From contig JAPLKG010000017.1 of NCBI GenBank assembly GCA_026388185.1, forward strand, positions 124,001 through 188,000: a stretch of DNA of 64,000 nt, in the 5' to 3' direction. A program made the position numbers and the translations under genes. How positions within the stretch are numbered: position 1 is the first letter of the stretch; every line of letters begins with the position of its first letter. Below the pieces are notes generated by a model. That model had not been told where the DNA came from and searched no databases. It saw nothing but the letters and a program-made list of their open reading frames with translations. The stretch is from Candidatus Eisenbacteria bacterium (GTDB lineage Bacteria > Eisenbacteria > RBG-16-71-46 > JAFGJU01). Positions 1 to 64,000 of this stretch are shown here, piece after piece.

Positions 1-633
1 TTGAAACTCGATGTGTCTCGGCCGCTCTATGTATTTCTCGAGATAAATGGTGTCGTCTCCGAAGGCCGACCTCGCTTCTCTCATGCACGCTGCGAGAGAG
101 TCCTCGAGCTCCTTTGCGTCTCGAACTATCCGCATCCCCTTACCGCCACCGCCACCCGCAGCTTTCACGAGAACGGGATAACCCATCTGATTGGCCTCGC
201 CCGCCAGCGAACCCGCGTCGTTACATCCGCCCATCATGCCAGGAATGACCGGAATGCCCGCCTTGACCATCGTCTTTCTGGATTCGACCTTGTTTCCGAG
301 AAGCCTCATGGCCTCGTGGTTTGGCCCGATGAATGTGATGCCCTCTTCCGCGCAGCGCCGGGCGAAATCGGAGTTCTCGGCCAGAAACCCGTAGCCGGGA
401 TGAACGGCGTCGGCTCCAGCCTGTTTCGCGGCGCCCATGATTTTTTCGATGTTGAGGTAGCTCTCGAGCGGCTGAGGGGGTCCGATGCAGATCGCCTCGT
501 CCGCAAACTGAACGTGAAGGCTTCCTTTGTCCGAGGTCGAATAGACGGCAACGGTAGGTATGCCCATTTCGCGGCAGGCCTTCATGACCCTGAGAGCAAT
601 CTCGCCCCTATTCGCAACAAGGATCTTGTTCAT
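1..633 (-). CDS. Biotin carboxylase subunit of an acyl-CoA (probably 3-methylcrotonyl-CoA) carboxylase, 3' part outside window
   Basis: The 211 visible residues are the N-terminal part of a biotin carboxylase, which carboxylates biotin with ATP and bicarbonate. They start MNKILVANRGEIALRVMKAC, the family's opening, with HPGYGFLAEN at about 78-87 and the ATP-grasp glycine loop KAAGGGGGKGMR at about 157-168. The reading frame runs off the left edge, so the rest of the enzyme and any fused biotin carrier domain cannot be judged. The ATG overlaps the stop of the upstream hydratase gene (ATGA), which shows translational coupling. The neighbouring carboxyltransferase is of the methylcrotonyl-CoA type, so this is most likely the MCC alpha subunit (LiuD/AccA1-like); substrate assignment rests on context. 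Confidence 0.93.
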   Translation of the reverse strand, partial: MNKILVANRGEIALRVMKACREMGIPTVAVYSTSDKGSLHVQFADEAICIGPPQPLESYLNIEKIMGAAKQAGADAVHPGYGFLAENSDFARRCAEEGITFIGPNHEAMRLLGNKVESRKTMVKAGIPVIPGMMGGCNDAGSLAGEANQMGYPVLVKAAGGGGGKGMRIVRDAKELEDSLAACMREARSAFGDDTIYLEKYIERPRHIEFQ

Positions 634-1421
634 GTGGACCAGCGGGGTTTCCGTTTCTCCAGGAATGCCTTCATTCCTTCCTGACCTTCGTCGCTCACCC
701 TCAAGTTCGCTATGGCCTCGGCCGTCATTTTCTTGGCCTCGTCAAGGCTCATGGCGGGGACCTTTCTCAGAAGTTCTTTACAGATGGCAATGGCTTTCGG
801 CCCGCTCGAAATGAGCCTCTCGACAAGCGCTGAAACGGCGTTGTCCAGATCGCCTGGCTCAACAACTTCGTTCACGAGCCCAAGCCGCATGGCTTTTTCT
901 GCGGTGAGTCTCTCTCCCGTCAACATGAATTCTCGGCAGGCGCCCTCCCCTGCCTTGCGGATGACGTACGGCGAGATGCACGCGGGTACAAGTCCGAGCT
1001 TCACTTCACTCAAGCTGAAACGCGCGTCGGACGCAGCCACGGCAATATCGCAAGCGGCCACGAAACCCATGCCGCCGCCGACGGCGGCTCCGTTCACCCT
1101 GGCAATCGTGGGGAGCGGCAGAGAATAAATGGAGTACATTAGTTCGGAAATGTCCAGGGACTCGCTCAAGTTTTCCTCGAAAGAGTAGTCCTTCACCCTC
1201 TTCATCCAGTTGAGGTCGGCTCCCGCACAAAAGCTCTTGCCGGCCCCCGTGAACACGACCACCCTCACGTCGCGAGCTTCGCGAAGCTTACGAAACACTT
1301 CAAGTAACTCCGTTATCATGCTGTCATTGAAAGCGTTATGTACCTCGGGCCTATTAAGGATGACCTTGACCACGAGCCCCTCGGCTTCGCAGCGGATGGT
1401 TCTGAAGTCCTCCTCAAACAT
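630..1421 (-). CDS. liuC: Enoyl-CoA hydratase, methylglutaconyl-CoA hydratase type (LiuC-like)
   Basis: This 263-residue crotonase-family enzyme probably interconverts 3-methylglutaconyl-CoA and HMG-CoA. The oxyanion-hole segments are visible: SFCAGADLNWMKR at about 63-75 and NGAAVGGGMGFVAACDIA near 109-126. SEVKLGLVPACISPYVI (about 138-154) is the signature of the AUH/LiuC branch, which has ISPYVI at this place. Length is normal. It lies 9 nt downstream of the carboxyltransferase gene and overlaps the biotin carboxylase start by 4 nt, so the three are one translational block. A generic short-chain enoyl-CoA hydratase cannot be excluded, but the motifs and the MCC neighbours favour the leucine-pathway enzyme. 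Confidence 0.88.
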   Translation of the reverse strand: MFEEDFRTIRCEAEGLVVKVILNRPEVHNAFNDSMITELLEVFRKLREARDVRVVVFTGAGKSFCAGADLNWMKRVKDYSFEENLSESLDISELMYSIYSLPLPTIARVNGAAVGGGMGFVAACDIAVAASDARFSLSEVKLGLVPACISPYVIRKAGEGACREFMLTGERLTAEKAMRLGLVNEVVEPGDLDNAVSALVERLISSGPKAIAICKELLRKVPAMSLDEAKKMTAEAIANLRVSDEGQEGMKAFLEKRKPRWST

Positions 1422-1430
1422 CTGTCTTCC

Positions 1431-3038
1431 TCACATCCTGAACACGCCGAACTTGTGTTCGGGGATCGGGGTGTTTAGAGCGGTAGAGATTCCAAGAGCA
1501 AGACACATGCGCGTATCGAGCGGATCTATTATCCCGTCGTCCCAGAGCCTTGCCGTGGAGTAATAGGCGCTGGACTCCTCTTCGTATTTCTTCAAGATCG
1601 GCTCCTTCATCCGCTCCTGCTCTTCCCCAGTCAGAGTCTTACCCTGCTTCCTAAGCGCGTCCACCTTCACTCTCACGAGCACGCTGGCTGCTTGCTCACC
1701 ACCCATCACACATATTTTCGCGGTGGGCCACATCCAGAGCAGCCTGGCGCCGTACGCTCTGCCGCACATGGCGTAGTTCCCGGCCCCGTACGATCCGCCC
1801 ACGATGACGGTGAACTTGGGGACGTCGGCGTTCGCCACTGCGTGGACAAGCTTGGCCCCGTCCCTCGCAATTCCGCCGTGCTCGTATTTCCTACCCACTA
1901 TGAAGCCCGTGATGTTCTGCAGAAAAACGAGAGGAATCTTTCTCACCGCGCACAGTTCTATGAAGTGTGCACCCTTCAAGGAACTTTCCGAGAAGAGCAC
2001 ACCGTTGTTTGCAAGTATCCCCACGGGGTAGCCCATTATCCGAGCGAACCCGCACACGAGAGTCGTGCCGTAAAGCTCCTTGAACTCGTGGAATCTGCTG
2101 CCGTCAACGATTCTGGCTATCACTTCCCTCACGTCGAACTGCGTCTTCAGATCCTTAGGGATGACACCGTAGAGTTCTTTCGGGTCGTACTGCGGCTCTT
2201 CCGGCTCGGCCATGTCCAGCCTGAATTTCTCCTGAGTGTTCAGGTTTTCCACTATGTTCCTGGCGATTTCAATCGCGTGAGCGTCGTTGCTGGCGTAGTG
2301 ATCGCTGACTCCCGATATCCTACAGTGCACGTCGGCACCACCGAGCTCCTCGTCCGTGACGTCTTCGCCGGTGGCGGCTTTGACGAGCGGGGGTCCTCCG
2401 ATGAAGATCGTGCCCTGTTGCCTCACGATTACGGTCTCGTCGCTCATGGCGGGCACGTAGGCGCCTCCCGCAGTACAGGAACCCAGCACGACGGACACCT
2501 GGGGAATGTTGAGCGCGGAAAGCCTTGCCTGGTTGTAGAAGATTCTGCCGAAGTGATCTCTGTCCGGAAACGTGCCCGACTGCAGGGGCAGGAAGATTCC
2601 GCCGGAATCGACGAGATAAACGCAGGGCAGGCGGTTTTCCATGGCGATTTCCTGCGCCCTGACGTGCTTCTTTATCGTCATGGGGAAATACGTGCCGCCC
2701 TTCACCGTGGCGTCGTTGGCGACGACCAGCACTTCCTTGCCGTGAACGACGCCTATCCCGGTCACCATGCTGGCGGCGGGAGCTTCGTTGTCATACATGC
2801 CGTAAGCGGCCAGAGCGCTGAGTTCCAGGAAAGGTGAGTTTCTGTCGAAAAGAAGGTCGAGTCTTTCTCGTACTGTGAGTTTACCCCGCGACTTGTGCTT
2901 TTCGATTGCGGAAGGAGGACCGCCCTTCTTCACTTGATCGAGTCTCTGCTTGAGCCCGGCCACGGCCTCTTCCATGGTGAGCTTGTTCTCTTTGAATTCA
3001 GGGTCCTGAGGATTGATCTGTGATTCAAGTACGTACAT
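1431..3038 (-). CDS. liuB: 3-Methylcrotonyl-CoA carboxylase, carboxyltransferase (beta) subunit
   Basis: This 535-residue carboxyltransferase moves the carboxyl group between carboxybiotin and an acyl-CoA. It carries the two crotonase-like halves of the family. [18 protein letters not shown] (about 185-202), [14 protein letters not shown] (about 212-225) and [14 protein letters not shown] (about 242-255) are typical of methylcrotonyl-CoA carboxylase rather than propionyl-CoA carboxylase, as is GGIFLPLQ near 147. The start is the ATG at 3038, preceded by AAGGTG at 7 nt; a TTG two codons upstream overlaps that site and is less likely. It sits between the DUF35 gene and the hydratase gene in the same operon. 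Geranyl-CoA carboxylase is a related alternative. Confidence 0.9.
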
Positions 3039-3081
3039 TGTCAATCACCTTCGCACGCGCCTTCGCGCATGTTCGAAAGAC

Positions 3082-3474
3082 CTAGCTTACAGGCACGCAC
3101 TTGTACCCGTAGCAGAGTATGCCCGCGCTTCCGTCCTCTTGAATGCGGCGGAATTCCACTCTCACCTTCTGGCCCACGTGTATCTTGTCGAGCGGACAAT
3201 CGACTATTTGCGTGGTGATCTTGACGCCGCCATCGAGCTCGACAATTCCTACGGCGTACGGCGCCTGGTCAGAGAATTGAGACGGAGCCACGCGTATCAC
3301 GGTGAAGGTCCGCACAACGCCGCCCTCGGACAACCTCACGGCATCAAACTCCATGCTCCCACACTTCGGGCACTTGCTTCTAGGCGGGAAGCAAATCCTC
3401 CCGCAGCGTTTGCATTTCTCTGCCTCGAGACGATATCTCTGCGGGATTTCCCTCCAATAACGTGCCGGAAACAT
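3082..3474 (-). CDS. DUF35 zinc-ribbon/OB-fold acyl-CoA-associated protein
   Basis: A 130-residue protein with an N-terminal rubredoxin-like zinc ribbon (CKRCG at about 21-25 and CPKCG at about 35-39), followed by an OB-fold-like beta domain with the conserved YAVGIVELDGGVKI segment. In archaea, DUF35 proteins bridge acetoacetyl-CoA thiolase and HMG-CoA synthase and help the intermediate pass between them. Here the gene follows the thiolase with a 1-nt TGATG overlap, and HMG-CoA synthase is the next gene upstream, so the same three-protein complex is likely. It has no catalytic residues of its own. The family call is firm; the complex is inferred from known archaeal relatives. Confidence 0.88.
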   Translation of the reverse strand: MFPARYWREIPQRYRLEAEKCKRCGRICFPPRSKCPKCGSMEFDAVRLSEGGVVRTFTVIRVAPSQFSDQAPYAVGIVELDGGVKITTQIVDCPLDKIHVGQKVRVEFRRIQEDGSAGILCYGYKCVPVS

Positions 3475-4631
3475 CAGGCCACCTCCAGTATGTGTACGAC
3501 GGTGCTGCCGCCTGTTCCACCCATGTTCTGAGTCAGCCCTCTCCTTGCACCCTTGACTTGTCTCTTTCCTGACTCGCCTCTCAATTGCTCGGTAATCTCA
3601 ACGATCTGAGCGACGCCCGTGGCTCCCACGGGGTGCCCCTTCGACTTAAGCCCACCGCTCGTGTTGACGGGGATGCGACCCCCGAGAGCAGTGAGTCCGC
3701 TCTCCGCGGCTTTTCCGCCCTCCCCTCTCTCAACGAAACCCAAGGCTTCGATAACACAAATCTCTGCGATCGTGAAGCAGTCGTGGACCTCCGCGAGACT
3801 TATGTCGGAGGGCCCCACGCCTGCCATCTTGTACGCTCGCTCGGCCGCTCTCTTCGTCGCGGCGAATTCACAGAAGTCTTCCCTGTCGTGCAGGGCGATT
3901 GTGTCAGTGGAGCTGCCAGAGCCTGTGACCTTGATCAGCGGTTTCTTCGTGAACTTCTTCGCCGCGTCAAGAGGACAGAGAATCACGGCAGCGGCCCCGT
4001 CAGTTATCGGTGAACAGTCCAGTATGCGCAGCGGGTCCGCCACCAGGACCGATTTCAGTACCGCGTCGACCGTTATTTCGTATGGGTATTGGGCCCTGGG
4101 GTTCATCGCACCATGCTTGTGATTCTTCACGGCGACGTGAGCAATCTGTTCCCTGGTCGTACCGAACCGCCTCATGTGATCGCTCGCCATCATGGCGTAG
4201 AGCCCGGGAAAAGTCACGCCCTGGTAGCCCTCGTACTCCTGGTCCGCCGCCGTGGCGAGCGCGTAAGTGGCACCGTCTCCGCTCACGTCAGTCATTTTCT
4301 CAACGCCGCCCACGAGCACGATGTCGCTAATTCCAGAGGCGACCTCGATGTATCCGCTCCTGAAGGCGACGCCCCCGGAGGCGCAGGCAGACTCGACTCT
4401 CGCGGCTGATATTCCGGCGACCCCCACGTAGTCTGCAAGTAGAGAGGCCAGATGCTCCTGGCCGACAAAAAGCCCGCTGCTCATGCAGCCGACGTACATC
4501 GAGTCAATTTTGTCAACACCGGCATCGCCGATGGCCGCCAGAGCGGCGTCAACAAATATCTGTCTCAAGGATTTCTTCCAGAGCTCCCCCCACTGGCTCA
4601 TTCCCACTCCGATTACTGCGACTTCGCGCAT
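3474..4631 (-). CDS. Acetyl-CoA acetyltransferase (archaeal/SCP2-type thiolase)
   Basis: This 385-residue thiolase interconverts two acetyl-CoA with acetoacetyl-CoA and CoA. The nucleophilic Cys is in ESACASGG (about 79-86), and the catalytic His is in [14 protein letters not shown] near 330-343. The usual C-terminal CxG motif is absent: QNMGGTGGS stands in its place, as in archaeal/SCP2-like thiolases that work with DUF35 partners. The start is ATG 4631, with GGAGG 5 nt upstream; the GTG 12 nt further out sits inside that Shine-Dalgarno site. It lies 70 nt downstream of HMG-CoA synthase and is coupled to the DUF35 gene. It would supply, or cleave, acetoacetyl-CoA for the HMG-CoA step. Confidence 0.9.
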
Positions 4632-4701
4632 ACGCACCTCCACCGCGGAAATCTAGGTTTGCCGACCATTCACTCTCACGTCCGTATCCGTTCCCGGGCG
4701 C

Positions 4702-5745
4702 CTATTCGTTCTTGAGAATCTTTCCTCTGAACTTGGCATAGACGCCATACTCGATGTAGCTCTTCCTATCCAACTGCTGTCTCGTTTTCGGAGCCAGATT
4801 CTGCACCTTCTCGATTTCCTTTGTCACCTCGAAGACGAACGCATCACTTCCGGCTCCCGAACCGTACGAGGTCATGAAGATCTTGTCTCCGGGTTTCGCT
4901 ACGTCAAGGATTGCGGTCAATCCCATGGGCGAAGAACCGGAATAAGTATTGCCTAGAATCGGTGAGAGCCAGCCGGTTTCCAGTTGTTCCTTCTTGAAGC
5001 CCAGCTTCTGTCCCACCTGCATCGGGAATTTGCCGTTGGGCTGATGGAAGACTGCGTAAGCGAAATCCTGCGGCTTCAGGCTCATTTTTTCCATCATCTG
5101 CGTTGCGGCAGTGGTGACGTGGCGGAAATACGCCTGCTCACCGGTGAAACGGCCGCCGTGTCTGGGATAATACTCGTACTCTCGTCTCCAGAAATCGGGA
5201 GTGTCCGTCATGAAGGTGTGCGTGCCCAGCACCTTCGCCACTCCGTCTTCCTTTCCGAAGATGAAGGCAGCAGCGCCGGCTGCAGCGGAGTATTCGAGGG
5301 CATCGCCCGGCGCTCCCTGCGACGTGTCGGCGCCTATTGCCAAGCCGTACTTGACCATACCGCCCTGGACAAGACCTATACAAACGAACATCGCCTCGCT
5401 TCCCGCCTTGCACGCAAACTCGAAGTCTGCACAGTGCGTGTTCGGCGAGGTCCCTATGGCTTCAGAGACGACCGTACCGCTGGGCTTCACGGCGTACGGA
5501 TGGGATTCGGAACCGACGTAAGTGGCTTCTATGAGGGACGGGTTGATTTTGGCCCGCTTCAAGGCATTCCTGGCGGCTTCAACGGACATCGTTATCGTGT
5601 CCTGGTCCGGCGAAGGGACGGATTTCTCGACGAGCATGAGTCCCCTCTTGTAGCTCTCGGCGTCCGCACCCCAGACCTTGGCGATCTCCTCAACTTTGAT
5701 GCGATGCATGGGCACGTAGGCTCCGTAGCCGACTATTCCTGCCAT
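4702..5745 (-). CDS. Hydroxymethylglutaryl-CoA synthase, archaeal type
   Basis: This 347-residue enzyme condenses acetoacetyl-CoA with acetyl-CoA to HMG-CoA, or does the reverse. The length and sequence match the short archaeal family: opening [12 protein letters not shown], catalytic Glu in [13 protein letters not shown] (about 77-89), nucleophilic Cys112 in [11 protein letters not shown], and catalytic His in [11 protein letters not shown] near 231-241. GGAGG lies 5 nt before the ATG. It is first in the operon and has a clear promoter about 100 nt upstream. No HMG-CoA reductase or mevalonate gene is nearby; the downstream genes belong to leucine/isovaleryl-CoA metabolism, which suggests a use other than isoprenoid synthesis. 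Confidence 0.93.
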
Positions 5746-5853
5746 GACTTCCTCCTTCCCTCGTTTTCCTTCCCTGTCTCAAGAAAAGGCATAGGTTCTC
5801 ACGAAACTGGTGCGAGACGAGCGGGTGTAACGACACAACTAGCCAAGATTCAG

Positions 5854-5882
5854 ATGATAGCATCTCTGCCGATAATCGTCAA
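5854..5882 (-). promoter_or_regulatory. Promoter of the HMG-CoA synthase operon
   Basis: On the minus strand TTGACG (5882-5877) is followed after 17 nt by TATCAT (5859-5854). Each hexamer matches the sigma-70 consensus at 5 of 6 positions. The start would fall near 5847 and leave a leader of about 100 nt before ATG 5745. Confidence 0.78.
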
Positions 5883-6001
5883 TCTTGTCCGAGCACCATG
5901 GGGTGCGAGGAATGCACGGGCGTCGCGCGATCACGCACACAACGGTCACTGACCGCACTACCCTTGACTACGCGGGGGCCCTCTGGCATTATTGGAAAGA
6001 T

Positions 6002-6970
6002 ATGAACCAAGCTCAAGTCAAGCTCATGTTCCGAGCCGCCGCCAAAGCCGCAAAGGCGGCCGGCAGGATTCTCAAGTCAAGGGCTTCCCTCAGGAAGAGG
6101 GTGACCTACAAGGGCAGAGTGAATCTTGTCACAGAGGTGGACACGCTCTCCGAGGCGACCATAGTCAGCTACCTGGCGGCACGATTCCCGAATCATTCAT
6201 TCCTGGCGGAAGAAGGCGGCGTTACCCAATCCGGCTCCGAGTTCCAGTGGGTGATAGACCCCCTCGACGGCACAACCAACTACGTCCACGGCTATCCCAT
6301 TTACTCCGTTTCAATTGCCCTTCGCCGTCGTGAGTCCACCGTGCTGGGCGTCGTCTATGACCCAAACCTGGACGAGCTCTTCGGAGCAATCGAAGGCGGC
6401 GGCGCGCATCTCAACGGAAAGAAGATACGAGTGTCCGCCACGGCTTCCTTGTCCCAGAGCCTGCTCGCAACCGGTTTCCCTTACGACGTTCGAGAGAGCA
6501 AGAATAACAACCTCGACCACTTTTCCAATTTCGCCGTGCGGGCGCAGGCCGTGCGACGCGGAGGCTCTGCCGCCCTGGACCTTTGCCAGGTAGCCTGTGG
6601 CAGGCTGGATGGTTTCTGGGAGCTCAAGCTTGGCCCCTGGGACACGGCCGCGGGCGCCTTGATCGTCAAGGAGGCCGGCGGAACGCTGACCGATTTCAGC
6701 GGCAACGACTTCGATATATTCAAGAAAGAAATCGCGGCTTCGAATGGGAAGATTCACAAGGAGATGCTGAGGACGCTCGAGCTGTCTCTCGACAACGCTC
6801 GGCGCACAAGAGGCGGTTCTCGCCCTCGGCGCACCAAGAATGGCTCACGCGCCCGCAGCGCAGGGGGCGGGCCCGGATCGCAGCAGTTCCGCTCGCGTGC
6901 GAAGCACACTCGGGGCTTGAGGTCCCCACTCTCGCGCACGGACGGCAGGCGGAACGGCGTAGGGCGTTGA
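6002..6970 (+). CDS. suhB: Inositol monophosphatase family protein (SuhB-like) with Arg-rich C-terminal tail
   Basis: The first 265 or so residues are a complete IMPase-family enzyme, a Mg-dependent, Li-sensitive sugar-phosphate phosphatase. Metal-binding motifs are visible: EVDTLSEATI near 46 (first ligand region), FLAEEGG near 68-74, WVIDPLDGTTNYVHGYP (about 82-98) and GPWDTAAGALIVKEAGG near 219-235. Residues from about 266 to 322 form an Arg/Gly/Ser-rich tail with some 17 arginines that family members lack. I chose ATG 6002 because the fold begins there; an upstream TTG at 5885 would add 39 unrelated residues. The Shine-Dalgarno (GGAAAG) is only 2 nt away, so the start is not secure. Substrate is not determinable. 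Confidence 0.87.
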   Translation: MNQAQVKLMFRAAAKAAKAAGRILKSRASLRKRVTYKGRVNLVTEVDTLSEATIVSYLAARFPNHSFLAEEGGVTQSGSEFQWVIDPLDGTTNYVHGYPIYSVSIALRRRESTVLGVVYDPNLDELFGAIEGGGAHLNGKKIRVSATASLSQSLLATGFPYDVRESKNNNLDHFSNFAVRAQAVRRGGSAALDLCQVACGRLDGFWELKLGPWDTAAGALIVKEAGGTLTDFSGNDFDIFKKEIAASNGKIHKEMLRTLELSLDNARRTRGGSRPRRTKNGSRARSAGGGPGSQQFRSRAKHTRGLRSPLSRTDGRRNGVGR

Positions 6971-7053
6971 CGAACTTCCGCGCCTGTGTCAGACTCTCTA
7001 CCTCGAAATGAAAACAGGCCGCGCGCCTGAACTTCCAACGTGGAGGCAAAGAA

Positions 7054-9537
7054 GTGAAAGAAAGAAAACTCCCCGAGGTTCCCGTTTCCAAGCTCAGGTG
7101 GAAGTGCCCGATCGAGAAACTTGACTTCAACTCTACCAAGGACGTCGAACCCTGCACAAAGATCATCGGCCAGGAGCGGGCTCTGAAGGCCGTGCGGCTC
7201 GGGCTGGAAATTGAGAGCGCGGGTTTCAACATCTACGTAGCAGGTTTTGTCGGGACAGGCAGAAACTCGACCATAAAGAGACTCCTCGAAGAGCTGGAAA
7301 AGGGGGAGACTCCTCCGGACGACCTCTGCTACGTGAACAACTTCAAGAATCCAGATGTGCCGACCTTGATCACGCTTCCGGCGGGAAAAGGAAAAGTCCT
7401 GAGGCGCGACATAAATCTGTTGATAGAGACTCTGCGAAGAAACGTGCCCCTCATCTTTGAGGACGAGCGCTATCAGGAGAACAAGAAGAAGCTTCTCGAA
7501 TCGTTCAAGAGCAAAGAAAAGGAAATCCTAAAGGCTCTGGAGAAGCGCGTCGAAACGGACGGCTTCGTCCTGGCTCAGGTCCAGACGGGTCCCTTCACGA
7601 GACCGGAAGTGCTTCCAGTGGTCGGAGAAAACGCAGTCTCGATGGAGACTCTCGAGAAATACGTGGAGGAAGGCAAGTACAAGCAAGAGGATCTGGACCA
7701 GAAGAAGGTGCAATACGAACACCTATCCGGAGACCTCGAGGCCGCCTTCAAGGACGTGAGGAAGATCGAGAAGCAGATGAAGGCCGAGCTCGACAATTTC
7801 GACATGGTCGCCGTCATGCCTCTCGTCAAGGACGCCATAGGGGAGCTCAAGCAAAAGTACGCGAAATATCCAAAGCTCCTGGTTTACGTTGAAGAGGTGC
7901 AGACTGACATCATCCAGAACATCGACAAGTTCAAGCCCAAGGTGGAGCAGCCGGCAATGCTGGCGCCCTTCATGCCGTTCCAACCGAGGACGGATGAATT
8001 CCTTGAATACGAAGTGAACGTCGTCGTAGACAATTCTGAGATAAAGGGAAGGCCGGTCATAATCGAGACCACGCCGACCTACAGGAATCTCTTCGGTTCG
8101 ATCGAGAGAGTCGTCGGCAGGTTCGGCGAATGGAAGAGCGACTTCACGCGCATAAAGGCCGGGTCTCTGATGAAGGCCAACGGAGGCTACCTCGTCTTGA
8201 ACGCTCTTGACGTGCTCACCGAACCGGGCGCGTGGAACGCGCTCAAGCGCACGATAAGAAACAGAATTATAGAGATGCAGCCTTACGATCCTTTCTACTT
8301 GTTCGGCGGCACTTCTCTCAAGCCGGAACCTGTGGATTTCAAGTTGAAGGTCGTAATGATAGGCGACGCCTACCTCTACTCCCTCCTCTACGCCTACGAC
8401 GAGGATTTCAGGAAGACCTTCAAGATAAAGGCGGACTTCGACACCGTGATGAAGCGGAGCAAGGACACAATCTACGACTACGCGTGCTTCATCGCCAAAG
8501 TCTGTAGGGACGAAGGACTTCGTCACTTCGACAAGAGCGGCGTCGCCGCCGTTGCCGAATACGCCGTGAGGCTGGCCGGAAACCAGGAAAAGCTCACCGC
8601 GCGCTTTCTCCAGATCGCCGACATAGTGAAAGAGGCGAACTACTGGGCCTCCAAGGACCGCGGCGAGCTTGTTCAGGGGAAGCACGTCGAGAGGGCGATC
8701 TACGAAAAGATCTACCGCGTGAAGCTCATTGAAGAGAAGATACAGGAGCTCATTGAGCGCGGCATTCTGATGATCGACATAGAGGGCGCCAGCGTGGGTC
8801 AGGTGAACGGGCTTGCGGTGTACGACCTCGGCGATCACGTTTTTGCCAAGCCCTCAAAGATCACGGCGCAGACTTCCCTGGGTAGGGCCGGCATCATAAA
8901 CATAGAGAGAGAAGCCAACTTGAGCGGCCGCACTCACGACAAGGGCGTGCTCATAATGACCGGCTACGTGAGGGCGATGTATGCCCGCAAGAGACCCCTG
9001 ACGCTGAGCGCAAGCCTCTGCTTCGAGCAATCGTATGCCGGAGTGGAAGGAGACAGCGCCTCCGCTGCCGAGCTCTTTGCGTTCATGTCGAGCCTGGCCG
9101 AGGTGCCCCTGAGACAGGACATAGCCGTTACGGGCTCGGTGAACCAGAAGGGAGAAATCCAGCCGATCGGAGGCGTGAACGAGAAGATCGAAGGCTTTTT
9201 CGACGTCTGCAAGGCGAACGAGCTCACCGGCACGCAGGGGGTGATAATCCCGGAGCGGAACGTGCAGGAGCTGATGCTGAGGAACGACGTCGTGCAGGCC
9301 GCGCAGGAAGGCAAGTTCCACATCTACACGATGAAGAAGGTCGAGGACGGGATTGCGATATTGACCGGCATGCCGGCCGGCGAGCGCGGCAAGAACGGAG
9401 AATACCCCAAGGGAACCGTCAACCACCTGGTCGACAAGAAGCTCCTCCAGATGAGCGAGCAAATGAAGGAATTCGGCGAGAAATCCAGGGGCGAGGAAGA
9501 AGAGGCGCCGAAGAAGGCGGAGAAGGGCCGAGGATAG
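7054..9537 (+). CDS. Lon-like ATP-dependent protease (AAA_32/S16, COG1067 type)
   Basis: This 827-residue protein resembles LonB-type proteases without the classical Lon N-domain. Its nucleotide-binding loop near 65-72 reads GTGRNST, the Arg-for-Lys version usual in this branch. A long helical, charged insertion fills about 140-300. The C-terminal S16 peptidase has the Ser-Lys dyad: Ser668 in EGDSASAAE and Lys711 in GGVNEKIEGFF, 43 residues apart as in Lon. The last 40 residues are charged and low-complexity. The start is GTG 7054 with GGAGG 7 nt upstream. It is 83 nt downstream of the suhB-like gene and probably co-transcribed. It likely degrades misfolded or regulatory proteins; substrates are unknown. 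Confidence 0.9.
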   Translation: MKERKLPEVPVSKLRWKCPIEKLDFNSTKDVEPCTKIIGQERALKAVRLGLEIESAGFNIYVAGFVGTGRNSTIKRLLEELEKGETPPDDLCYVNNFKNPDVPTLITLPAGKGKVLRRDINLLIETLRRNVPLIFEDERYQENKKKLLESFKSKEKEILKALEKRVETDGFVLAQVQTGPFTRPEVLPVVGENAVSMETLEKYVEEGKYKQEDLDQKKVQYEHLSGDLEAAFKDVRKIEKQMKAELDNFDMVAVMPLVKDAIGELKQKYAKYPKLLVYVEEVQTDIIQNIDKFKPKVEQPAMLAPFMPFQPRTDEFLEYEVNVVVDNSEIKGRPVIIETTPTYRNLFGSIERVVGRFGEWKSDFTRIKAGSLMKANGGYLVLNALDVLTEPGAWNALKRTIRNRIIEMQPYDPFYLFGGTSLKPEPVDFKLKVVMIGDAYLYSLLYAYDEDFRKTFKIKADFDTVMKRSKDTIYDYACFIAKVCRDEGLRHFDKSGVAAVAEYAVRLAGNQEKLTARFLQIADIVKEANYWASKDRGELVQGKHVERAIYEKIYRVKLIEEKIQELIERGILMIDIEGASVGQVNGLAVYDLGDHVFAKPSKITAQTSLGRAGIINIEREANLSGRTHDKGVLIMTGYVRAMYARKRPLTLSASLCFEQSYAGVEGDSASAAELFAFMSSLAEVPLRQDIAVTGSVNQKGEIQPIGGVNEKIEGFFDVCKANELTGTQGVIIPERNVQELMLRNDVVQAAQEGKFHIYTMKKVEDGIAILTGMPAGERGKNGEYPKGTVNHLVDKKLLQMSEQMKEFGEKSRGEEEEAPKKAEKGRG

Positions 9538-9565
9538 GCGGGAGACAAGAGATCACGTCAACGGC

Positions 9566-9599
9566 GGAGGACTTGCCAAGAAACGAATCGCCGTCCTCC
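9566..9599. repeat. Inverted repeat between convergent Lon-like and transketolase genes
   Basis: GGAGGAC (9566-9572) and GTCCTCC (9593-9599) are complementary over 7 bp around a 20-nt loop. It lies in the 149-bp space between convergent genes and might end transcription on both sides. Neither strand has a T-run after it, so it is not a typical intrinsic terminator. Confidence 0.3.
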
Positions 9600-9686
9600 C
9601 GAGCAAGTCACTGCTCATGTGAAGGACGGCGTTCTATTGACAGCCTCGCCGAGCGGCCATCCACTCGTCGAGCAAATTGCTGGACG

Positions 9687-11990
9687 TTATCTCTTCCTAG
9701 CGCGCCTCGTGCTGCCCCGCTTCGGCTTGCCGATGGAAGAGGCTTTCTTCCGAGCAGAGGCAGACCTCGCCTTTGCGGAGGATGCTTTTCTCGGCCTGGA
9801 AGGCTTGCGGACTTTCGCGCGCCTCATCACTCCAGTCACCTTGATCGATGTCGTGCGCTTCCCGGCTTTCGCCTCGCTGCCCGCCGTCTTCACCGTCGCC
9901 TTCGCACGCTTCCCAGCCTGCGGACGCTGGGCCGTCCCAACCACCTTACCAGTCCCCTTCCCCGGCTTCGCCCCTTTCCTCTTTGCGAAGTCATAGAGTT
10001 CCTTCGCCTTCTGGGCAATGTGCTCCGCACTCACTTCAAACTCTTTGATGAGTTCCCACGGCTTCCCGGATTCACCGAATCTGTCTTTCACGCCGATCAT
10101 GCCCATGATTGCAGGCAGGCCGTAGGCTTCCTTCGCTTCCGCAACAACTGCTGCAACAAGGTTGCCGAGCCCGCCGACCTGATGCTCCTCCGCGCTCACG
10201 ACGATTCCCGTCTCCACGCACGCTCTCACTATGGTGCGCTTGTCCAAGGGTTTCACCGTGTGCATGTTCACGATTCTCGTTTCCAGGCCGTACTCCTCCT
10301 TGAGGATGTAAGCCGCCCTCATCGCCTCGGGAACTTCCGGACCACAGGCTATTATTGTGAGATCCTCGTTTTCGTTCTTGTACTTGGACGAAAGCACCGT
10401 CTCGAAGGCGTCCATGAAATTGTCCTTCTCGCCCCTGAGCCTGATCACGTTGGCTTCACCAAACTTGAAAGGCGTGGCGGCGTTGGTGACAATCGGCGTG
10501 GCCTCTCTCGCAAATCTCAAGTACTTGGGGCCGAACACGTCGAAGAGCAACATCTTGCCCGCCTTCGCCGTTTCGATGGAGTCGCAGGGCACGACCACGT
10601 TCATGTTCGGAAGGCCACACATCTGGAATAACTCTTCGAGAGCCTGGTGAGTGGCGCCGTCAGGCCCCACGGAGACACCACCGTGGGCGCCGGCTATGAA
10701 GACGTTGAAGTTCCCGTAGCAGACGGTTGTCCTCAATTGGTCAAGGTTCCTGCCGGAGGCAAAGACTCCGTACGTGCCGAACACGGGGAGCTTCCCTTCT
10801 TTTGCCAAACCGGCGGCAACGCCCGTCGCGCTCTGCTCGGCAATTCCCATGCTCAAGAATCTGTCGCTCCTGTGAGGATGCTTCGCATGGAACTCGCTGA
10901 TTGCGATGGACCCTGAAATGTCGGCTCCAAGACAAACAACTCTCTCGTCGTCGCCCGTTTCTCTCAGGGCGCAGCCGAACCCAAACCTCGTGGGATCCAT
11001 CTGAGCTTTCATGCGCGGCCCCGTGTTCCAGAAATAGTCCCTCGAGAACTTGGGCATCTTGGCGTCGAGCTTCCTGTCGGCGGACGCCTGATAGCGCTTC
11101 GCCTTCTCCATGAGCCTCTCCACGGGAAGCTTGTCCCTCAGGCCCAGTTGGGTGAGTCCGTCGAGCATCTGCTCATAGCTGGGCACCTTGCCGTGCCAGC
11201 CGGCCACGTTCTCCATGAAACTCACGCCCTTTCCCTTGATGGTGTGGGCGATTATCACGGTGGGCTTACCCTTGAAGTTCTTGGCTTGCTCGAAGGCGTT
11301 CAGTATTTGCGTCATGTCGTGGCCGTCTATTTCTATGACGTTCCAGCCGAAGCTCTCGTATTTCTTGTTCAGAGGGTCGATGTCCATTACTTCTTCGACC
11401 CAGCCGTCGATCTGGAGCCTGTTCTTGTCAACGATGCCGCAGAGGTTGTCGAGCTTGTAGTGGCCGGCTTCCATCGCGGCCTCCCAAATCTGTCCCTCCT
11501 GCTGCTCGCCGTCGCCCATGAAGCAGTAGACTCTGTAGTCGCGATTGTCGAGCTTTGCGGCAAGAGCAATCCCGTTTGATATGCTCAGGCCCTGGCCGAG
11601 CGACCCCGTCGAAGCCTCTACGCCGGTGAGTTTGAGCCAGTGCGGATGCCCCTGGAAAGGACTGTAGAGCTTCCTCAGGGTCACGACCTCCTCGATGTCG
11701 AAGTAGCCGCTCATCCCGAGGCAGAGATAGAGGGACGGGGCCTTGTGTCCGGTTGACCAGAGTATCCGGTCTCTCCCCTCCCAGTGGGGATTCTTGGGGT
11801 CGTGCTTGGCCACGTTCAGGTAAACAGCGGCCGCAATGTCCATGATCGAGAGTGTACCGCCGGCATGGCCTGACCCTGCGGCAGTAAGACAGATGAGGTT
11901 GTAGCCTCGAAGCAGCTTGGCGGCGTCAGCCAGCTCCGGTGCCGAAAGCTGCTTAAGAATTTCGCCGCTTCTTGAATCGATTATTGGCAT
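9687..11990 (-). CDS. tkt: Transketolase with Lys/Arg-rich C-terminal tail
   Basis: A thiamine-diphosphate enzyme of the non-oxidative pentose phosphate pathway. The N-terminal ThDP-binding half shows GSGHAGGTLS (about 39-48) and the GDGE...N motif at 159-190. The pyrimidine-binding half runs from about 330 to 470, and the C-terminal domain to about 668. Both halves, split into two genes in many archaea and some bacteria, are fused here. After about residue 669 comes a 98-residue tail with roughly 36 Lys/Arg plus Ala, Ser, Gly and Pro, like histone H1 or AlgP tails. The start ATG has GGAGG 4 nt upstream. It lies about 106 nt downstream of mdh behind a possible terminator. The enzyme call is sure; the tail's role is unknown. 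Confidence 0.93.
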   Translation of the reverse strand: MPIIDSRSGEILKQLSAPELADAAKLLRGYNLICLTAAGSGHAGGTLSIMDIAAAVYLNVAKHDPKNPHWEGRDRILWSTGHKAPSLYLCLGMSGYFDIEEVVTLRKLYSPFQGHPHWLKLTGVEASTGSLGQGLSISNGIALAAKLDNRDYRVYCFMGDGEQQEGQIWEAAMEAGHYKLDNLCGIVDKNRLQIDGWVEEVMDIDPLNKKYESFGWNVIEIDGHDMTQILNAFEQAKNFKGKPTVIIAHTIKGKGVSFMENVAGWHGKVPSYEQMLDGLTQLGLRDKLPVERLMEKAKRYQASADRKLDAKMPKFSRDYFWNTGPRMKAQMDPTRFGFGCALRETGDDERVVCLGADISGSIAISEFHAKHPHRSDRFLSMGIAEQSATGVAAGLAKEGKLPVFGTYGVFASGRNLDQLRTTVCYGNFNVFIAGAHGGVSVGPDGATHQALEELFQMCGLPNMNVVVPCDSIETAKAGKMLLFDVFGPKYLRFAREATPIVTNAATPFKFGEANVIRLRGEKDNFMDAFETVLSSKYKNENEDLTIIACGPEVPEAMRAAYILKEEYGLETRIVNMHTVKPLDKRTIVRACVETGIVVSAEEHQVGGLGNLVAAVVAEAKEAYGLPAIMGMIGVKDRFGESGKPWELIKEFEVSAEHIAQKAKELYDFAKRKGAKPGKGTGKVVGTAQRPQAGKRAKATVKTAGSEAKAGKRTTSIKVTGVMRRAKVRKPSRPRKASSAKARSASARKKASSIGKPKRGSTRRARKR

Positions 11991-12032
11991 AGTTCCTCCC
12001 GTGAACTACAAGAACGTGTGCGAAATCAATCT

Positions 12033-12086
12033 AAAAAAGGATGGAGGAAGCCGGCGATCCTCATCTGCAGCGCGCCTGCGCCATCC
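12033..12086 (-). terminator. Possible terminator after mdh
   Basis: Just after the mdh stop, the minus strand has GGATGG (12086-12081) and, further on, CCATCC (12044-12039), followed at once by six T residues (12038-12033). An inner GAGGA/TCCTC pairing fits within the 36-nt gap. The T-run is good but the stem is interrupted, so read-through into transketolase is possible. Confidence 0.5.
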
Positions 12087-12096
12087 AAGCCGCCCC

Positions 12097-13077
<981 letters not shown>

Positions 13078-13117
13078 TCAACCTCCCAAGGCAAAAGGGC
13101 GGCTGAGGCATCCAGCC

Positions 13118-13133
13118 ACAAGTTGCAACTTGT
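13118..13133. promoter_or_regulatory. Perfect 16-bp palindrome at the mdh transcription start (operator candidate)
   Basis: ACAAGTTGCAACTTGT is a perfect palindrome with no central spacer. It begins 2 bp downstream of the proposed mdh -10 element and covers the expected start. Its position fits a repressor site; the regulator is not identifiable from the window. Confidence 0.5.
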
Positions 13134-13134
13134 T

Positions 13135-13163
13135 ATTGTCCCTTGTGCTAGGCGATGTGTCAA
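13135..13163 (-). promoter_or_regulatory. Probable mdh promoter
   Basis: The minus strand has a consensus TTGACA (13163-13158), 17 nt, then GACAAT (13140-13135; 4 of 6). It lies just after the nrdJ stop and gives a leader of about 105 nt before mdh. The leader also contains a 12-bp palindrome at 13068-13079 and a GGCTG/CAGCC hairpin at 13101-13117. Confidence 0.55.
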
Positions 13164-13202
13164 CAGAATTTTGGCGCGCTGATCGGGCCGGCGCCTTGTG
13201 GG

Positions 13203-15611
13203 TTATCCGCACCGCGAGAATCCGCAGAAATGGCAGACCAGGCAACCGCCTTCAGGTTCTACTTTGCCACCGCAGTCCGGACACGTGAGCTGCTGAATCT
13301 GCGTGTCCCGCGCCCCTTCTGACACGCCGCTGGAAGCGACCGTCGCGCCCGTGGAGCCGACCGCCCCGCCGCTACCGGGCTCACCCGAAGAGGGCCCAAA
13401 GCCCGAGCCGGAGGCAGAAGAGCGTTCGAGGAATCTCTCTATGGCCTTTCCTATGGCGTCGGGGCAGGAAAGGACTTGGCTGCCGTTGTCCCACAGGGGT
13501 TGAGGGCACCTTATTCCCTTCAATTGCGTGAGCGTAGAGCGGATGTCTATGCCCGACCTCAGAGCGAGAGAGACGAGCCGGCTTATGGCTTCCGTCTGGG
13601 AGGCGGCGCAACCGCCCGTCTTTCCGAGTCTGGCAAAGACCTCGAAGGGACCCTGCTCGTCTTCGTTCACCGTTACGTAGAGACTTCCGCAGCCCGTCCC
13701 GATCTTTTCCGTGGAACCTCTCGTGACGAGAGGTCGCGAACGTGGCGTCAGTCTTCCCCTGAGCCTTCCCCCGAGTTTCTTGTCCTCCCTGCCTATCGTG
13801 AGGACCTGCCGTTCCCGGCTCCCGTCTCGATAGATGGTCACGCCCTTACACTGAAGTCTGTAGGCAAGCATGTACGCGTTCTCTACGTCCGCGACGGTGG
13901 CGTTGCGACCGAAGTTTATGGTCTTTGAGACCGCGTTGTCTGTGTGCTTCTGGAATGCCGCCTGCATCCGAACGTGCCACTCGGGAGTGATGTCGTGCGC
14001 CGTGACGAAGACTCTTTTCACGTCCTCCGGAATCCCCTCGATGTCTTTGAGACTCCCTTTGGCCGCTACTGCCCTGGCAAGCTCTTCCGTGTAGAAGCCT
14101 CTGTCCTCCGCAGTTTTCCTGAACGCCTTGTTGACTTCGGGAAGTTCCGTGTTGTCCATCACATTTTTGATGTATGAAATTGCAAACAACGGCTCGATGC
14201 CACTCGAGCAATCCGCCAATATGCTGAGCGTACCGGTCGGCGCGATGGTCGTGGTGGTGGCGTTGCGCACCCTGGGAGCGCCTGGAGAGTCACTGGCGCT
14301 GCCCTTGAAGACGGGAAAGACACCCTTCTTCCTGGCAAGCTCGACGGAAGCCTTCTTGGATTCGGCTTGTATGAGGCTCATCACCTTCTCGGCAAGCTCA
14401 ATGGCGTCCTGGGAGTCATACGGAATTCCCAACTTCAGGAGCATGTCCGCAAAACCCATGACTCCGAGGCCTATCTTCCGCGTGCCTCTGGACATCTTCT
14501 CAATGTCGGGGATGGGATACTTGTTCACGTCTATCACGTTGTCCAAGAATCTCACCGCAATCGGTATGACTTCTTGGAGTCTCTCAAAATCCACTTCTGT
14601 GCGGCCGTTGACGGTCCTCACCATTTTAGACAGATTGATCGAACCGAGGTTGCACGACTCGTAGGGCAGGAGAGGTTGTTCGCCGCAAGGGTTGGTGCTC
14701 TCTATCCTGCCGAGATGAGGCGTGGGGTTGTCGCGGTTGAGTCTGTCGAGAAAGACGACGCCCGGCTCGCCGTTTTTCCAGGCCATGAGGACAATCAACC
14801 TGAATACTTTCCTCGCCTTGAGTTTGCCGATCGCGTCGTTTGTTCGTGGGTTTATCAGGTCGTACTCTTCGTCCTTCTCGACCGCCTCCATGAACCTCTC
14901 GGTCACGCCGACGGAGAGATTGAAGTTGTTGAGACAGTTTTCCTTGTTCTTTGCTGTAATGAAATCGAGGACGTCGGGATGATCGACGCGAAGAAGCCCC
15001 ATGTTGGCGCCCCTTCGCGTTCCGCCTTGCTTGATGGCATCCGTGGCAGAGTCAAACACTGTCATGAATGAGACCGGCCCGCTGGAGATACCCCGCGTGG
15101 AAAGCACGACGTCGTTTCTGGGTCTGAGTTTTGAGAAAGAGAAGCCCGTCCCGCCACCGCTTTTGTGAATCAGAGCGGTGTTCTTGACGGCTTCAAAAAT
15201 GCTCTCCATTGAATCCTCGACGGGAAGAACAAAACAGGCAGAAAGTTGCTGCAGGTCGGCGCCCGCGTTCATCAGAGTCGGTGAATTCGGAAGGAACTCG
15301 AGCGAGGCCATGATCTCAAAGAAGTCCTTTTCTATCCTCGCTACTTCTTCTTGGTTCTCGTATCTCGCGTCCGACGAAGCTATGTTCTTCGCAACCCGCC
15401 GGAGCATCTCCTCGGGCGTCTCGATGAGTTTTCCGGCTTCGTCTTTCCTCAGGTATCTTCGTTCAAGGACTTTCGCTGCGTTTTCCGAGAAGCGGACTTC
15501 GGCTTCGCAGCTTCCGTGGCTGCACCTGGGGGGTTCAGTTCGGCGAGCAGATCTTCTAGCGACTCTAGATCTCATAGGAGCGCCCGGCGCATCCTGAATT
15601 GCCTTTGCCAT
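13203..15611 (-). CDS. nrdJ: Class II (adenosylcobalamin-dependent) ribonucleoside-diphosphate reductase
   Basis: This 802-residue enzyme makes deoxyribonucleotides with a cobalamin-derived radical, independently of oxygen. The 10-stranded barrel holds SACFVLPVEDSME near 124 (redox Cys), the active-site NPCGEQPLLPYESCNLGSIN near 310, and a C-terminal-half PTGT loop near 464. A TSCPD-like domain (TGCGSLYVTVNEDEQGPF) near 645 and a final zinc ribbon (CPDCGG... CHFCGFSRCG) complete the usual class II architecture. I prefer ATG 15611, with GGGAG 8 nt upstream, over the GTG three codons earlier. A strong promoter with two NrdR-box-like sites lies about 120-160 nt upstream. No other RNR is in the window. 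Confidence 0.95.
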   Translation of the reverse strand: MAKAIQDAPGAPMRSRVARRSARRTEPPRCSHGSCEAEVRFSENAAKVLERRYLRKDEAGKLIETPEEMLRRVAKNIASSDARYENQEEVARIEKDFFEIMASLEFLPNSPTLMNAGADLQQLSACFVLPVEDSMESIFEAVKNTALIHKSGGGTGFSFSKLRPRNDVVLSTRGISSGPVSFMTVFDSATDAIKQGGTRRGANMGLLRVDHPDVLDFITAKNKENCLNNFNLSVGVTERFMEAVEKDEEYDLINPRTNDAIGKLKARKVFRLIVLMAWKNGEPGVVFLDRLNRDNPTPHLGRIESTNPCGEQPLLPYESCNLGSINLSKMVRTVNGRTEVDFERLQEVIPIAVRFLDNVIDVNKYPIPDIEKMSRGTRKIGLGVMGFADMLLKLGIPYDSQDAIELAEKVMSLIQAESKKASVELARKKGVFPVFKGSASDSPGAPRVRNATTTTIAPTGTLSILADCSSGIEPLFAISYIKNVMDNTELPEVNKAFRKTAEDRGFYTEELARAVAAKGSLKDIEGIPEDVKRVFVTAHDITPEWHVRMQAAFQKHTDNAVSKTINFGRNATVADVENAYMLAYRLQCKGVTIYRDGSRERQVLTIGREDKKLGGRLRGRLTPRSRPLVTRGSTEKIGTGCGSLYVTVNEDEQGPFEVFARLGKTGGCAASQTEAISRLVSLALRSGIDIRSTLTQLKGIRCPQPLWDNGSQVLSCPDAIGKAIERFLERSSASGSGFGPSSGEPGSGGAVGSTGATVASSGVSEGARDTQIQQLTCPDCGGKVEPEGGCLVCHFCGFSRCG

Positions 15612-15731
15612 CACTGCCACTCCCGAGCTCTATTGTAAAGAGAGATTGCTGGTCTAGAAGGTCCACGAAACGGAACCGGAATTTCCCCCGTGGAGAAACT
15701 CCGGCCCGAAACACTGCAGAACAAATCGACT

Positions 15732-15779
15732 TAACTCTATCTAGTGGCGAGGTGGACTATAGACACCCACATATAGTGG
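15732..15779. promoter_or_regulatory. Tandem NrdR-box-like sites on the nrdJ promoter
   Basis: Two sites resemble the 16-bp NrdR consensus acaCwAtATaTwGtgt: 15732-15747 (about 11 of 16 matches) and 15764-15779 (about 10 of 16). Both contain an AGTG half-site in the same register, and they are exactly 32 bp apart, about three helical turns, as is usual for NrdR pairs. One fills the -35/-10 spacer and the other starts at about +2, positions suited to repression. Matches are imperfect, so this is a good but unproven assignment. Confidence 0.5.
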
Positions 15780-15785
15780 TGTCAA
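15756..15785 (-). promoter_or_regulatory. nrdJ promoter
   Basis: A consensus TTGACA (15785-15780) is followed after 18 nt by TATAGT (15761-15756; 5 of 6) on the minus strand. Transcription would begin near 15749, giving a leader of about 138 nt to ATG 15611. Confidence 0.8.
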
Positions 15786-15960
15786 GAAAAATGTACTTTC
15801 ACGTCCTGATATTGAGGTGTTTTTATAATCTCTTGGTATTACGTGGGTTATCGCCGCCGACGGAGTCGCACCGTGTGTTGAGAAGCCGACCTTTCGGCGA
15901 TCCGAGATAAAGATATTTGTGATGTGCGCGGTGACAACGGAGGGTTCAGCGGAATTCTAC
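15786..15960. other. Gene-free stretch upstream of nrdJ with possible structured element
   Basis: No gene is seen here. On the minus strand ATCGCCG (15902-15896) can pair with CGGCGAT (15856-15850), enclosing small hairpins such as CGAC/GTCG. A weak promoter, TTGTCA-16 nt-TATCTT (about 15938-15911), would start transcription just before it. The structure matches no riboswitch class I recognise, so it may be chance. Confidence 0.25.
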
Positions 15961-16006
15961 AAAAAACTGAGGAAGAATCTGGAACATGAGGTTCCAGATT
16001 CTTCCT
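15961..16006 (-). terminator. Intrinsic terminator of the small lipoprotein gene
   Basis: A perfect 16-bp stem (15970-15985 with 15991-16006) closes a 5-nt loop and is followed on the minus strand, after a short CAG, by six T residues (15966-15961). It lies 54 nt after the lipoprotein stop. It is the clearest terminator in the window; the plus strand has no T-run, so it acts on minus-strand transcription. Confidence 0.93.
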
Positions 16007-16059
16007 CGCTTATTGATGCCTGCTCATACAACTGACTCGCATACGGCAGGCTTGTTGGC

Positions 16060-16254
16060 TTAGTTACCTCCCGAAGTGGTCGTCGTAGTAGTGGTCGTCG
16101 TGGAGGTATCAACCGGAGCTGTCTCCGGAACTGGAGTGGTCTCCGTCGTCGTCGTCGTCGTCCCCTCCGGCGGCGCCTTCTTTGCGCAGCCCAGACCGGC
16201 GCAAAGGGTCACGACAAACAGGGCTATCAAAAGGATAGCTAGTGCCTTCTTCAT
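16060..16254 (-). CDS. Small Thr-rich secreted or lipoprotein-like peptide
   Basis: A 64-residue protein begins MKKALAILLIALFVVTLCAG, a textbook signal sequence, then GCAKK and a tail of Thr runs with Pro, Glu and Val. The Cys in GLGC could be lipidated, but the -3 residue is Gly instead of Leu/Val, so the lipobox is weak. The start is ATG 16254: the mRNA just before it carries AAGGAGGTGAT, an 11-nt complement to the 16S rRNA 3' end, which implies heavy translation. Strong terminators flank it (15961-16006 and 16345-16367), so it is a one-gene unit. It resembles no family I know; small abundant envelope lipoproteins are the nearest comparison. Confidence 0.75.
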   Translation of the reverse strand: MKKALAILLIALFVVTLCAGLGCAKKAPPEGTTTTTTETTPVPETAPVDTSTTTTTTTTTSGGN

Positions 16255-16344
16255 TTCACGTATCACCTCCTTAAGCTCGCAACACCACGCAAAAGCGTCG
16301 TATTGTTGTGCTGTGAATCTTGATCTGAATTCCAGATGCTTCCG

Positions 16345-16367
16345 AAAAAAGGCATCTTGATGATGCC
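16345..16367 (-). terminator. Intrinsic terminator after the cytochrome/metallophosphatase gene
   Basis: GGCATC (16367-16362 on the minus strand), loop ATCAA, GATGCC, then six T residues (16350-16345). It stands about 190 nt after the stop at 16553 and upstream of the small lipoprotein gene, separating the two units. Confidence 0.85.
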
Positions 16368-16368
16368 T

Positions 16369-16396
16369 ACTACAACAAAGCAATAGAAGTTGTCAA
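16369..16396 (-). promoter_or_regulatory. Possible promoter of the small lipoprotein gene
   Basis: A consensus TTGACA (16396-16391), 16 nt, then TGTAGT (16374-16369; 4 of 6) on the minus strand. Its start would fall inside the terminator hairpin at 16345-16367, so new transcripts would lack the complete stem and escape termination. Compact but plausible. Confidence 0.42.
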
Positions 16397-16552
16397 AAGG
16401 TAGAAGCTACAGAATGGCTGTTTCAAAGTCAAGCTAAAAATTCGGGATTTCACGAAGTGAAGATCCGCGATTCGGAGCAAGGCCACAACTCTCTCAATAC
16501 CAATATGTTACGAGGTGGGGGCGCGAGGCAACTAATCCCGCACACACATCCC

Positions 16553-17884
16553 TCAGTGCGAAATCTTCTTCACGTACGTCTTGTAGTTGAAATCGGGGCT
16601 TCTATCCTTCGTGTGGCACACAAGACACTTCTGTTCGCTCACCTGCTTGTAGCTTCCGTCCCTCTTGTGAGCGCTACCCATGCCGTGACAAGCCTCACAT
16701 TGCACATTCTCCAACTCGACAGAAGAAGCCTTGCCAAATCCGGTGGGCTCTCCGTAGCCGGTCGTATGACAGGCCAGACACTCCGTCAAACCCTCACTGT
16801 TCGTCTTCGTGAGAGTCTCGTATGCGCGAGCGTGCCCCATCTTTGACACCTTCTGGTCTACACCTTCGTGGCATCGTCTACACGTCCCCTCACCGAGGTA
16901 GCGATCTTCGCCCGCTCTGGACAGAGACGCTTCCTGCTCCTGTCGCATTCTTTCGTCCGTCAGTTTTTTTTCCTGCTTGTTGTACTCTTGGATGACTGCC
17001 AGTACGAGTTTACCCTCACGTATTCTGCCGTCGAGCGGCACTTGTGTTCCTTCGTGAGATATTATGCCCTTCTTGCCCTCCAGTTTCAGGATCAGACGGC
17101 CCACGTACTGCGCCTTCGCCCCACCCGCCATGACCAGGGCATTACCTTCCTTGCGCGGCTCGATGAGAACGCTCGTGTTGTGACCGATCACAAGGACGTC
17201 GATCTGGGGGACTTCGTTGACCAGCTTCGTGCTCTTGGCGATGCCCATGTGGGCAAGCACCACCACTACGTCCACTTTCTTCTTCAGAGAAGGTATCAGC
17301 TTCTTTGCGGTCTCTACGGGATCAAGTATTACCAGACTGTCGGGCCTGCTTGCCGCTGGGGGCACGGAGAGCACGTTGTCGATGAGACCGACTATGCCCA
17401 CCTTAACGTTGCCACGCTTGGTTATCAAGTAGGGCTGAACGACTGTCTTGCCGTTCCTGCGGTAAACGAGATTGGCGTTCACCAGGGGGACCTTTGTCTC
17501 ACGCGCAGCATCAAGCAAGAATTCTGTCCCGAGCTCCAGTTCAAGCTCGCCGACGCACAGAGCATCGTATCCCATGAGACCCATGCAGCGGAGAACAACC
17601 TCGGCCTTCCTTTTCTCCAACTCGGAGTTGCCGCCGAAAGCGTCACCCGCATCCACAGAGACTACGTTATTGAAAGACGCGCGCATAGAGTCAATCAAGC
17701 CGGCCCGCCGGGCCAGACCACCCTTCTGGGACGAGTGTCAGCCACAGGGGGCAAGTTCTGAACGGGTGTCGTTAGTCGAGAGGATAACCAGAGTCTCTTC
17801 CTTGGCTTGCAGGACTGGCGGCATAAGTGCGAGCACCAGTGTGGCCGAGAGAAGAATGATGGGTGCAAGTCTCAGATGTTTCAA
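16553..17884 (-). CDS. UshA-like metallophosphatase fused to tetraheme cytochrome c, with in-frame TGA (probable selenocysteine)
   Basis: Read through one TGA at 17740-17738, this is a 443-residue exported protein. A signal peptide (MKHLRLAPIILLSATLVLAL, about 1-27) precedes a 5'-nucleotidase/calcineurin-like domain with STNDTRSELAPCG, then the TGA as residue 49, then HSSQKGGLARRAG and VVSVDAGDAFGG. Four CxxCH heme sites follow at about 335-339, 369-373, 396-400 and 420-424. From memory, relatives commonly have CGC before the GGLARR motif, so the TGA would replace that second Cys. Two hairpins suited to a bacterial SECIS lie just after it. Start is TTG 17884 with AGGAGGT 10 nt upstream. Without recoding, only a 48-residue stub or an unexported fragment from TTG 17698 would form. 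A nonsense mutation or sequence error is the alternative. Confidence 0.75.
17700..17729 (-). promoter_or_regulatory. SECIS-like hairpins just after the in-frame TGA
   Basis: Counting from the nucleotide after the TGA, positions 9-13 (CCAGA) pair with 21-25 (TCTGG) around loop AGGGTGG. Alternatively positions 22-28 (CTGGCCC) pair with 32-38 (GGGCCGG) around loop GGC. Both have a G within the first two loop bases, as bacterial SECIS elements do. The first puts the loop G at +15, about where the E. coli fdhF loop lies; the second, more stable, at +29. GC-rich DNA forms such hairpins readily, so this is supporting evidence only. Confidence 0.4.
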
Positions 17885-17928
17885 CGTAAGCGTCACCTCC
17901 TGCATACTCAAGCGCATTACAGCATATA

Positions 17929-17957
17929 ACTATAGCAGGCCTGAAGAGTGGGCGCAA
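17929..17957 (-). promoter_or_regulatory. Possible promoter of the cytochrome/metallophosphatase gene
   Basis: TATAGT (17934-17929; 5 of 6) lies 17 nt after TTGCGC (17957-17952; TTG only) on the minus strand. The leader to TTG 17884 would be about 38 nt and includes the AGGAGGT ribosome site. Confidence 0.45.
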
Positions 17958-18014
17958 GGAATTTGTGGCCGGCGCAGACGCAGCGGTGGGCACCCGCATC
18001 TCGTCAGGCTCGGA

Positions 18015-18308
18015 TCAGGCTCGGACTCTCTCTTTGAGTGCTTTCCCAGCCTGAAACGCAGGGAATCTCGCCGCGGGTATCTTGATCCTCTCTCCAGTCT
18101 GGGGGTTTCGTCCCTCCCTGGCCTTTCGCTTCCTCGTCTTAAAGGTACCGAAACCCGTTATCTGGACTTTTCTCCGGCTCACGAGCTCACCAACTATGAT
18201 CCCGCGCTTGGGAAGAGTGCTGAAAAGAGCGTCTATGGCCGCCTTTGCATCCTTGAGGGAGAGCCCGGTTCTTCTGGCAAGCTCCGCCGCAAGCTTCGTC
18301 TTGCTCAT
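18015..18308 (-). CDS. HU/IHF-family DNA-binding protein
   Basis: This 97-residue histone-like protein bends and compacts DNA as a dimer. The N-terminal helices (MSKTKLAAELARRTGLSLKD) are followed by the GFGTF turn (about 44-48) and the DNA-wrapping arm with GRNPQTGERIKIPA at about 58-71. The start is ATG 18308 with GGAGG 8 nt upstream; the GTG three codons earlier overlaps that site. It has its own promoter downstream of lptD. Whether it acts as HU or IHF cannot be told. Confidence 0.94.
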   Translation of the reverse strand: MSKTKLAAELARRTGLSLKDAKAAIDALFSTLPKRGIIVGELVSRRKVQITGFGTFKTRKRKAREGRNPQTGERIKIPAARFPAFQAGKALKERVRA

Positions 18309-18382
18309 ACGATTCACCTCCAGAAAACGTGAGAGAGGATGGTGCTTACGAAATGGCTTACTCGCAAGGTAGACGGAATCAC

Positions 18383-18409
18383 ACTATAACACCATGGCGT
18401 CGTTGTCAA
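18383..18409 (-). promoter_or_regulatory. Probable promoter of the HU gene
   Basis: A consensus TTGACA (18409-18404) and TATAGT (18388-18383; 5 of 6) on the minus strand, with a short 15-nt spacer. It lies just past the lptD stop and gives a leader of about 68 nt to ATG 18308. Confidence 0.55.
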
Positions 18410-18423
18410 CACGTTCTCCAATA

Positions 18424-21400
18424 CTACTGGGCCGTCCCACGCTCTACGTAGATTTCTTTGTGTGCCTTGATGTTGATCTTGAAGTAATACTCCCACTTTT
18501 GCCCCGAGAACACTCTCGTGAAATACGCTTCCCAACAATGGAGGTCCCTGTAGAGCGAGAATCTCTGGCTGATGATCTCCTTATCTTTCAAGTCATAGTG
18601 TGCGGAATACTGGACCCGCCAGTTGGGAGAAAGATCGAAGCCTGCATTGCCGTCGACCCAATAGCTGGCGCTCGCCCTGTCCTCGCCGCGGTTATAGCTG
18701 AAGGTGAAGGCGCCCTGCAGCGGAGGCAGGGAAATACCCTTTTCCTCAGTGTCCCCAGTGTCCTCATCAACTCCCTGCGCTGCGCTCTCCCCTTCCAGAA
18801 CACGCTCTCCAGGGGCCGCCTCCTCCGGTTCTTCCCCACCACCCGCTTTTCCTCCGGTCTGGAAGGAAACGTTAGAAACAAGACTCATACTGGTCATGTG
18901 GAACTTCACGGGATCGTGGGTCAGAAATAGTTCCGAGGACAGGTTGTTTGTGGGTTTCAATCTCACAGAAGTGTTTATGTTCGAAAAGGCCTGTGAATTG
19001 TTCTTTTCTTTGTACAGAAAATCGTAGGAAGTGGAGACATTAAGATCCAGAAGGTCGTCCAGCTTTATCACCCTGTCCTTCCATTTCAATTTTGCCTGGA
19101 AGCGGTTGCTCAACGCCATTGAGAGAAGCTGGCTCTTACTCCACGAAGTCGAGATCGAGCTGAAACTGGGAAAACGGCTTCGTCTGGTGCCGTACTCGTC
19201 GACATAACTGTACTCCGGAAAATCGGGCTGGTAGGAAAACTGGAGGCTGGGCGAGAGAGAGTGCCTGATTCCGTCGAGTGGGCCAAGCCTCGGCATGAAG
19301 ACACGATAGAGCGTGGCACTTCCTGTCATTGAAGCGCTCCAGACGCCCGAACGCTCATACTTGTTTCCAAGGAGATCCTTATCATACCAATTCTCGGTGT
19401 ACGACAACCCTGGGGAAACGTTGAGAATCCCGAACAGCTTTCTCGCGTCCCTCAAGCTCAGACGCGTACTCATCCCGGAATGAGTGTCCTCACTCAATTC
19501 ATATTTCTTGGATTCCGAAACGAGCACTGAAGACGCGCTGAGATACATGCTACTCAGCCAGGGAAGCCACCCCTTGTCCTTCCCGCCCTTGGAGGCCCTG
19601 CCAATCGCCTTGCTCTGTAACGACAGACTCACCTTGGGTCTCAACTCCGACCTCGTCAGCTCGTTCACGCCGTCGGTCGGGTCAGTGTTCATGTAGTCTG
19701 TTCTATCGTAGGCGCCGGTGAGCTGCGCTGAGGCCCAGCGCTTCGTTAGAGACATTTTCGAGCGCAATATTTGGTTCATGCGCTGCACGAAGTCCCTTCC
19801 TAATCCCCTATCCAGTCTGTAGGTCTTGTCGCTGACGAAATCCCCTTCCATGGAAAGATCGAGTCCTTCCCCCAACTTCTGGAGGTGACTGCCCCTGAGG
19901 TCCCACTGGGAGGTGCCGAGACCCTCATTCCGTGAGTATGAGGTGTTGAGGTAGCCCGACAGTTTGTAGCGAACCTCGTAGCGCCCCTCGAGATATCCAA
20001 TCCAGCGAGGTGAGCTCTCGTAGTAGTCAATCCAGGCCGTGGCATCGGCGTACTCATTGACGGCCCAGTAGTAGCCGGCATTTCTGATAAACCTACCCTT
20101 GTTCGAGCTCAAGCCGAACTCCACCTGGGGAATCAAAAAACCTGAATGCCTTCCCGGTTTTATGGGAAATACATAGAACGGCAGAGCCAAGACGGGAATC
20201 TTCCTTACGTAGAGAATGAGCGGCTTCACGATCACCTTGTCGTTTGCGTAGACCTTCATTCGAGTGCCTGTGAAATGATAGTGCGGCTCCTTGAGCTCGC
20301 AGGTTGTGTAGTCACCCACCCTGACGTCGAGGATCTTGTCCCCCACCTTCCGAATCTGATCACCCGTGTAGAATCCCTTCTGAAATCTCGTGTTTCCGTG
20401 GAATATGGTGCCCCTTGCGCTCTCCAGGGAATACGTCATTCTGTCGCCCGTAACCTTCTGCTCGCCTTCCCAGAGGATGGGCTCTCCCGTGGCCTCGAGG
20501 CTCTGCTTGTCGGAATCAAACGCCACCTGCTCGGCTATCAGCCTGAGATTCTTGTACTTGAGTTCTGCCTGACCCGTGAGGTTTATGAGGTGTTCGCCCA
20601 CGAAGAACTCTATTTTCTTCTTACTTGAATACTCGACCTCTTCTTGTTTCATGCTGTCGCCCGAGGCAGTGGAGAAATGGTACTTTCCTGAAGTCACTCC
20701 ATCAAACGTCGCCTTGTAGGGCTTTCGGTCACGGACCTCCAGGTGCAGCGTCTCGCCGTCTGCGGTGTTCGAGGTGGGCTTGCGCCCTGCGGCGGAGAAG
20801 TATTCGCTGTGCGCGTGTCCGTAAACAAAAACCTCTTTGACTTCCTCGTTGTCCATCAGGATGCGTATGGAGTCTCCGCGCACAAGACTCGTCTCGGCCT
20901 CTTGGCCGGCGGGCGCTCTGTAGAAAACCTGCGCATTTTCAAAGACCTTGACGGTGCGGATCTGATCTCCGTCCGTGAGAAGTTCGAGCGAATCCCCCAG
21001 AATTTCTCCATCTTTGTCCCACGCACGCGGCTGTCCGGACAGCGCTGCTCTGTTCTCGTTCCTGAAGAACTCCGCCAGTTGGCAGGTGGCTTCCATGTCC
21101 TCACGATTTATGTGAACGCTGCCTCTGGCCTTGAAGATATCCTTGTCCATCAGGAATTCCATTTCCTCTCCAACGACGACCGTTTGCTTTCCCTTCTTGT
21201 CGGTGGAGACCAGCTTCGGGCTTGAGGTAACCAGTGCAACCTTCGTGTTTCTGTTGTACAGCGCCTGGCCGCCTGTGACGGTGGCGTCGTTCGGCCTGTC
21301 AAAGGCCGTGACGTTGCCCGTTGCCTCGACCAGCTCGGTGTCCCTGTGGTAGACGATCCTGTCCGCGTCAATCTTCCTCGTGCTGTCCACCATGGTGACA

Positions 21401-22023
21401 TTTCCCGAGACCACAGCCACGTTTTCTCTCCTGCGAAACTCGGCCACCGCACCGGTCAGGGTGACGTCGGCGTTCTTGATGTGAACGTTCTCCTGAAGCG
21501 TGGCCACCTGAGTCTCGAGAGAATATGTGGCTCTCCTAGAATTCATTATGGTCTCTCCGTCAACGATCCTCACGCCGCCGCCGAGCGTGGCTATCCGTGA
21601 ATTGCGGAAGTATATCCCCGTCGCGCCGGTTGCCGCCGTGGTGCCATGCACGATGCGAACATTACCTTCAAGAAGAAGAAAGTCCTCCCCGGTCTCTCCT
21701 TGCCCCTTCAGGTTGTCGGCGGAGATCTGGAAGGGTATCTCTTCCTCTGCTTGAGCCGAATCCTGTGCAGATTCGGTCGTGGCAGGTTTCTGGAGAGGCG
21801 CTGTGACGGTCGTCTGAGCAGAATCCTGGGACGTCTTTGGGTCGGCTCCCTGAGCCGTGGCGACACCGGGAGAGAGCGGCATGAGCAAACTCAAGGACAG
21901 GAAGAGAAACAGACAGAGGAAGGCGCAGGAAGACCGGCAATAAAACGGGCGGACGGACGGGCAGATCGACCGGAGAAATCGTGATCTGCGGGAGGCCGTG
22001 ACGGGGCGAAGCCGCTTGTGCAT
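18424..22023 (-). CDS. lptD: LPS-assembly outer-membrane protein LptD (OstA), enlarged
   Basis: LptD inserts lipopolysaccharide into the outer leaflet of the outer membrane. After a basic N-terminus, a hydrophobic signal (LCLFLFLSLSLLM, about 36-48) leads to cleavage near 58. Residues 90 to about 550 carry repeated OstA/LptA-type strands (for example GNVRIVHGTTAATG, GNVTMVDSTRKIDADRIVYH), and the C-terminal half is a beta-barrel rich in alternating aromatic strands ending in KINIKAHKEIYVERGTAQ. At 1199 residues it is longer than proteobacterial LptD (about 780), mainly through extra OstA repeats. It begins 3 nt after the ROK kinase stop, so it is co-transcribed with the genes upstream. Confidence 0.9.
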   Translation of the reverse strand: MHKRLRPVTASRRSRFLRSICPSVRPFYCRSSCAFLCLFLFLSLSLLMPLSPGVATAQGADPKTSQDSAQTTVTAPLQKPATTESAQDSAQAEEEIPFQISADNLKGQGETGEDFLLLEGNVRIVHGTTAATGATGIYFRNSRIATLGGGVRIVDGETIMNSRRATYSLETQVATLQENVHIKNADVTLTGAVAEFRRRENVAVVSGNVTMVDSTRKIDADRIVYHRDTELVEATGNVTAFDRPNDATVTGGQALYNRNTKVALVTSSPKLVSTDKKGKQTVVVGEEMEFLMDKDIFKARGSVHINREDMEATCQLAEFFRNENRAALSGQPRAWDKDGEILGDSLELLTDGDQIRTVKVFENAQVFYRAPAGQEAETSLVRGDSIRILMDNEEVKEVFVYGHAHSEYFSAAGRKPTSNTADGETLHLEVRDRKPYKATFDGVTSGKYHFSTASGDSMKQEEVEYSSKKKIEFFVGEHLINLTGQAELKYKNLRLIAEQVAFDSDKQSLEATGEPILWEGEQKVTGDRMTYSLESARGTIFHGNTRFQKGFYTGDQIRKVGDKILDVRVGDYTTCELKEPHYHFTGTRMKVYANDKVIVKPLILYVRKIPVLALPFYVFPIKPGRHSGFLIPQVEFGLSSNKGRFIRNAGYYWAVNEYADATAWIDYYESSPRWIGYLEGRYEVRYKLSGYLNTSYSRNEGLGTSQWDLRGSHLQKLGEGLDLSMEGDFVSDKTYRLDRGLGRDFVQRMNQILRSKMSLTKRWASAQLTGAYDRTDYMNTDPTDGVNELTRSELRPKVSLSLQSKAIGRASKGGKDKGWLPWLSSMYLSASSVLVSESKKYELSEDTHSGMSTRLSLRDARKLFGILNVSPGLSYTENWYDKDLLGNKYERSGVWSASMTGSATLYRVFMPRLGPLDGIRHSLSPSLQFSYQPDFPEYSYVDEYGTRRSRFPSFSSISTSWSKSQLLSMALSNRFQAKLKWKDRVIKLDDLLDLNVSTSYDFLYKEKNNSQAFSNINTSVRLKPTNNLSSELFLTHDPVKFHMTSMSLVSNVSFQTGGKAGGGEEPEEAAPGERVLEGESAAQGVDEDTGDTEEKGISLPPLQGAFTFSYNRGEDRASASYWVDGNAGFDLSPNWRVQYSAHYDLKDKEIISQRFSLYRDLHCWEAYFTRVFSGQKWEYYFKINIKAHKEIYVERGTAQ

Positions 22024-22026
22024 GAC

Positions 22027-23004
22027 TCAGTCTTCCTCGCTCGTCAACACCATCATGGCTGCGCCAATGACTCCCGCGTCATTACCAAACCGCGCAGGTA
22101 CTATCTCGACGCACTTGCTGGAGGGCGCAATCGCTCTCCTGGTCACGGTGGCCTTCACCGCCCGGAACAGTGGCTCGCCGGCGTTCGACACCCCGCCGCC
22201 TATTACTACGATCTCGGGATTGAGGAGGTTTATTGCGCCCGCAAGCGCTATGCCAATGTACTCGCCGGCTTCTGCGAACACTCTTTCCGCGATCTCGTTA
22301 CCTTCCTTCGCCGCCTCGCCAAGGTCTCTTGCAGTCAGATCGTCCAGAGACCCGAGACCCATAACCTCCCACTCCTTCTGTTTACCCTCCTCCTGTATCA
22401 AAGTTCTCGCTCTGCGTACGATTTGCCCGCTTCCGGCAAAACTCTCAAGACAACCTCTGTTGCCACACGAACAGATCGGCCCGTCCGGATCAATTGTGAC
22501 GTGGCCGATCTCCCCGGCAAAACCGCAACTGCCGGTGTACATTTCACCGTTGAGCTTGAGTCCTCCCCCGACTCCGGTTCCCAGTGTCACGAACACGGCG
22601 TTAGTTGCGTCCTTCGCGGCCCCATAGAAACCTTCGGCGACACTGAAGACATTGGCGTCGTTGTCCAGCGTGACCTTGACGCGAAGCTCTTGAGAAAGCA
22701 GGCCCGCGAGCGGTGTGTCTCGCCAACCCGGGAGGTTAGGTGAGATCTTGACTATTCCAAGGCGTGTATCGATTAGACCCGCGCACCCGATGCCTATTGA
22801 CGGCAGCTCTATTTGCGCTTCACGTCCAAGTTCTCTCACTGCACCAGAGAGTCTTGCTACGACTGCTTCGGGTGCTTCTTTGGGACTCATGGGGAGAAGG
22901 CGCCGGCCGAGGACTCTGGGACCCTCGGCAACCAGAGCAACCTTGATGTACGTGCCACCGACATCCACACCGATTGCAATGGGGTTCTCGCGTGAAGATG
23001 ACAT
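22027..23004 (-). CDS. ROK-family sugar kinase (glucokinase-like)
   Basis: A 325-residue kinase that probably phosphorylates glucose or a related hexose with ATP. It shows the ATP loop GVDVGGTYIKVAL (about 12-24), catalytic Asp in DNDANVFSVAEG (about 114-125), LGTGVGGGLKLNG (about 141-153), EIGHVTIDPDG (about 165-175) and the zinc motif CSCGNRGCLE (about 178-187). No helix-turn-helix precedes the kinase, so it is an enzyme rather than a ROK repressor. GGGAG lies 8 nt before ATG 23004. A sugar ABC transporter ATPase is the next gene upstream, which suggests uptake and phosphorylation of a sugar. Confidence 0.93.
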   Translation of the reverse strand: MSSSRENPIAIGVDVGGTYIKVALVAEGPRVLGRRLLPMSPKEAPEAVVARLSGAVRELGREAQIELPSIGIGCAGLIDTRLGIVKISPNLPGWRDTPLAGLLSQELRVKVTLDNDANVFSVAEGFYGAAKDATNAVFVTLGTGVGGGLKLNGEMYTGSCGFAGEIGHVTIDPDGPICSCGNRGCLESFAGSGQIVRRARTLIQEEGKQKEWEVMGLGSLDDLTARDLGEAAKEGNEIAERVFAEAGEYIGIALAGAINLLNPEIVVIGGGVSNAGEPLFRAVKATVTRRAIAPSSKCVEIVPARFGNDAGVIGAAMMVLTSEED

Positions 23005-23121
23005 AGCGAAATCTCCCGAGGCGTGGCCTACTGGCCTGACTCGTCAGTTTAGTTCTTCACGACAGAGCATCTCCGGCGCAGGCAGAGATCACCTTCCTGG
23101 CGACACGCTCTCACAAACGGT

Positions 23122-24234
23122 TCATCCTCGAGGAAGTGCGATTTTTGCTTCGCTTCTAGAATCAAAGACGTGTGCCCTCGAAGCCGGCACAAAAAGCCTC
23201 ACGGATGCAAGTCGCACCGGAATCTCTCTGCCCGTTGCTTTATAAACGATGGGGGTTTTGCCCACGCCAACATGCACCACCGCCTCATTTCCGAGAACCT
23301 CAACAAGATCCACGGTCCCCTGAGCCAACTCCAGAAACTTCGTGTCTGTGGGCCGCTCCGTGACGATGTCTTCGGGCCTCGCGCCGAGGCTTATCTCGCA
23401 ATGTGGACACGCCTGCATGATGGAGCCGAACTCGGGAGGAAGCCCGACAGACATGTAGGGAGACCTGAAGAACAGCTTACCGTCGACCTCTTCAATCGTT
23501 CCCTCTACGATGTTCATCGAGGGAGTGCCGATGAAACCTGCCACAAACCTGTCCGCCGGATTGCGGTAGACCTCGAGGGGTTCGTCAATCTGCCTCACGA
23601 CTCCCTTGTTCATCACGGCTATCCTTTGCCCCATGGTCATGGCCTCTGTCTGGTCGTGCGTGACGTAGATCATCGTGACGCCCAGCTTGGCATGGAGTTT
23701 CACGATTTCCGCGCGCATCTGGACTCTAAGTCTTGCGTCGAGGTTGGAGAGAGGCTCGTCAAAAAGGAATACCTTGGGATGCCTCACTATGGCTCTGCCG
23801 ACGGCGACTCTTTGCCTCTGTCCGCCGGAAAGCTCTTTCGGCTTTCTCGAGAGCAGGGAGGCGATTTCGAGAATCTCTGCGGCCTCCTGGACTCTTCGGT
23901 CTATCTCTGCCTTTGCGAACTTCCTGAGTCTCAGGCCGAAAGACATGTTGTCATACACGGTCATGTGAGGATAGAGAGCGTAGTTCTGAAAAACCATGGC
24001 GATGTCGCGGTCCTTGGGGGCCACGTCGTTGACCAACGTGTCGCCGACGTAGACCTCTCCCTGGCTGGGCTGCTCCAACCCCGCCACAATTCGCAGGACG
24101 GTCGTCTTTCCGCAACCGGAGGGACCGACCAGGACCAAGAGCTCCTTGTCCCTCACGTTGAGACTCACGTCGTCAACGGCCACGACTCCACCTGCAAATG
24201 ATTTCGTCACACCTTTGAGGACTACTTCTGCCAT
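23122..24234 (-). CDS. Sugar ABC transporter ATP-binding protein (MalK/UgpC/MsmK type)
   Basis: This 370-residue protein powers import of sugars or glycerol phosphate. Walker A GPSGCGKTT is at 37-45, the Q-loop in VFQNYALYPH (81-90), signature LSGGQRQR at 135-142, and Walker B VFLFDEP at 155-161. The C-terminal 130 residues are the regulatory TOBE/OB region of the CUT1 subfamily. No permease or binding-protein gene is adjacent, so it is probably a shared ATPase serving transporters encoded elsewhere. It lies 30 nt downstream of folC and 117 nt upstream of the ROK kinase. Substrate is not resolvable. Confidence 0.92.
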   Translation of the reverse strand: MAEVVLKGVTKSFAGGVVAVDDVSLNVRDKELLVLVGPSGCGKTTVLRIVAGLEQPSQGEVYVGDTLVNDVAPKDRDIAMVFQNYALYPHMTVYDNMSFGLRLRKFAKAEIDRRVQEAAEILEIASLLSRKPKELSGGQRQRVAVGRAIVRHPKVFLFDEPLSNLDARLRVQMRAEIVKLHAKLGVTMIYVTHDQTEAMTMGQRIAVMNKGVVRQIDEPLEVYRNPADRFVAGFIGTPSMNIVEGTIEEVDGKLFFRSPYMSVGLPPEFGSIMQACPHCEISLGARPEDIVTERPTDTKFLELAQGTVDLVEVLGNEAVVHVGVGKTPIVYKATGREIPVRLASVRLFVPASRAHVFDSRSEAKIALPRG

Positions 24235-24264
24235 CTCACGTTCTCCCTTGAGTACGCGTGCTCC

Positions 24265-25632
24265 CTAAATGCACTCCCTGACGCCAATTCCCAGACAATC
24301 CATCGCTTCGCCAACAGTATAGAAGGAGCCCGTCACACATACAAGCTCATCGTCGCCGGCAAGAGAGAAGGCCTCATCGAGGGCCCGGGGCACGCTGTCC
24401 TTCACGCTCCATTTGGAGAATGTGGACGGCCCCTTGCTCTTGAGTTCGCACGCAGGAAGCGCCCGGGGAGTGGAGGCTTGCGTGAACACTACGTGCCTGA
24501 CGCGGGGCAAGAGGCGTTTCAGAAATGTCTTGTGGTCCTTGTCCTGAACCATACCCACTACCGCCACCACGTTCTTACCCCGGTAGATTGTGGCCAGGGC
24601 TTCACTCAGCGCATTCCCGGCATCGGGATTGTGGGCGACGTCAAGAAGAACAAGCGGCTTCCATCCCCGTTCTTCGAGCCTTCCTGGCCACTCGGCGTCT
24701 CTCAAGCCTGCCTCGATGGCCTCTTTGCCTATTGTGATCCCGCGGTTTTCCAGATGCGAGCAAGCGAGAAGCGCGCAGCCCGCGTTCCTGATCTGGCGCT
24801 TACCTCTCAGACGTAAGTAAAGGTCGGTCCAGCGGGTTTTGTACTCGCAACCATCGGCGGCGTGAACATTACCCGGTTGTGGGCCGCGACGTGTCGGGCT
24901 GCGACGCGCCGATGAGGCGGTGGCGGAAAAGACCGTGCCCGCTCGCGACACAAAACGCGACCTGAGCCTTATGTCCCTGCCCACTACAGAAAGTGGTGAG
25001 GCGAGAGAAGTAGATATTTCGGCGAGCGCCTCAAGCGCCTCACCTCGGGCACCGGTGACGACCGGGCGCCCTTTCCGCATTATCCCCGCCTTTTCAGCGG
25101 CGATCGCGCGCAACGTGGTGCCCAGGATACTACTGTGCTCTACGGCAATCCCGGTAATGATCGAAACCAGCGGGCTCAGGACGTTCGTGGAGTCCAGTCT
25201 CCCTCCGAGTCCCACTTCTGCAACAACAAGCTCCACCTTTGTGTCCTTGAAATGTTTGAAGGCAAGTGCGGTGATCGTCTCGAAGAAGGAATGCCCGCCC
25301 TTTTCGGCGATGGGAACAAGAAATCTCAGCAACTCTCCGGCTTCATTCCTGGCAATGCACTCGCCTGAGATTCTTATCCTCTCTCTGAAGTCGATGAGGT
25401 GGGGAGACGTGTAGAGGCCGACGTTGTAACCGGCGGCTTTGAGTATCGAGGCGATGAGAGAGCACGTTGAACCCTTGCCGTTTGTGCCAGCCACGAGAAC
25501 AGAGGGAAAGTGTCGTTCCGGCCTGCCGACTGTCTTGAGTAACGTCCTTGTGCCGTCCAGGCTAAACTTCATTCCTCTCTTTTGGAGAGAGTAAAAGCGC
25601 CCGACCAGCCTGTCATACTCCGTTCCCCTCAT
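24265..25632 (-). CDS. folC: Folylpolyglutamate synthase / dihydrofolate synthase
   Basis: This 455-residue Mur-ligase-family enzyme adds glutamate to folates with ATP. The P-loop GTNGKGST is at 49-56, then SPHLIDFRERIRI (about 76-88), HSSILGTTLRAIAAEKAGI around 166-184 and the C-terminal LLDVAHNPDAGNA near 338. An Arg/Pro/Gly-rich stretch of about 25 residues near 240-265 interrupts the usual substrate-loop region and looks like a flexible insert. ATG 25632 lies inside the end of accD (20-nt overlap), so the two are coupled, a common accD-folC order. Confidence 0.92.
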   Translation of the reverse strand: MRGTEYDRLVGRFYSLQKRGMKFSLDGTRTLLKTVGRPERHFPSVLVAGTNGKGSTCSLIASILKAAGYNVGLYTSPHLIDFRERIRISGECIARNEAGELLRFLVPIAEKGGHSFFETITALAFKHFKDTKVELVVAEVGLGGRLDSTNVLSPLVSIITGIAVEHSSILGTTLRAIAAEKAGIMRKGRPVVTGARGEALEALAEISTSLASPLSVVGRDIRLRSRFVSRAGTVFSATASSARRSPTRRGPQPGNVHAADGCEYKTRWTDLYLRLRGKRQIRNAGCALLACSHLENRGITIGKEAIEAGLRDAEWPGRLEERGWKPLVLLDVAHNPDAGNALSEALATIYRGKNVVAVVGMVQDKDHKTFLKRLLPRVRHVVFTQASTPRALPACELKSKGPSTFSKWSVKDSVPRALDEAFSLAGDDELVCVTGSFYTVGEAMDCLGIGVRECI

Positions 25633-26545
25633 TTTTCTCCCACAGGCGCGTGCTCTTCCAAAAGAGATTCAGCAATCCCACGACTGTCGACTTGAGTTCT
25701 TTTCGCTCCACGATCATGTCTATCATGCCATGTTCCAGGACAAACTCAGACCTCTGAAAACCCGGGGGAAGCTCCTGGTTTATGGTTTGCTCGATGACTC
25801 TCGGTCCGGCGAAGCCTATCAGGGCGCCAGGCTCCGCTATGATGACGTCACCGAGTGAGGCATAGCTTGCAGAGACGCCGGCAGTCGTGGGATTCGTGAG
25901 GATCGAAATGAAGGGGATTCCCTTCCGGGCAAGCATGGCGAGGGCAACGGAGACTTTGGCCATTTGCATCAGAGACAGTATTCCTTCCTGCATGCGCGCC
26001 CCGCCAGACGTCGAAACGATGATGAGAGGAATCTTGGATGTCAGGCAGTATTCGACCAGGAGCGTGATCTTCTCGCCCACGGCCGACGCCAGCGTGCCGC
26101 CCATGAAGGAAAAATCCATGGCAGCCAATCCAGTCGGATGCCCCCCCACAGAGGCGCGACCGGTGGTCACCGCCTCCCTGAGCCCTGTCTTTTCCTGTGC
26201 CTGTTTGATTCTTTCCACGTAGCGTTTGGAATCACGGAACTTGAGCGGATCACCCGATACTATATCGGAGAAAAACTCCTCGAAAGCACCGTCGTCACCC
26301 AAGAGGTTGATGTAGGCCCATCCAGAGATTCTGAAATGATAACCACACTTGCGACACACCCAGTGGTTTCTCTCCAGTTCTTTGTGATAGATGAACTCCT
26401 GGCACTTTTCACACTTCGTCCAGAGACCGTCCGGCATCTCCCGCTTCTTCTTGGGCCTGAGCCCTTCGCTTGTTCTCTCGAACCAAGAAAGTTCTTTCTC
26501 GCTATCTTCGACCAACTGAGATCTCCCCGCCGGGTTACACTTCAT
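25613..26545 (-). CDS. accD: Acetyl-CoA carboxylase carboxyltransferase subunit beta
   Basis: The beta subunit of the carboxyltransferase that makes malonyl-CoA for fatty acid synthesis. A four-Cys zinc ribbon sits at Cys45/48 (CEKC) and Cys64/67 (CRKC). The crotonase fold follows with MGGTLASAVGEKI, STSGGARMQEGILSLMQMAK and PTTAGVSASYASLGDV, all typical. Of about 310 residues, it has normal length. The start is taken as ATG 26545; a TTG one codon earlier is possible. It overlaps the end of rimI by 11 nt and the start of folC by 20 nt. AccA, AccB and AccC are not in the window. Confidence 0.95.
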   Translation of the reverse strand: MKCNPAGRSQLVEDSEKELSWFERTSEGLRPKKKREMPDGLWTKCEKCQEFIYHKELERNHWVCRKCGYHFRISGWAYINLLGDDGAFEEFFSDIVSGDPLKFRDSKRYVERIKQAQEKTGLREAVTTGRASVGGHPTGLAAMDFSFMGGTLASAVGEKITLLVEYCLTSKIPLIIVSTSGGARMQEGILSLMQMAKVSVALAMLARKGIPFISILTNPTTAGVSASYASLGDVIIAEPGALIGFAGPRVIEQTINQELPPGFQRSEFVLEHGMIDMIVERKELKSTVVGLLNLFWKSTRLWEKNEGNGV

Positions 26546-27047
26546 CAACCGGCACAGTTTTGTCTCGCAACATTACAAAAGCGTCTTCCCTATTGTCAAC
26601 GTAGTAACCGCGACGCATGGATACGGCTCTGAAGCCGAAGTTCCTATACAGCCTTATTGCGCCCACGTTGGAAACTCTCACTTCCAGAGTCATCCTCGTA
26701 ACCATGCGCGCGTCGGCTTCTTCGATCAATCTCTTCATGAGCCCGGTGGCTACTTGTCTTCGTCTCAGTTCCGGATTGACGGCAATGTTACCCAGATGGG
26801 CTTCGTCGAGCACGAACCAAGCGACAAGGTACCCTGCAAGCAATCCTTCCAATCGTGCAACAAGAGATAGAGTTCCCGCCCCCTCCTTGATCTCATCCAC
26901 GAAGGCCTGCCTTGACCAGGGAGATGGAAATATCAGGCGCTCCATCAGCCCGATCTCGTCGACATCCTCGATTCGCATTGGCCTGATGAGGAGGCCGGGA
27001 GTCTCATATTCGCTCCTTTCTGAGTTCTGCGTCCGAACGCCTGACAT
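26535..27047 (-). CDS. rimI: Ribosomal-protein-alanine N-acetyltransferase RimI
   Basis: A 170-residue GNAT acetyltransferase. The acetyl-CoA site is in NIAVNPELRRRQVATGLMKR (about 90-109), and LEVRVSNVGAIRLYRNFGF (about 122-140) is the RimI signature; PSPWSRQAFVDEI near 41-53 is also typical. GGAG lies 7 nt before ATG 27047, which is inside the end of tsaB (44-nt overlap). Overlap with tsaB and closeness to tsaE match the common tsaE-tsaB-rimI order. The protein substrate (ribosomal S18 or others) is assigned by family. Confidence 0.9.
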   Translation of the reverse strand: MSGVRTQNSERSEYETPGLLIRPMRIEDVDEIGLMERLIFPSPWSRQAFVDEIKEGAGTLSLVARLEGLLAGYLVAWFVLDEAHLGNIAVNPELRRRQVATGLMKRLIEEADARMVTRMTLEVRVSNVGAIRLYRNFGFRAVSMRRGYYVDNREDAFVMLRDKTVPVDEV

Positions 27048-27711
27048 AGATTGGCTCCACCCTTTCTACATCTTCGATCTTACCCTGTCTCAGTAAGTCC
27101 AGCGCAAGCATTCCCACGCAAGAGGCTCGCGGGATGCCTAAATGATACGGAGGAAAAAGAGACCGCCCTCCGATTCTCGTTTCGACAAACTCGCGGCAAA
27201 GGCCGACTCCATCGCCGAGAAACGCCACGTTGCCTTCGGCCATCGTCGCAAGAAGCGAACAAAGCTCAATAGCAGCCTTCTCGGGGTGAGCAGCCCGGCA
27301 TTCCACGAGCTTCTCCTGCCGGCCGATCCCGTCCCGGTAGAGAGAATAAAAAACCTCTCCCCTCTTGGCGTCTATGATGGGACAAACGTACTGGCAGAGG
27401 CCGACAACATTGTAGGCAATGACGTCGAGTGTCCCCACTCCCACGAGCGGCTTGCCCAAGGAAAACGAAAGTGCCTTGGCAGTGCTCAATCCTATGCGGA
27501 GTGCGGTGAAAGAGCCGGGGCCGAGCGAGACGGCGATGGCGTCTGCCGACGACATCTCTATGCCGGCTTGGGAGAGCATCCTTTCGAGCATCGGAAGGAC
27601 GCTCTCGCAGTGTCCCTGAGGTACGAACATGCACTCCTCGGCACGCAGGCTTCCTTCTTCCACCGCCGCCACACTACCGAAGGTGGCGGACGTCTCGATT
27701 GCGATTATCAT
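27004..27711 (-). CDS. tsaB: tRNA threonylcarbamoyladenosine biosynthesis protein TsaB
   Basis: This 235-residue ASKHA-fold protein is the scaffold partner of TsaD in making t6A37 of ANN-decoding tRNAs. It opens MIIAIETSATFGSVAAVEEG and has the signature SLGPGSFTALRIGLSTAKAL (about 62-81) and the DAKRGEVFYSLY strand near 115. Like other TsaB proteins it lacks the metal-binding His of TsaD. The ATG overlaps the tsaE stop by 4 nt (ATGA) and its end overlaps rimI by 44 nt. TsaD and TsaC are not in the window. Confidence 0.93.
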   Translation of the reverse strand: MIIAIETSATFGSVAAVEEGSLRAEECMFVPQGHCESVLPMLERMLSQAGIEMSSADAIAVSLGPGSFTALRIGLSTAKALSFSLGKPLVGVGTLDVIAYNVVGLCQYVCPIIDAKRGEVFYSLYRDGIGRQEKLVECRAAHPEKAAIELCSLLATMAEGNVAFLGDGVGLCREFVETRIGGRSLFPPYHLGIPRASCVGMLALDLLRQGKIEDVERVEPIYVRRSDAELRKERI

Positions 27712-28178
27712 CGATTCCCCGACGTGAGTATGTCTTCCACTATTCTCTCGTGTCTCTCTGCGCTTGCTTTGAGCGTTATTCTGCGTGTCTCCTCACCGGT
27801 CATCTCGATACTGATGTCAAGCGACGCTGGCGGCAAGAGAGGACCGAACTTGTCCGCCCACTCTATAAGAGTGATCGAATCGGAATAAAGAACTTCCTCC
27901 CAGCCGAGCGTCGCAAGCTCTCCCATGCGCTCTATTCTGTAGAGGTCAATGTGATAGACGTCTACGGGGCCGCGATAGCGATTCATGAACGTGAAGGAGG
28001 GGCTTCTAGTCCTCTGCGCTATTCCGAGTCCCTCGCATATTCCTCTGACAATAACGCTCTTCCCCGCTCCGAGCTCTCCCCTGATTCCGACCACGTCACC
28101 GCGCACGAGGCTGCGGCCGATCTTCTTGCCCAGAGAAAGAGTCTGCTCTTCGCTTCCGCTGTCAACTACTGCCTGCAA
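27708..28178 (-). CDS. tsaE: tRNA threonylcarbamoyladenosine biosynthesis ATPase TsaE
   Basis: A 156-residue P-loop ATPase that drives the TsaBD complex in t6A formation. The P-loop GELGAGKS is at 34-41, followed by SFTFMNRYRG, the DLYRIE motif near 79-84 and LIEWADKFGPLLP near 104-116, all family hallmarks. The start is TTG 28178, with GGAGG 5 nt upstream. It lies 34 nt downstream of the PorX-like gene and is coupled to tsaB. Confidence 0.93.
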   Translation of the reverse strand: MQAVVDSGSEEQTLSLGKKIGRSLVRGDVVGIRGELGAGKSVIVRGICEGLGIAQRTRSPSFTFMNRYRGPVDVYHIDLYRIERMGELATLGWEEVLYSDSITLIEWADKFGPLLPPASLDISIEMTGEETRRITLKASAERHERIVEDILTSGNR

Positions 28179-28212
28179 CGCGACCTCCGCGGAACTGCAG
28201 TCCTACCACGCG

Positions 28213-29772
28213 CTATTTGGGTTCCAACGTGATGCACGGCAATATCATTTCTTCGAGAGATATCCCGCCGTGTTGAAAACTCCCCCTGTACTGTCTCTCG
28301 TACTCGTGGAACTTGGTAGGATAAACAAAATAGTAGTCTTCTTTCGCGATAATGTAGTTCTTGTTGAAACCGTCGGCGGGAAGCTTGAATCTCGCCGGAT
28401 CTTTCACGTGCAAGGCCTGTTTCTCGTCGCACACAAGGTTGTTGCCGAACTTGTATCGCAGATTCGTCGAAGTCGCTCTGTCCCCGTACACGAGGGCGGC
28501 CCTGTTTCCCAATATCGAGCCATGATCGGTGGAGAGTATGATGATTGCCTCCTGCTGAGCCATGGCTTTCATTATGTCGAAAAGCACCGAGTGGCTGAAC
28601 CAGGACTTCATCAAGGATCTGAAGGCCGATTCGTCGGGAGCCAGCTCTTGCAGGATTTCGGACTCAGAGCGACCGTGTGCCAGTATGTCAAGGAAGTTGA
28701 AGACAAACGCCGCAAAAGGAATCGAGAGATAGGTGGAGACTTGCCTCCTCACGGCGTTGGCTTCTTCAGTATTGTACACCTTGACGTACCGCGGGCCAGG
28801 GTTGAGCCTTGTCCCCAGCCTGTTAAGCTGGGCCTCCATCAGGCTTCGTTCGAACTTGTTCCTGCTTATCTCCTCGGGAACATTCTCTTGCCAGTACTCG
28901 GGATACCTCTGGGCGATTTCTTGCGGAAAGAGACCACTGAAGATTGCATTCCTTGAATACGGTGTGGCAGTAGGAAGAATGGAGTAATAGTATTCCTTCG
29001 AGACGTTGAAGTAGGTCTCGAGCAGAGGTTCGATCTTGAACCACTGGTCCAGTCGCATACAGTCTATCACGATGAAATAGACTTTCTTCTTCTGCTTCAA
29101 GTGCGGAACTATGAATCTCGAAAAGAGCGAAGGAGAAAGGGGGGGACCGTCTGAACCCGAGAGCCAGCTCACATAGTTGGCCTCCACGAAGTGGCCGAAC
29201 TCGACGTTGGCCTCCTTCTTCAGGTCTGCTTGTGACTGCTTCAGACCGGGATCCTCCACGTCATCAAGTCTCACGTCCCATGAGGAGAGGACGACGTGAA
29301 GCTTCGCCCAACCTCTCCAGTCCAACCCCGTGGCCCGCAGGGCCTGAAGACGATTGAACTCTTCAACGTATTCTCTGGTGAGTTGGTCGTCCAGGAGCCT
29401 TCTCGATTCAAGAACCTGCTTGCACGCCGTGAGAATCTGCGTGGGATTCACAGGTTTTATGAGATAATGGGCGATTCTCTTCCCAATGGCCTCGTTCATG
29501 AGCTGTTCTTCTTCGCTCTTCGTTATCATTATGATCGGCACACTGGGGTCTATGTCCTTTATGCCTTTCAACGTTTCGAGCCCGCCGAGGCCGGGCATCA
29601 TCTCGTCGAGAAGGACGACGTCGAACTTCTGCCTCGACACCATTTCGATGGCGTCTTCACCGTTGGCAACGGGAGTGACTGAGTAACCTCTCCCTTCCAG
29701 GAAAAGCATGTGAGATCTCAGAAGGTCAATCTCATCGTCAACCCAGAGGATCTTTCTTTTTTCTGTCGCCAA
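28213..29772 (-). CDS. porX: PorX-like response regulator with PglZ phosphatase-like domain
   Basis: This 519-residue protein joins a CheY-type receiver (1-120; phospho-acceptor Asp56 in VVLLDEMMPG, Thr84, Lys106 in IKPVNP) through a helical linker to a PglZ/alkaline-phosphatase-superfamily domain. Metal-site residues are visible in FIVIDCMRLDQW (Asp237), with a Thr nucleophile candidate in LPTATPYSRN (Thr268/270) and STDHGS further on. The same architecture in Bacteroidota is PorX, a cyclic-oligonucleotide phosphodiesterase and regulator of type IX secretion. The gene is 15 nt after a sensor kinase gene, its likely partner. No type IX secretion gene is in the window, so the output is unknown. 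Confidence 0.88.
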   Translation of the reverse strand: MATEKRKILWVDDEIDLLRSHMLFLEGRGYSVTPVANGEDAIEMVSRQKFDVVLLDEMMPGLGGLETLKGIKDIDPSVPIIMITKSEEEQLMNEAIGKRIAHYLIKPVNPTQILTACKQVLESRRLLDDQLTREYVEEFNRLQALRATGLDWRGWAKLHVVLSSWDVRLDDVEDPGLKQSQADLKKEANVEFGHFVEANYVSWLSGSDGPPLSPSLFSRFIVPHLKQKKKVYFIVIDCMRLDQWFKIEPLLETYFNVSKEYYYSILPTATPYSRNAIFSGLFPQEIAQRYPEYWQENVPEEISRNKFERSLMEAQLNRLGTRLNPGPRYVKVYNTEEANAVRRQVSTYLSIPFAAFVFNFLDILAHGRSESEILQELAPDESAFRSLMKSWFSHSVLFDIMKAMAQQEAIIILSTDHGSILGNRAALVYGDRATSTNLRYKFGNNLVCDEKQALHVKDPARFKLPADGFNKNYIIAKEDYYFVYPTKFHEYERQYRGSFQHGGISLEEMILPCITLEPK

Positions 29773-29787
29773 TGCCTCACCTTCTCC

Positions 29788-31083
29788 TCAAACTGGAAAA
29801 GCCATGGCCACGACCGTGCCTTTCCCAGGCTCGCTTGATCTTATCCAAATCCTACCGCCGTGATATTCCTCGATTATCCTTCGGGCGAGCGTGAGCCCAA
29901 GCCCCCATCCTCTCTTCTTGGTGCTGAAGCCCGGAAACAACGCCCTCTGTTGCTCGGAAGGTGTCATCCCTTTACCGTTGTCACTGAGGATGATCTCGAC
30001 CGTCTCCTGGTCGGGATTTCTTCTGATCGTGATTTCGATCCTGCCCCCGGTTGTGTCGGTGGCGTCGACGGCATTCTTCAGCACGTTCTCCACGGCCCAC
30101 TCCATCAGTTCCCTGTTAATGTTGAGGAACGGGACGGTCTCGTAGTTCTCGACTACCTGAAGCTCTCGACCAAGCTTGGGAAGTCTGGTTCTCAAGTACT
30201 GCACGGCCTCCGCCACGACGGGCACCACATCCTGGAGCTGGAGCTTCGGCATCGAGCCGATGCTCCCAAAGCGACTGGCCACTTTCTCAAGCCTCTCCAC
30301 GTCGCCGTCGAGCTCGTCAACGAATTGATTGAAGAGCGACCTCTCTATGGTCACGGGCGCGTTGGCTTCTCTTGCCTTGTCCACCAAGTCCTTTATGACT
30401 TCAAGCCAACCCATGAGCGAAGAAATGGGAGTTCCAAGTTGATGAGCAGTCTCCCTCGCCATTCCCACCCAGATGAATCTCTGTTCGCTCACTTTGACGC
30501 TTCTGAAACCTACGTAGCCTAGTCCCATGAATAGAAACACCGCCGCGAGCTCGACCAGAGGAACCCACCTCAGTTCGGTGGCAATCTCGCTCTTGCCATA
30601 ATGCACGTAGCCCAATACGCCCTTCCCTGCCGGAGACACCATCGGTATTGGCGGGTTAACCTTGTCCAGTTCATGTACAATCTCGACTATCTCACGAAGC
30701 GGACCAGGGGGAGGATCGGCGGGATTCATCTTCGCCGTTTCCTCCGCTGACACCGTATCAACCGATATTCCGATCCTGGCCCACGCGTAAGGCCTTCCCT
30801 GGACGTCGGTGACTACTACAGGGAAATTGATTCTCCTTATGACCTCGTTGTAGATATCTCTGAGCTGTTTGTTTTCAGAGGCAGGTATTGTGGCCACCGC
30901 GCAGAAATGGGCAAAGACCTCGGAGAGCGTGTCCGTCTGTTCCTCAAGCTTGCGGACCATTCTACTCGTATAAAGGAAGACTACAGTGACAAGAAGGCTC
31001 GTCCCGAGGAATAGATACGCCTTCAGCAGTTGGGTGCCACCGGGCTTCTTTTCGATCGTGCTTGCCAAGAAAATCACCGCCAC
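29788..31083 (-). CDS. Membrane sensor histidine kinase, probable partner of the PorX-like regulator
   Basis: A 431-residue kinase. Transmembrane segments are at about 21-40 and 173-192, enclosing a periplasmic or extracytoplasmic sensor region of about 130 residues. The phospho-acceptor His214 is in MARETAHQLGTPISSLMGW, a variant HisKA box common in Bacteroidota kinases. The ATPase domain has the N-box with Asn337, DNGKGM at 368-373 and GWGLGL at 392-397. The start is GTG 31083 without a good ribosome site, so the N-terminus is uncertain. With the PorX-like gene 15 nt downstream, it would be the PorY equivalent, although PorX and PorY are unlinked in P. gingivalis. Confidence 0.85.
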   Translation of the reverse strand: MAVIFLASTIEKKPGGTQLLKAYLFLGTSLLVTVVFLYTSRMVRKLEEQTDTLSEVFAHFCAVATIPASENKQLRDIYNEVIRRINFPVVVTDVQGRPYAWARIGISVDTVSAEETAKMNPADPPPGPLREIVEIVHELDKVNPPIPMVSPAGKGVLGYVHYGKSEIATELRWVPLVELAAVFLFMGLGYVGFRSVKVSEQRFIWVGMARETAHQLGTPISSLMGWLEVIKDLVDKAREANAPVTIERSLFNQFVDELDGDVERLEKVASRFGSIGSMPKLQLQDVVPVVAEAVQYLRTRLPKLGRELQVVENYETVPFLNINRELMEWAVENVLKNAVDATDTTGGRIEITIRRNPDQETVEIILSDNGKGMTPSEQQRALFPGFSTKKRGWGLGLTLARRIIEEYHGGRIWIRSSEPGKGTVVAMAFPV

Positions 31084-31141
31084 AGGTTAAGTCGGGAAGA
31101 AATCTTCATCGCAGCCGGATCTATCATGAATCGAAAACCTG

Positions 31142-32413
31142 TCAGGAAATCTCTTCCAGGCCGTCCATGTACGGGACAAGGACAGGGGGTATCCTTACTG
31201 TGCCCCGCGGAGTTTGAAAATTCTCCAAGATGGCCACAAGCGTTCGCGGGAGAGCCAAGCCTGAGCCGTTGAGGGTGTGCACGTACTCGAGCTTTTTTCC
31301 CTGTCGCGTCCTGTACCGTATGGTCATTCTGCGTGCCTGGAAGCTCTCGAAATTGCTGCAAGACGAGACTTCCAACCATCTTTCTTCGGCGGGCGCCCAT
31401 GCTTCGAGATCGTAACACTTCGAGGCAGCAAAGCTCAGATCGCCCGAGCACAGGAGCATTACCCTGTAGGGGATCCCCAGAAGTTGGAGAATTTTCTCGG
31501 CACAGTTGGTGAGACTCTCAAGCTCGTCGTACGAGCTTTCGGGAGTCACAAACTTGACCATCTCGACCTTGTCAAACTGATGGACTCTGACTATGCCTCT
31601 CGTTTCCTTGCCGTAAGAGCCGGCCTCCCTCCTGAAACTGGGGCAGTAGCCGACCAGCTTGATGGGAAGCGTATCTTCCTCGAGTATCTCGTCCCTGTAA
31701 ATGTTGGTAATTGGTACCTCTGCGGTCGGGTTGAGGAAAACGTCATCCTTCTCGCAAAGGTACATGTCTTCTTTCAGCTTCGGCAGTTGCCCCGTCCCGA
31801 ACAGACACTCTCTTCTCACAAGAATCGGAGGCCACACTTCCGCAAACCCATGCGAGCCAGTGTGAACGCTGAGCATGAACCTGATGAGCGCCCTCTCGAG
31901 CTTGGCTCCCACACCCCTGAGCAGAATGAAGCCCGAACCGCTTATCTTGGAAGCGCGCGCAAGATCAAATATACCCAGCGACTCCCCTATTTGCCAATGA
32001 GGCAAAGGCTTGAAGTCAAGCTTCGGAATCTCGCCGAAGCGGCGCACTTGCACGTTTGCAGAAGGGTCGTGACCGACGGGGACGGAAGAATGGGGAACGT
32101 TTGGAATCGTGGCCTGAATGCAGTCGAGATGGTCTTCCATTTCCTCCAGCTCCCCCTCCATCTCTTCCATCCTCTGAGAGAGTTGTTTCACTTCATCGAG
32201 CTGGGGCAGCGCCTCCTGCCCTCCTCTCTTCAGCTTTCCGATCTCTTCGGAGAGCACGTTCTTCTTGTGCTTGAGTTGATCTAGCTCGGAAAGGAGCCGG
32301 CGACGATTCTCGTCAAGCCGCAGGAAGCCGTCCAGGTCGACGCTGTCACCCTTGTCCAGTATCGCGCGACGCACGTCATCGGGCTTCGCGCGAATGAGCT
32401 TTCTATCCAGCAC
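31142..32413 (-). CDS. serS: Seryl-tRNA synthetase
   Basis: This 423-residue class II synthetase charges tRNA-Ser. An N-terminal coiled-coil arm (about 25-100, rich in Leu, Lys and Glu) reaches the tRNA. Motif 2 is FRREAGSYGKETRGIVRVHQ and motif 3 NGSGLALPRTLVAILENFQ near the C-terminus. I take GTG 32413 as start: it gives the family N-terminus MLDRKLIRAKPDDVRRAIL and has GGAGGAG 8-9 nt upstream. The in-frame ATG at 32431 is itself inside that ribosome site, and longer forms add unrelated residues. It lies 41 nt downstream of the hemC-like gene. Confidence 0.94.
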   Translation of the reverse strand: MLDRKLIRAKPDDVRRAILDKGDSVDLDGFLRLDENRRRLLSELDQLKHKKNVLSEEIGKLKRGGQEALPQLDEVKQLSQRMEEMEGELEEMEDHLDCIQATIPNVPHSSVPVGHDPSANVQVRRFGEIPKLDFKPLPHWQIGESLGIFDLARASKISGSGFILLRGVGAKLERALIRFMLSVHTGSHGFAEVWPPILVRRECLFGTGQLPKLKEDMYLCEKDDVFLNPTAEVPITNIYRDEILEEDTLPIKLVGYCPSFRREAGSYGKETRGIVRVHQFDKVEMVKFVTPESSYDELESLTNCAEKILQLLGIPYRVMLLCSGDLSFAASKCYDLEAWAPAEERWLEVSSCSNFESFQARRMTIRYRTRQGKKLEYVHTLNGSGLALPRTLVAILENFQTPRGTVRIPPVLVPYMDGLEEIS

Positions 32414-32454
32414 CGTGAGATTCTCCTCCATCCTTTTTGCGACGCGGACTCTCG

Positions 32455-33375
32455 TCAGATCCCGAGACTCGCGAGAATAGAGCTGCCGCCTTCTTCGAGA
32501 ATCCTTTCTGCCAGTCTGGAGCCTATTTCTCTCTCCTGACCCAGACGTCCGGTCTCCGTGTCTTTGAAGAGGTGCTTCCCGTCGGGGCTTGCAAGAAAGG
32601 CTTCCACGACGAGCTCGTTGCCGTTTGTCCTGCCCAGCGCTCCCGCAGGAAACCAATTCGACCCACCCAGGGCGTCGAGAAAACAGAGCTCGGCCTTGAT
32701 TTCTGCCCTCGAAATCGGATCGTCCATGTGCTTCACCAGTTTCAGTATTCCCTGCTCGCCCCTCCTGATCTCAATGCACAAGGAACCCTGACCCACGGCG
32801 GGAAGGCAAACCGACGTGGTGAATACCTCTGTCACCTTGTCTTGCCAGCCCATGCCTTCTGCATCCGCGGCAGAGATGACAAAGGCGTCAAAAACGCCCG
32901 ACGTCATCCTCTTCATCTGGGCCTCCATCTCCACGCCCGTCCAGACGAGCTCGAGGTCAGGACGATAATGAAGAAGCTGCGCTTTTACCCTGAGACTTCC
33001 GGTGGCCACTCGCGATCCGAGCGGAAGCTCATCCAATATCTGGTTGTTCGAACACACAAGAGCGTCAAAAGGCGTGAGCCGCTTTGTGACAGCCGCTATC
33101 TGCAGTTGGGCTGACGGATCCCGAATCACGTCTCTAGTGCTCAGAACTGCGATGTCTATCTTGCGCTCGACGAGTGCTTTCTCCAACTCGTTGGGACCGA
33201 CCTCGTCGGGCTTTTCCTTACATTCGTTCCTGTGCCCTTGCTTGAAAGAAATCGTGACGAGTTTGAGGCGCGAATCGGGGGCAAAACGCTCGAGGGTTTT
33301 GAGAACTCTCTCTCCGTTGATCGAGTCCAACTTGCCGGGGCCGATTCCAATCGCGACGGAACGTACGGGACGCAT
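32455..33375 (-). CDS. Divergent hydroxymethylbilane synthase (HemC) homologue lacking the cofactor cysteine
   Basis: The 306 residues follow the HemC fold along their length: ALVERKIDIAVLSTRDV (about 67-83) matches the AVHSLKDVP region, GSRVATGSLRVKAQLLHYRP (about 120-139) the SSLRR region, and TTSVCLPAVGQGSLCIEIRR (about 186-205) the LPAxGQG region. Key residues differ. The Cys that anchors the dipyrromethane cofactor (GGC in the family) is Ser239 (GGSNWF). The Arg/Ser start motif is replaced by IGIGPGKLD, and the second Arg of SLRR by Val. Asp82 is kept. It probably cannot polymerise porphobilinogen in the usual way. GAGG lies 9 nt before ATG 33375. No other haem genes are near. Confidence 0.72.
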   Translation of the reverse strand: MRPVRSVAIGIGPGKLDSINGERVLKTLERFAPDSRLKLVTISFKQGHRNECKEKPDEVGPNELEKALVERKIDIAVLSTRDVIRDPSAQLQIAAVTKRLTPFDALVCSNNQILDELPLGSRVATGSLRVKAQLLHYRPDLELVWTGVEMEAQMKRMTSGVFDAFVISAADAEGMGWQDKVTEVFTTSVCLPAVGQGSLCIEIRRGEQGILKLVKHMDDPISRAEIKAELCFLDALGGSNWFPAGALGRTNGNELVVEAFLASPDGKHLFKDTETGRLGQEREIGSRLAERILEEGGSSILASLGI

Positions 33376-33433
33376 TTTGTCTATCCTCAGGTTTCCCTCG
33401 AAAAAGTGCGAAGAGGCGCGCAATGCAAAACTA

Positions 33434-33462
33434 AAATTAACATAACGAACAGGCACAGTCAA
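33434..33462 (-). promoter_or_regulatory. Possible promoter upstream of the hemC-like gene
   Basis: TTGACT (33462-33457), 17 nt, then TAATTT (33439-33434; 3 of 6) on the minus strand, in the 184-bp gap after the polysaccharide locus. The A+T-rich -10 area fits, but the match is weak. It would start the serS-kinase-porX-tsa-acc-lptD series. Confidence 0.35.
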
Positions 33463-33559
33463 TGCGATTGCCCCGACTGGCAAGCCACCTTCGTTGGAGT
33501 GGGCGCTCACGCTCGAGCGAGGACGGTCACTTTGAGGGGCGGGCTCTCTGCGAGGGTGG

Positions 33560-34582
33560 TCACCGTGTCGCCGACTCTAGAGGAGGCGTGTTGCTCGCCA
33601 CCTTTTCGAGACGCAGGCCGAGAAGGATAAAGCACGCGAAGACTGCCGCCAGTACGGAAAAGGAAAGAGCCGGACTCCCGAAGCCGTCGACGAGGAGTGC
33701 GATCCCGCCCAATGTCAGGCAAAGCGCGTAAATCACGAGGGAGGTCTTGCGAGGAGAAAGAAGTAATGAGGCCAGCCTGTGTGACGAATGATCCTTGCCT
33801 CCTTGATAGAACTTGCGGTGTTCCTTGATTCTGACAACGGTGACGAAGGACATATCGAAAACCGGGTATCCCAGGACGATCAATGGGGCGACCATCGCCT
33901 GCAAGTCGGCGCTCCCTGCAGCCATGATGGAGAGCGCGCTGAGCAGGTAGCCCATCGGCAGGCTTCCTGCGTCGCCAAGAAAAATCTTGGCAGGAGCAAA
34001 ATTGAACTTGAGAAACCCCAGGGAAGCTCCGCACGTCGCTCCCGCGATGATTACTCCCACCCACTGCTTGTTAAGGGCAAGGAGAAGAACGAACGCCAGA
34101 GAAGCAAGCCCGGTCACGCCACTCGCGATGCCATCCATGTTGTCGAGGAAGTTCATCGCGTTCATTATCGCGACCACCCACACCACGAGAAAGGGAAAGA
34201 GCAATCCGGCGTCCGTCCAACCGCCGGCGTAACAAGCAGTAACGAGAAGCGATCCACAGACAAACTGACCCAAGAGCTTCCATCGAGCCTTCATCCCGTT
34301 CTTGTCGTCGTACATTCCCAGTGAAAAGGACGACAGAAGACCGATGATGAGGATGACTTCCGCGGTCTCGATCAGAGGGCCTACCACCAGACGAGTCAGT
34401 AGCCACGCTGCGGTGACGGAAGCTGTGAACGCGACACCGCCGAGGAGAGGGACTGCCGAACGGTGGTACCTCTTGCCGTCCGGCATGTCAAAAAACGAGC
34501 ATCTGACCGCAACGGCAATAGCGAGGGGAGTCAAAAGAAGCGAGAGAACAAGTCCCAGAGGCAAGGCTACCAGATAGAACAT
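33560..34582 (-). CDS. wecA: Undecaprenyl-phosphate sugar-1-phosphate transferase (WecA/TagO/MraY family)
   Basis: A 340-residue polytopic membrane enzyme, about ten transmembrane segments, that starts glycan assembly by moving a sugar-1-phosphate (often GlcNAc-1-P) from UDP to undecaprenyl phosphate. Family motifs: GMYDDKNGMKARWKLLGQ near 86-103, catalytic NFLDNMDGIASGVTG near 143-157, IFLGDAGSLPMGYLL near 199-213, and KDHSSHRLASLLLS near 267-280. It is last in the polysaccharide locus, 68 nt after the epimerase gene. UDP-GlcNAc is the expected donor; other HexNAc donors are possible. Confidence 0.9.
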   Translation of the reverse strand: MFYLVALPLGLVLSLLLTPLAIAVAVRCSFFDMPDGKRYHRSAVPLLGGVAFTASVTAAWLLTRLVVGPLIETAEVILIIGLLSSFSLGMYDDKNGMKARWKLLGQFVCGSLLVTACYAGGWTDAGLLFPFLVVWVVAIMNAMNFLDNMDGIASGVTGLASLAFVLLLALNKQWVGVIIAGATCGASLGFLKFNFAPAKIFLGDAGSLPMGYLLSALSIMAAGSADLQAMVAPLIVLGYPVFDMSFVTVVRIKEHRKFYQGGKDHSSHRLASLLLSPRKTSLVIYALCLTLGGIALLVDGFGSPALSFSVLAAVFACFILLGLRLEKVASNTPPLESATR

Positions 34583-34650
34583 CGCCGGCTAACCTGTACG
34601 AGACACCAACGTCGGAACTCTTAGCAAGGCGTGGACGGACAACTGATGTG

Positions 34651-35691
34651 TCAAGCGTCTTCGGCCGTCGTAAGAGCAAAGACGTGAGGGATGTTCACGG
34701 AAGAAAGTCCCTGCGGCGGCGCAACGTCAAGCCGCTGGCAAGTATGATTGATGGTAAGGACAAGGAGCTCGTCAAGTGAGACACTGGGCCTATAGCCGAC
34801 GAGCGCCCCTATCTTGGAAAGATCCGGGACTCTCCTTCTCATGTCATCAAAGCCAGGGTCGTAAGCTTCTTCGTAGGGAACATAGACGATGGGAGAAGAG
34901 CTACCTGTGATTTCCTTTATCTTCAGCGCGAGATTCTCAATCGTGATTTCTTGATCGGAGCCGATGTTGAACACCTCTCCAACCGCATCCTGATGCTCGC
35001 TAAGAAGAAGCACTCCTCGCACGACGTCGCCAACGTAGGAAAAACATCTCGACTGCTGGCCGTCGCCGTACACCGATATCGGCTCGCCCTGAAGGGCCTG
35101 AAGGACGAACCGCGGCACCACCATACCGTAGTCTCCAGTCTGCCTGGGACCACAGGTGTTGAAGCACCTTACAATTACCGTAGGCAAGCTTTTCTCACGC
35201 CAGTACGCGAGGGCAAGAAACTCGTCCACGGCCTTACCCGTGGCGTAGCTCCATCTCGAAATTGCAGTCGGACCCAGGACGCGGTCATCAGACTCTCTGA
35301 AAGGAACCGAGTTCCCCTTCCCGTACACCTCCGAGCTGGAGAAGAGAATCACCTTCTTCCGGCCTGCACAGGCCTCTTCCAGCACCACTTCGCTACCCCT
35401 GATGTTGGTCACGAGCGACTTCAAGGGATGCTTCACCACGTATTTCACGCCTACAGCGGCGGCCAGATGGAAGACCATGTCGCAATGCGTGATTGTCTCT
35501 CTGACAAGCTCCTTGTCGAGGACGCTCCCGTAGCACCAGTGAAAGCGGCGGTTTTCCTCGAGGTGGGTGATGTTTTCCTTTCGTCCTGTGGATAGGTCGT
35601 CTATCACCCAGACTTCGTCACCCCTGCAAAGCAGGGCTTCAACAAGGTGCGAACCGATGAATCCTGCACCGCCAGTGACCAGAACTTTCAT
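34651..35691 (-). CDS. NAD-dependent nucleotide-sugar epimerase/dehydratase (SDR)
   Basis: A 346-residue extended SDR. The Rossmann motif VTGGAGFIGSHL (about 4-15) is followed by DLSTG and FHLAAAVGV, the catalytic Ser region FSSSEVYGKG, and the YxxxK pair in WSYATGKAVDE. The tail EAYDPGFDDMRRRVPDLSKI is typical of UDP-glucose 4-epimerase/UDP-xylose synthase relatives. The start ATG 35691 begins the fold directly (MKVLVTGGAG); upstream codons are not conserved. It has its own promoter with a palindromic site. Exact sugar substrate is uncertain. Confidence 0.85.
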   Translation of the reverse strand: MKVLVTGGAGFIGSHLVEALLCRGDEVWVIDDLSTGRKENITHLEENRRFHWCYGSVLDKELVRETITHCDMVFHLAAAVGVKYVVKHPLKSLVTNIRGSEVVLEEACAGRKKVILFSSSEVYGKGNSVPFRESDDRVLGPTAISRWSYATGKAVDEFLALAYWREKSLPTVIVRCFNTCGPRQTGDYGMVVPRFVLQALQGEPISVYGDGQQSRCFSYVGDVVRGVLLLSEHQDAVGEVFNIGSDQEITIENLALKIKEITGSSSPIVYVPYEEAYDPGFDDMRRRVPDLSKIGALVGYRPSVSLDELLVLTINHTCQRLDVAPPQGLSSVNIPHVFALTTAEDA

Positions 35692-35765
35692 AGAAAGCCT
35701 ACCTCCGTAGTTCTTGGAGAAAAGAGCGCGGTGAAGCCCGCCCCGAGGCCCACAACGCTCGTCAG

Positions 35766-35787
35766 GCTTGGCCACAACTGGCCAAGC
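35766..35787. repeat. Hairpin-forming inverted repeat in the epimerase leader
   Basis: GCTTGGCC (35766-35773) and GGCCAAGC (35780-35787) form a perfect 8-bp stem with a 6-nt loop. It begins about 8 nt after the expected start of the promoter at 35802-35830. No T-run follows on either strand, so it is not a simple terminator; it may be a regulator site or an mRNA-stabilising hairpin. Confidence 0.5.
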
Positions 35788-35801
35788 TTAACGACTGCAC
35801 C

Positions 35802-35830
35802 AAGATATGACAAGGCCGGCTTCTTGTCAA
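35802..35830 (-). promoter_or_regulatory. Promoter of the epimerase-wecA pair
   Basis: A consensus TTGACA (35830-35825), 17 nt, then TATCTT (35807-35802; 4 of 6) on the minus strand. Transcription would start near 35795, about 104 nt before the ATG. This promoter inside the polysaccharide locus suggests separate control of its last two genes. Confidence 0.68.
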
Positions 35831-35835
35831 GAAGC
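35819..35835. promoter_or_regulatory. 17-bp palindrome covering the -35 box (operator candidate)
   Basis: GCTTCTTG-T-CAAGAAGC is a perfect palindrome around one central base, and it contains the -35 hexamer of the promoter at 35802-35830. A dimeric regulator bound here would block or recruit polymerase. The regulator is unknown. Confidence 0.5.
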
Positions 35836-35860
35836 TTTATCCCTTTCTGCAAGAGGGCAT

Positions 35861-36955
35861 TCAGCGGCTCGTGGTCTCGAAGTGACGTCCAAGGATCGAA
35901 GCTATCTTGACAGAGGCGTCGCCCTTTCCAAACCGGTCGCTGCGGCGCGAAGCGGGCATAAAACCCCTGAGGGCTTCCAGCGCGTCCCCCACGTCGCTGC
36001 CAACGAGCTTGTTCCATCCGTCCTCAACCGTCTCGACCCACTCTGTTTCCTCTCTCAAGGTTATACACCGCACACCAAGCAAATATGCCTCTTTCTGCAT
36101 ACCGCCTGAGTCTGTCAAGACGGCATCGGCGTTCTTCTGAAGGAAGAGCATGTCCAGGTATCCGAGGGGAGAAACGCTCAAGACGTTACGTGATTCTGCC
36201 AGCTTCTTCTCCAGATCGGCTCTCCTAAGTGCCTCCCTTGTACGGGGATGGACGGGAAAGACTACCTTCCTGGGGGCAGCCATCAAAATCTCGACTATTC
36301 TGGAGAGATTCTCGAAAACGTCGGTGTTGGCTGCACGATGCACCGTCGCAACGATATATTCTCCGGGCTCAAGCCCGAGGTCCTGAAGCACCCTCGATCG
36401 CGAGGCCGCCACGTCGATGTGCTCCTTGAGAGCATCGACCATCACGTCTCCGACCAGATGAACACCCTCACTAATACCTTCGTGCGCCAAGTTGCGTACT
36501 GCCGTCTCCGTGGGAACAAACAGAATCCTGGAGAGCCTGTCCGCAATCACCCTGTTGACCTCCTCGGGCATCTTCATGTCGAAACTTCTTAGGCCCGCCT
36601 CAACGTGTGCCACGGGCAGATTGAGCTTGGAGGCCGTGAGTGCGCCGGCCAGCGTTGAATTCGTGTCACCGTACACGAGGACAAAGTCGGGCTTCTCCGC
36701 GAGGAGAATTTCTTCGAGTTTTTCCATCATCTCGCCCGTCTGCCGGGCGTGACCCTTCGAGCTTACTCCGAGCGTGAAGTCGGGCGCAGGGATGCCGAGC
36801 TCGTCGAAAAAGACGTCCGACATGTCGACGTCGTAGTGCTGACCGGTATGGACGAGTAGCTCTTCAGACACCTTCCTGAGCTGCCTGCTTACCGGCGAAG
36901 CCTTTATGAATTGCGGCCTCGCGCCTACTACGCTGACGATTTTCGGTCTTCTCAT
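35861..36955 (-). CDS. wecB: UDP-N-acetylglucosamine 2-epimerase (non-hydrolysing), copy 1
   Basis: This 364-residue enzyme makes UDP-ManNAc from UDP-GlcNAc. It shows the GT-B fold hallmarks KIVSVVGARPQFIKASPV at the N-terminus, VHTGQHYD (about 35-42), VYGDTNSTLAGALTASKL (about 94-111), HVEAGLRSFDMKMPEEVNR (about 116-134), and DSGGMQKEAYLLGVRCITLR near 275-294. It is 10 nt downstream of the oxidoreductase gene. A second, distinct copy lies at 52423-53526 in the same locus. It may feed N-acetylmannosamine units into the glycan. Confidence 0.93.
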   Translation of the reverse strand: MRRPKIVSVVGARPQFIKASPVSRQLRKVSEELLVHTGQHYDVDMSDVFFDELGIPAPDFTLGVSSKGHARQTGEMMEKLEEILLAEKPDFVLVYGDTNSTLAGALTASKLNLPVAHVEAGLRSFDMKMPEEVNRVIADRLSRILFVPTETAVRNLAHEGISEGVHLVGDVMVDALKEHIDVAASRSRVLQDLGLEPGEYIVATVHRAANTDVFENLSRIVEILMAAPRKVVFPVHPRTREALRRADLEKKLAESRNVLSVSPLGYLDMLFLQKNADAVLTDSGGMQKEAYLLGVRCITLREETEWVETVEDGWNKLVGSDVGDALEALRGFMPASRRSDRFGKGDASVKIASILGRHFETTSR

Positions 36956-36965
36956 GAGCCTGCGT

Positions 36966-37970
36966 TCACAACTTCACTACCGAACCGGAGAGGTGCATGG
37001 ACTTCTGCGCCCCTTCGAGCACCCTGACCACCGCCACGCCCTCCTCCGCGTCGCTCATCGGATGTTTCCCTTGCTCCACGCACTCTATGAAATGCTCGCA
37101 CTCGATCCTCAGGGGCTCCTTCATTGGAACCCGTGGGATGAGGATGTCTCCAACGCGGAGGCTGACGGCCTCGGAGTAAGACTTGAAACCGGGCGTATAG
37201 TCCACCCCCTTGTCATATATGCGAATCATCTCCGCGGCCTCCATGTCGTCGAAGACGGCCATCTTCTTGTTTCCCACGACGGTCAGCTTTCGAATCTTGT
37301 GCGGGTCCAGCCAACTGACGTGCACGTGGGCCATGCAATTTCCTTCAAAAAATATAGTCAGAAAAACCACGTCTTCTACGCCGGTCTTGAGGTAACTTTG
37401 ACCCACGGCCGATACGGACACGGGCTTGCGTCCCATCAAGTATATGATTACCGCGATGTCGTGAGGCGCGAAACTCCACAGAGCATTTTCGTCCTGCCTC
37501 ACCTTGCCAAGGTTGACCCGCGTAGAATAGATGTAAAGGATCTCACCGAGTTCGCCTCTTTCCAGATAGTCCTTGAGGAGTTTCACGGCCGGATGATATC
37601 GCAAGAGGTGGCCGACCATGAGAACCCTATTCTTCGCCGTGCTGAGAGCGAGCAACTCCTCGGCCTCGCTGGTGCGCAGGGCAAGCGGTTTTTCCACGAA
37701 CACGTGCTTCCCTCTCTCGAGGGCCGCTTTCGACAGACCGAAATGAGAGGCAGGTTGGGTGGCGATGACCACGGCGTCAACGTCCGGGGAATTCAAGACG
37801 AGGTTGTGATCCGAGACAAACTCTACGCCTGGAAAGGAGCTCTTGAGCTTCCCGATGACCGCGGCATCCTGGTCGCACACGTAGCGCACGCAATTTCTGT
37901 CGATACCGTAGAAGTTCCTTATCAGATTCGGTCCCCAGTAACCCGCGCCAATCACTGCCAGTCTGACCAT
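36966..37970 (-). CDS. Gfo/Idh/MocA-family oxidoreductase
   Basis: A 334-residue NAD(P)-dependent sugar oxidoreductase. The Rossmann motif VIGAGYWGPNLIRNF (about 5-19) and KHVFVEKPLALRTSEAEELL (about 88-107), with the family EKP motif, are clear. The C-terminal alpha/beta domain binds the sugar (HDIAVIIYLMG near 175 includes the catalytic His region). The start ATG 37970 has GAGGGGG upstream and begins the fold. It resembles WlbA/WbpB-type enzymes that oxidise UDP-GlcNAc-uronic acids, which would fit next to WecB, but the substrate is inferred from context only. Confidence 0.87.
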   Translation of the reverse strand: MVRLAVIGAGYWGPNLIRNFYGIDRNCVRYVCDQDAAVIGKLKSSFPGVEFVSDHNLVLNSPDVDAVVIATQPASHFGLSKAALERGKHVFVEKPLALRTSEAEELLALSTAKNRVLMVGHLLRYHPAVKLLKDYLERGELGEILYIYSTRVNLGKVRQDENALWSFAPHDIAVIIYLMGRKPVSVSAVGQSYLKTGVEDVVFLTIFFEGNCMAHVHVSWLDPHKIRKLTVVGNKKMAVFDDMEAAEMIRIYDKGVDYTPGFKSYSEAVSLRVGDILIPRVPMKEPLRIECEHFIECVEQGKHPMSDAEEGVAVVRVLEGAQKSMHLSGSVVKL

Positions 37971-37980
37971 TTTGACCCCC

Positions 37981-39837
37981 TCAGGAATCCTTGAAACTGT
38001 CGATGTCTTGAACTCTCTTCCCCTCAATGAAAAGCGAGTACCACAACTCAACGTTTATCATTTTCCAGATGAGAAAACTGTTGTCACGCTTGCCCCGCAC
38101 GTGGTCTGACACTATCTCGACCGCCCCTTTTCTGTCCAGAATGCCCCTCTCTTCCACTCCGGGTGAATCGAGAAGATTCAAGATAGCACGGCTTCGACGC
38201 GAGAACCACACATCAATTGGAGTCGGAAACCCCTTCTTGTCACGCCTGGAAAGGATGACGTCGGGCACGCTGCCAGTCGCGGCTCGCCTCAACAGGTGTT
38301 TTGTGAGTCCATGTCGCATCTTGTACTTGTACGGCACTGACGCCGCCAATTCCACGATTCTGTGATCCAAGATGGGAACCCTCGACTCTATGGAGGCCGC
38401 CATGCTGGCCCTGTCCTCAACGTGCAGAAGACTCTGAAGATATTCCTTCAGGTCGACGTAGAGCATCAGATCGAGACTCCCCAGCCCTTCCGGCAGAACG
38501 GGAAGAGGCAGCTCCGTCGCGAGCCGCCTCATCTTTGGTGAGAGCACCGAATGGGGAGAAGGCGCGGAGAGCTTTCGCAAGAAGGCGGGTATGTCGGTGG
38601 TGCCACGGTTTCTCAGAAACATCAAGAAATCAGGAATGATCGTAGCGGGAGACGACCGGCCGAAGCGCAGCCTTGCAAAGTCCGCAATCCTGTCCGTGAA
38701 GTAAGGTCTGTAGTACTTCGTGTATCCCGCGAAGAGCTCGTCGCCGCCCTGACCACCGAGGATCACTTTCACGTGCTTCCCCGCCAGAGCGGAGACCGCG
38801 TATTGAGGAAAGACGCCTGCGCCCACGACCGGCTCGTCCAGAAACCAGATCAATAGAGGGAGTCGCTCAAAGAACTCATCCATGGTGGGGACGATCTCGT
38901 GATGATCTGTCTTGCACGCCTTCTCGACGACCGCAATGTATTTCCGCTCGTCGTACCGCGGTCCCTCGGCAAACGCGCCCGAGAAAGTCTTGAGCGGTCG
39001 GGAAAGAAGCTTGGTCGCAGCGCAGACAACCGTGCTGGAGTCTATCCCGCCGCTGAGGTAAGCACCCAGAGGCACGTCGCTGCGCAACTGAAGCCTCACG
39101 GAATCAGAAATGAGCCACGCGAGTTTCTCGACGTAATGGCTCTCGCCTTTGTCCTCTCCCGCGAAGCTCACGTCCCAGTATTTCGACTTCTTGAGCGAGC
39201 CGTCCTGATAGACGAGCAGGTGACCGGGCTCCAGCTTTCTCACGTCGACCAGAAAGGTTCTCTCTCCCGTGACGTACGAACGCACCATGTATTCGGCGAC
39301 CGATCCCATGTCGGCGCGTCGCTTGCAAATCTGGTTTTCCAAGAGTCCCTTGATCTCCGACGCGAAGAGGAACTGTCCCCCTTGCCGGGTGTAGTAGAGG
39401 GGCTTTATTCCGACGCGGTCCCTTGCGAGCAGGAGTTTTCTCCGGGGTTTGTCCCATATTGCAAACGCAAACATTCCGTTGAAGTCGTCGACGCATGCTT
39501 CGCCGTATTCTTCGTAGCTGTGAAGCACGACTTCGGTGTCGGATCTGGTGCGAAATATGTGTCCCTTTGCGACGAGTTCGCGGCGAAGCTCTATGTAGTT
39601 GTAGATTTCTCCGTTCAACACGATCCAAACGGTCTCGTCTTCGTTGGGCATGGGTTCGCAGCCGTGCTCGACGTCAATGATGCTGAGCCGGACGTGGCCG
39701 AGGGCCACGAATTCATCCAAGTAAAAACCCTCGGCGTCGGGGCCGCGATGCTTCATCACGCGAGTCATCTTCTCGAGCGTATCGCGCGTCTCCGGGTTGC
39801 GACTCTCCGCACCCACTATTCCACAAATGCCGCACAT
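37981..39837 (-). CDS. asnB: Glutamine-hydrolysing asparagine synthase family protein
   Basis: This 618-residue protein has an N-terminal class II glutaminase domain with nucleophilic Cys2 (MCGICGIVGAES), RLSIID and NGEIYNY motifs. The C-terminal synthetase domain has the PP-loop YLSGGIDSSTV near 254-264 and GGQGGDELFAGYTKYY near 350-365. AsnB homologues inside exopolysaccharide loci often modify sugars or peptides by amidation instead of making free asparagine, so its role here may be an amide on a glycan uronic acid. It is 4 nt downstream of a glycosyltransferase gene and 10 nt upstream of the oxidoreductase gene. Confidence 0.9.
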   Translation of the reverse strand: MCGICGIVGAESRNPETRDTLEKMTRVMKHRGPDAEGFYLDEFVALGHVRLSIIDVEHGCEPMPNEDETVWIVLNGEIYNYIELRRELVAKGHIFRTRSDTEVVLHSYEEYGEACVDDFNGMFAFAIWDKPRRKLLLARDRVGIKPLYYTRQGGQFLFASEIKGLLENQICKRRADMGSVAEYMVRSYVTGERTFLVDVRKLEPGHLLVYQDGSLKKSKYWDVSFAGEDKGESHYVEKLAWLISDSVRLQLRSDVPLGAYLSGGIDSSTVVCAATKLLSRPLKTFSGAFAEGPRYDERKYIAVVEKACKTDHHEIVPTMDEFFERLPLLIWFLDEPVVGAGVFPQYAVSALAGKHVKVILGGQGGDELFAGYTKYYRPYFTDRIADFARLRFGRSSPATIIPDFLMFLRNRGTTDIPAFLRKLSAPSPHSVLSPKMRRLATELPLPVLPEGLGSLDLMLYVDLKEYLQSLLHVEDRASMAASIESRVPILDHRIVELAASVPYKYKMRHGLTKHLLRRAATGSVPDVILSRRDKKGFPTPIDVWFSRRSRAILNLLDSPGVEERGILDRKGAVEIVSDHVRGKRDNSFLIWKMINVELWYSLFIEGKRVQDIDSFKDS

Positions 39838-39841
39838 GCTT

Positions 39842-41026
39842 CTACCGCTCTCCTATCTGTGCCTCTATGGCAGCCATTCTGTTCGTAGCATGTTGCCAGG
39901 AGAATCGTCGTTCCACAAACTTGCGCGCGTTCGCGGCAATACGATTCCGAAGAGAAGCATCTCTGAGCACGGAGACGACCTTCTCCGCAAAAGCGTTCGG
40001 ATCGGACGCCAGGAGTATTTCTTCGCCCGGCTCGGCGCCCAGTCCCTCATTCACGCAAGGTGTCGCCACAACGGGTACCCCGGCTGCCATGGCTTCGAGC
40101 ACCTTGTTTTGCAAACCGGCGCAATACCTGAGGGGCGCGACGAACACGCTGGAACTGCTCAGGGAAGCATTCAGGTCTTCCACAAAACCAGTCATTACGA
40201 CCCGACTGTCTCCCTTCAGGGGAAGAAGCGAACGGTGTGCAGACGGACCCACGACCTGGAACTTGCACTCCGGCCACTCTTTCAGGACGAGAGGAAATAT
40301 CACATCGTAGAAATGCAACACCGCGTCGACGTTGTGGGGGACACCCAGGTGGCCGACGAAACTCACAATGTTGCCGGGCTTGATCTCACAGGGCCTGAAC
40401 TTTTCAAGATCGACGCCGTTGGGCACGACTCGAACGTTCGCCGGGGGACACAGTTCCCGGAGGGCCTCGGCCTCTCTTTCAGACACCACCCAGCACTCCT
40501 TGAAGGACGAGGCGACGGAGGCTTCGAAGCGTCTTACGCGTTGAAGTTCAACAGCATAGATGAGTCTGTTGAGGTCGCGTCTGAAGGTCAGTGACCTCTC
40601 GATTTCTCGAGAAATCACGTCCGTGAGATCCACAAGCGCGTACTCGGGCCTTTCGTCACGGACGTACTGCGCCATCCGGAAAAGATGGACGTATATGAGG
40701 TCGAACTTCTCCCTTTCCAGAAGCGCGCCGACTGCCCCAGCCATTCTCCCGGACTTGTAGTACGCGACCTGTAGCGGGGTCTTGCCAAGCAGCGCCGCCG
40801 CGCACGAAAACCAGGAAGCAAGCGGAGACATCTCGACCAGAAGGAGCGTCTTGCAGAAGGACCTGAGCGAATCGGCGCTCCTCCTTTCACTTTCACTCGA
40901 AATGAAGGACGCGAGGTGGATCTCGTGACCCGCCTCGGACAGACTCCTCATCACGTGGAAGGCTCTCAGCCTGTCCCCTCTGTCCGGAGGGAATGGCAAG
41001 CGGGAGGCCAGGAAGAGGATTCTCAT
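39842..41026 (-). CDS. Glycosyltransferase, TIGR03087-like (PEP-CTERM/EPS-associated sugar transferase)
   Basis: A 394-residue GT-B glycosyltransferase. It begins MRILFLASRLPFPPDRGDRL, very like the TIGR03087 family found in exosortase-linked polysaccharide loci. The C-terminal GT1/GT4 domain has GHLGVPHNVDAVLHF near 222-236 and LQNKVLEAMAAGVPVVATP near 310-328, with the family E in the KVLEAM helix. The true start is ATG 41026, overlapping the DUF362 stop (ATGA); upstream codons in frame are unrelated. No exosortase gene is in the window. Donor and acceptor are unknown. Confidence 0.87.
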   Translation of the reverse strand: MRILFLASRLPFPPDRGDRLRAFHVMRSLSEAGHEIHLASFISSESERRSADSLRSFCKTLLLVEMSPLASWFSCAAALLGKTPLQVAYYKSGRMAGAVGALLEREKFDLIYVHLFRMAQYVRDERPEYALVDLTDVISREIERSLTFRRDLNRLIYAVELQRVRRFEASVASSFKECWVVSEREAEALRELCPPANVRVVPNGVDLEKFRPCEIKPGNIVSFVGHLGVPHNVDAVLHFYDVIFPLVLKEWPECKFQVVGPSAHRSLLPLKGDSRVVMTGFVEDLNASLSSSSVFVAPLRYCAGLQNKVLEAMAAGVPVVATPCVNEGLGAEPGEEILLASDPNAFAEKVVSVLRDASLRNRIAANARKFVERRFSWQHATNRMAAIEAQIGER

Positions 41027-41982
41027 GAAAGCCCGATTCTCCTTAGAAGAGCCACAACCCCTTTTCCTAGTTGGAAAATTGTGTTGTTGAGCAGAATGTG
41101 TTTGGTGAAGAATGGGTATCTCGTCATGTGGTTCATCAGTCTCACGGTGCGTTCGAGTCTCGCGGGTTCTATCTTGAATTGCCCACCGGGGTCGCCGGTC
41201 AAGACAATGTCTTCTTTCGAAAGCGTACCGAGCCCCCTCTCTGCCGCCATGACGACGTGCCTCGCCCTCCGAGGCTCGAGACCCACGAGCCGCATGGCAG
41301 TAGCGTCGAGCGCGACGGGATCGCGGCTGCCCAGCAAGAGATCGAGCCTCACTTTGCGCCCGTTTACCGGTCCCCTCCCTTCCATCGCCCAGATACCGTC
41401 CATGATACACAACGCAGGTTTCAGCAAGCAGTTCAATTCGACGATGAGATCGTCAAGTTTCTTGTGGAGAAGTATCCTGTCGTACCTCGGTATGCAACCC
41501 CATTGATTCTTGAGCGCGCCGGTAAAGTAGGTGAGCGCGTGAGTCTTGAGTTTTGGCAAGGTGATGAGGGCGTCGCAATGTACCAGATCGACGGGAAGCT
41601 CGAAACCCTCGAGCATGGCTATTCCCGCAGGTTCCGTCGCTGCCCTGGAGAAATTGACCCATCGCACGCGATTCCTGGCCACCACGTCTGAATAGCCCGA
41701 GGCTTCAAAACACTCGTCCACCGAGAAGCGTGTTCCGTCGGATTCGCCGACCGTTATCCTGTCCGTTCGTTCCAGCAGGATCTTTATGAGTGCGTCCAGG
41801 ACGTCCGGAGACGTGTTGGCGTACGAGGCCCTGTCCTTTCCCGGCCAGGAAAGGTTGGGCTTCACGACTACGGATGCTCCTTCGGCTATATGCTTCGTCC
41901 ACTCGAGTTCTTCAAGGATTGCCCTCGTGCAATCAAGAACCGAGCCGGAGCGTGTAGAGAAAACCGCAACCTTACTTCTCAT
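41023..41982 (-). CDS. DUF362 domain protein
   Basis: A 319-residue protein with DUF362 features: VVVKPNLSWPGKD (about 38-50), DVLDALIKILLERTDRITVGE near 60-80, LITLPKLKTHALTYFTGALK near 138-157 and GSRDPVALDATAMRLVG near 218-234. No ferredoxin-type Cys clusters, present in some relatives, are seen. The biochemical role of the family is not established. GGAGG is 8 nt before ATG 41982, and the gene overlaps its neighbours on both sides (11 nt and 4 nt), so it is an integral part of the polysaccharide operon. Confidence 0.82.
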   Translation of the reverse strand: MRSKVAVFSTRSGSVLDCTRAILEELEWTKHIAEGASVVVKPNLSWPGKDRASYANTSPDVLDALIKILLERTDRITVGESDGTRFSVDECFEASGYSDVVARNRVRWVNFSRAATEPAGIAMLEGFELPVDLVHCDALITLPKLKTHALTYFTGALKNQWGCIPRYDRILLHKKLDDLIVELNCLLKPALCIMDGIWAMEGRGPVNGRKVRLDLLLGSRDPVALDATAMRLVGLEPRRARHVVMAAERGLGTLSKEDIVLTGDPGGQFKIEPARLERTVRLMNHMTRYPFFTKHILLNNTIFQLGKGVVALLRRIGLS

Positions 41983-43141
41983 CCCGTCCCTCCGTGGCGG
42001 AAGAATACAGAGAAATTATGCGGCCTACAAGCCGATCCCAATCAAAAAGTCTGACGCGTTTGAGTCCTTCGGAAGCAAGCTCAAACCTGAGCTCCGGATG
42101 CGCCACAAGCCTCTGTATCGCGTCGGCAAGACCGCGCTTGTCCCTGGGAGGCACAAGTAGCGCGTTGACTCCGTCTTCGAGCATCCCGCTGACGCCGGGG
42201 ATTCTTGTTGCGACTATCGGCAGACCTGAAGCCGCGGCTTCGAGAAACACTATGCCCTGCCCCTCCCAAAGAGAAGGAAGAACAAAAAGTTGCGAGTGCC
42301 TGAACTCGTCCATCAGGGCGGCCCTCGTGAGCCTTCCCGCAAAGCTTACCCTGTCTGTAACACCGAGCGTCCCGGCAAGTTTCTTCAATCTCCCGAAGTG
42401 CGGCCCGTCTCCCACGATCGTTAGCAGCACGCGCCTGTCGTTGATGAGACTGAACGCTTCGAGAAGATAGTCCAGACCCTTCCTCGCCTGCATGAAGGCA
42501 ACCGTAAGACATCTGACTTGTGTCTCGCTCCGAATCGTCTGAGAGATCTCGAGCGGAAACTCCGAGAGTTCAATCCCGTTAGGCACGACCACGGTCTTCT
42601 CACGCAAGCCGGGGCCGTATCTTGAGACCTCCTCCCTCGCAAGTTCGCTCACGGCTATTATGCGAGAGCTTTTCCTGTAGGAAAGAAGATCGAGCAACGC
42701 AAGGACAGGATACAGACAAAACTTGCCGAGCACTTCCTTCGGCAAAAGCCTTTTCAAAGGCCGAAGGGCAAGGAGTTCTCCCACGTGTGTGCCGTGTGCG
42801 GTCTCGATGAGAGTCGTGGAATCAAGCGTCGTGCGTCCAAGAAAGGCACACGGACCGAAATGCGAGTGTATGACGTCGAACGGGAACTTGCGTCTCACGC
42901 GCTCGACACAACCAGGCACCTTCAGGGCGAAGGAAAGAAGCTTGCAGCCGGGAATTCCGGCGATCGTCGTTGTGAAATGCCTTATGTTTCCCTCTATTCT
43001 ATCCCCTTCTACGGCTCCGGGCGATAGAACGCCGACTTCAATCCCCTTCCGGGCCAGAGCCCTGGAAAGATGGAAGACGTGCGAACCCACACCCCCAAAA
43101 CTGTAAGGAGGATACTCAAGGGAAACGAGAAGAACTTTCAT
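41972..43141 (-). CDS. Glycosyltransferase family 4 protein
   Basis: A 389-residue retaining GT-B transferase. The N-terminal domain opens MKVLLVSLEYPPYSFGGVGS with the Gly-rich acceptor loop. The C-terminal donor domain has VPNGIELSEFP (about 187-197), MQARKGLDYLLEAF (about 219-232), LPSLWEGQGIVFLEAAASGL near 294-313 (EX7E), and PIVATRIPG. It overlaps the DUF362 gene by 11 nt and the upstream fused transferase gene by 4 nt (ATGA). The sugar added is unknown. Confidence 0.9.
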   Translation of the reverse strand: MKVLLVSLEYPPYSFGGVGSHVFHLSRALARKGIEVGVLSPGAVEGDRIEGNIRHFTTTIAGIPGCKLLSFALKVPGCVERVRRKFPFDVIHSHFGPCAFLGRTTLDSTTLIETAHGTHVGELLALRPLKRLLPKEVLGKFCLYPVLALLDLLSYRKSSRIIAVSELAREEVSRYGPGLREKTVVVPNGIELSEFPLEISQTIRSETQVRCLTVAFMQARKGLDYLLEAFSLINDRRVLLTIVGDGPHFGRLKKLAGTLGVTDRVSFAGRLTRAALMDEFRHSQLFVLPSLWEGQGIVFLEAAASGLPIVATRIPGVSGMLEDGVNALLVPPRDKRGLADAIQRLVAHPELRFELASEGLKRVRLFDWDRLVGRIISLYSSATEGRDEK

Positions 43142-45396
43142 TTCTGAAAAACAGGCCTCTTCTTTGTAAGAAGACTATTGTAAACCTCGAGCGTCTCCTT
43201 CGCCATCTTTTCCGCCGAAAAGTGGGTCTCCAGCCTCTCTCTGCCCGACTTCCCCATGCGAACGGCAAGCTCCGGATCACGAAGAATCCTTGTGATCGCC
43301 TCAGCGAGCGCCGCGGGATCCGAAGGAGGAACCACGAGACCCGTCCGGCCGTCCGAGACAACGTGCGAAGAGACCGTCGTTGTCACAATCGGGCGCGAAG
43401 CGGACATTGCCTCGAGCAGGGCGTACGGCGTGCCTTCCCACAAGCTGGGCAAGACAAAGAGATCGGATGATGCAACGAGGCTCAAGACGTCGCCTCTGTA
43501 ACCCGTGAATATGATGTGCGAGGAGAGACCAAGTTCGGAACTCAGATTTTTCAATTCCGCTTCCAGTTCACCCTGACCCACAACCAGCAGGACGGCTTCG
43601 GGAAAGGCCCTGACGACTCCCCTCATGGCGCGGATCAGAAACTCGAGTCCCTTCTGACGGGAAAGTCTCGCGGCGGTGCAGAGCAAGGGCGCCCCGGGAC
43701 TGAGCCCGAACTCGCGGCAGGTTCGCTCTCTCTCGTTGCGTGGGGCCGCCGACAGGGCGACTCCGTTGGCAATGAATCTCACCCTCTCGGGTCCGCGGTT
43801 GAACCGTTCGATCAAGACTCGAGCGTCTACCTGTGAGACGGCGATCGTAAAATCGACTGTCAGGGTTCGCAGCCTTTCCCACGCGAGCCGAAACCAGTTC
43901 GGCTCGATGGAATCCGAAGCCTGGGAACCGAGAAGATGGTACGTCATGACGACGGCAGGAACGCCGGCAAGCTTCGCAGCGAGGCAGGCAATGCGCTCCG
44001 GATGCCCGTGCACGACGTCAAACGAGGCGCGTCTGAAGAGAAACGCCAACCGCATCAGAAGAAAGAAATCCGGCCTCGCCCTTTTCCTCAATACAATGAC
44101 CGAAAAGCCCTCCGACCGGAGCCTCTCCACAAGCTCTCCTTCGGAAAAAACAAAGACGGTCACCTCTACCTTTCCACGATCGAACGCCCTCGCAAGCTCG
44201 AGCACGTGGCGCTCCGTGCCCGCTATTCTGCCTCTCCCCACGGCGAGAGCGACCTTCAACGCTCTTGCCCGGAGCCCGTTTTCTTTCAGGAGCCTGGCGT
44301 AGAGAGATTCGATTTGGGCCACCGTGTCGTCGAATCTAAAGAGTTTAGTGACTTTCTCTCTGGCCCTCGCGCCCACTTCCGCGACGATTTCTCTGTTCGA
44401 GAGAAGCATAGTTATGATCGAGGCGCTATCTTCTGAATTCTCGCTCTCAAAAAGAAAGCCGTCCACGCGATCGTTGATGAGTTCTTCCACGCCGCCCGTT
44501 CTGGAGGCCACGACGGGCACTCCGACAGCCATCGCCTCCAGTACGGAAGTTGGAAATCCCTCCGATCTCGAGGACAAAACCACGACCGAGGATCTGGAGA
44601 AGACTTCTCTCAGGGAAGGCACCTCTCCGACAAAGTGCACGGCCTGACTTAGGCCCAGCTCTTCCGCGAGAGAAACGAGTTCATCTCGCATGGGACCTTC
44701 TCCTATCAGTAGAAACCTGGTCCCGGGATTCCGACGATAGACGGAGGCCGCCGCTTTCAAGTAGACGTCGGGACCCTTCAGCCGGTAAAGCCGTCCCGCA
44801 AACGTAACCACCGGGCCCTTCTCGAAGAAATCGTCGGGCAAAACAGATTCACTTTGGACGTCGTGAACGCTTTCCTCCTCGGCGAGTCCGGCGTATATCA
44901 CAGAAATGTCCTCGGGCGCCTGACCCGTGAGTCTCTCCCTGTGAACCCTGCATGCCTGGCAGTTGGCCACGACGTGTCTCACTCGCAACCGAGCCATCCT
45001 CAGCAAGAATCTGGAGAGACTCCCGTTCGGCACGATTACGTCATACTGGCTTCCAACCACGATAGGCTTCCACACGACAAAACCCGCAAGCGCACCCAGA
45101 ATCTCGGCTCTGTGAAAGAAAGTCTGAACAAGCTCTACGTGCTCTTCTCTGAGAAGCTTGACAAGCCCGGCCACGACTCTGACCGTCGAAACCAACGACC
45201 CAAGCCTCCAGCCCAACACCACCACACGGAATCCCCGCGCTTCTATCCGAGGCGCCAGCTTTCCTTTTTCCACTAGACAACAGACGATCGGTCTGAATCT
45301 TGACTGATCCAGACGAGCGAGAAGGTTCGACAGAAAGACTTCTGAACCGCCCAGGTTGAGAGATTCTATTAGAAAAAGCACACTAGTACGTCTCAT
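43138..45396 (-). CDS. Tandem fusion of two family-4 glycosyltransferases
   Basis: This 752-residue protein holds two complete GT-B transferases. Module 1 (about 1-370) has FLIESLNLGGSEVFLSNLLA, FAGRLYRLKGPDVYLKA and SSRSEGFPTSVLEAMAVGVP. Module 2 (about 378-752) has VGRGRIAGTERHVLELARAF, ARLSRQKGLEFLIRAMRG and PSLWEGTPYALLEAMSASRP. Both keep the donor-site EX7E residues, so both may be active and add two sugars in sequence. The start is ATG 45396 with AAGG 7 nt upstream; TTG 45402 is an alternative. The stop overlaps the next gene by 4 nt. Confidence 0.9.
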   Translation of the reverse strand: MRRTSVLFLIESLNLGGSEVFLSNLLARLDQSRFRPIVCCLVEKGKLAPRIEARGFRVVVLGWRLGSLVSTVRVVAGLVKLLREEHVELVQTFFHRAEILGALAGFVVWKPIVVGSQYDVIVPNGSLSRFLLRMARLRVRHVVANCQACRVHRERLTGQAPEDISVIYAGLAEEESVHDVQSESVLPDDFFEKGPVVTFAGRLYRLKGPDVYLKAAASVYRRNPGTRFLLIGEGPMRDELVSLAEELGLSQAVHFVGEVPSLREVFSRSSVVVLSSRSEGFPTSVLEAMAVGVPVVASRTGGVEELINDRVDGFLFESENSEDSASIITMLLSNREIVAEVGARAREKVTKLFRFDDTVAQIESLYARLLKENGLRARALKVALAVGRGRIAGTERHVLELARAFDRGKVEVTVFVFSEGELVERLRSEGFSVIVLRKRARPDFFLLMRLAFLFRRASFDVVHGHPERIACLAAKLAGVPAVVMTYHLLGSQASDSIEPNWFRLAWERLRTLTVDFTIAVSQVDARVLIERFNRGPERVRFIANGVALSAAPRNERERTCREFGLSPGAPLLCTAARLSRQKGLEFLIRAMRGVVRAFPEAVLLVVGQGELEAELKNLSSELGLSSHIIFTGYRGDVLSLVASSDLFVLPSLWEGTPYALLEAMSASRPIVTTTVSSHVVSDGRTGLVVPPSDPAALAEAITRILRDPELAVRMGKSGRERLETHFSAEKMAKETLEVYNSLLTKKRPVFQK

Positions 45397-45411
45397 AGTC
45401 AAGCCTTTGCC

Positions 45412-46782
45412 TCAACGCCGGCCAGCGGAGGTAATGCCTGGCGTCGTGGAAGTCTCTCCTCTGGCGACCCGAAGGAAGAACACCGAAGCCGCAGGCATGA
45501 ACCAGAAGCTTTGATTGAGCTGGATACTCGTGAGAAGTCCGCAGAGCAGAAATGCCACGTAGGCAAGAACATAGCCGCGAGCCAGAAAACGAAGAGGAGA
45601 GCCTTCCGAGGCCGCCTTCTCTGCCAGCCTCATGTTGCGAAACGAACTCCATATTAGAAACAACATCGCACCCAGTCCAAGAATTCCGCTTTCGGCAAGC
45701 ACGTGCAAGTACATGTTGTGGGCGACGAGAGAAAATATGATGTCGCCGTACTGCGTCGACTTGCCCAAATAGGCGCCAAAACCCACGCCGGTAATGGGAT
45801 TTTCGGTGAACATCCTGAGACCTGCCGTCATGGCTCCGGTGCGCAAGAGGGCGGAGGAATCTCCCGTCAAGAGGCCCGTCGCTGCGAATCTGACCCAGAA
45901 TCCGCGGGGGATGAGAAGTGGAAGTGCCAGGACAAAGACGGCAACAAGCAGTCTTCCCCACTTCCTTCGCCTTTCGAGAACGGCAATGATGAGCAACACC
46001 ACGACCATTACGATGAGGCCCGTGCGCGCCAGAGTCACAAGGTTTGCTCCTATGAGAGTCAACGTAATCGCCGCAAAAAAGAGGCGTGCCAGCTTCTCTT
46101 TCACTGCTCCCAGCACGTAAATGGAAATCGGTAAGGCAGTGACCATGACGATGGCAAGTTCGTTCGGGTTGCTGGCCAACCCGGCGGCCCTGAAGACGGC
46201 GCGCAGTGTGACCGGCATCTCTTGCTGCGAGAAGGTCCACAGTCCTGCAAAACCGCTCAAGCCGGCCCCGAAGAGAACAAACACGCTCAACAGAATCACG
46301 TGTCTCTGCGTGCGCACGATGTTTGAGACCAACACATAGAATATGAGCCACTTCACACTGAGAAGAAGCGGCGGACCTCCGGCTTCAGGCGTAGGCGAAA
46401 AGAGCATGGAAACGAGGAGTGTCGACACGTAAATGATGAGAGCCACGTCGACCCGGCTACGGGAAATAGACGCGTCTGAACTCAAGAGGACTCTCATCAC
46501 CCACGCGATGAGAGTGAGAACAAGCAAACCCGAGAAAACTCCCGGTAAAAACGCTGCCGACACATTCCCGTATGCCAAGAACGCCAACACGCACAGCGCA
46601 GAAAACGGGTACAGCACGAACAGGATCACGGATATGATACCAGCCAGGGCCAGCGCGGCTATGAGGATCAACCTTACCCTGACACTTGCAAGCAGCACCG
46701 CCGTGGTGAGGAGCACCAACAGGGTCAGCTTTCTTTCTGAGGCGGTTCGCCTCAGCACGTCGCTCCGCACAGTACTTGTCAC
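45412..46782 (-). CDS. wzy: O-antigen polymerase/ligase-like membrane protein (Wzy/WaaL family)
   Basis: A 456-residue polytopic membrane protein with about 11-12 hydrophobic segments and a larger extracytoplasmic loop around 290-360 containing GMFTENPITGVGFGAYLGKS, the Wzy_C feature (NPxxGxGxG). In a locus with Wzx and Wzz it is best read as the polymerase that links lipid-bound repeat units at the periplasmic face; WaaL-type ligases share the fold and cannot be excluded. The start is GTG 46782, 3 nt after the flippase stop, with GGGAG 9 nt upstream. Confidence 0.83.
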   Translation of the reverse strand: MTSTVRSDVLRRTASERKLTLLVLLTTAVLLASVRVRLILIAALALAGIISVILFVLYPFSALCVLAFLAYGNVSAAFLPGVFSGLLVLTLIAWVMRVLLSSDASISRSRVDVALIIYVSTLLVSMLFSPTPEAGGPPLLLSVKWLIFYVLVSNIVRTQRHVILLSVFVLFGAGLSGFAGLWTFSQQEMPVTLRAVFRAAGLASNPNELAIVMVTALPISIYVLGAVKEKLARLFFAAITLTLIGANLVTLARTGLIVMVVVLLIIAVLERRRKWGRLLVAVFVLALPLLIPRGFWVRFAATGLLTGDSSALLRTGAMTAGLRMFTENPITGVGFGAYLGKSTQYGDIIFSLVAHNMYLHVLAESGILGLGAMLFLIWSSFRNMRLAEKAASEGSPLRFLARGYVLAYVAFLLCGLLTSIQLNQSFWFMPAASVFFLRVARGETSTTPGITSAGRR

Positions 46783-46785
46783 GCT

Positions 46786-48270
46786 CTATCGCTCCCGCCC
46801 TCGCAATCCGGCCAGCTTCTCCCTGGCAATTGCCAGGCCACTCCTGGCTTCTTGCGGGCTTACGGAAAACCGCCCCCAGAGCGTCACGAGCCCAAACCCT
46901 GCCAGAGAAAGAGGCACATTTCCGGAAGGTATGATTCCACAAGCGACTATCAACAAGAAGGACCTCGACAGAAGTCTTCTGAGCGGACCGCCAAAAGAAA
47001 AACCTATGCTTCTGCGAGAGTAGCTGTAGTTCAATACGCAGTGTAACAGATACGCGAGGCAGTGTGCAATCGGGGCCGCGAGTAAGGCGAGCGGACCAAG
47101 ATGAGCCATCCTTCCAAGCAGAAAGAGAAAACTTCCAATCAGAACAACGTTCATCGCAAGGTCAAGTACCACCCAAATCCTCAGTCGGCCCTGTGGCAAC
47201 AACCAGATGCCCATCATCCACGCCGTTGCCCTGAGGAAATCCGCAATGAACTGGACCGGCAGGAGTGTCTGGGCCTCCAGGAATTCGCGCGTGAAGAGAA
47301 TAGGTATCAACCAATGTCTGACAAGCAACAGCACCGAAGCGCAACCGGTGACGAGAAGAATGGAAAGCCTGATGGCGCCTCTCAGCTCCTCGACGGTTGA
47401 ACCCTTTTCTTTCAGCTCGCTCAGCCTGGGGAAGGTGTAAGTCGAAATGGAACTCAGAATCAGCATCAGGTACTGAAATGAAATACCCACGGCGACTTGA
47501 TAAAGTCCGTTGGCAGTAGGACCGAGTCTGTGTAGGATCACACTCCTCACGACGAGGAGATTGATCGAATAGACGGCGCCGACGGCGAGACTGCTCACGC
47601 CATACGTGAGAAGCCCTCTCGCCAGCTTGCGGTCGAACTTCGCGTGCGCCTCTTGGAAGAACGGTGCTGAGAGCCGCCCGGAGATGACGTGAACAACCGC
47701 GTAACTCAAGACCCCGGCCGCAACGAGATGTATCACTGCTCCGTTGAATCTCAGGAAATACACGAGCGGAAACAGAACAAGGAGTCCAAGAGCAGAGGCC
47801 AGCGCGTTGGCCAGAGCGTAGGGCCTCATCTGTTTTAGACCTTGCATGATGGCGAGGTGAAAACTCACCTGGACCAGAAGCGGAACGGCAAGAACCGATA
47901 CTGCTACGGCCCACCCCAATTCGGGCTTGCCGAAAAGCAGGACAGCTATCCTGGCGCTGAAACCCCACGCGATGAGAACTGCGACGGCGCCCGCTGCCCA
48001 GGACATGATGATCCCACTTCGCCTGAGTCTCCCGAGGTCGCCATAGGCAGCGACGGAAGAGAACTCGGCCACGTACTTGGCCACGCCGACTCCTATTCCC
48101 AGAGAGGCGAGCGCGCTCAACACGTTCAGGAAATTGCCTATCTGCGCAAGAAGGCCGACGCCCACTGTGCCCACAAGAACCGCCAGGAGCTTATTCCTTA
48201 TGACTGCGGTCAGCACTCCAAAGAGAGAAGAAGTCCCGACGAGGGCTGTTGAAGTGACAAGCTTTTTCAT
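46786..48270 (-). CDS. wzx: Lipid-linked oligosaccharide flippase (Wzx/MOP superfamily)
   Basis: A 494-residue membrane protein with about 12-14 transmembrane segments, of the polysaccharide-transport type in the MOP superfamily. It begins MKKLVTSTALVGTSSLFGVL and includes VVRSVILHRLGPTANGLYQVAVGIS, typical of O-antigen translocases such as WzxE. It would move undecaprenyl-linked repeat units across the inner membrane. No convincing ribosome site precedes ATG 48270. It is 60 nt downstream of a family-2 transferase gene and 3 nt upstream of the polymerase gene. Confidence 0.88.
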   Translation of the reverse strand: MKKLVTSTALVGTSSLFGVLTAVIRNKLLAVLVGTVGVGLLAQIGNFLNVLSALASLGIGVGVAKYVAEFSSVAAYGDLGRLRRSGIIMSWAAGAVAVLIAWGFSARIAVLLFGKPELGWAVAVSVLAVPLLVQVSFHLAIMQGLKQMRPYALANALASALGLLVLFPLVYFLRFNGAVIHLVAAGVLSYAVVHVISGRLSAPFFQEAHAKFDRKLARGLLTYGVSSLAVGAVYSINLLVVRSVILHRLGPTANGLYQVAVGISFQYLMLILSSISTYTFPRLSELKEKGSTVEELRGAIRLSILLVTGCASVLLLVRHWLIPILFTREFLEAQTLLPVQFIADFLRATAWMMGIWLLPQGRLRIWVVLDLAMNVVLIGSFLFLLGRMAHLGPLALLAAPIAHCLAYLLHCVLNYSYSRRSIGFSFGGPLRRLLSRSFLLIVACGIIPSGNVPLSLAGFGLVTLWGRFSVSPQEARSGLAIAREKLAGLRGRER

Positions 48271-48330
48271 TTCACAAGAGGTTGAGATCCTTGGTCAAAT
48301 GACTACGGTTCGCGCCGCGAGGGCCGAGAC

Positions 48331-49254
48331 CTACCACACCGCTTTCTTGAACGACCTCAGGGTTAGAACGAACCGCCTTCCGAAGAGAGCAAGTAGAAAA
48401 AACGGGATTATGTCCAGCCTCAGCGGGAAGCTTGCCAGCGCTCTGGAAAAAAGACGCCTCGCCTCCAGGGTCTGCCCGGAGAAAAGGTGGTTTCGCGCCA
48501 GCATCGACAGCATCTTGGCCCGACCTCTTCTAGCATTGAGTCTGTGTTTGCCGAATTCTTCGGGGAATCTCTTTTCAATGTCGTCCAGGACCCTGACCGC
48601 GTCGGCAAAAAGCAACATCTTGTCTGTTGTTATTGCCCGGGAATGAACACGAATCTGACAGAGGGGAGCATTTATGAGGCCGACTTTCCCCCTCGCGGAC
48701 AACTTGAGCCAGAGGTGCCAGTCTTCCGACATCGTGAGCCACTGTTCGAATCCTCCCACGTCGAGAACTACATCTCTTCTGACAAGAACGGTCGGGCAAG
48801 GAATGAAGTTGCCCAGAAGGAGGTGATTGAACACCCATCCCGATCGCAGATGTTCTCTCTGGCTCTGCAGGCCCAGGCGATCGCCATTCTCGCCGAGAAA
48901 CGCGGCGTCGCAGTAGCTCATCACAAACGAGGGATCTCGCTCCAGCAGATTGATCTGATTTTCCAGTTTCGCGGGCGCCCATCCGTCATCGGAATCCAGG
49001 AAGGCGACGTACTTGCCCGTCGCGACTGCAATGGCTGCGTTCCTTGCCACGGAGGGTTTGCCGCTGCGCGGCAGGCTGAGGACTTTCACTCTGTCCCCGT
49101 ATCGTTCCAGACGGGTGAGGGTATCGTCCGTGGAGCCGTCGTCTGCCACTATGATTTCGTAATCCTTGTACGTCTGAGACGTCACGCTTGCCAGAGCCTC
49201 CTCGAGCAGCGGACCTCTGTTGTAGGTCGGTATGATGACGCTTACTCCGGTCAT
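48331..49254 (-). CDS. Glycosyltransferase family 2 protein
   Basis: A 307-residue inverting GT-A transferase. It opens with VSVIIPTYNRGPLLEEALAS (about 4-23), then DDGSTDDTL (about 36-44) and the DxD-type metal site in YVAFLDSDDGWAP (about 88-100). Acceptor-side EDWHLWLKLSARG lies near 176-188. The C-terminal 80 residues contain a basic amphipathic segment that may attach it to the membrane. It lies in a gap of 60 nt before wzx and 116 nt after wzz. The sugar is unknown. Confidence 0.9.
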   Translation of the reverse strand: MTGVSVIIPTYNRGPLLEEALASVTSQTYKDYEIIVADDGSTDDTLTRLERYGDRVKVLSLPRSGKPSVARNAAIAVATGKYVAFLDSDDGWAPAKLENQINLLERDPSFVMSYCDAAFLGENGDRLGLQSQREHLRSGWVFNHLLLGNFIPCPTVLVRRDVVLDVGGFEQWLTMSEDWHLWLKLSARGKVGLINAPLCQIRVHSRAITTDKMLLFADAVRVLDDIEKRFPEEFGKHRLNARRGRAKMLSMLARNHLFSGQTLEARRLFSRALASFPLRLDIIPFFLLALFGRRFVLTLRSFKKAVW

Positions 49255-49370
49255 TGTGCTCCGGCTTCTCCTGCATGGAACTACGTGTGGTGTGCGGAGG
49301 AAAGAACGTGCGAAACAGCACTCAGTGATCTGAGAAGAGTGTCAAGGCTCCGGTGTTTTCCCTGCCAGTC

Positions 49371-50606
49371 CTAACGTCTTCTGCTAACCAGAGTCCTCGC
49401 TCTCTGCCACAGAGAAACCGCATCATCAAGCACCTGAGATTTGCTCTTGGTCAACGTCTCCCAATCGCCGGGCCTTGTCTCCTTGAGTGTCTGAAGGTAC
49501 TCGAAGCCGGCTGCGTAAAGCATACTGAATACCGCGCCCAGACAACCTGCGATGGCGAGTATGATGAGACGCTTGGGCCTGCTCTTTTTCTCGGGCACCT
49601 TGGCCACGTCGAGTATCTGAATTGTAGGGGTGTCCTTTGCCTCTTGGATCTTCGCTTGCTCGTGCTGCTCGGTCAGCAGGCCGAAGAGGGTCTCCTGAAT
49701 CTTGACGTCTCTCAGCAGCCTCCCGTATTCGAGCGCAAGCCTTGGCATTTGTGCGAACGGAAGCGCGAGCGTTCCGTAGTCGCGAGAGCCCGGAGTGCCC
49801 GTGTTTATGCTGCCTATCTTCCTCTTTACTTCCGAGATTTCCATCTGCTTCCGAGCGATTTCCGGATGGTCCGGCGTGAAAGTCCTTCGGAGAAGCCCCA
49901 GCTCGATCTCGGCCATGGCGAGCTTTCCCTCAAGCACTGCCACGTTCTGAATCTGGGCCTTCATCTGCTCGTCGAGAGAGATCGCCTTGTTCCGTTCCTG
50001 AAAACCACGGAGAGTGTCTTCGGCCTGCTCCAAGGTACGAGTCGCGTCGCTCAAGCGCTCTTCCATGAAAATCCTGGTGTTCCGCGCCCTGGAGCTACTC
50101 ACCTTCTGATTAATCCGATTCAATTCCTCGACGAAGCTGTTTGCAACATCGGCGGCGCGTCTCTTGTCGGTGTCCTCAAACCTGAGGGTGACTATACCCT
50201 CAGGTCCCACCTTGACTCTCGTGTGAGACAAGCATGCTGTCACGGCTTCGTCCATCGTCTTGGACTTGTATCTCCTCACGAGGTCACGTTTTTCCACAAC
50301 GGCCTCCACGACGGTCCTACTCTTCAGTATCGAAGCATAGACGTGAGACGGAGTCGCAAACGCCGGCAGAACCATCTCCTGGCCACCCGCGAGGCCTACA
50401 CTTTGAAGAATGGAAGAAGTCAGGCCCGCGAACGAGGATTCTCTCTGGGCGGGAAGTATCGACGTGGTGGCGGTGTACCAGTTAGGAAGAAGAAGCAGTA
50501 TGACGGCGGTAGCGACGCACACTATTACCGTCGTCCCCACTATGAACTTGGCCCACTTCGATGCCACGAACACCAGGCGATAAAGACTCACTGTTCCCGT
50601 TTCCAA
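49371..50606 (-). CDS. wzz: Polysaccharide chain-length determinant (Wzz/GumC family)
   Basis: This 411-residue inner-membrane co-polymerase sets glycan length. Two transmembrane helices flank a periplasmic coiled-coil domain: TM1 about 15-38 and TM2 about 346-366 (RLIILAIAGCLGAVFSMLYA). The Wzz fold follows TM1 (WYTATTSILPAQ), with long heptad-rich helices at about 165-260 and a Pro-rich TM2 entry (AKVPEKKSRPKR). No tyrosine kinase domain follows, unlike Wzc. The start is TTG 50606 after AGGGAG, and a promoter lies about 40 nt upstream. Confidence 0.88.
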   Translation of the reverse strand: METGTVSLYRLVFVASKWAKFIVGTTVIVCVATAVILLLLPNWYTATTSILPAQRESSFAGLTSSILQSVGLAGGQEMVLPAFATPSHVYASILKSRTVVEAVVEKRDLVRRYKSKTMDEAVTACLSHTRVKVGPEGIVTLRFEDTDKRRAADVANSFVEELNRINQKVSSSRARNTRIFMEERLSDATRTLEQAEDTLRGFQERNKAISLDEQMKAQIQNVAVLEGKLAMAEIELGLLRRTFTPDHPEIARKQMEISEVKRKIGSINTGTPGSRDYGTLALPFAQMPRLALEYGRLLRDVKIQETLFGLLTEQHEQAKIQEAKDTPTIQILDVAKVPEKKSRPKRLIILAIAGCLGAVFSMLYAAGFEYLQTLKETRPGDWETLTKSKSQVLDDAVSLWQRARTLVSRRR

Positions 50607-50651
50607 GACCCTTCTCCCTGAGGATTCTCCGGTTGCAGCACAAGTCCGCGA

Positions 50652-50680
50652 ATGCTATCACGAGGTTCCCAGGGTGTCAA
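50652..50680 (-). promoter_or_regulatory. Probable promoter of wzz and downstream polysaccharide genes
   Basis: Consensus TTGACA (50680-50675), 17 nt, TAGCAT (50657-50652; 4 of 6) on the minus strand, in the 150-bp gap after the export protein gene. The leader to TTG 50606 is about 40 nt. Confidence 0.6.
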
Positions 50681-50756
50681 CAAACTGCGACTTCCCAATT
50701 TCCTCCGGCGGTCGGCCCCCGAGCACCTTCGTGTGAAAGAAGCGCGCCGGGTGTTA

Positions 50757-52385
50757 CTACCTGGTGGCCTGATCTATGACGATATATATCGTGGCCAACT
50801 CGGCCAGAAGTGAGATCGTGTCCTTGACGATCGTCCACCGCGCCCCTTCCGCTCTCACAGGAACGTTTATCGAGTCGTTGGAAAGCACGATGCCGGCTTC
50901 GCGAGACGAGAGTGATTGCCCCGTGGAGAGTCTTGTCACGAGCGTTTTGCCACCGTCTGCCCTGCGTGTGAAACCACCTGCTTCGTGTATGTAGAATCCC
51001 GCGCGCTTGTCTTGCACGTAACACACGTAGCCGGGTCTCCGCACTTCGCCGGTAACGTACACATAGCCCACTTTCTTGGGGATCTCAATAACGTCCCCCG
51101 ATTCCAAAACGACGTCTCTTTCGGCCCTCTTCTCGACAAAGAGCTTGACCATGTCGCACTGAACCACTCCCTGCGTCCCGCTCGCGAGAGACCGAGGACG
51201 AATCACTCTCCCCCCGCTCAAGTCTGCCTCCGCGGTCAGACCACCTGCCCTCAACACCACTTCCGAGAGTTTGTCCTCTCTGGGGTTGATGGCGTACCAG
51301 CCGGGGAACTGTACCTCGCCTCTCACTAGCACCTGTTCTCTTTCCAAATAGTGAGCGGGAGAACGAACGTAGATTCTGTCGCCGTCTCTGATTTCAAAAT
51401 CAGTCGTGCCGAGTATCACGGATTGAACATCGAAAAAGTTGGACTCCGCCTTGTCGTCCGAAACGAAACGCCGCAGTTCTCCCTTATCAAGATCTGCGCC
51501 TGGTGTCACGCCGCCAACCAGTTTAAGTATCTGAGAGAGTCTTTCGCCTTGAACCAGCTCGTACGTTCCTGGAAACATGACCGCGCCGCCCACGGAAAAG
51601 AAGCGCTCACTCTTGGGAACGTAGATGATGTCCCCGTCCCTGACGCACGGATTGCGTGAAAGGTCGCCGGTCACGAAGAAGAGAACCAGGTCTACTCTTT
51701 CAGTCTCTCCATTCCGTCGCCTCAGCTCGATGTTTCTCAAGGAAGAAATCTCCCGCGGTCTTGGTACAGTCAAATCGCTCGGGGCGACGTCCCGGAAGGT
51801 GGAAGTCTGTTCGAATCCGGGGTCCACGGTGTCCCCCGCGGCGATGCTGATTATTTCGGAGACGCGCGTCACTTGAGAAGCGACGTAGGAGCCCGGAGAC
51901 TCGATCTCCCCGGAGACGTGCACCTTGAATTTTCTCAACACCGCAAGTCTGATCTCGACGTTGCCCTGGGGAATTGCCGATAGGACCATAGATCTTATGA
52001 GGTTCCTCGCTTCTTCGAGGGATTTGTTGCCCACCAGAAGACTGCCGGAGTCAGGAACAAAAATCTTCCCCTCCGTGTCTACCTCAAGCCGCAACTGCAG
52101 ACTCGCCTTCCCCCAGACGTTTACGACGAAGACGTCGCCAGGCCCCACCATGTACTGACTCGCATCTATCGGGCCGTCCTGGAGGAGCATTCCCTCTTCG
52201 ATGACTGCCTTCGGTCCGATTGTTCTCGGAGAAATGAGTTGATTCCTCACCTCCGGCGTGTCGATCTGAAAAACGTCGGGCGCGCGCGATTGAGCTTCTC
52301 CGAGACTGACGGCGAGAAAGAGAAAGGCCGTTAAGACAGAAAAAACGATCGGCAAGGCTACCAGCAGACTCAATCGCATTTTCAT
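50757..52385 (-). CDS. wza: Polysaccharide export protein (Wza-like, multiple SLBB domains)
   Basis: A 542-residue periplasmic/outer-membrane export protein. A signal peptide (about 1-32, ending SLGEAQS) has no lipobox Cys. The poly-export motif YMVGPGDVFVVNVWG lies near 78-92. Four SLBB-type modules follow, marked by KVHVSGEIESPGSYV, FFSVGGAVMFPGTYE, VLVRGEVQFPGWYA and VYVTGEVRRPGYVCY. A C-terminal hydrophobic segment (ISLLAELATIYIVID) could form the membrane helix that makes the Wza channel. Four SLBB domains exceed Wza's usual number. The start is ATG 52385 with AGGAGAG 6 nt upstream; an ATG six codons earlier overlaps that site. Confidence 0.88.
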   Translation of the reverse strand: MKMRLSLLVALPIVFSVLTAFLFLAVSLGEAQSRAPDVFQIDTPEVRNQLISPRTIGPKAVIEEGMLLQDGPIDASQYMVGPGDVFVVNVWGKASLQLRLEVDTEGKIFVPDSGSLLVGNKSLEEARNLIRSMVLSAIPQGNVEIRLAVLRKFKVHVSGEIESPGSYVASQVTRVSEIISIAAGDTVDPGFEQTSTFRDVAPSDLTVPRPREISSLRNIELRRRNGETERVDLVLFFVTGDLSRNPCVRDGDIIYVPKSERFFSVGGAVMFPGTYELVQGERLSQILKLVGGVTPGADLDKGELRRFVSDDKAESNFFDVQSVILGTTDFEIRDGDRIYVRSPAHYLEREQVLVRGEVQFPGWYAINPREDKLSEVVLRAGGLTAEADLSGGRVIRPRSLASGTQGVVQCDMVKLFVEKRAERDVVLESGDVIEIPKKVGYVYVTGEVRRPGYVCYVQDKRAGFYIHEAGGFTRRADGGKTLVTRLSTGQSLSSREAGIVLSNDSINVPVRAEGARWTIVKDTISLLAELATIYIVIDQATR

Positions 52386-52422
52386 TCCGTTCTCTCCTGA
52401 CAACTTGATTGCAGTTCGTTCG

Positions 52423-53526
52423 TCAAGTGTTCTTCTTCAGCCAGTCCTCGATCACCGAAGCGATGCGCGACGACGCGTTGCCGTCCCAAAGCGGAGGCAC
52501 GCGGCCCTCCTTGCCCCGGCCGTCAATCGTCTCGAAGGCTTCGTGAATGATTCTGTCCGGGTCGGTTCCGACTATGGTGTTGGTCCCGGAAGTGACCGTC
52601 ACGGGCCTCTCCGTGTTCTCCCTGAGCGTGAGGCATGGCACTCCCAGCACCGTGCTCTCTTCTTGAATGCCTCCCGAATCCGTGAGTATGAGCCTCGAGG
52701 AGAGAAGGAGTCTCAAAAAATCGATGTAGCCGAGCGGCTCCAGGAGTATCAGTGATTTCGAAGACTCTATCGTCTTCCGTGCCGATCCGGACGTGAGATT
52801 CTTCCTTGTGCGAGGATGCACCGGGAAGACCACCGGCAGACGACGCTGAATTTTTTCGACGGCCGAGAGAATGCCAGACAGCGTCTCCGCATCATCAACG
52901 TTACTGGGACGGTGAAGCGTCAAAACGGCGTAGTCCTTCTCCTTGAGCGAGAGCTTCTCCAGAACGCGAGACTTCCATGCTATTTCTTTGTGTCGTTCCA
53001 GGCAGTCTATCATGACGTTGCCGACAAAATGGATCCTGTCCGGCTTGACGCCTTCACGCTTAAGATTGATGTTCGCGTCCTCGCACGTTGTAAAAAGGAT
53101 CGTGGACAGAGAATCCGTTACGATCCGATTGATCTCCTCGGGCATGGACCTGTCGAAGCTCCTGAGGCCTGCTTCCACGTGTGCAACGGGAACGTGCAAC
53201 TTCGCCGACGTAATCGAACAAGCCAGAGTAGAATTCACGTCTCCCACGACGGCGACAAGGCGAGGCCTCTCGCTCAGCAAGACTTCTTCGAATTCTATCA
53301 TTACCCGTGCCGTCTGCTTGGCGTGCGAGCCGGAGCCCACTCCGAGACACCTGTCGGGCGCAGGAATCCCGAGTTCCTCAAAGAACACATCTGAGAGTTC
53401 TCTGTCGTAATGCTGACCCGTGTGAACCAAAATGGGCTCGATCAGGGGACTCTTCTTGACCTCCTCCAGGATGGGAGCAATCTTCATGAAGTTCGGTCTC
53501 GCGCCGCCGACAAAGATTACTTTCAT
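52423..53526 (-). CDS. wecB: UDP-N-acetylglucosamine 2-epimerase (non-hydrolysing), copy 2
   Basis: A 367-residue UDP-GlcNAc 2-epimerase with VHTGQHYDRELSDVFFEELG near 35-54, VVGDVNSTLACSITSAKLHV near 94-113, HVEAGLRSFDRSMPEEINR near 116-134 and DSGGIQEESTVLGVPCLTLR near 276-295. It differs from copy 1 (35861-36955) through most of its length, so this is not a recent duplication. It follows rmlB by 19 nt. Either copy could act on another UDP-HexNAc, such as a uronic-acid derivative. Confidence 0.92.
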   Translation of the reverse strand: MKVIFVGGARPNFMKIAPILEEVKKSPLIEPILVHTGQHYDRELSDVFFEELGIPAPDRCLGVGSGSHAKQTARVMIEFEEVLLSERPRLVAVVGDVNSTLACSITSAKLHVPVAHVEAGLRSFDRSMPEEINRIVTDSLSTILFTTCEDANINLKREGVKPDRIHFVGNVMIDCLERHKEIAWKSRVLEKLSLKEKDYAVLTLHRPSNVDDAETLSGILSAVEKIQRRLPVVFPVHPRTRKNLTSGSARKTIESSKSLILLEPLGYIDFLRLLLSSRLILTDSGGIQEESTVLGVPCLTLRENTERPVTVTSGTNTIVGTDPDRIIHEAFETIDGRGKEGRVPPLWDGNASSRIASVIEDWLKKNT

Positions 53527-53545
53527 GCCTCAAGAATCCCGCGTC

Positions 53546-54577
53546 TCAAGCGCCGTACATTTTCCCATAGTAGTTCCTGTAAGCCTCGCTGGACTTGATC
53601 TTTTCCCACCACCACTTGTTTTCGCCGTACCATCGGACCGTATCTGCGAGGCCCTTGTCAAGCTCGACCTTCGGTTTCCATCCCACAAGTTGTCTTATGC
53701 GGCTGGTATCGAGAGCGTAACGTTTATCGTGCGCCGGCCTGTCCGTGACATGCTCTAGGAGGTCCTTAGGTTTGCCCAGCAGGTTCAAGATTCTCTCGGC
53801 AACTTCCAGAACGGAGAGTTCGTTCCCGGCGCCGACGTTGAAGACCAGGCCTTCCACACCCTCAGTCCCTATGAGCGTTTCCAGTGCGGAGCAATGGTCT
53901 TCGACGTGAATCCAGTCTCTGGTGTTCCTGCCCGTGCCGTAGACCGGCAGTTTCCTGTTCTCCATCGCGTTCGTGATGAAGAGAGGAAATAGTTTCTCGG
54001 GATACTGGTGTGAGCCGTAGTTGTTGCTGCAGCGAGTGATGATCACCGGAAGGTTGAAACTGACGTAGTACGAAAAGGCAAGCCTGTCGCCGCCCGCCTT
54101 GCTTGCCGCATAAGGATTCGTGGGCATGAGAGGCGTGTGTTCGCCCGCCGGCTCACCGAGAATTTCTCCATAGACTTCGTCTGTCGAAATTTGTACGAAG
54201 CGCTTGAGACCGAGCTTCTTTGCCGCCTCGAGCAGCACGTACGTGCCGTAGACGTCCGTGAGCACGAAGCTCGATGGATCTCCCAGGGATCTGTCCACGT
54301 GCGTCTCGGCCGCGAAATTGACACAGATGTCACAGCCCTTCATGGCCTCTTCCACTTTCTTGGGATCGCATATGTCGCCTTGAATGAAGCTGTACCTGGG
54401 CTCTCCCTCGAGCTCCTTCAGATTATCGAGGTTGCCGGCGTAGGTCAACTTGTCGAGCACCACGACGCCGGCGTCGGGATAGTCACTGACGATTCTCTTC
54501 GCGAAATGACTCCCGATGAATCCGGCGCCTCCGGTCACCAAGTATTTGGCCCTCTTGGCCCAGCCTGTCTCAACCAT
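53546..54577 (-). CDS. rmlB: dTDP-glucose 4,6-dehydratase
   Basis: A 343-residue SDR that makes dTDP-4-keto-6-deoxyglucose. Motifs: VTGGAGFIGSHF (about 14-25), LDKLTYAGNLDNL (about 41-53), FAAETHVDRSL (about 87-97), STDEVYGE near 129-136, YAASKAGGD near 156-164, and RCSNNYGSHQYPEKLFPLFI near 185-204, all diagnostic of RmlB. It overlaps the end of the RmlC-like gene by 8 nt. RmlA and RmlD are not in the window, so the final dTDP-sugar is open. Confidence 0.94.
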   Translation of the reverse strand: MVETGWAKRAKYLVTGGAGFIGSHFAKRIVSDYPDAGVVVLDKLTYAGNLDNLKELEGEPRYSFIQGDICDPKKVEEAMKGCDICVNFAAETHVDRSLGDPSSFVLTDVYGTYVLLEAAKKLGLKRFVQISTDEVYGEILGEPAGEHTPLMPTNPYAASKAGGDRLAFSYYVSFNLPVIITRCSNNYGSHQYPEKLFPLFITNAMENRKLPVYGTGRNTRDWIHVEDHCSALETLIGTEGVEGLVFNVGAGNELSVLEVAERILNLLGKPKDLLEHVTDRPAHDKRYALDTSRIRQLVGWKPKVELDKGLADTVRWYGENKWWWEKIKSSEAYRNYYGKMYGA

Positions 54578-55025
54578 CTTTCCTCTCCCAGTTGTACGGG
54601 ATCTCTCCGCCGTGCGGGTCTATTCTGTGCTCGTCAGGATTCTTGCGGTCGTACGGAAGGGTCGGGCAGTTTATCAGATATCCCGGTTCGGTCCCGATTG
54701 CTTTCATTCCGTGAACCACGTAAGGAGGGATGACAACCAGCGTGGGACTCTGTTCACCCATGAACAATTCGTTGATCTGCCCGTAGGTCTGGGAATCCTT
54801 TCTCTGGTCGTAAAGCACTACCTTCATCATTCCTTTTACTATTGTGAAGTAGTCCGTCTGAAGTTTGTGGTAGTGCCAGCCCTTCACGACTCCGGAATAG
54901 GCGACAGAAAGATAGACTTGGCCGAACTGTTGGAAGATTTCGTCATCGCTTCTGAGCATCTCCATGACAAAACCTCTCTCGTCCGGGATCATTCTTAGCT
55001 GCTTGATCTTCACGCCTTCGATCAT
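54570..55025 (-). CDS. rmlC: dTDP-4-dehydrorhamnose 3,5-epimerase-like cupin (RmlC family)
   Basis: A 151-residue cupin with RmlC features: DERGFVMEMLRSDDEIF (about 15-31), VYLSVAYSGVVKGWHYHK near 37-54 with the catalytic His region, LYDQRKDS, and VVIPPYVVHGMKAIG near 97-111. It is shorter than E. coli RmlC (about 185), as is common in this branch. The ATG follows AGAGGTG. It probably epimerises a dTDP-4-keto-6-deoxysugar made by RmlB; exact stereochemistry is not predictable. Confidence 0.85.
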   Translation of the reverse strand: MIEGVKIKQLRMIPDERGFVMEMLRSDDEIFQQFGQVYLSVAYSGVVKGWHYHKLQTDYFTIVKGMMKVVLYDQRKDSQTYGQINELFMGEQSPTLVVIPPYVVHGMKAIGTEPGYLINCPTLPYDRKNPDEHRIDPHGGEIPYNWERKDG

Positions 55026-55110
55026 CTTGCACCTCTCTGGGATCAGTGGATCCTCTCTATTCTAACACCAGCATCTGAGCGCTCATGCCCGAGTACTCAC
55101 TCGCGCTCAA

Positions 55111-55126
55111 GTACGCGTGCGCGTAC
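55111..55126. repeat. Palindrome in the gap after ugd
   Basis: GTACGCG-TG-CGCGTAC has perfect 7-bp arms around 2 bases, in the 119-bp space between the ugd stop and the RmlC-like gene. A second weaker hairpin (CGAGT/ACTCG) follows on the minus strand, and an extended -10-like TGTTAGAAT precedes the next ATG. It may be a regulator site. Confidence 0.35.
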
Positions 55127-55144
55127 ACCTTCACATGAACACCT

Positions 55145-56464
55145 CTATCTAGGGCCGGATGTAGCTCTTCCGACGCAGTAGTACTTGAAGCCCAGCTTGT
55201 TCAGCTCTGCGGCATCGTAGATGTTTCTGCAATCGACCAGGACCGGCTTCTTCAAGAGCCCCTTGATCTTCACCAGGTCGAGTCTTCTGAACTCGTTCCA
55301 CTCCGTGAAGATGACCAGGGCACTACTTCCCTCGCACACGTCGTAGGCGTTGGAGCAGTACTGAACCGCGGGAAGGACGGTCCTGGCAGCGACCATGGCA
55401 GCCGGGTCAAACGCCTTCACCCGCACTCCCTTGGAGAGCATTCGTCTCGTTATGTAAATCGCGGGAGACTCTCTGATGTCGTCCGTTTCCGGCTTGAAGG
55501 AGAGTCCCAGCACACCGATTGTCTTGCCCCCGAGCGTTCCCACTGCTCGCTCGATCTTCCTGAACACGAAGTCTCTCTGCGTACGGTTTATCTCGAGCAC
55601 GGCCTTGGGTATGCGAAGCTCGCACCCGGCCTTTTCCGCGAAGTGCACGAGCGCGGCAGTGTCCTTGGGAAGACAAGAACCACCGATGCCCGGACCGGCG
55701 TGCAGAAACTTAGGCCCGATTCTCCTGTCCAACCCCATCCCCTTGGCAACCACCTGGACGTCGGCTCCGAACACTTCGCACAGCCTTGCCATTTCGTTCA
55801 TGAAAGAGACCTTCGCGGCAAGGAAAACGTTGGACGCGTACTTGATCAGCTCGGCGGTTTCGACAGTCGTTTTTACCATGGGAGTTTCTATCAGGTAGAG
55901 CGGTGCGTATATCTGAGAGAGAAGGCTCTCCGCCTTCTTCGTCCAGGTCCCGATGACCACTCTGTCCGGCCTCATGAAATTCTCAACGGCGGAACCCTCG
56001 CGAAGAAACTCCGGGTTGGACGCCACGTCAAAAGGCACTTTCCCTTTCCTGTGTCTTGTGACAATCCCCCTGACCATGGCTCCCGTTCCCACTGGCACCG
56101 TACTCTTCTGGACGATCAGCTTGTAGCTTCTCATGTGCCTGGCGATGTCTCTTGCGACCGCCCTTACGCCAGAAAGATCGGCGTCACCGTTCTTCGTCGC
56201 GGGCGTCCCCACGGCGATGAAGAGCACTTCTGATTCCGCCACGGCCTCTTCGATGGAACACGTGAACCTCAGTCTTTCTTCGGCGCAATTTCTCCTCACG
56301 ATGTCGAGAAGACCGGGCTCGTAGAACGGCATCTTGAGACGCTTGAGCGCTTCGATTCTGCCGGCGTCGGAGTCAGGACAGATCACTTCGTTCCCGAAGT
56401 CGGCAAGGCACGCGGCGGTAACAAGCCCGACGTAGCCTGCGCCGATGACAGCGATTCTTCTCAC
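55145..56464 (-). CDS. ugd: UDP-glucose 6-dehydrogenase
   Basis: A 439-residue NAD-dependent dehydrogenase that oxidises UDP-glucose to UDP-glucuronate in two steps. RIAVIGAGYVGLVTAACLAD (about 3-22) is the NAD fold; MPFYEPGLLDIVRR, FIAVGTPATKNGDADLSGVR and KSTVPVGTG follow; the catalytic Cys is in GPGIGGSCLPKDTAAL near 250-265. The start is GTG 56464 with AAAGGAG 5 nt upstream, overlapping the previous stop by 4 nt (GTGA); a longer frame adds 88 unrelated residues. UDP-ManNAc dehydrogenases are related, but the FYEPGL motif favours UDP-glucose. Confidence 0.92.
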   Translation of the reverse strand: MRRIAVIGAGYVGLVTAACLADFGNEVICPDSDAGRIEALKRLKMPFYEPGLLDIVRRNCAEERLRFTCSIEEAVAESEVLFIAVGTPATKNGDADLSGVRAVARDIARHMRSYKLIVQKSTVPVGTGAMVRGIVTRHRKGKVPFDVASNPEFLREGSAVENFMRPDRVVIGTWTKKAESLLSQIYAPLYLIETPMVKTTVETAELIKYASNVFLAAKVSFMNEMARLCEVFGADVQVVAKGMGLDRRIGPKFLHAGPGIGGSCLPKDTAALVHFAEKAGCELRIPKAVLEINRTQRDFVFRKIERAVGTLGGKTIGVLGLSFKPETDDIRESPAIYITRRMLSKGVRVKAFDPAAMVAARTVLPAVQYCSNAYDVCEGSSALVIFTEWNEFRRLDLVKIKGLLKKPVLVDCRNIYDAAELNKLGFKYYCVGRATSGPR

Positions 56465-57453
56465 CTTGTCTCCTTTCTCTGCGAGCCGGACTTCGAAGAC
56501 TCTTCCACTTTCTTCCGCCAGAAGTCCAGGAGCTCCGAGAGGGTTTCTTCTATTCTGTAGCGCGGCTCCCACCCCGTGTGAGCGACGAGTTTGGAATTGT
56601 CTCCAGCGAGGTAGGGAATGTCCGCGGGTCGCACCCTCGACTCGACCTGCTTCACGATTATCTCCACTCGCGAAAAAGAGAGGAGAAGGCGAAGCAGTGT
56701 TTCCATGCTCGTCGCCTTGCCCGAGCACACGTTGTACGCTTGACCCGGCTTTCCCTTTTCGAGAATCAACCTGTACGCCCTCACCACGTCTCTCACGTCC
56801 GAAAAATCTCGCACCACGCCCAGATTTCCCACTTCAATCACCGGCTCGCGAAGGCCGGCCTCGGCTTGAGCTATCTGAGAGGCGAAACTCGGCAGGGCAA
56901 AGGTCGTGGTCTGGCCGGGGCCGGTGTGGTTGAAAGAACGGGTTCTCAAAGCTGTGATGCCGTGGCTTCGCCCGTACTGTATGGCAATGAGGTCCTGCGT
57001 GGCCTTGCTGAGAGCGTACGGCGAAACAGGGAGAAGCGAGCCCTCCTCGGTAAGCAAGCCGGCGCCGGCTTGAGGTCCGTAGATCTCAGCGGAGCCCACT
57101 ACCAGAACGGCGCAGGCGGGGCAGCTCGAGCGAACGGCCTCAAAAAGATTGAGAGTCCCAAGCGCGTTTGCGAGGAAGGTTTCACGAGGTTGGGAAAGAG
57201 CTTTCGAGGACGAACTCTGGGCCGCGAGGTGTACGACGGCTTGAGGTTTCAGGGTCGCCAGGAGAGAAAGCACGGCTTCGGCGTTCGCAACATCGCATGC
57301 CCTCACCCTTCCGGGATCCAGGGGAGGTCCCACGTGTTCGCAGGCCGAGTCAAGGTCGGAGGCCCACACCTCATACCCGGATTGCAGAAGCTCTCCGTAG
57401 AGGTGCCTCCCGACGAAGCCCAGGCCGCCTGTCACAAGAATTCTTGTCTTCAC
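56461..57453 (-). CDS. GDP-sugar SDR, GDP-4-keto-6-deoxymannose reductase/dehydratase type
   Basis: A 330-residue extended SDR. RILVTGGLGFVGRHLYGELL (about 4-23), HLAAQSSSSKALSQPRET near 74-91, VGSAEIYGP with the catalytic Ser region, YALSKATQD (YxxxK), SFNHTGPGQ and VVRDFSDVRDVVRAY are shared by GDP-mannose dehydratases (GMD) and the reductase RMD. It is a tandem paralogue of the next gene upstream. A GMD plus RMD pair would give GDP-D-rhamnose, which is my reading. It overlaps both neighbours by 4 nt. Confidence 0.8.
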   Translation of the reverse strand: MKTRILVTGGLGFVGRHLYGELLQSGYEVWASDLDSACEHVGPPLDPGRVRACDVANAEAVLSLLATLKPQAVVHLAAQSSSSKALSQPRETFLANALGTLNLFEAVRSSCPACAVLVVGSAEIYGPQAGAGLLTEEGSLLPVSPYALSKATQDLIAIQYGRSHGITALRTRSFNHTGPGQTTTFALPSFASQIAQAEAGLREPVIEVGNLGVVRDFSDVRDVVRAYRLILEKGKPGQAYNVCSGKATSMETLLRLLLSFSRVEIIVKQVESRVRPADIPYLAGDNSKLVAHTGWEPRYRIEETLSELLDFWRKKVEESSKSGSQRKETR

Positions 57454-58403
57454 TGCTTACCGCGCCAGAACTCCAGCAAGTCCTTGAGGGTTTGTTCAAA
57501 CGGAATGAGTGGCTTCCAGCCGGTCTCTTTGAATAGCTTGGAACTATCTCCGATCAGCACCGGCACGTCGGAGGGCCTCATTCTCTTCTCTTCCCTCACT
57601 ATTCTGAGCTTGATGCCGCTTAGCCTCATGAACATGTCGAGCACTTCGGATATGGTTCTGCCAACTCCCGAACAGATGTTGTAGACTTCTCCGGGCTTGC
57701 CCTTTTCGAGAGAAAGCCAATAACCTCGAACGACGTCCCTGACGTCCGTGAAGTCACGCACGGCGTCGGTATTGCCAACGTAGATGACGGGTTCTCTCTT
57801 GCCTTTCTCAACCTCGACGATCTGTTTCGCGAAGTCCGAGCACACAAACACGTGCGCTCTTCTCGGCCCAGTGTGGTTGAAACCGCGGGTCCTGACCACG
57901 TCCATCCCGAAACTCATGAAGTATTGGTACGCAAGTAGGTCCTGGGCCACCTTGCTTACGGCATAAGGGCTCAGCGGTCTCAGAGGATTGGTTTCCTTGA
58001 TAGGAAGCTCTTCCTGATAGACCATTCCGTATTCCTCGCTCGACCCGGCAATCTGGATTCTGGGCTTCAGCCCTGTCTTCTTGACCGCCTCGAATATGTT
58101 CAATTCACCGATGATATTGGTCGTGAGCGACTCGGTCGGCGCTCTCCAAGAGGTGGGCACGAAGCTCTGGGCGGCGAGATGAAAAATCCAATCGGGTTTC
58201 ACCTGCTCGATGACGTCTCTGACGGAGGAGGCGTCTCTGACGTCACATTCGAACATGCAGAACTTATCCTGACAGTGTTCGATGTTCTCAGTCCGACTTC
58301 TCCATCTCTGAATGCCGTAGATCTCGACGCCCTTCTTTGTCAGACAGTAATCAACCAGATGGCTTCCGGCGAATCCAGTAATTCCCGTAATGAGGATTCT
58401 CAT
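57450..58403 (-). CDS. gmd: GDP-mannose 4,6-dehydratase-like SDR
   Basis: A 317-residue SDR with RILITGITGFAGSHLVDYCL (about 2-21), HLAAQSFVPTSWRAPTESL near 76-94, IAGSSEEYGM (catalytic Ser and Glu), YAVSKVAQD (YxxxK), GFNHTGPRRAHVFVCSDFAK and RDFTDVRDVVRGY. The SSEEYG and NHTGPRR motifs match GDP-mannose 4,6-dehydratase. The start is ATG 58403 with GGAGG 5 nt upstream; a longer frame (58445) has no conserved residues. It is the first gene of the polysaccharide locus as transcribed. Confidence 0.83.
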   Translation of the reverse strand: MRILITGITGFAGSHLVDYCLTKKGVEIYGIQRWRSRTENIEHCQDKFCMFECDVRDASSVRDVIEQVKPDWIFHLAAQSFVPTSWRAPTESLTTNIIGELNIFEAVKKTGLKPRIQIAGSSEEYGMVYQEELPIKETNPLRPLSPYAVSKVAQDLLAYQYFMSFGMDVVRTRGFNHTGPRRAHVFVCSDFAKQIVEVEKGKREPVIYVGNTDAVRDFTDVRDVVRGYWLSLEKGKPGEVYNICSGVGRTISEVLDMFMRLSGIKLRIVREEKRMRPSDVPVLIGDSSKLFKETGWKPLIPFEQTLKDLLEFWRGKQ

Positions 58404-58502
58404 CAAAACCTCCGCTGAGTGACTCAACTTCCACGATTGATACAAACACCGTCTATGAGTTGGATGCAGCGAGTCTCATGATCTATTGTGCCAGAGAGGA
58501 TG

Positions 58503-59273
58503 CTAATCAATCGAGTCGAAAGCTGCAATCTCGTTTAGAAATCTCTTCGCCTCCTCCAGAGGATTCGAGGCTCTCGTAATCGGTCTTCCCACGACCAGAT
58601 AATCTGACCCGGCGAGCAGTGCGTCCCTCACGGTGCCCGCTCTCTTGTGATCGTCCTGCGGCCCGCGAAGTCTGATACCGGGGGTGATGATCACACATTC
58701 ACCACCCAAAGCTCTTCGCACGTCCGCGGCCTCCCTGACGGAGGTGATGATGCCGCCGATGCCGCATTCCTTCGCAAGCCTTGAGAGCCGGAGCACCTGT
58801 TCGAGAACCGAGCCGGCCGTGTCTCCTGCCTGTTCGCTCCCCAGGCTGGTCAGCACCGTCACACCCGCAAGTAAAGGCCTCTCACTCGTCCGACTTGAAC
58901 CCTCCTCAATTCCTTCCGCTGCTGACTCGAGGCACTCCCTACCGGCGCTCAAGTGAAGGCTAATAATAGCAGCACCAAGACGTGTTGCGCAACTCACCGC
59001 TCTCTTCACCGTGTTGGGAATATCGTGAAGCTTCAAATCCAGAAAAACCCTCCCTCCCCTCTCTCGAACTCCGCTGACGACGGAAGGACCCGAAGCCACG
59101 AAGAGCTCGAGACCGACCTTGAAGAACTTGACATCCGGGAGGAGGAGATCGACAAGCGAGAGAGCTTCTCCGTCCGTCGGAACATCCAGAGCTACTATGA
59201 GTCTTTCACTCGGGTGGCGGAGTCCCCCGCTCGGGCGATGGGCCCTCCCGTCTGGGTAGGATTTTCTTGTCAT
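58503..59273 (-). CDS. pyrF: Orotidine 5'-phosphate decarboxylase
   Basis: A 256-residue TIM-barrel enzyme that makes UMP. LIVALDVPTDGEALSLVDLL (about 25-44), KVGLELFVASGP near 52-63, and the catalytic FLDLKLHDIPNTVKRAV near 75-91 (Asp-x-Lys-x-x-Asp) identify it; IITPGIRLRGPQDDHKR and YLVVGRPITRASNP complete the phosphate site. I take ATG 59273, with AAGGGA 9 nt upstream, over the longer frame. It is last of the pyr genes, 76 nt after pyrD. Confidence 0.94.
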   Translation of the reverse strand: MTRKSYPDGRAHRPSGGLRHPSERLIVALDVPTDGEALSLVDLLLPDVKFFKVGLELFVASGPSVVSGVRERGGRVFLDLKLHDIPNTVKRAVSCATRLGAAIISLHLSAGRECLESAAEGIEEGSSRTSERPLLAGVTVLTSLGSEQAGDTAGSVLEQVLRLSRLAKECGIGGIITSVREAADVRRALGGECVIITPGIRLRGPQDDHKRAGTVRDALLAGSDYLVVGRPITRASNPLEEAKRFLNEIAAFDSID

Positions 59274-59349
59274 TCTGCCAATTCCCTTGCGGTCGCGAAG
59301 AGTCACTCTCCGAGGCCACACGCGAGGAAAAACGAATGCACACGGCGCC

Positions 59350-60315
59350 TCAGAGCTCTGGGGACTTAACCGTGCCCCTCATCTCGGCAAGCGAACGCAC
59401 TCGGTTGTTCCTGCAATACTCTTCGATGCCTGCGAGCACGAGCTCGGGCGTTCTGAGATTCCTCAAACACGCGCTTCCCACCTGGAGGGCGGTGGCTCCA
59501 ACCACGATGAATTCCAGAGCGTCATTGGAGCAGCAAATCCCGCCGCACGCGATTACCGGCACGCTCACGGCGGAGACCACCTCCCAGACCTTGGCCAGAG
59601 ACAGCACCTTGATGGCCGGGCCGGAGAGCCCGCCGGTTCCGCCTCCCAACAGGGGTCTGCGCGTCTGCACATCCACGGCCAGAGCCTTGAAGGTGTTGCC
59701 CACCGTCAGCGCGTCTGCCCCTTCGGAAACGCACGCCCGGGCAATGAGAGCGATATCTGTAACGTTTGGCGTGAGCTTCACAATGATGGACCTGGAGGTC
59801 TTTGGCCGTACAGCCCTGACGACGCCTGCCGCGCCTGCAGGCGAACAACCGAAACTCATCCCGGCCTCTTTCACGTTCGGACAAGAAATGTTGATCTCGA
59901 AACCGTCAAAGCCGCCGGCGTCCTCAAGACGCAGCACAATCTCGCCGTACTCGCGCTCGCTGAAACCTCCGACGCTAACGACAATCTTGGTCTTGAGAGC
60001 CTTCAGGTGACGGAGTCGCCGCGAGATGAACGCCTGGCAGCCGACGTTTGCCAGTCCGATGCTGTTCATCAGGCCCGAATGCGCCTCCGCCAGTCGAGGG
60101 GGTGCATTGCCCTCTCGAGCGTTGAGGGTCAGCGTCTTTGTGACGACCGCGCCTATCTTGCCCAGGTTCACGATGCCTTCGAGCTCGTCACCATAACCAG
60201 CCAAACCCGAAGCAATCATCACCGGATTTCTGAGCTGCAGGGATCCCAGCCTCACCGAAAGGTCCAGGCGCGAAGGGCCCAGGCGACGGGGTTGTGAAGT
60301 TGCTCTCCTAGTCAT
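59350..60315 (-). CDS. pyrD: Dihydroorotate dehydrogenase, class 1B catalytic subunit
   Basis: This 321-residue FMN enzyme oxidises dihydroorotate to orotate. NPVMIASGLAGYGDEL (about 30-45), GAVVTKTLTLNAREGNAPPR near 55-74, and NSIGLANVGC near 84-93 are typical; EINISCPNVKEAGMSFG near 141-157 carries the active-site region. Class 1B enzymes have a catalytic Cys and work with PyrK, which is encoded 50 nt upstream here. No strong ribosome site precedes the ATG. Confidence 0.93.
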   Translation of the reverse strand: MTRRATSQPRRLGPSRLDLSVRLGSLQLRNPVMIASGLAGYGDELEGIVNLGKIGAVVTKTLTLNAREGNAPPRLAEAHSGLMNSIGLANVGCQAFISRRLRHLKALKTKIVVSVGGFSEREYGEIVLRLEDAGGFDGFEINISCPNVKEAGMSFGCSPAGAAGVVRAVRPKTSRSIIVKLTPNVTDIALIARACVSEGADALTVGNTFKALAVDVQTRRPLLGGGTGGLSGPAIKVLSLAKVWEVVSAVSVPVIACGGICCSNDALEFIVVGATALQVGSACLRNLRTPELVLAGIEEYCRNNRVRSLAEMRGTVKSPEL

Positions 60316-60347
60316 GATAAATCACTTGAGGCACAGACGATAACTTG

Positions 60348-60365
60348 TTATATGACAACATATAA
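60348..60365. repeat. A+T-rich inverted repeat between pyrK and pyrD
   Basis: TTATATG-ACAA-CATATAA has perfect 7-bp arms and touches the pyrK stop codon. It is the only strongly A+T-rich spot in the pyr operon. It may form an mRNA hairpin that tunes pyrD expression or bind a regulator; no T-run follows. Confidence 0.4.
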
Positions 60366-61250
60366 TCACGCGAGCTCCGAGCAAGAGCCCGCGAAGCTCG
60401 GACCCTCGTAGTTGTCCCAGTCTACTGAAGCAGAGCTGAAAACCGGCCCGTCCCTGCACACGAGAGAATATCCGGCTTTAGAAGCTGTGGCCACATTCGC
60501 GCCGCGCGCGGAGTTCGCGGATGTCACGGTCATTACTGCGCATCCCTGACAAGCCCCCACGCCGCAACCCATCCGCGCTTCCAGTGAAACAAAACAGGGC
60601 ACGTCGTACTCGATGGAAAACTCATGAAGACGTTTGAGCATCCCAGCGGGCCCACATCCGTACAGTGCTGCTCGCGACCATTCAAGACCAGAAGAGGATG
60701 CGGCGCCTCTCAAGAGTTCCATCACCGTTCCCTTCTTGCCGAGACTTCCGTCCTCCGTGGAGACAAAAATCTTGTCGGCTTTCACCCTGTCGAGAAACAC
60801 GATCTCATCCTCACGAGCCGCGCCCACGAAGAAGATGACTCTCCTGGATCCTGATCTCTCGCGCGAAAGAAAGATCAAAGGTGAAACCCCCCTGCCACCT
60901 CCCACCATCACCTCGATTTCTCTGGAGCCGAGCGGAAAGGCTCTGCCGAGGGGACCCAGCAATTCCATCTTCTTGCCGGGACGGATGCCCGACAGTATCT
61001 TGGTGCCCAGACCTGAAACGGAATAATAGATCTGGAGTGTTTCCTCCCCCGATCCAAAATCAAGCACGCTGAAAGGCCGCCTGAGAAAAGGGCCCGCGCC
61101 TTCGGGAAGGCCGAGCATGACGAACTGCCCGGGTCGCGGGGCCGGGATCTTCCCACGTAGGCTGAGGAGAAAGCCTGACTCAGAGACTCTGCGATTCTCC
61201 ATGACTTCCGCCTCGATCTCTTTGGGACGATCCGTTTGTCCGGGAGTCAT
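60366..61250 (-). CDS. pyrK: Dihydroorotate dehydrogenase electron transfer subunit
   Basis: A 294-residue ferredoxin-reductase-type protein that passes electrons from PyrD to NAD+. The FAD site includes RRPFSVLDFGSG near 57-68, the NAD-binding part GGGRGVSPLIFLSRE near 117-131 and YGCGPAGMLKRL near 197-208. The [2Fe-2S] ligands are visible in MGCGVGACQGCAV and the later LVCRDGPVF. The start is ATG 61250 with GGAGA upstream; an ATG 19 codons earlier is possible. It lies between the TPR lipoprotein gene and pyrD. Confidence 0.93.
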   Translation of the reverse strand: MTPGQTDRPKEIEAEVMENRRVSESGFLLSLRGKIPAPRPGQFVMLGLPEGAGPFLRRPFSVLDFGSGEETLQIYYSVSGLGTKILSGIRPGKKMELLGPLGRAFPLGSREIEVMVGGGRGVSPLIFLSRERSGSRRVIFFVGAAREDEIVFLDRVKADKIFVSTEDGSLGKKGTVMELLRGAASSSGLEWSRAALYGCGPAGMLKRLHEFSIEYDVPCFVSLEARMGCGVGACQGCAVMTVTSANSARGANVATASKAGYSLVCRDGPVFSSASVDWDNYEGPSFAGSCSELA

Positions 61251-61348
61251 GATCTCTCCGCTAGAGCTCTTGTCTCTAGGAACGGTTGAGCCGCCGGTAC
61301 GCATCACATTGTCGTAGCGCGCACGACCGTGCGCACGTCTTCGCAGAG

Positions 61349-62872
61349 CTAGTGTGTCTCATTACTCAGGGTATCAGCCATCAGGGTATCAGACGTGGCC
61401 CCTTCCTTTTGAACGGGTTCGACGCCCAGATTTCCGAGCACCTCTCCGGCTGCCGGCGCGTATTCGCTGTTGGGGAAGTGTTCGATGATTCTCTCGAAGA
61501 TCTCGACCGCCGATGCAGTATCTTGCTTAACGTGGAGAAAGACGTACGCGGCCGCGTACGCAGATTTTGGGGCAAAGCTTGTCGTAGGAAAATCCTTCTC
61601 CACACTCAGATATTTTTCGATCGCCTTGTCAGGTTTTCCCAATTGAAACAGGCTGAGCTCGCCGATCAGAAACGCTGATTCAGCGGCCTTCTCCCCTTCG
61701 GAGCTCAGCGCCGTCTGATTGAATTCTTTGAGTTTGGCGAGCCCCTTGCTCCTCAGGTCTGCCAGTAGCGCAAACTCGGAACGCGAGGCGTGCTCCTTCA
61801 CCTTGTCGTAGGCAGCACTCGCCGATTCAGGGTCCTCAAGGTTCACCTCATAGACGTAGCCGATCCTGAATTGCGCTTCGCTCGCCTGAATCGTCCGAGG
61901 AGATTCATCCACGACGGACTGGTACAGTTCGATTGCTTTCTTGTAATCACCCTTCTGTGCCACAACGGATGCCATCTTGAGCTTCACGACGGATGCTTTC
62001 CCAAAGTCCTTGGCAAGACCAAGCGCCTTTTCGTAGTCCTTGATGGCCGCATCGAAGTTCCTCTCAGAACCGTAGGAATCTCCAGTCTTTATCAGCGCAT
62101 CCAACACCTGTTCGTCGTCGGGACTGTTCGCAGCGACGGTCGAAAAGCTGACCCTGGCGCTGTCATACTTCGCCATTTCAAAGTAGCATTCTCCGGCTCT
62201 GGACAGACTCTTGAAGTACGACTTCGACTTCCTATTCGCGGCGACAAGTCTGTAGTAAGGAAGGGCGCCTGCGTACTGCCTCCTGTCAAATGAAGCATCA
62301 CCCAGGGCAGATAGGGCGGCCTCCCTGTCTTCGGAATGAGGATATTGCGTGATGAATTTTTCCAGGACTTGGGAAGATTGATCGTACTCCTTCCTCCCGA
62401 AAAAGCACATCCCTGTGAGAAACTGGGCTCTGGGAATGAGTGGGCTCTTGGGGTAGTACATGGTGAGTTCATTGAATTTCCGCATTGCCTTGTCGTAATC
62501 GTGCTTCTGATAGTAACACTCTCCGAGCATGAGAATTGCGTCGTCCACCCACTTGCTCTTCGGATAGACCGATATCACCTTTGCGCATTTCTCGATGGCT
62601 CTGTCCAGAAGGGCCGACACCTGGCCCGACACGCCCGCCGTCGGCGTGCCCCCCGCCGGCGTGGTTTTTGATCTGGCCGGCTGCTGGGCGGCCCGCATCG
62701 CTTGCTGATAGTATTTCCGTGCAGAGTAAAACGTGTTGTAGTAGGCGCAAGAGACAACGTGTGCGGCGAGAAGAGCGGAGAGAAGCACAATGACCAACAA
62801 ACCCGGTCGTCGTGGATTCTGCAGCTTCAGGAAATCACGAAACCGAGAGCATGTTTCTTTTTGTGTCATCAT
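61349..62872 (-). CDS. Tetratricopeptide-repeat outer-membrane lipoprotein
   Basis: A 507-residue lipoprotein: hydrophobic segment 24-38, then lipobox VVSC with Cys42, followed by AYYNTFYSARKYYQQAM, a start I associate with envelope TPR proteins of the FCB group. At least ten TPR-like units run from about 85 to 485, including CYYQKHDYDKAMRKFNELTM and GDYKKAIELYQSVVDESP. BamD and YbgF/CpoB share this style, so a role in envelope assembly or cell-wall coordination is likely. It is placed between pyrC and pyrK with gaps of 59 and 98 nt, an odd position for an envelope protein. Function is not known. Confidence 0.85.
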   Translation of the reverse strand: MMTQKETCSRFRDFLKLQNPRRPGLLVIVLLSALLAAHVVSCAYYNTFYSARKYYQQAMRAAQQPARSKTTPAGGTPTAGVSGQVSALLDRAIEKCAKVISVYPKSKWVDDAILMLGECYYQKHDYDKAMRKFNELTMYYPKSPLIPRAQFLTGMCFFGRKEYDQSSQVLEKFITQYPHSEDREAALSALGDASFDRRQYAGALPYYRLVAANRKSKSYFKSLSRAGECYFEMAKYDSARVSFSTVAANSPDDEQVLDALIKTGDSYGSERNFDAAIKDYEKALGLAKDFGKASVVKLKMASVVAQKGDYKKAIELYQSVVDESPRTIQASEAQFRIGYVYEVNLEDPESASAAYDKVKEHASRSEFALLADLRSKGLAKLKEFNQTALSSEGEKAAESAFLIGELSLFQLGKPDKAIEKYLSVEKDFPTTSFAPKSAYAAAYVFLHVKQDTASAVEIFERIIEHFPNSEYAPAAGEVLGNLGVEPVQKEGATSDTLMADTLSNETH

Positions 62873-62931
62873 GCAACCCCCGAGCTTTCAAGCCCACGGA
62901 GTGGTCACCACTTCATGCCTGGCCCACAATT

Positions 62932-64000
62932 CTAAGCCTGACGCACAATCTTACCGTCCACAACGGTAACAATCGCTTTACCCACGAGTGTCCATCCCTT
63001 GAAGGGAGTATTGCGGGAGCGGGATGCGAAAGAGCGGGGGTCGACTGTCCACTCCAGTTGCGGATCTATGACTGTGATATCCGCAGTCAGGCCGGAGGCC
63101 ATCTTTCCCGCCTTGATGCCCAGGACAGAAGCTGGAGCCAGAGTCAAGGCCGCGATTGCTTGCGACAAAGAGAGCAGCCCCTTGCTCACGAGGAAGGTCA
63201 TTACCACGCCCACGGTGGTTTCCAGTCCTATCACTCCGAAAGCCGCTTCGTCAAATTCCACGTCCTTTTCCTCTTCGCAGTGCGGGGCGTGGTCCGAGGC
63301 AATCACGTCTATGGTGCCGTCTCTCAGTCCTTCCACAACGGCCTCGCGGTCCTCCTCGCTTCTCAGCGGCGGGTTCATTTTTGTGCTTGTATCGTACCCC
63401 GATACGGCCTTGTCGGAAAGAACCAAGTGGTGCGGCGTGGCCTCAGCCGTGACGGAAAGCCCCCTCTTCTTTGCCTGCCTTATGAGGTCCACCGCGGCCC
63501 TCGTGCTGACGTGCGCAATGTGGACGCGTGCCAGGGTGAGCTCCGCGAGGACGATTTCTCTTGCGACGGCAGCCGCCTCGGAGGCCGCGGGAATGCCCTT
63601 GAGGCCGAGGGTCGTCGACCAGTAGCCCTCGTTCATAACGCCTCCCTTACCGAGATAAGGATCTTCGCAGTGAGAAATGAAAGGCAATCCCGCCATGCGT
63701 GTGTATTCCATTACCCTGCGTGCCACCTCGGAGTTCCCCACGAAATTACCGTCGTCGGAGACTGCAACTGCGCCCGCATCACGCAGGTCCATGATTTCCG
63801 CCATCCGTTCGCCCCCAAGACCCACGGTTGCCGCCGCTACGGAGAACACCTTGACCGGGCTCGTTCTCGCGGCAGTCTCGAGCACGTACCTGACCATCCC
63901 GGAGGTGTCGATTGGAGGTTGCGTGTTGGCCATGCAGGCAATCGAAGTGAACCCCCCGCGGGCCGCGGCAGCGCCGCCACTACCTATTGTCTCCTCGTCT
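62932..64000 (-). CDS. pyrC: Dihydroorotase, 5' part outside window
   Basis: The visible 355 residues or so are the main part of a class I zinc dihydroorotase, which closes carbamoyl aspartate to dihydroorotate. The frame stays open past 64000, where it reads ARGGFTSIACMANTQP, so ATG 63933 is internal and not the start. DDGNFVGNSEVARRV, ISHCEDPYLGKGG, IAHVSTRAAVDLIRQAK, EATPHHLVLSDKA and the late metal ligand in VIASDHAPH are seen. The N-terminal HxH metal site lies outside. It heads the pyrC-TPR-pyrK-pyrD-pyrF series. Confidence 0.94.
   Translation of the reverse strand, partial: DEETIGSGGAAAARGGFTSIACMANTQPPIDTSGMVRYVLETAARTSPVKVFSVAAATVGLGGERMAEIMDLRDAGAVAVSDDGNFVGNSEVARRVMEYTRMAGLPFISHCEDPYLGKGGVMNEGYWSTTLGLKGIPAASEAAAVAREIVLAELTLARVHIAHVSTRAAVDLIRQAKKRGLSVTAEATPHHLVLSDKAVSGYDTSTKMNPPLRSEEDREAVVEGLRDGTIDVIASDHAPHCEEEKDVEFDEAAFGVIGLETTVGVVMTFLVSKGLLSLSQAIAALTLAPASVLGIKAGKMASGLTADITVIDPQLEWTVDPRSFASRSRNTPFKGWTLVGKAIVTVVDGKIVRQA

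Follow-up and report, generated by a model that had tools for sequence, protein, structure and literature searches.

A well-supported further member of the UshA-like selenoprotein family, with a tetraheme cytochrome tail, in Candidatus Eisenbacteria

A gene on the reverse strand of the window (the whole 64,000-nucleotide stretch of Candidatus Eisenbacteria DNA analysed here) is a well-supported further member of a selenoprotein family that has been listed since 2008, and not a discovery. Its internal TGA is very probably decoded as selenocysteine (Sec), and the selenoprotein identity of the gene, taken jointly with its assignment to family NF041198, is close to certain. The full explanation, to which we assign a probability of about 0.9, is an exported NF041198 selenoprotein in which Sec49 would be inserted by the cell's own Sel system with the help of a downstream hairpin, and in which a degenerate nucleotidase domain carries a tetraheme tail. 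The features concerned are as follows.

16553..17884, reverse strand: UshA-like tetraheme selenoprotein gene; TTG start, 443 codons and a TGA stop (translation, NF041198 match, GGAGGT)
17885..17901, reverse strand: Shine-Dalgarno sequence AGGAGGT and spacer ahead of the TTG (sequence)
17738..17740, reverse strand: in-frame TGA, predicted selenocysteine 49 in PCGU (same codon TGA in 32 and TGC in 9 homologues)
17700..17716, reverse strand: candidate SECIS hairpin CUGGCCC-GGC-GGGCCGG, +22 to +38 after the TGA (conserved pairing, compensatory changes)
16868..16882, reverse strand: heme site 1, CRRCH, residues 335-339 (translation; conserved in 39/41)
16766..16780, reverse strand: heme site 2, CLACH, residues 369-373 (translation, 41-member alignment)
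16685..16699, reverse strand: heme site 3, CEACH, residues 396-400 (translation, 41-member alignment)
16613..16627, reverse strand: heme site 4, CLVCH, residues 420-424 (translation, 41-member alignment)

When TGA is translated as U, positions 17884 to 16553 form a single open frame of 443 residues that closes with a second TGA, used as a stop, and a GGAGGT Shine-Dalgarno sequence lies 10 nt upstream of the TTG at 17884. The product contains, in order, a signal peptide, TND, PCGU (residues 46-49), the nucleotidase-like domain and four CxxCH sites. Translation thus bears out what the sequence-only reading had described, namely one continuous frame through the TGA, a signal peptide with four CxxCH motifs, and a TGA at 17740-17738 corresponding to residue 49. 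The gene is also an annotation trap, as standard gene calling yields a 381-residue fragment with neither signal peptide nor Sec residue.

Codon 49 was compared across 41 homologous genes, including the window gene, drawn from the phylum or its near relatives. The codon is TGA in 32 and TGC in 9 of them, always within CG[U/C] and followed by GG[L/V/I][A/S]RR. C47, G48 and U/C49 are invariant (41/41); since the search pattern itself demanded all three, it is the division between TGA and TGC, together with the whole-protein alignment, that is informative. Because homologues elsewhere have TGA or TGC at exactly this codon, its presence in the window gene is not due to chance. Relatives had been expected to carry CGC at this place, and it had been proposed that the read-through protein be aligned with them and the codon sought in related genomes; the nine TGC genes, the Cys or Sec at residue 49 of every member and the 32 TGA genes agree with that expectation. 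Many further genomes of the phylum have a gene of the UshA-like family with one in-frame TGA. At least about 37 of 47 phylum genomes list a match with an internal TGA, the position of the TGA having been verified for the loci that were fetched.

On comparative grounds, the hairpin at +22 to +38 makes a good candidate for the SECIS element. All seven pairs and a GG[C/A] loop are present in 32/32 Sec genes, whereas the full element (seven pairs and GG loop) is kept by none of the nine Cys genes, and the encoded peptide is nearly identical. Within it, the Ala58 codon is GCC in 32/32 Sec genes vs. 0/9 Cys genes, and the Arg59 codon is CGG in 32/32 vs. 1/9. Two Cys genes come near to being exceptions: L089 has seven pairs but a GCC loop, and the Cys paralogue of L083 has a GGC loop but has lost the outermost pair. 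In the pairing comparison, 100% of cells were paired among Sec genes and 16 were altered on both sides, a typical compensation being synonymous on both (CUG..GCC to CUC..GCG); among Cys genes 79% were paired and nothing stood clearly above shuffles. The covariation score for Sec genes was 0.303, whereas shuffles averaged 0.131 and none of 500 scored as high; it fell to at most 0.026 when the hairpin was slid along the alignment. These shuffles ignore the relatedness of the genes, and pairs based on a tree were used in addition. The tree requires at least six Sec/Cys changes, and the hairpin changes along with residue 49 in 6/6 phylogenetically independent Sec/Cys pairs (sign test p = 0.031).

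Support for this element is comparative because in the window sequence alone the hairpin folds no more stably than shuffles do (z = 0.12). Randomisation of synonymous codons gave mostly weak folding-energy z-scores; the random pool, drawn from the same family, already contained the hairpin codons, and the comparison of pairing in Sec and Cys genes was therefore used instead. A search of Rfam returned no match within the window. The sequence-only reading had proposed two SECIS-like hairpins. The one at +22 to +38 stands, but the other, at +9 to +25, does not coincide with any conserved element across the Sec genes.

The machinery for selenocysteine insertion had been named as something to look for in the same genome, and all four components are present in the source assembly (2.6 Mb, 97.9% complete): SelA (474 bits), SelB (365 bits), SelD (344 bits) and a tRNA-Sec with anticodon tca (69.5 bits). 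SelD has an in-frame TGA of its own, at CSGU, and at L093 (G000:C11:334947-335876) selD, itself a selenoprotein gene, lies immediately upstream of the gene for tRNA-Sec. Sec at residue 49 is strongly supported, since Cys homologues, a recurrent TGA, a complete Sec machinery and a Sec-tied SECIS hairpin all point to it. In the mechanism we propose, the UGA at 17740-17738 would be read as selenocysteine by SelA, SelB, SelC and SelD of the cell, and the hairpin at +22 to +38 would direct the insertion.

Two other explanations of the TGA were weighed. If it were a real stop, in a pseudogene or through a sequencing error, a shorter protein might start at TTG 17698, and a 381-residue frame does begin there. 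Such a protein would lack a signal peptide and yet carry CxxCH heme sites, the conserved hairpin is complete only in TGA genes, and 32 distinct homologues, spread over many genomes that were assembled independently, have TGA at this very codon, so that we consider this very improbable. Alternatively, TGA could encode another amino acid in this genome, such as Trp (as in code 4) or Gly (as in code 25), and the frame is indeed open once TGA is counted as sense. A reassigned code is hardly credible, however, because TGA also terminates the window gene and several of its relatives; the homologues show Cys at the site, neither Trp nor Gly, and none of the four sel genes is missing from the genome. 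Decoding as selenocysteine is accordingly the reading adopted here.

The gene had been put forward as a candidate new selenoprotein, of a family in which no selenoprotein was known to be described, and this proved wrong. With 290.5 bits, the window protein exceeds the cut-off (275) of NCBIfam NF041198, "UshA-like (seleno)protein" (UshA_like_PCGU), a model that all 11 aligned members match; its own matches span model positions 8-272 and 349-519, the latter being the cytochrome tail. A COG0737 UshA-like protein with motif CxU stands in the table of detected selenoprotein families of a 2008 GOS study, where the entry belongs to the section on families described earlier (PMC2398784). The same protein and motif are tabulated again in a 2022 review (PMC9312934) and in a 2026 review that also gives NF041198 (PMC13188914). 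This match and the listings since 2008 refute the proposal that the family is new among selenoproteins. The window protein has the PCGU motif and the two-part layout in common with NF041198, as well as the occurrence of Sec and Cys forms, and differs in being shorter (443 residues vs. a 519-position model). A second related family, NF049981 (UshA-like (seleno)protein family 2), is likewise a nucleotidase-fold selenoprotein; its model has 262 positions, the window protein reaches only 44 bits against its cut-off of 140, and its motif is given as CxxU (PMC13188914). Candidatus Eisenbacteria is not named for the UshA-like family in the passages used here from PMC2398784, PMC9312934 and PMC13188914, and a literature search that combined Eisenbacteria and selenocysteine gave no result.

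The N-terminal domain has the 5'-nucleotidase fold, with matches to 3ivd, UshA and CD73 at E values of 1e-18 to 1e-22 (3ivd, E 2.0e-22, probability 1.00), and nucleotidases and SoxB are its distant relatives by sequence. The tail aligns with cytochrome c554 (PF13435, 46.1 bits; PDB 1bvb, E 1.1e-15) through its four CxxCH motifs but is fused to a nucleotidase-fold selenoprotein domain. The fold is thus shared with UshA and other 5'-nucleotidases (PDB 3ivd, 1ush, 2z1a), from which the window protein differs in lacking the catalytic His and several metal ligands; the tetraheme tail stands where UshA has its nucleotide-binding C-terminal domain. SoxB thiosulfohydrolase (TIGR04486, PDB 2wdc) is exported, as is the window protein, but has no tetraheme tail, and the score against its model is 85 bits (cut-off 550). 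The mature protein would accordingly consist of two parts, a degenerate 5'-nucleotidase-fold domain, whose first strand is followed by a loop bearing the Cys-Gly-Sec site, and a cytochrome c554-like tetraheme tail.

Of the UshA-type residue set (DxH, GD, GNH(E), H, GHxH), the window protein retains D39, D81, H212 and H235 at ligand positions. In an alignment to the Thermus nucleotidase 2z1a, however, the His of D-x-H is Arg41, GNH is GEL, with Glu113-Leu114 in place of Asn-His, and the last His is Thr237, so that ligands and the catalytic His are replaced. The "conserved first phosphatase motif" of the sequence-only reading therefore keeps its Asp and has lost its His. Its "metallophosphatase" similarly describes fold and ancestry correctly but probably not activity, as most metal ligands are unconserved.

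These substitutions bear on whether the protein could be a Sec-containing but conventional metallophosphoesterase, a nucleotidase/UshA-like or SoxB-like hydrolase in which CGU merely tunes or binds the metal. Kinship with nucleotidases and SoxB by fold and sequence, and the four ligands still in place, would fit such an enzyme. Across the 41 members, however, D81 is retained in 19, H212 in 18 and H235 in 22; CG[U/C], by contrast, is invariant and the heme sites are kept in 38-39, and we consider a conventional hydrolase unlikely. Because the metal ligands are poorly kept while CG[U/C] and the hemes are (nearly) invariant, we infer that hydrolysis has probably been lost and that selection maintains the CGU centre with the hemes. 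That most of the di-metal phosphatase ligands are gone points to a redox protein linked to heme, and away from a phosphatase. A tentative proposal, to which we give slightly less than even odds, is that the CGU site beside the former metal-phosphatase cleft would serve in electron exchange with the hemes, as a thiol/selenol redox or metal-binding centre, instead of hydrolysing phosphoesters. It is possible, and rather more doubtful, that the cleft of a defunct metallophosphatase has become, by way of PCGU, a selenol redox or metal centre connected to the four hemes, an enzyme chemistry that to our knowledge is not described for the nucleotidase fold. In the structural model, pLDDT falls below 50 at residues 45-52 and over part of the heme domain, which is too low for the distance from Sec to heme to be read.

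In the window, the selenoprotein gene is preceded on the same strand by genes for folC-like (24265-25632; named from sequence, not from a family search), LptD/OstA-like (18424-22023) and HU-like (18015-18317) proteins, with other genes between the first two. ORFs similar to these genes lie beside the homologue at some of the other 27 loci examined (LptD-like at 12/27, folC-like at 8/27 and HU-like at 6/27), and the order folC-like, LptD/OstA-like, HU-like, UshA-like selenoprotein (18015-25632, reverse strand) is partly conserved across the phylum. This partial conservation suggests vertical inheritance of the UshA-like gene rather than recent transfer. A conserved operon or enzymatic partner was not found at the loci examined. 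In one genome, UshA-like paralogues flank CcdA and a TlpA-type thioredoxin (L031:4397-5685, identical to L114:9192-10477), an arrangement suggestive of thiol redox; they were dropped as functional partners, as they occur in that genome and at none of the other loci searched. At 16060-16383 (reverse strand), shortly after the selenoprotein gene, the window encodes a putative small lipoprotein that has a lipobox-like LCAGLGC and ends in poly-Thr, and at 13203-15620 on the same strand a ribonucleotide reductase, probably of the B12-dependent type, which contains a TSCPD domain and whose C-terminus is Cys-rich. Some genomes have adjacent Sec and Cys paralogues (L109, 6640-9505; L110, 6666-9621; L113, 6787-9601), and there the SECIS hairpin is found in the Sec copies, while the Cys copies are without the full element.

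What is added here is the presence of the family in most of the phylum genomes examined, a gene order conserved in part, some six Sec/Cys exchanges accompanied by loss of the SECIS element, and the loss of most di-metal phosphatase ligands in the UshA-like family. A Sec family whose function is unstated in the passages used here from the reviews (PMC9312934, PMC13188914) is thereby documented across much of a candidate phylum. With its tandem Sec/Cys paralogues and several independent exchanges, it therefore offers a good natural series for testing the role of Sec.
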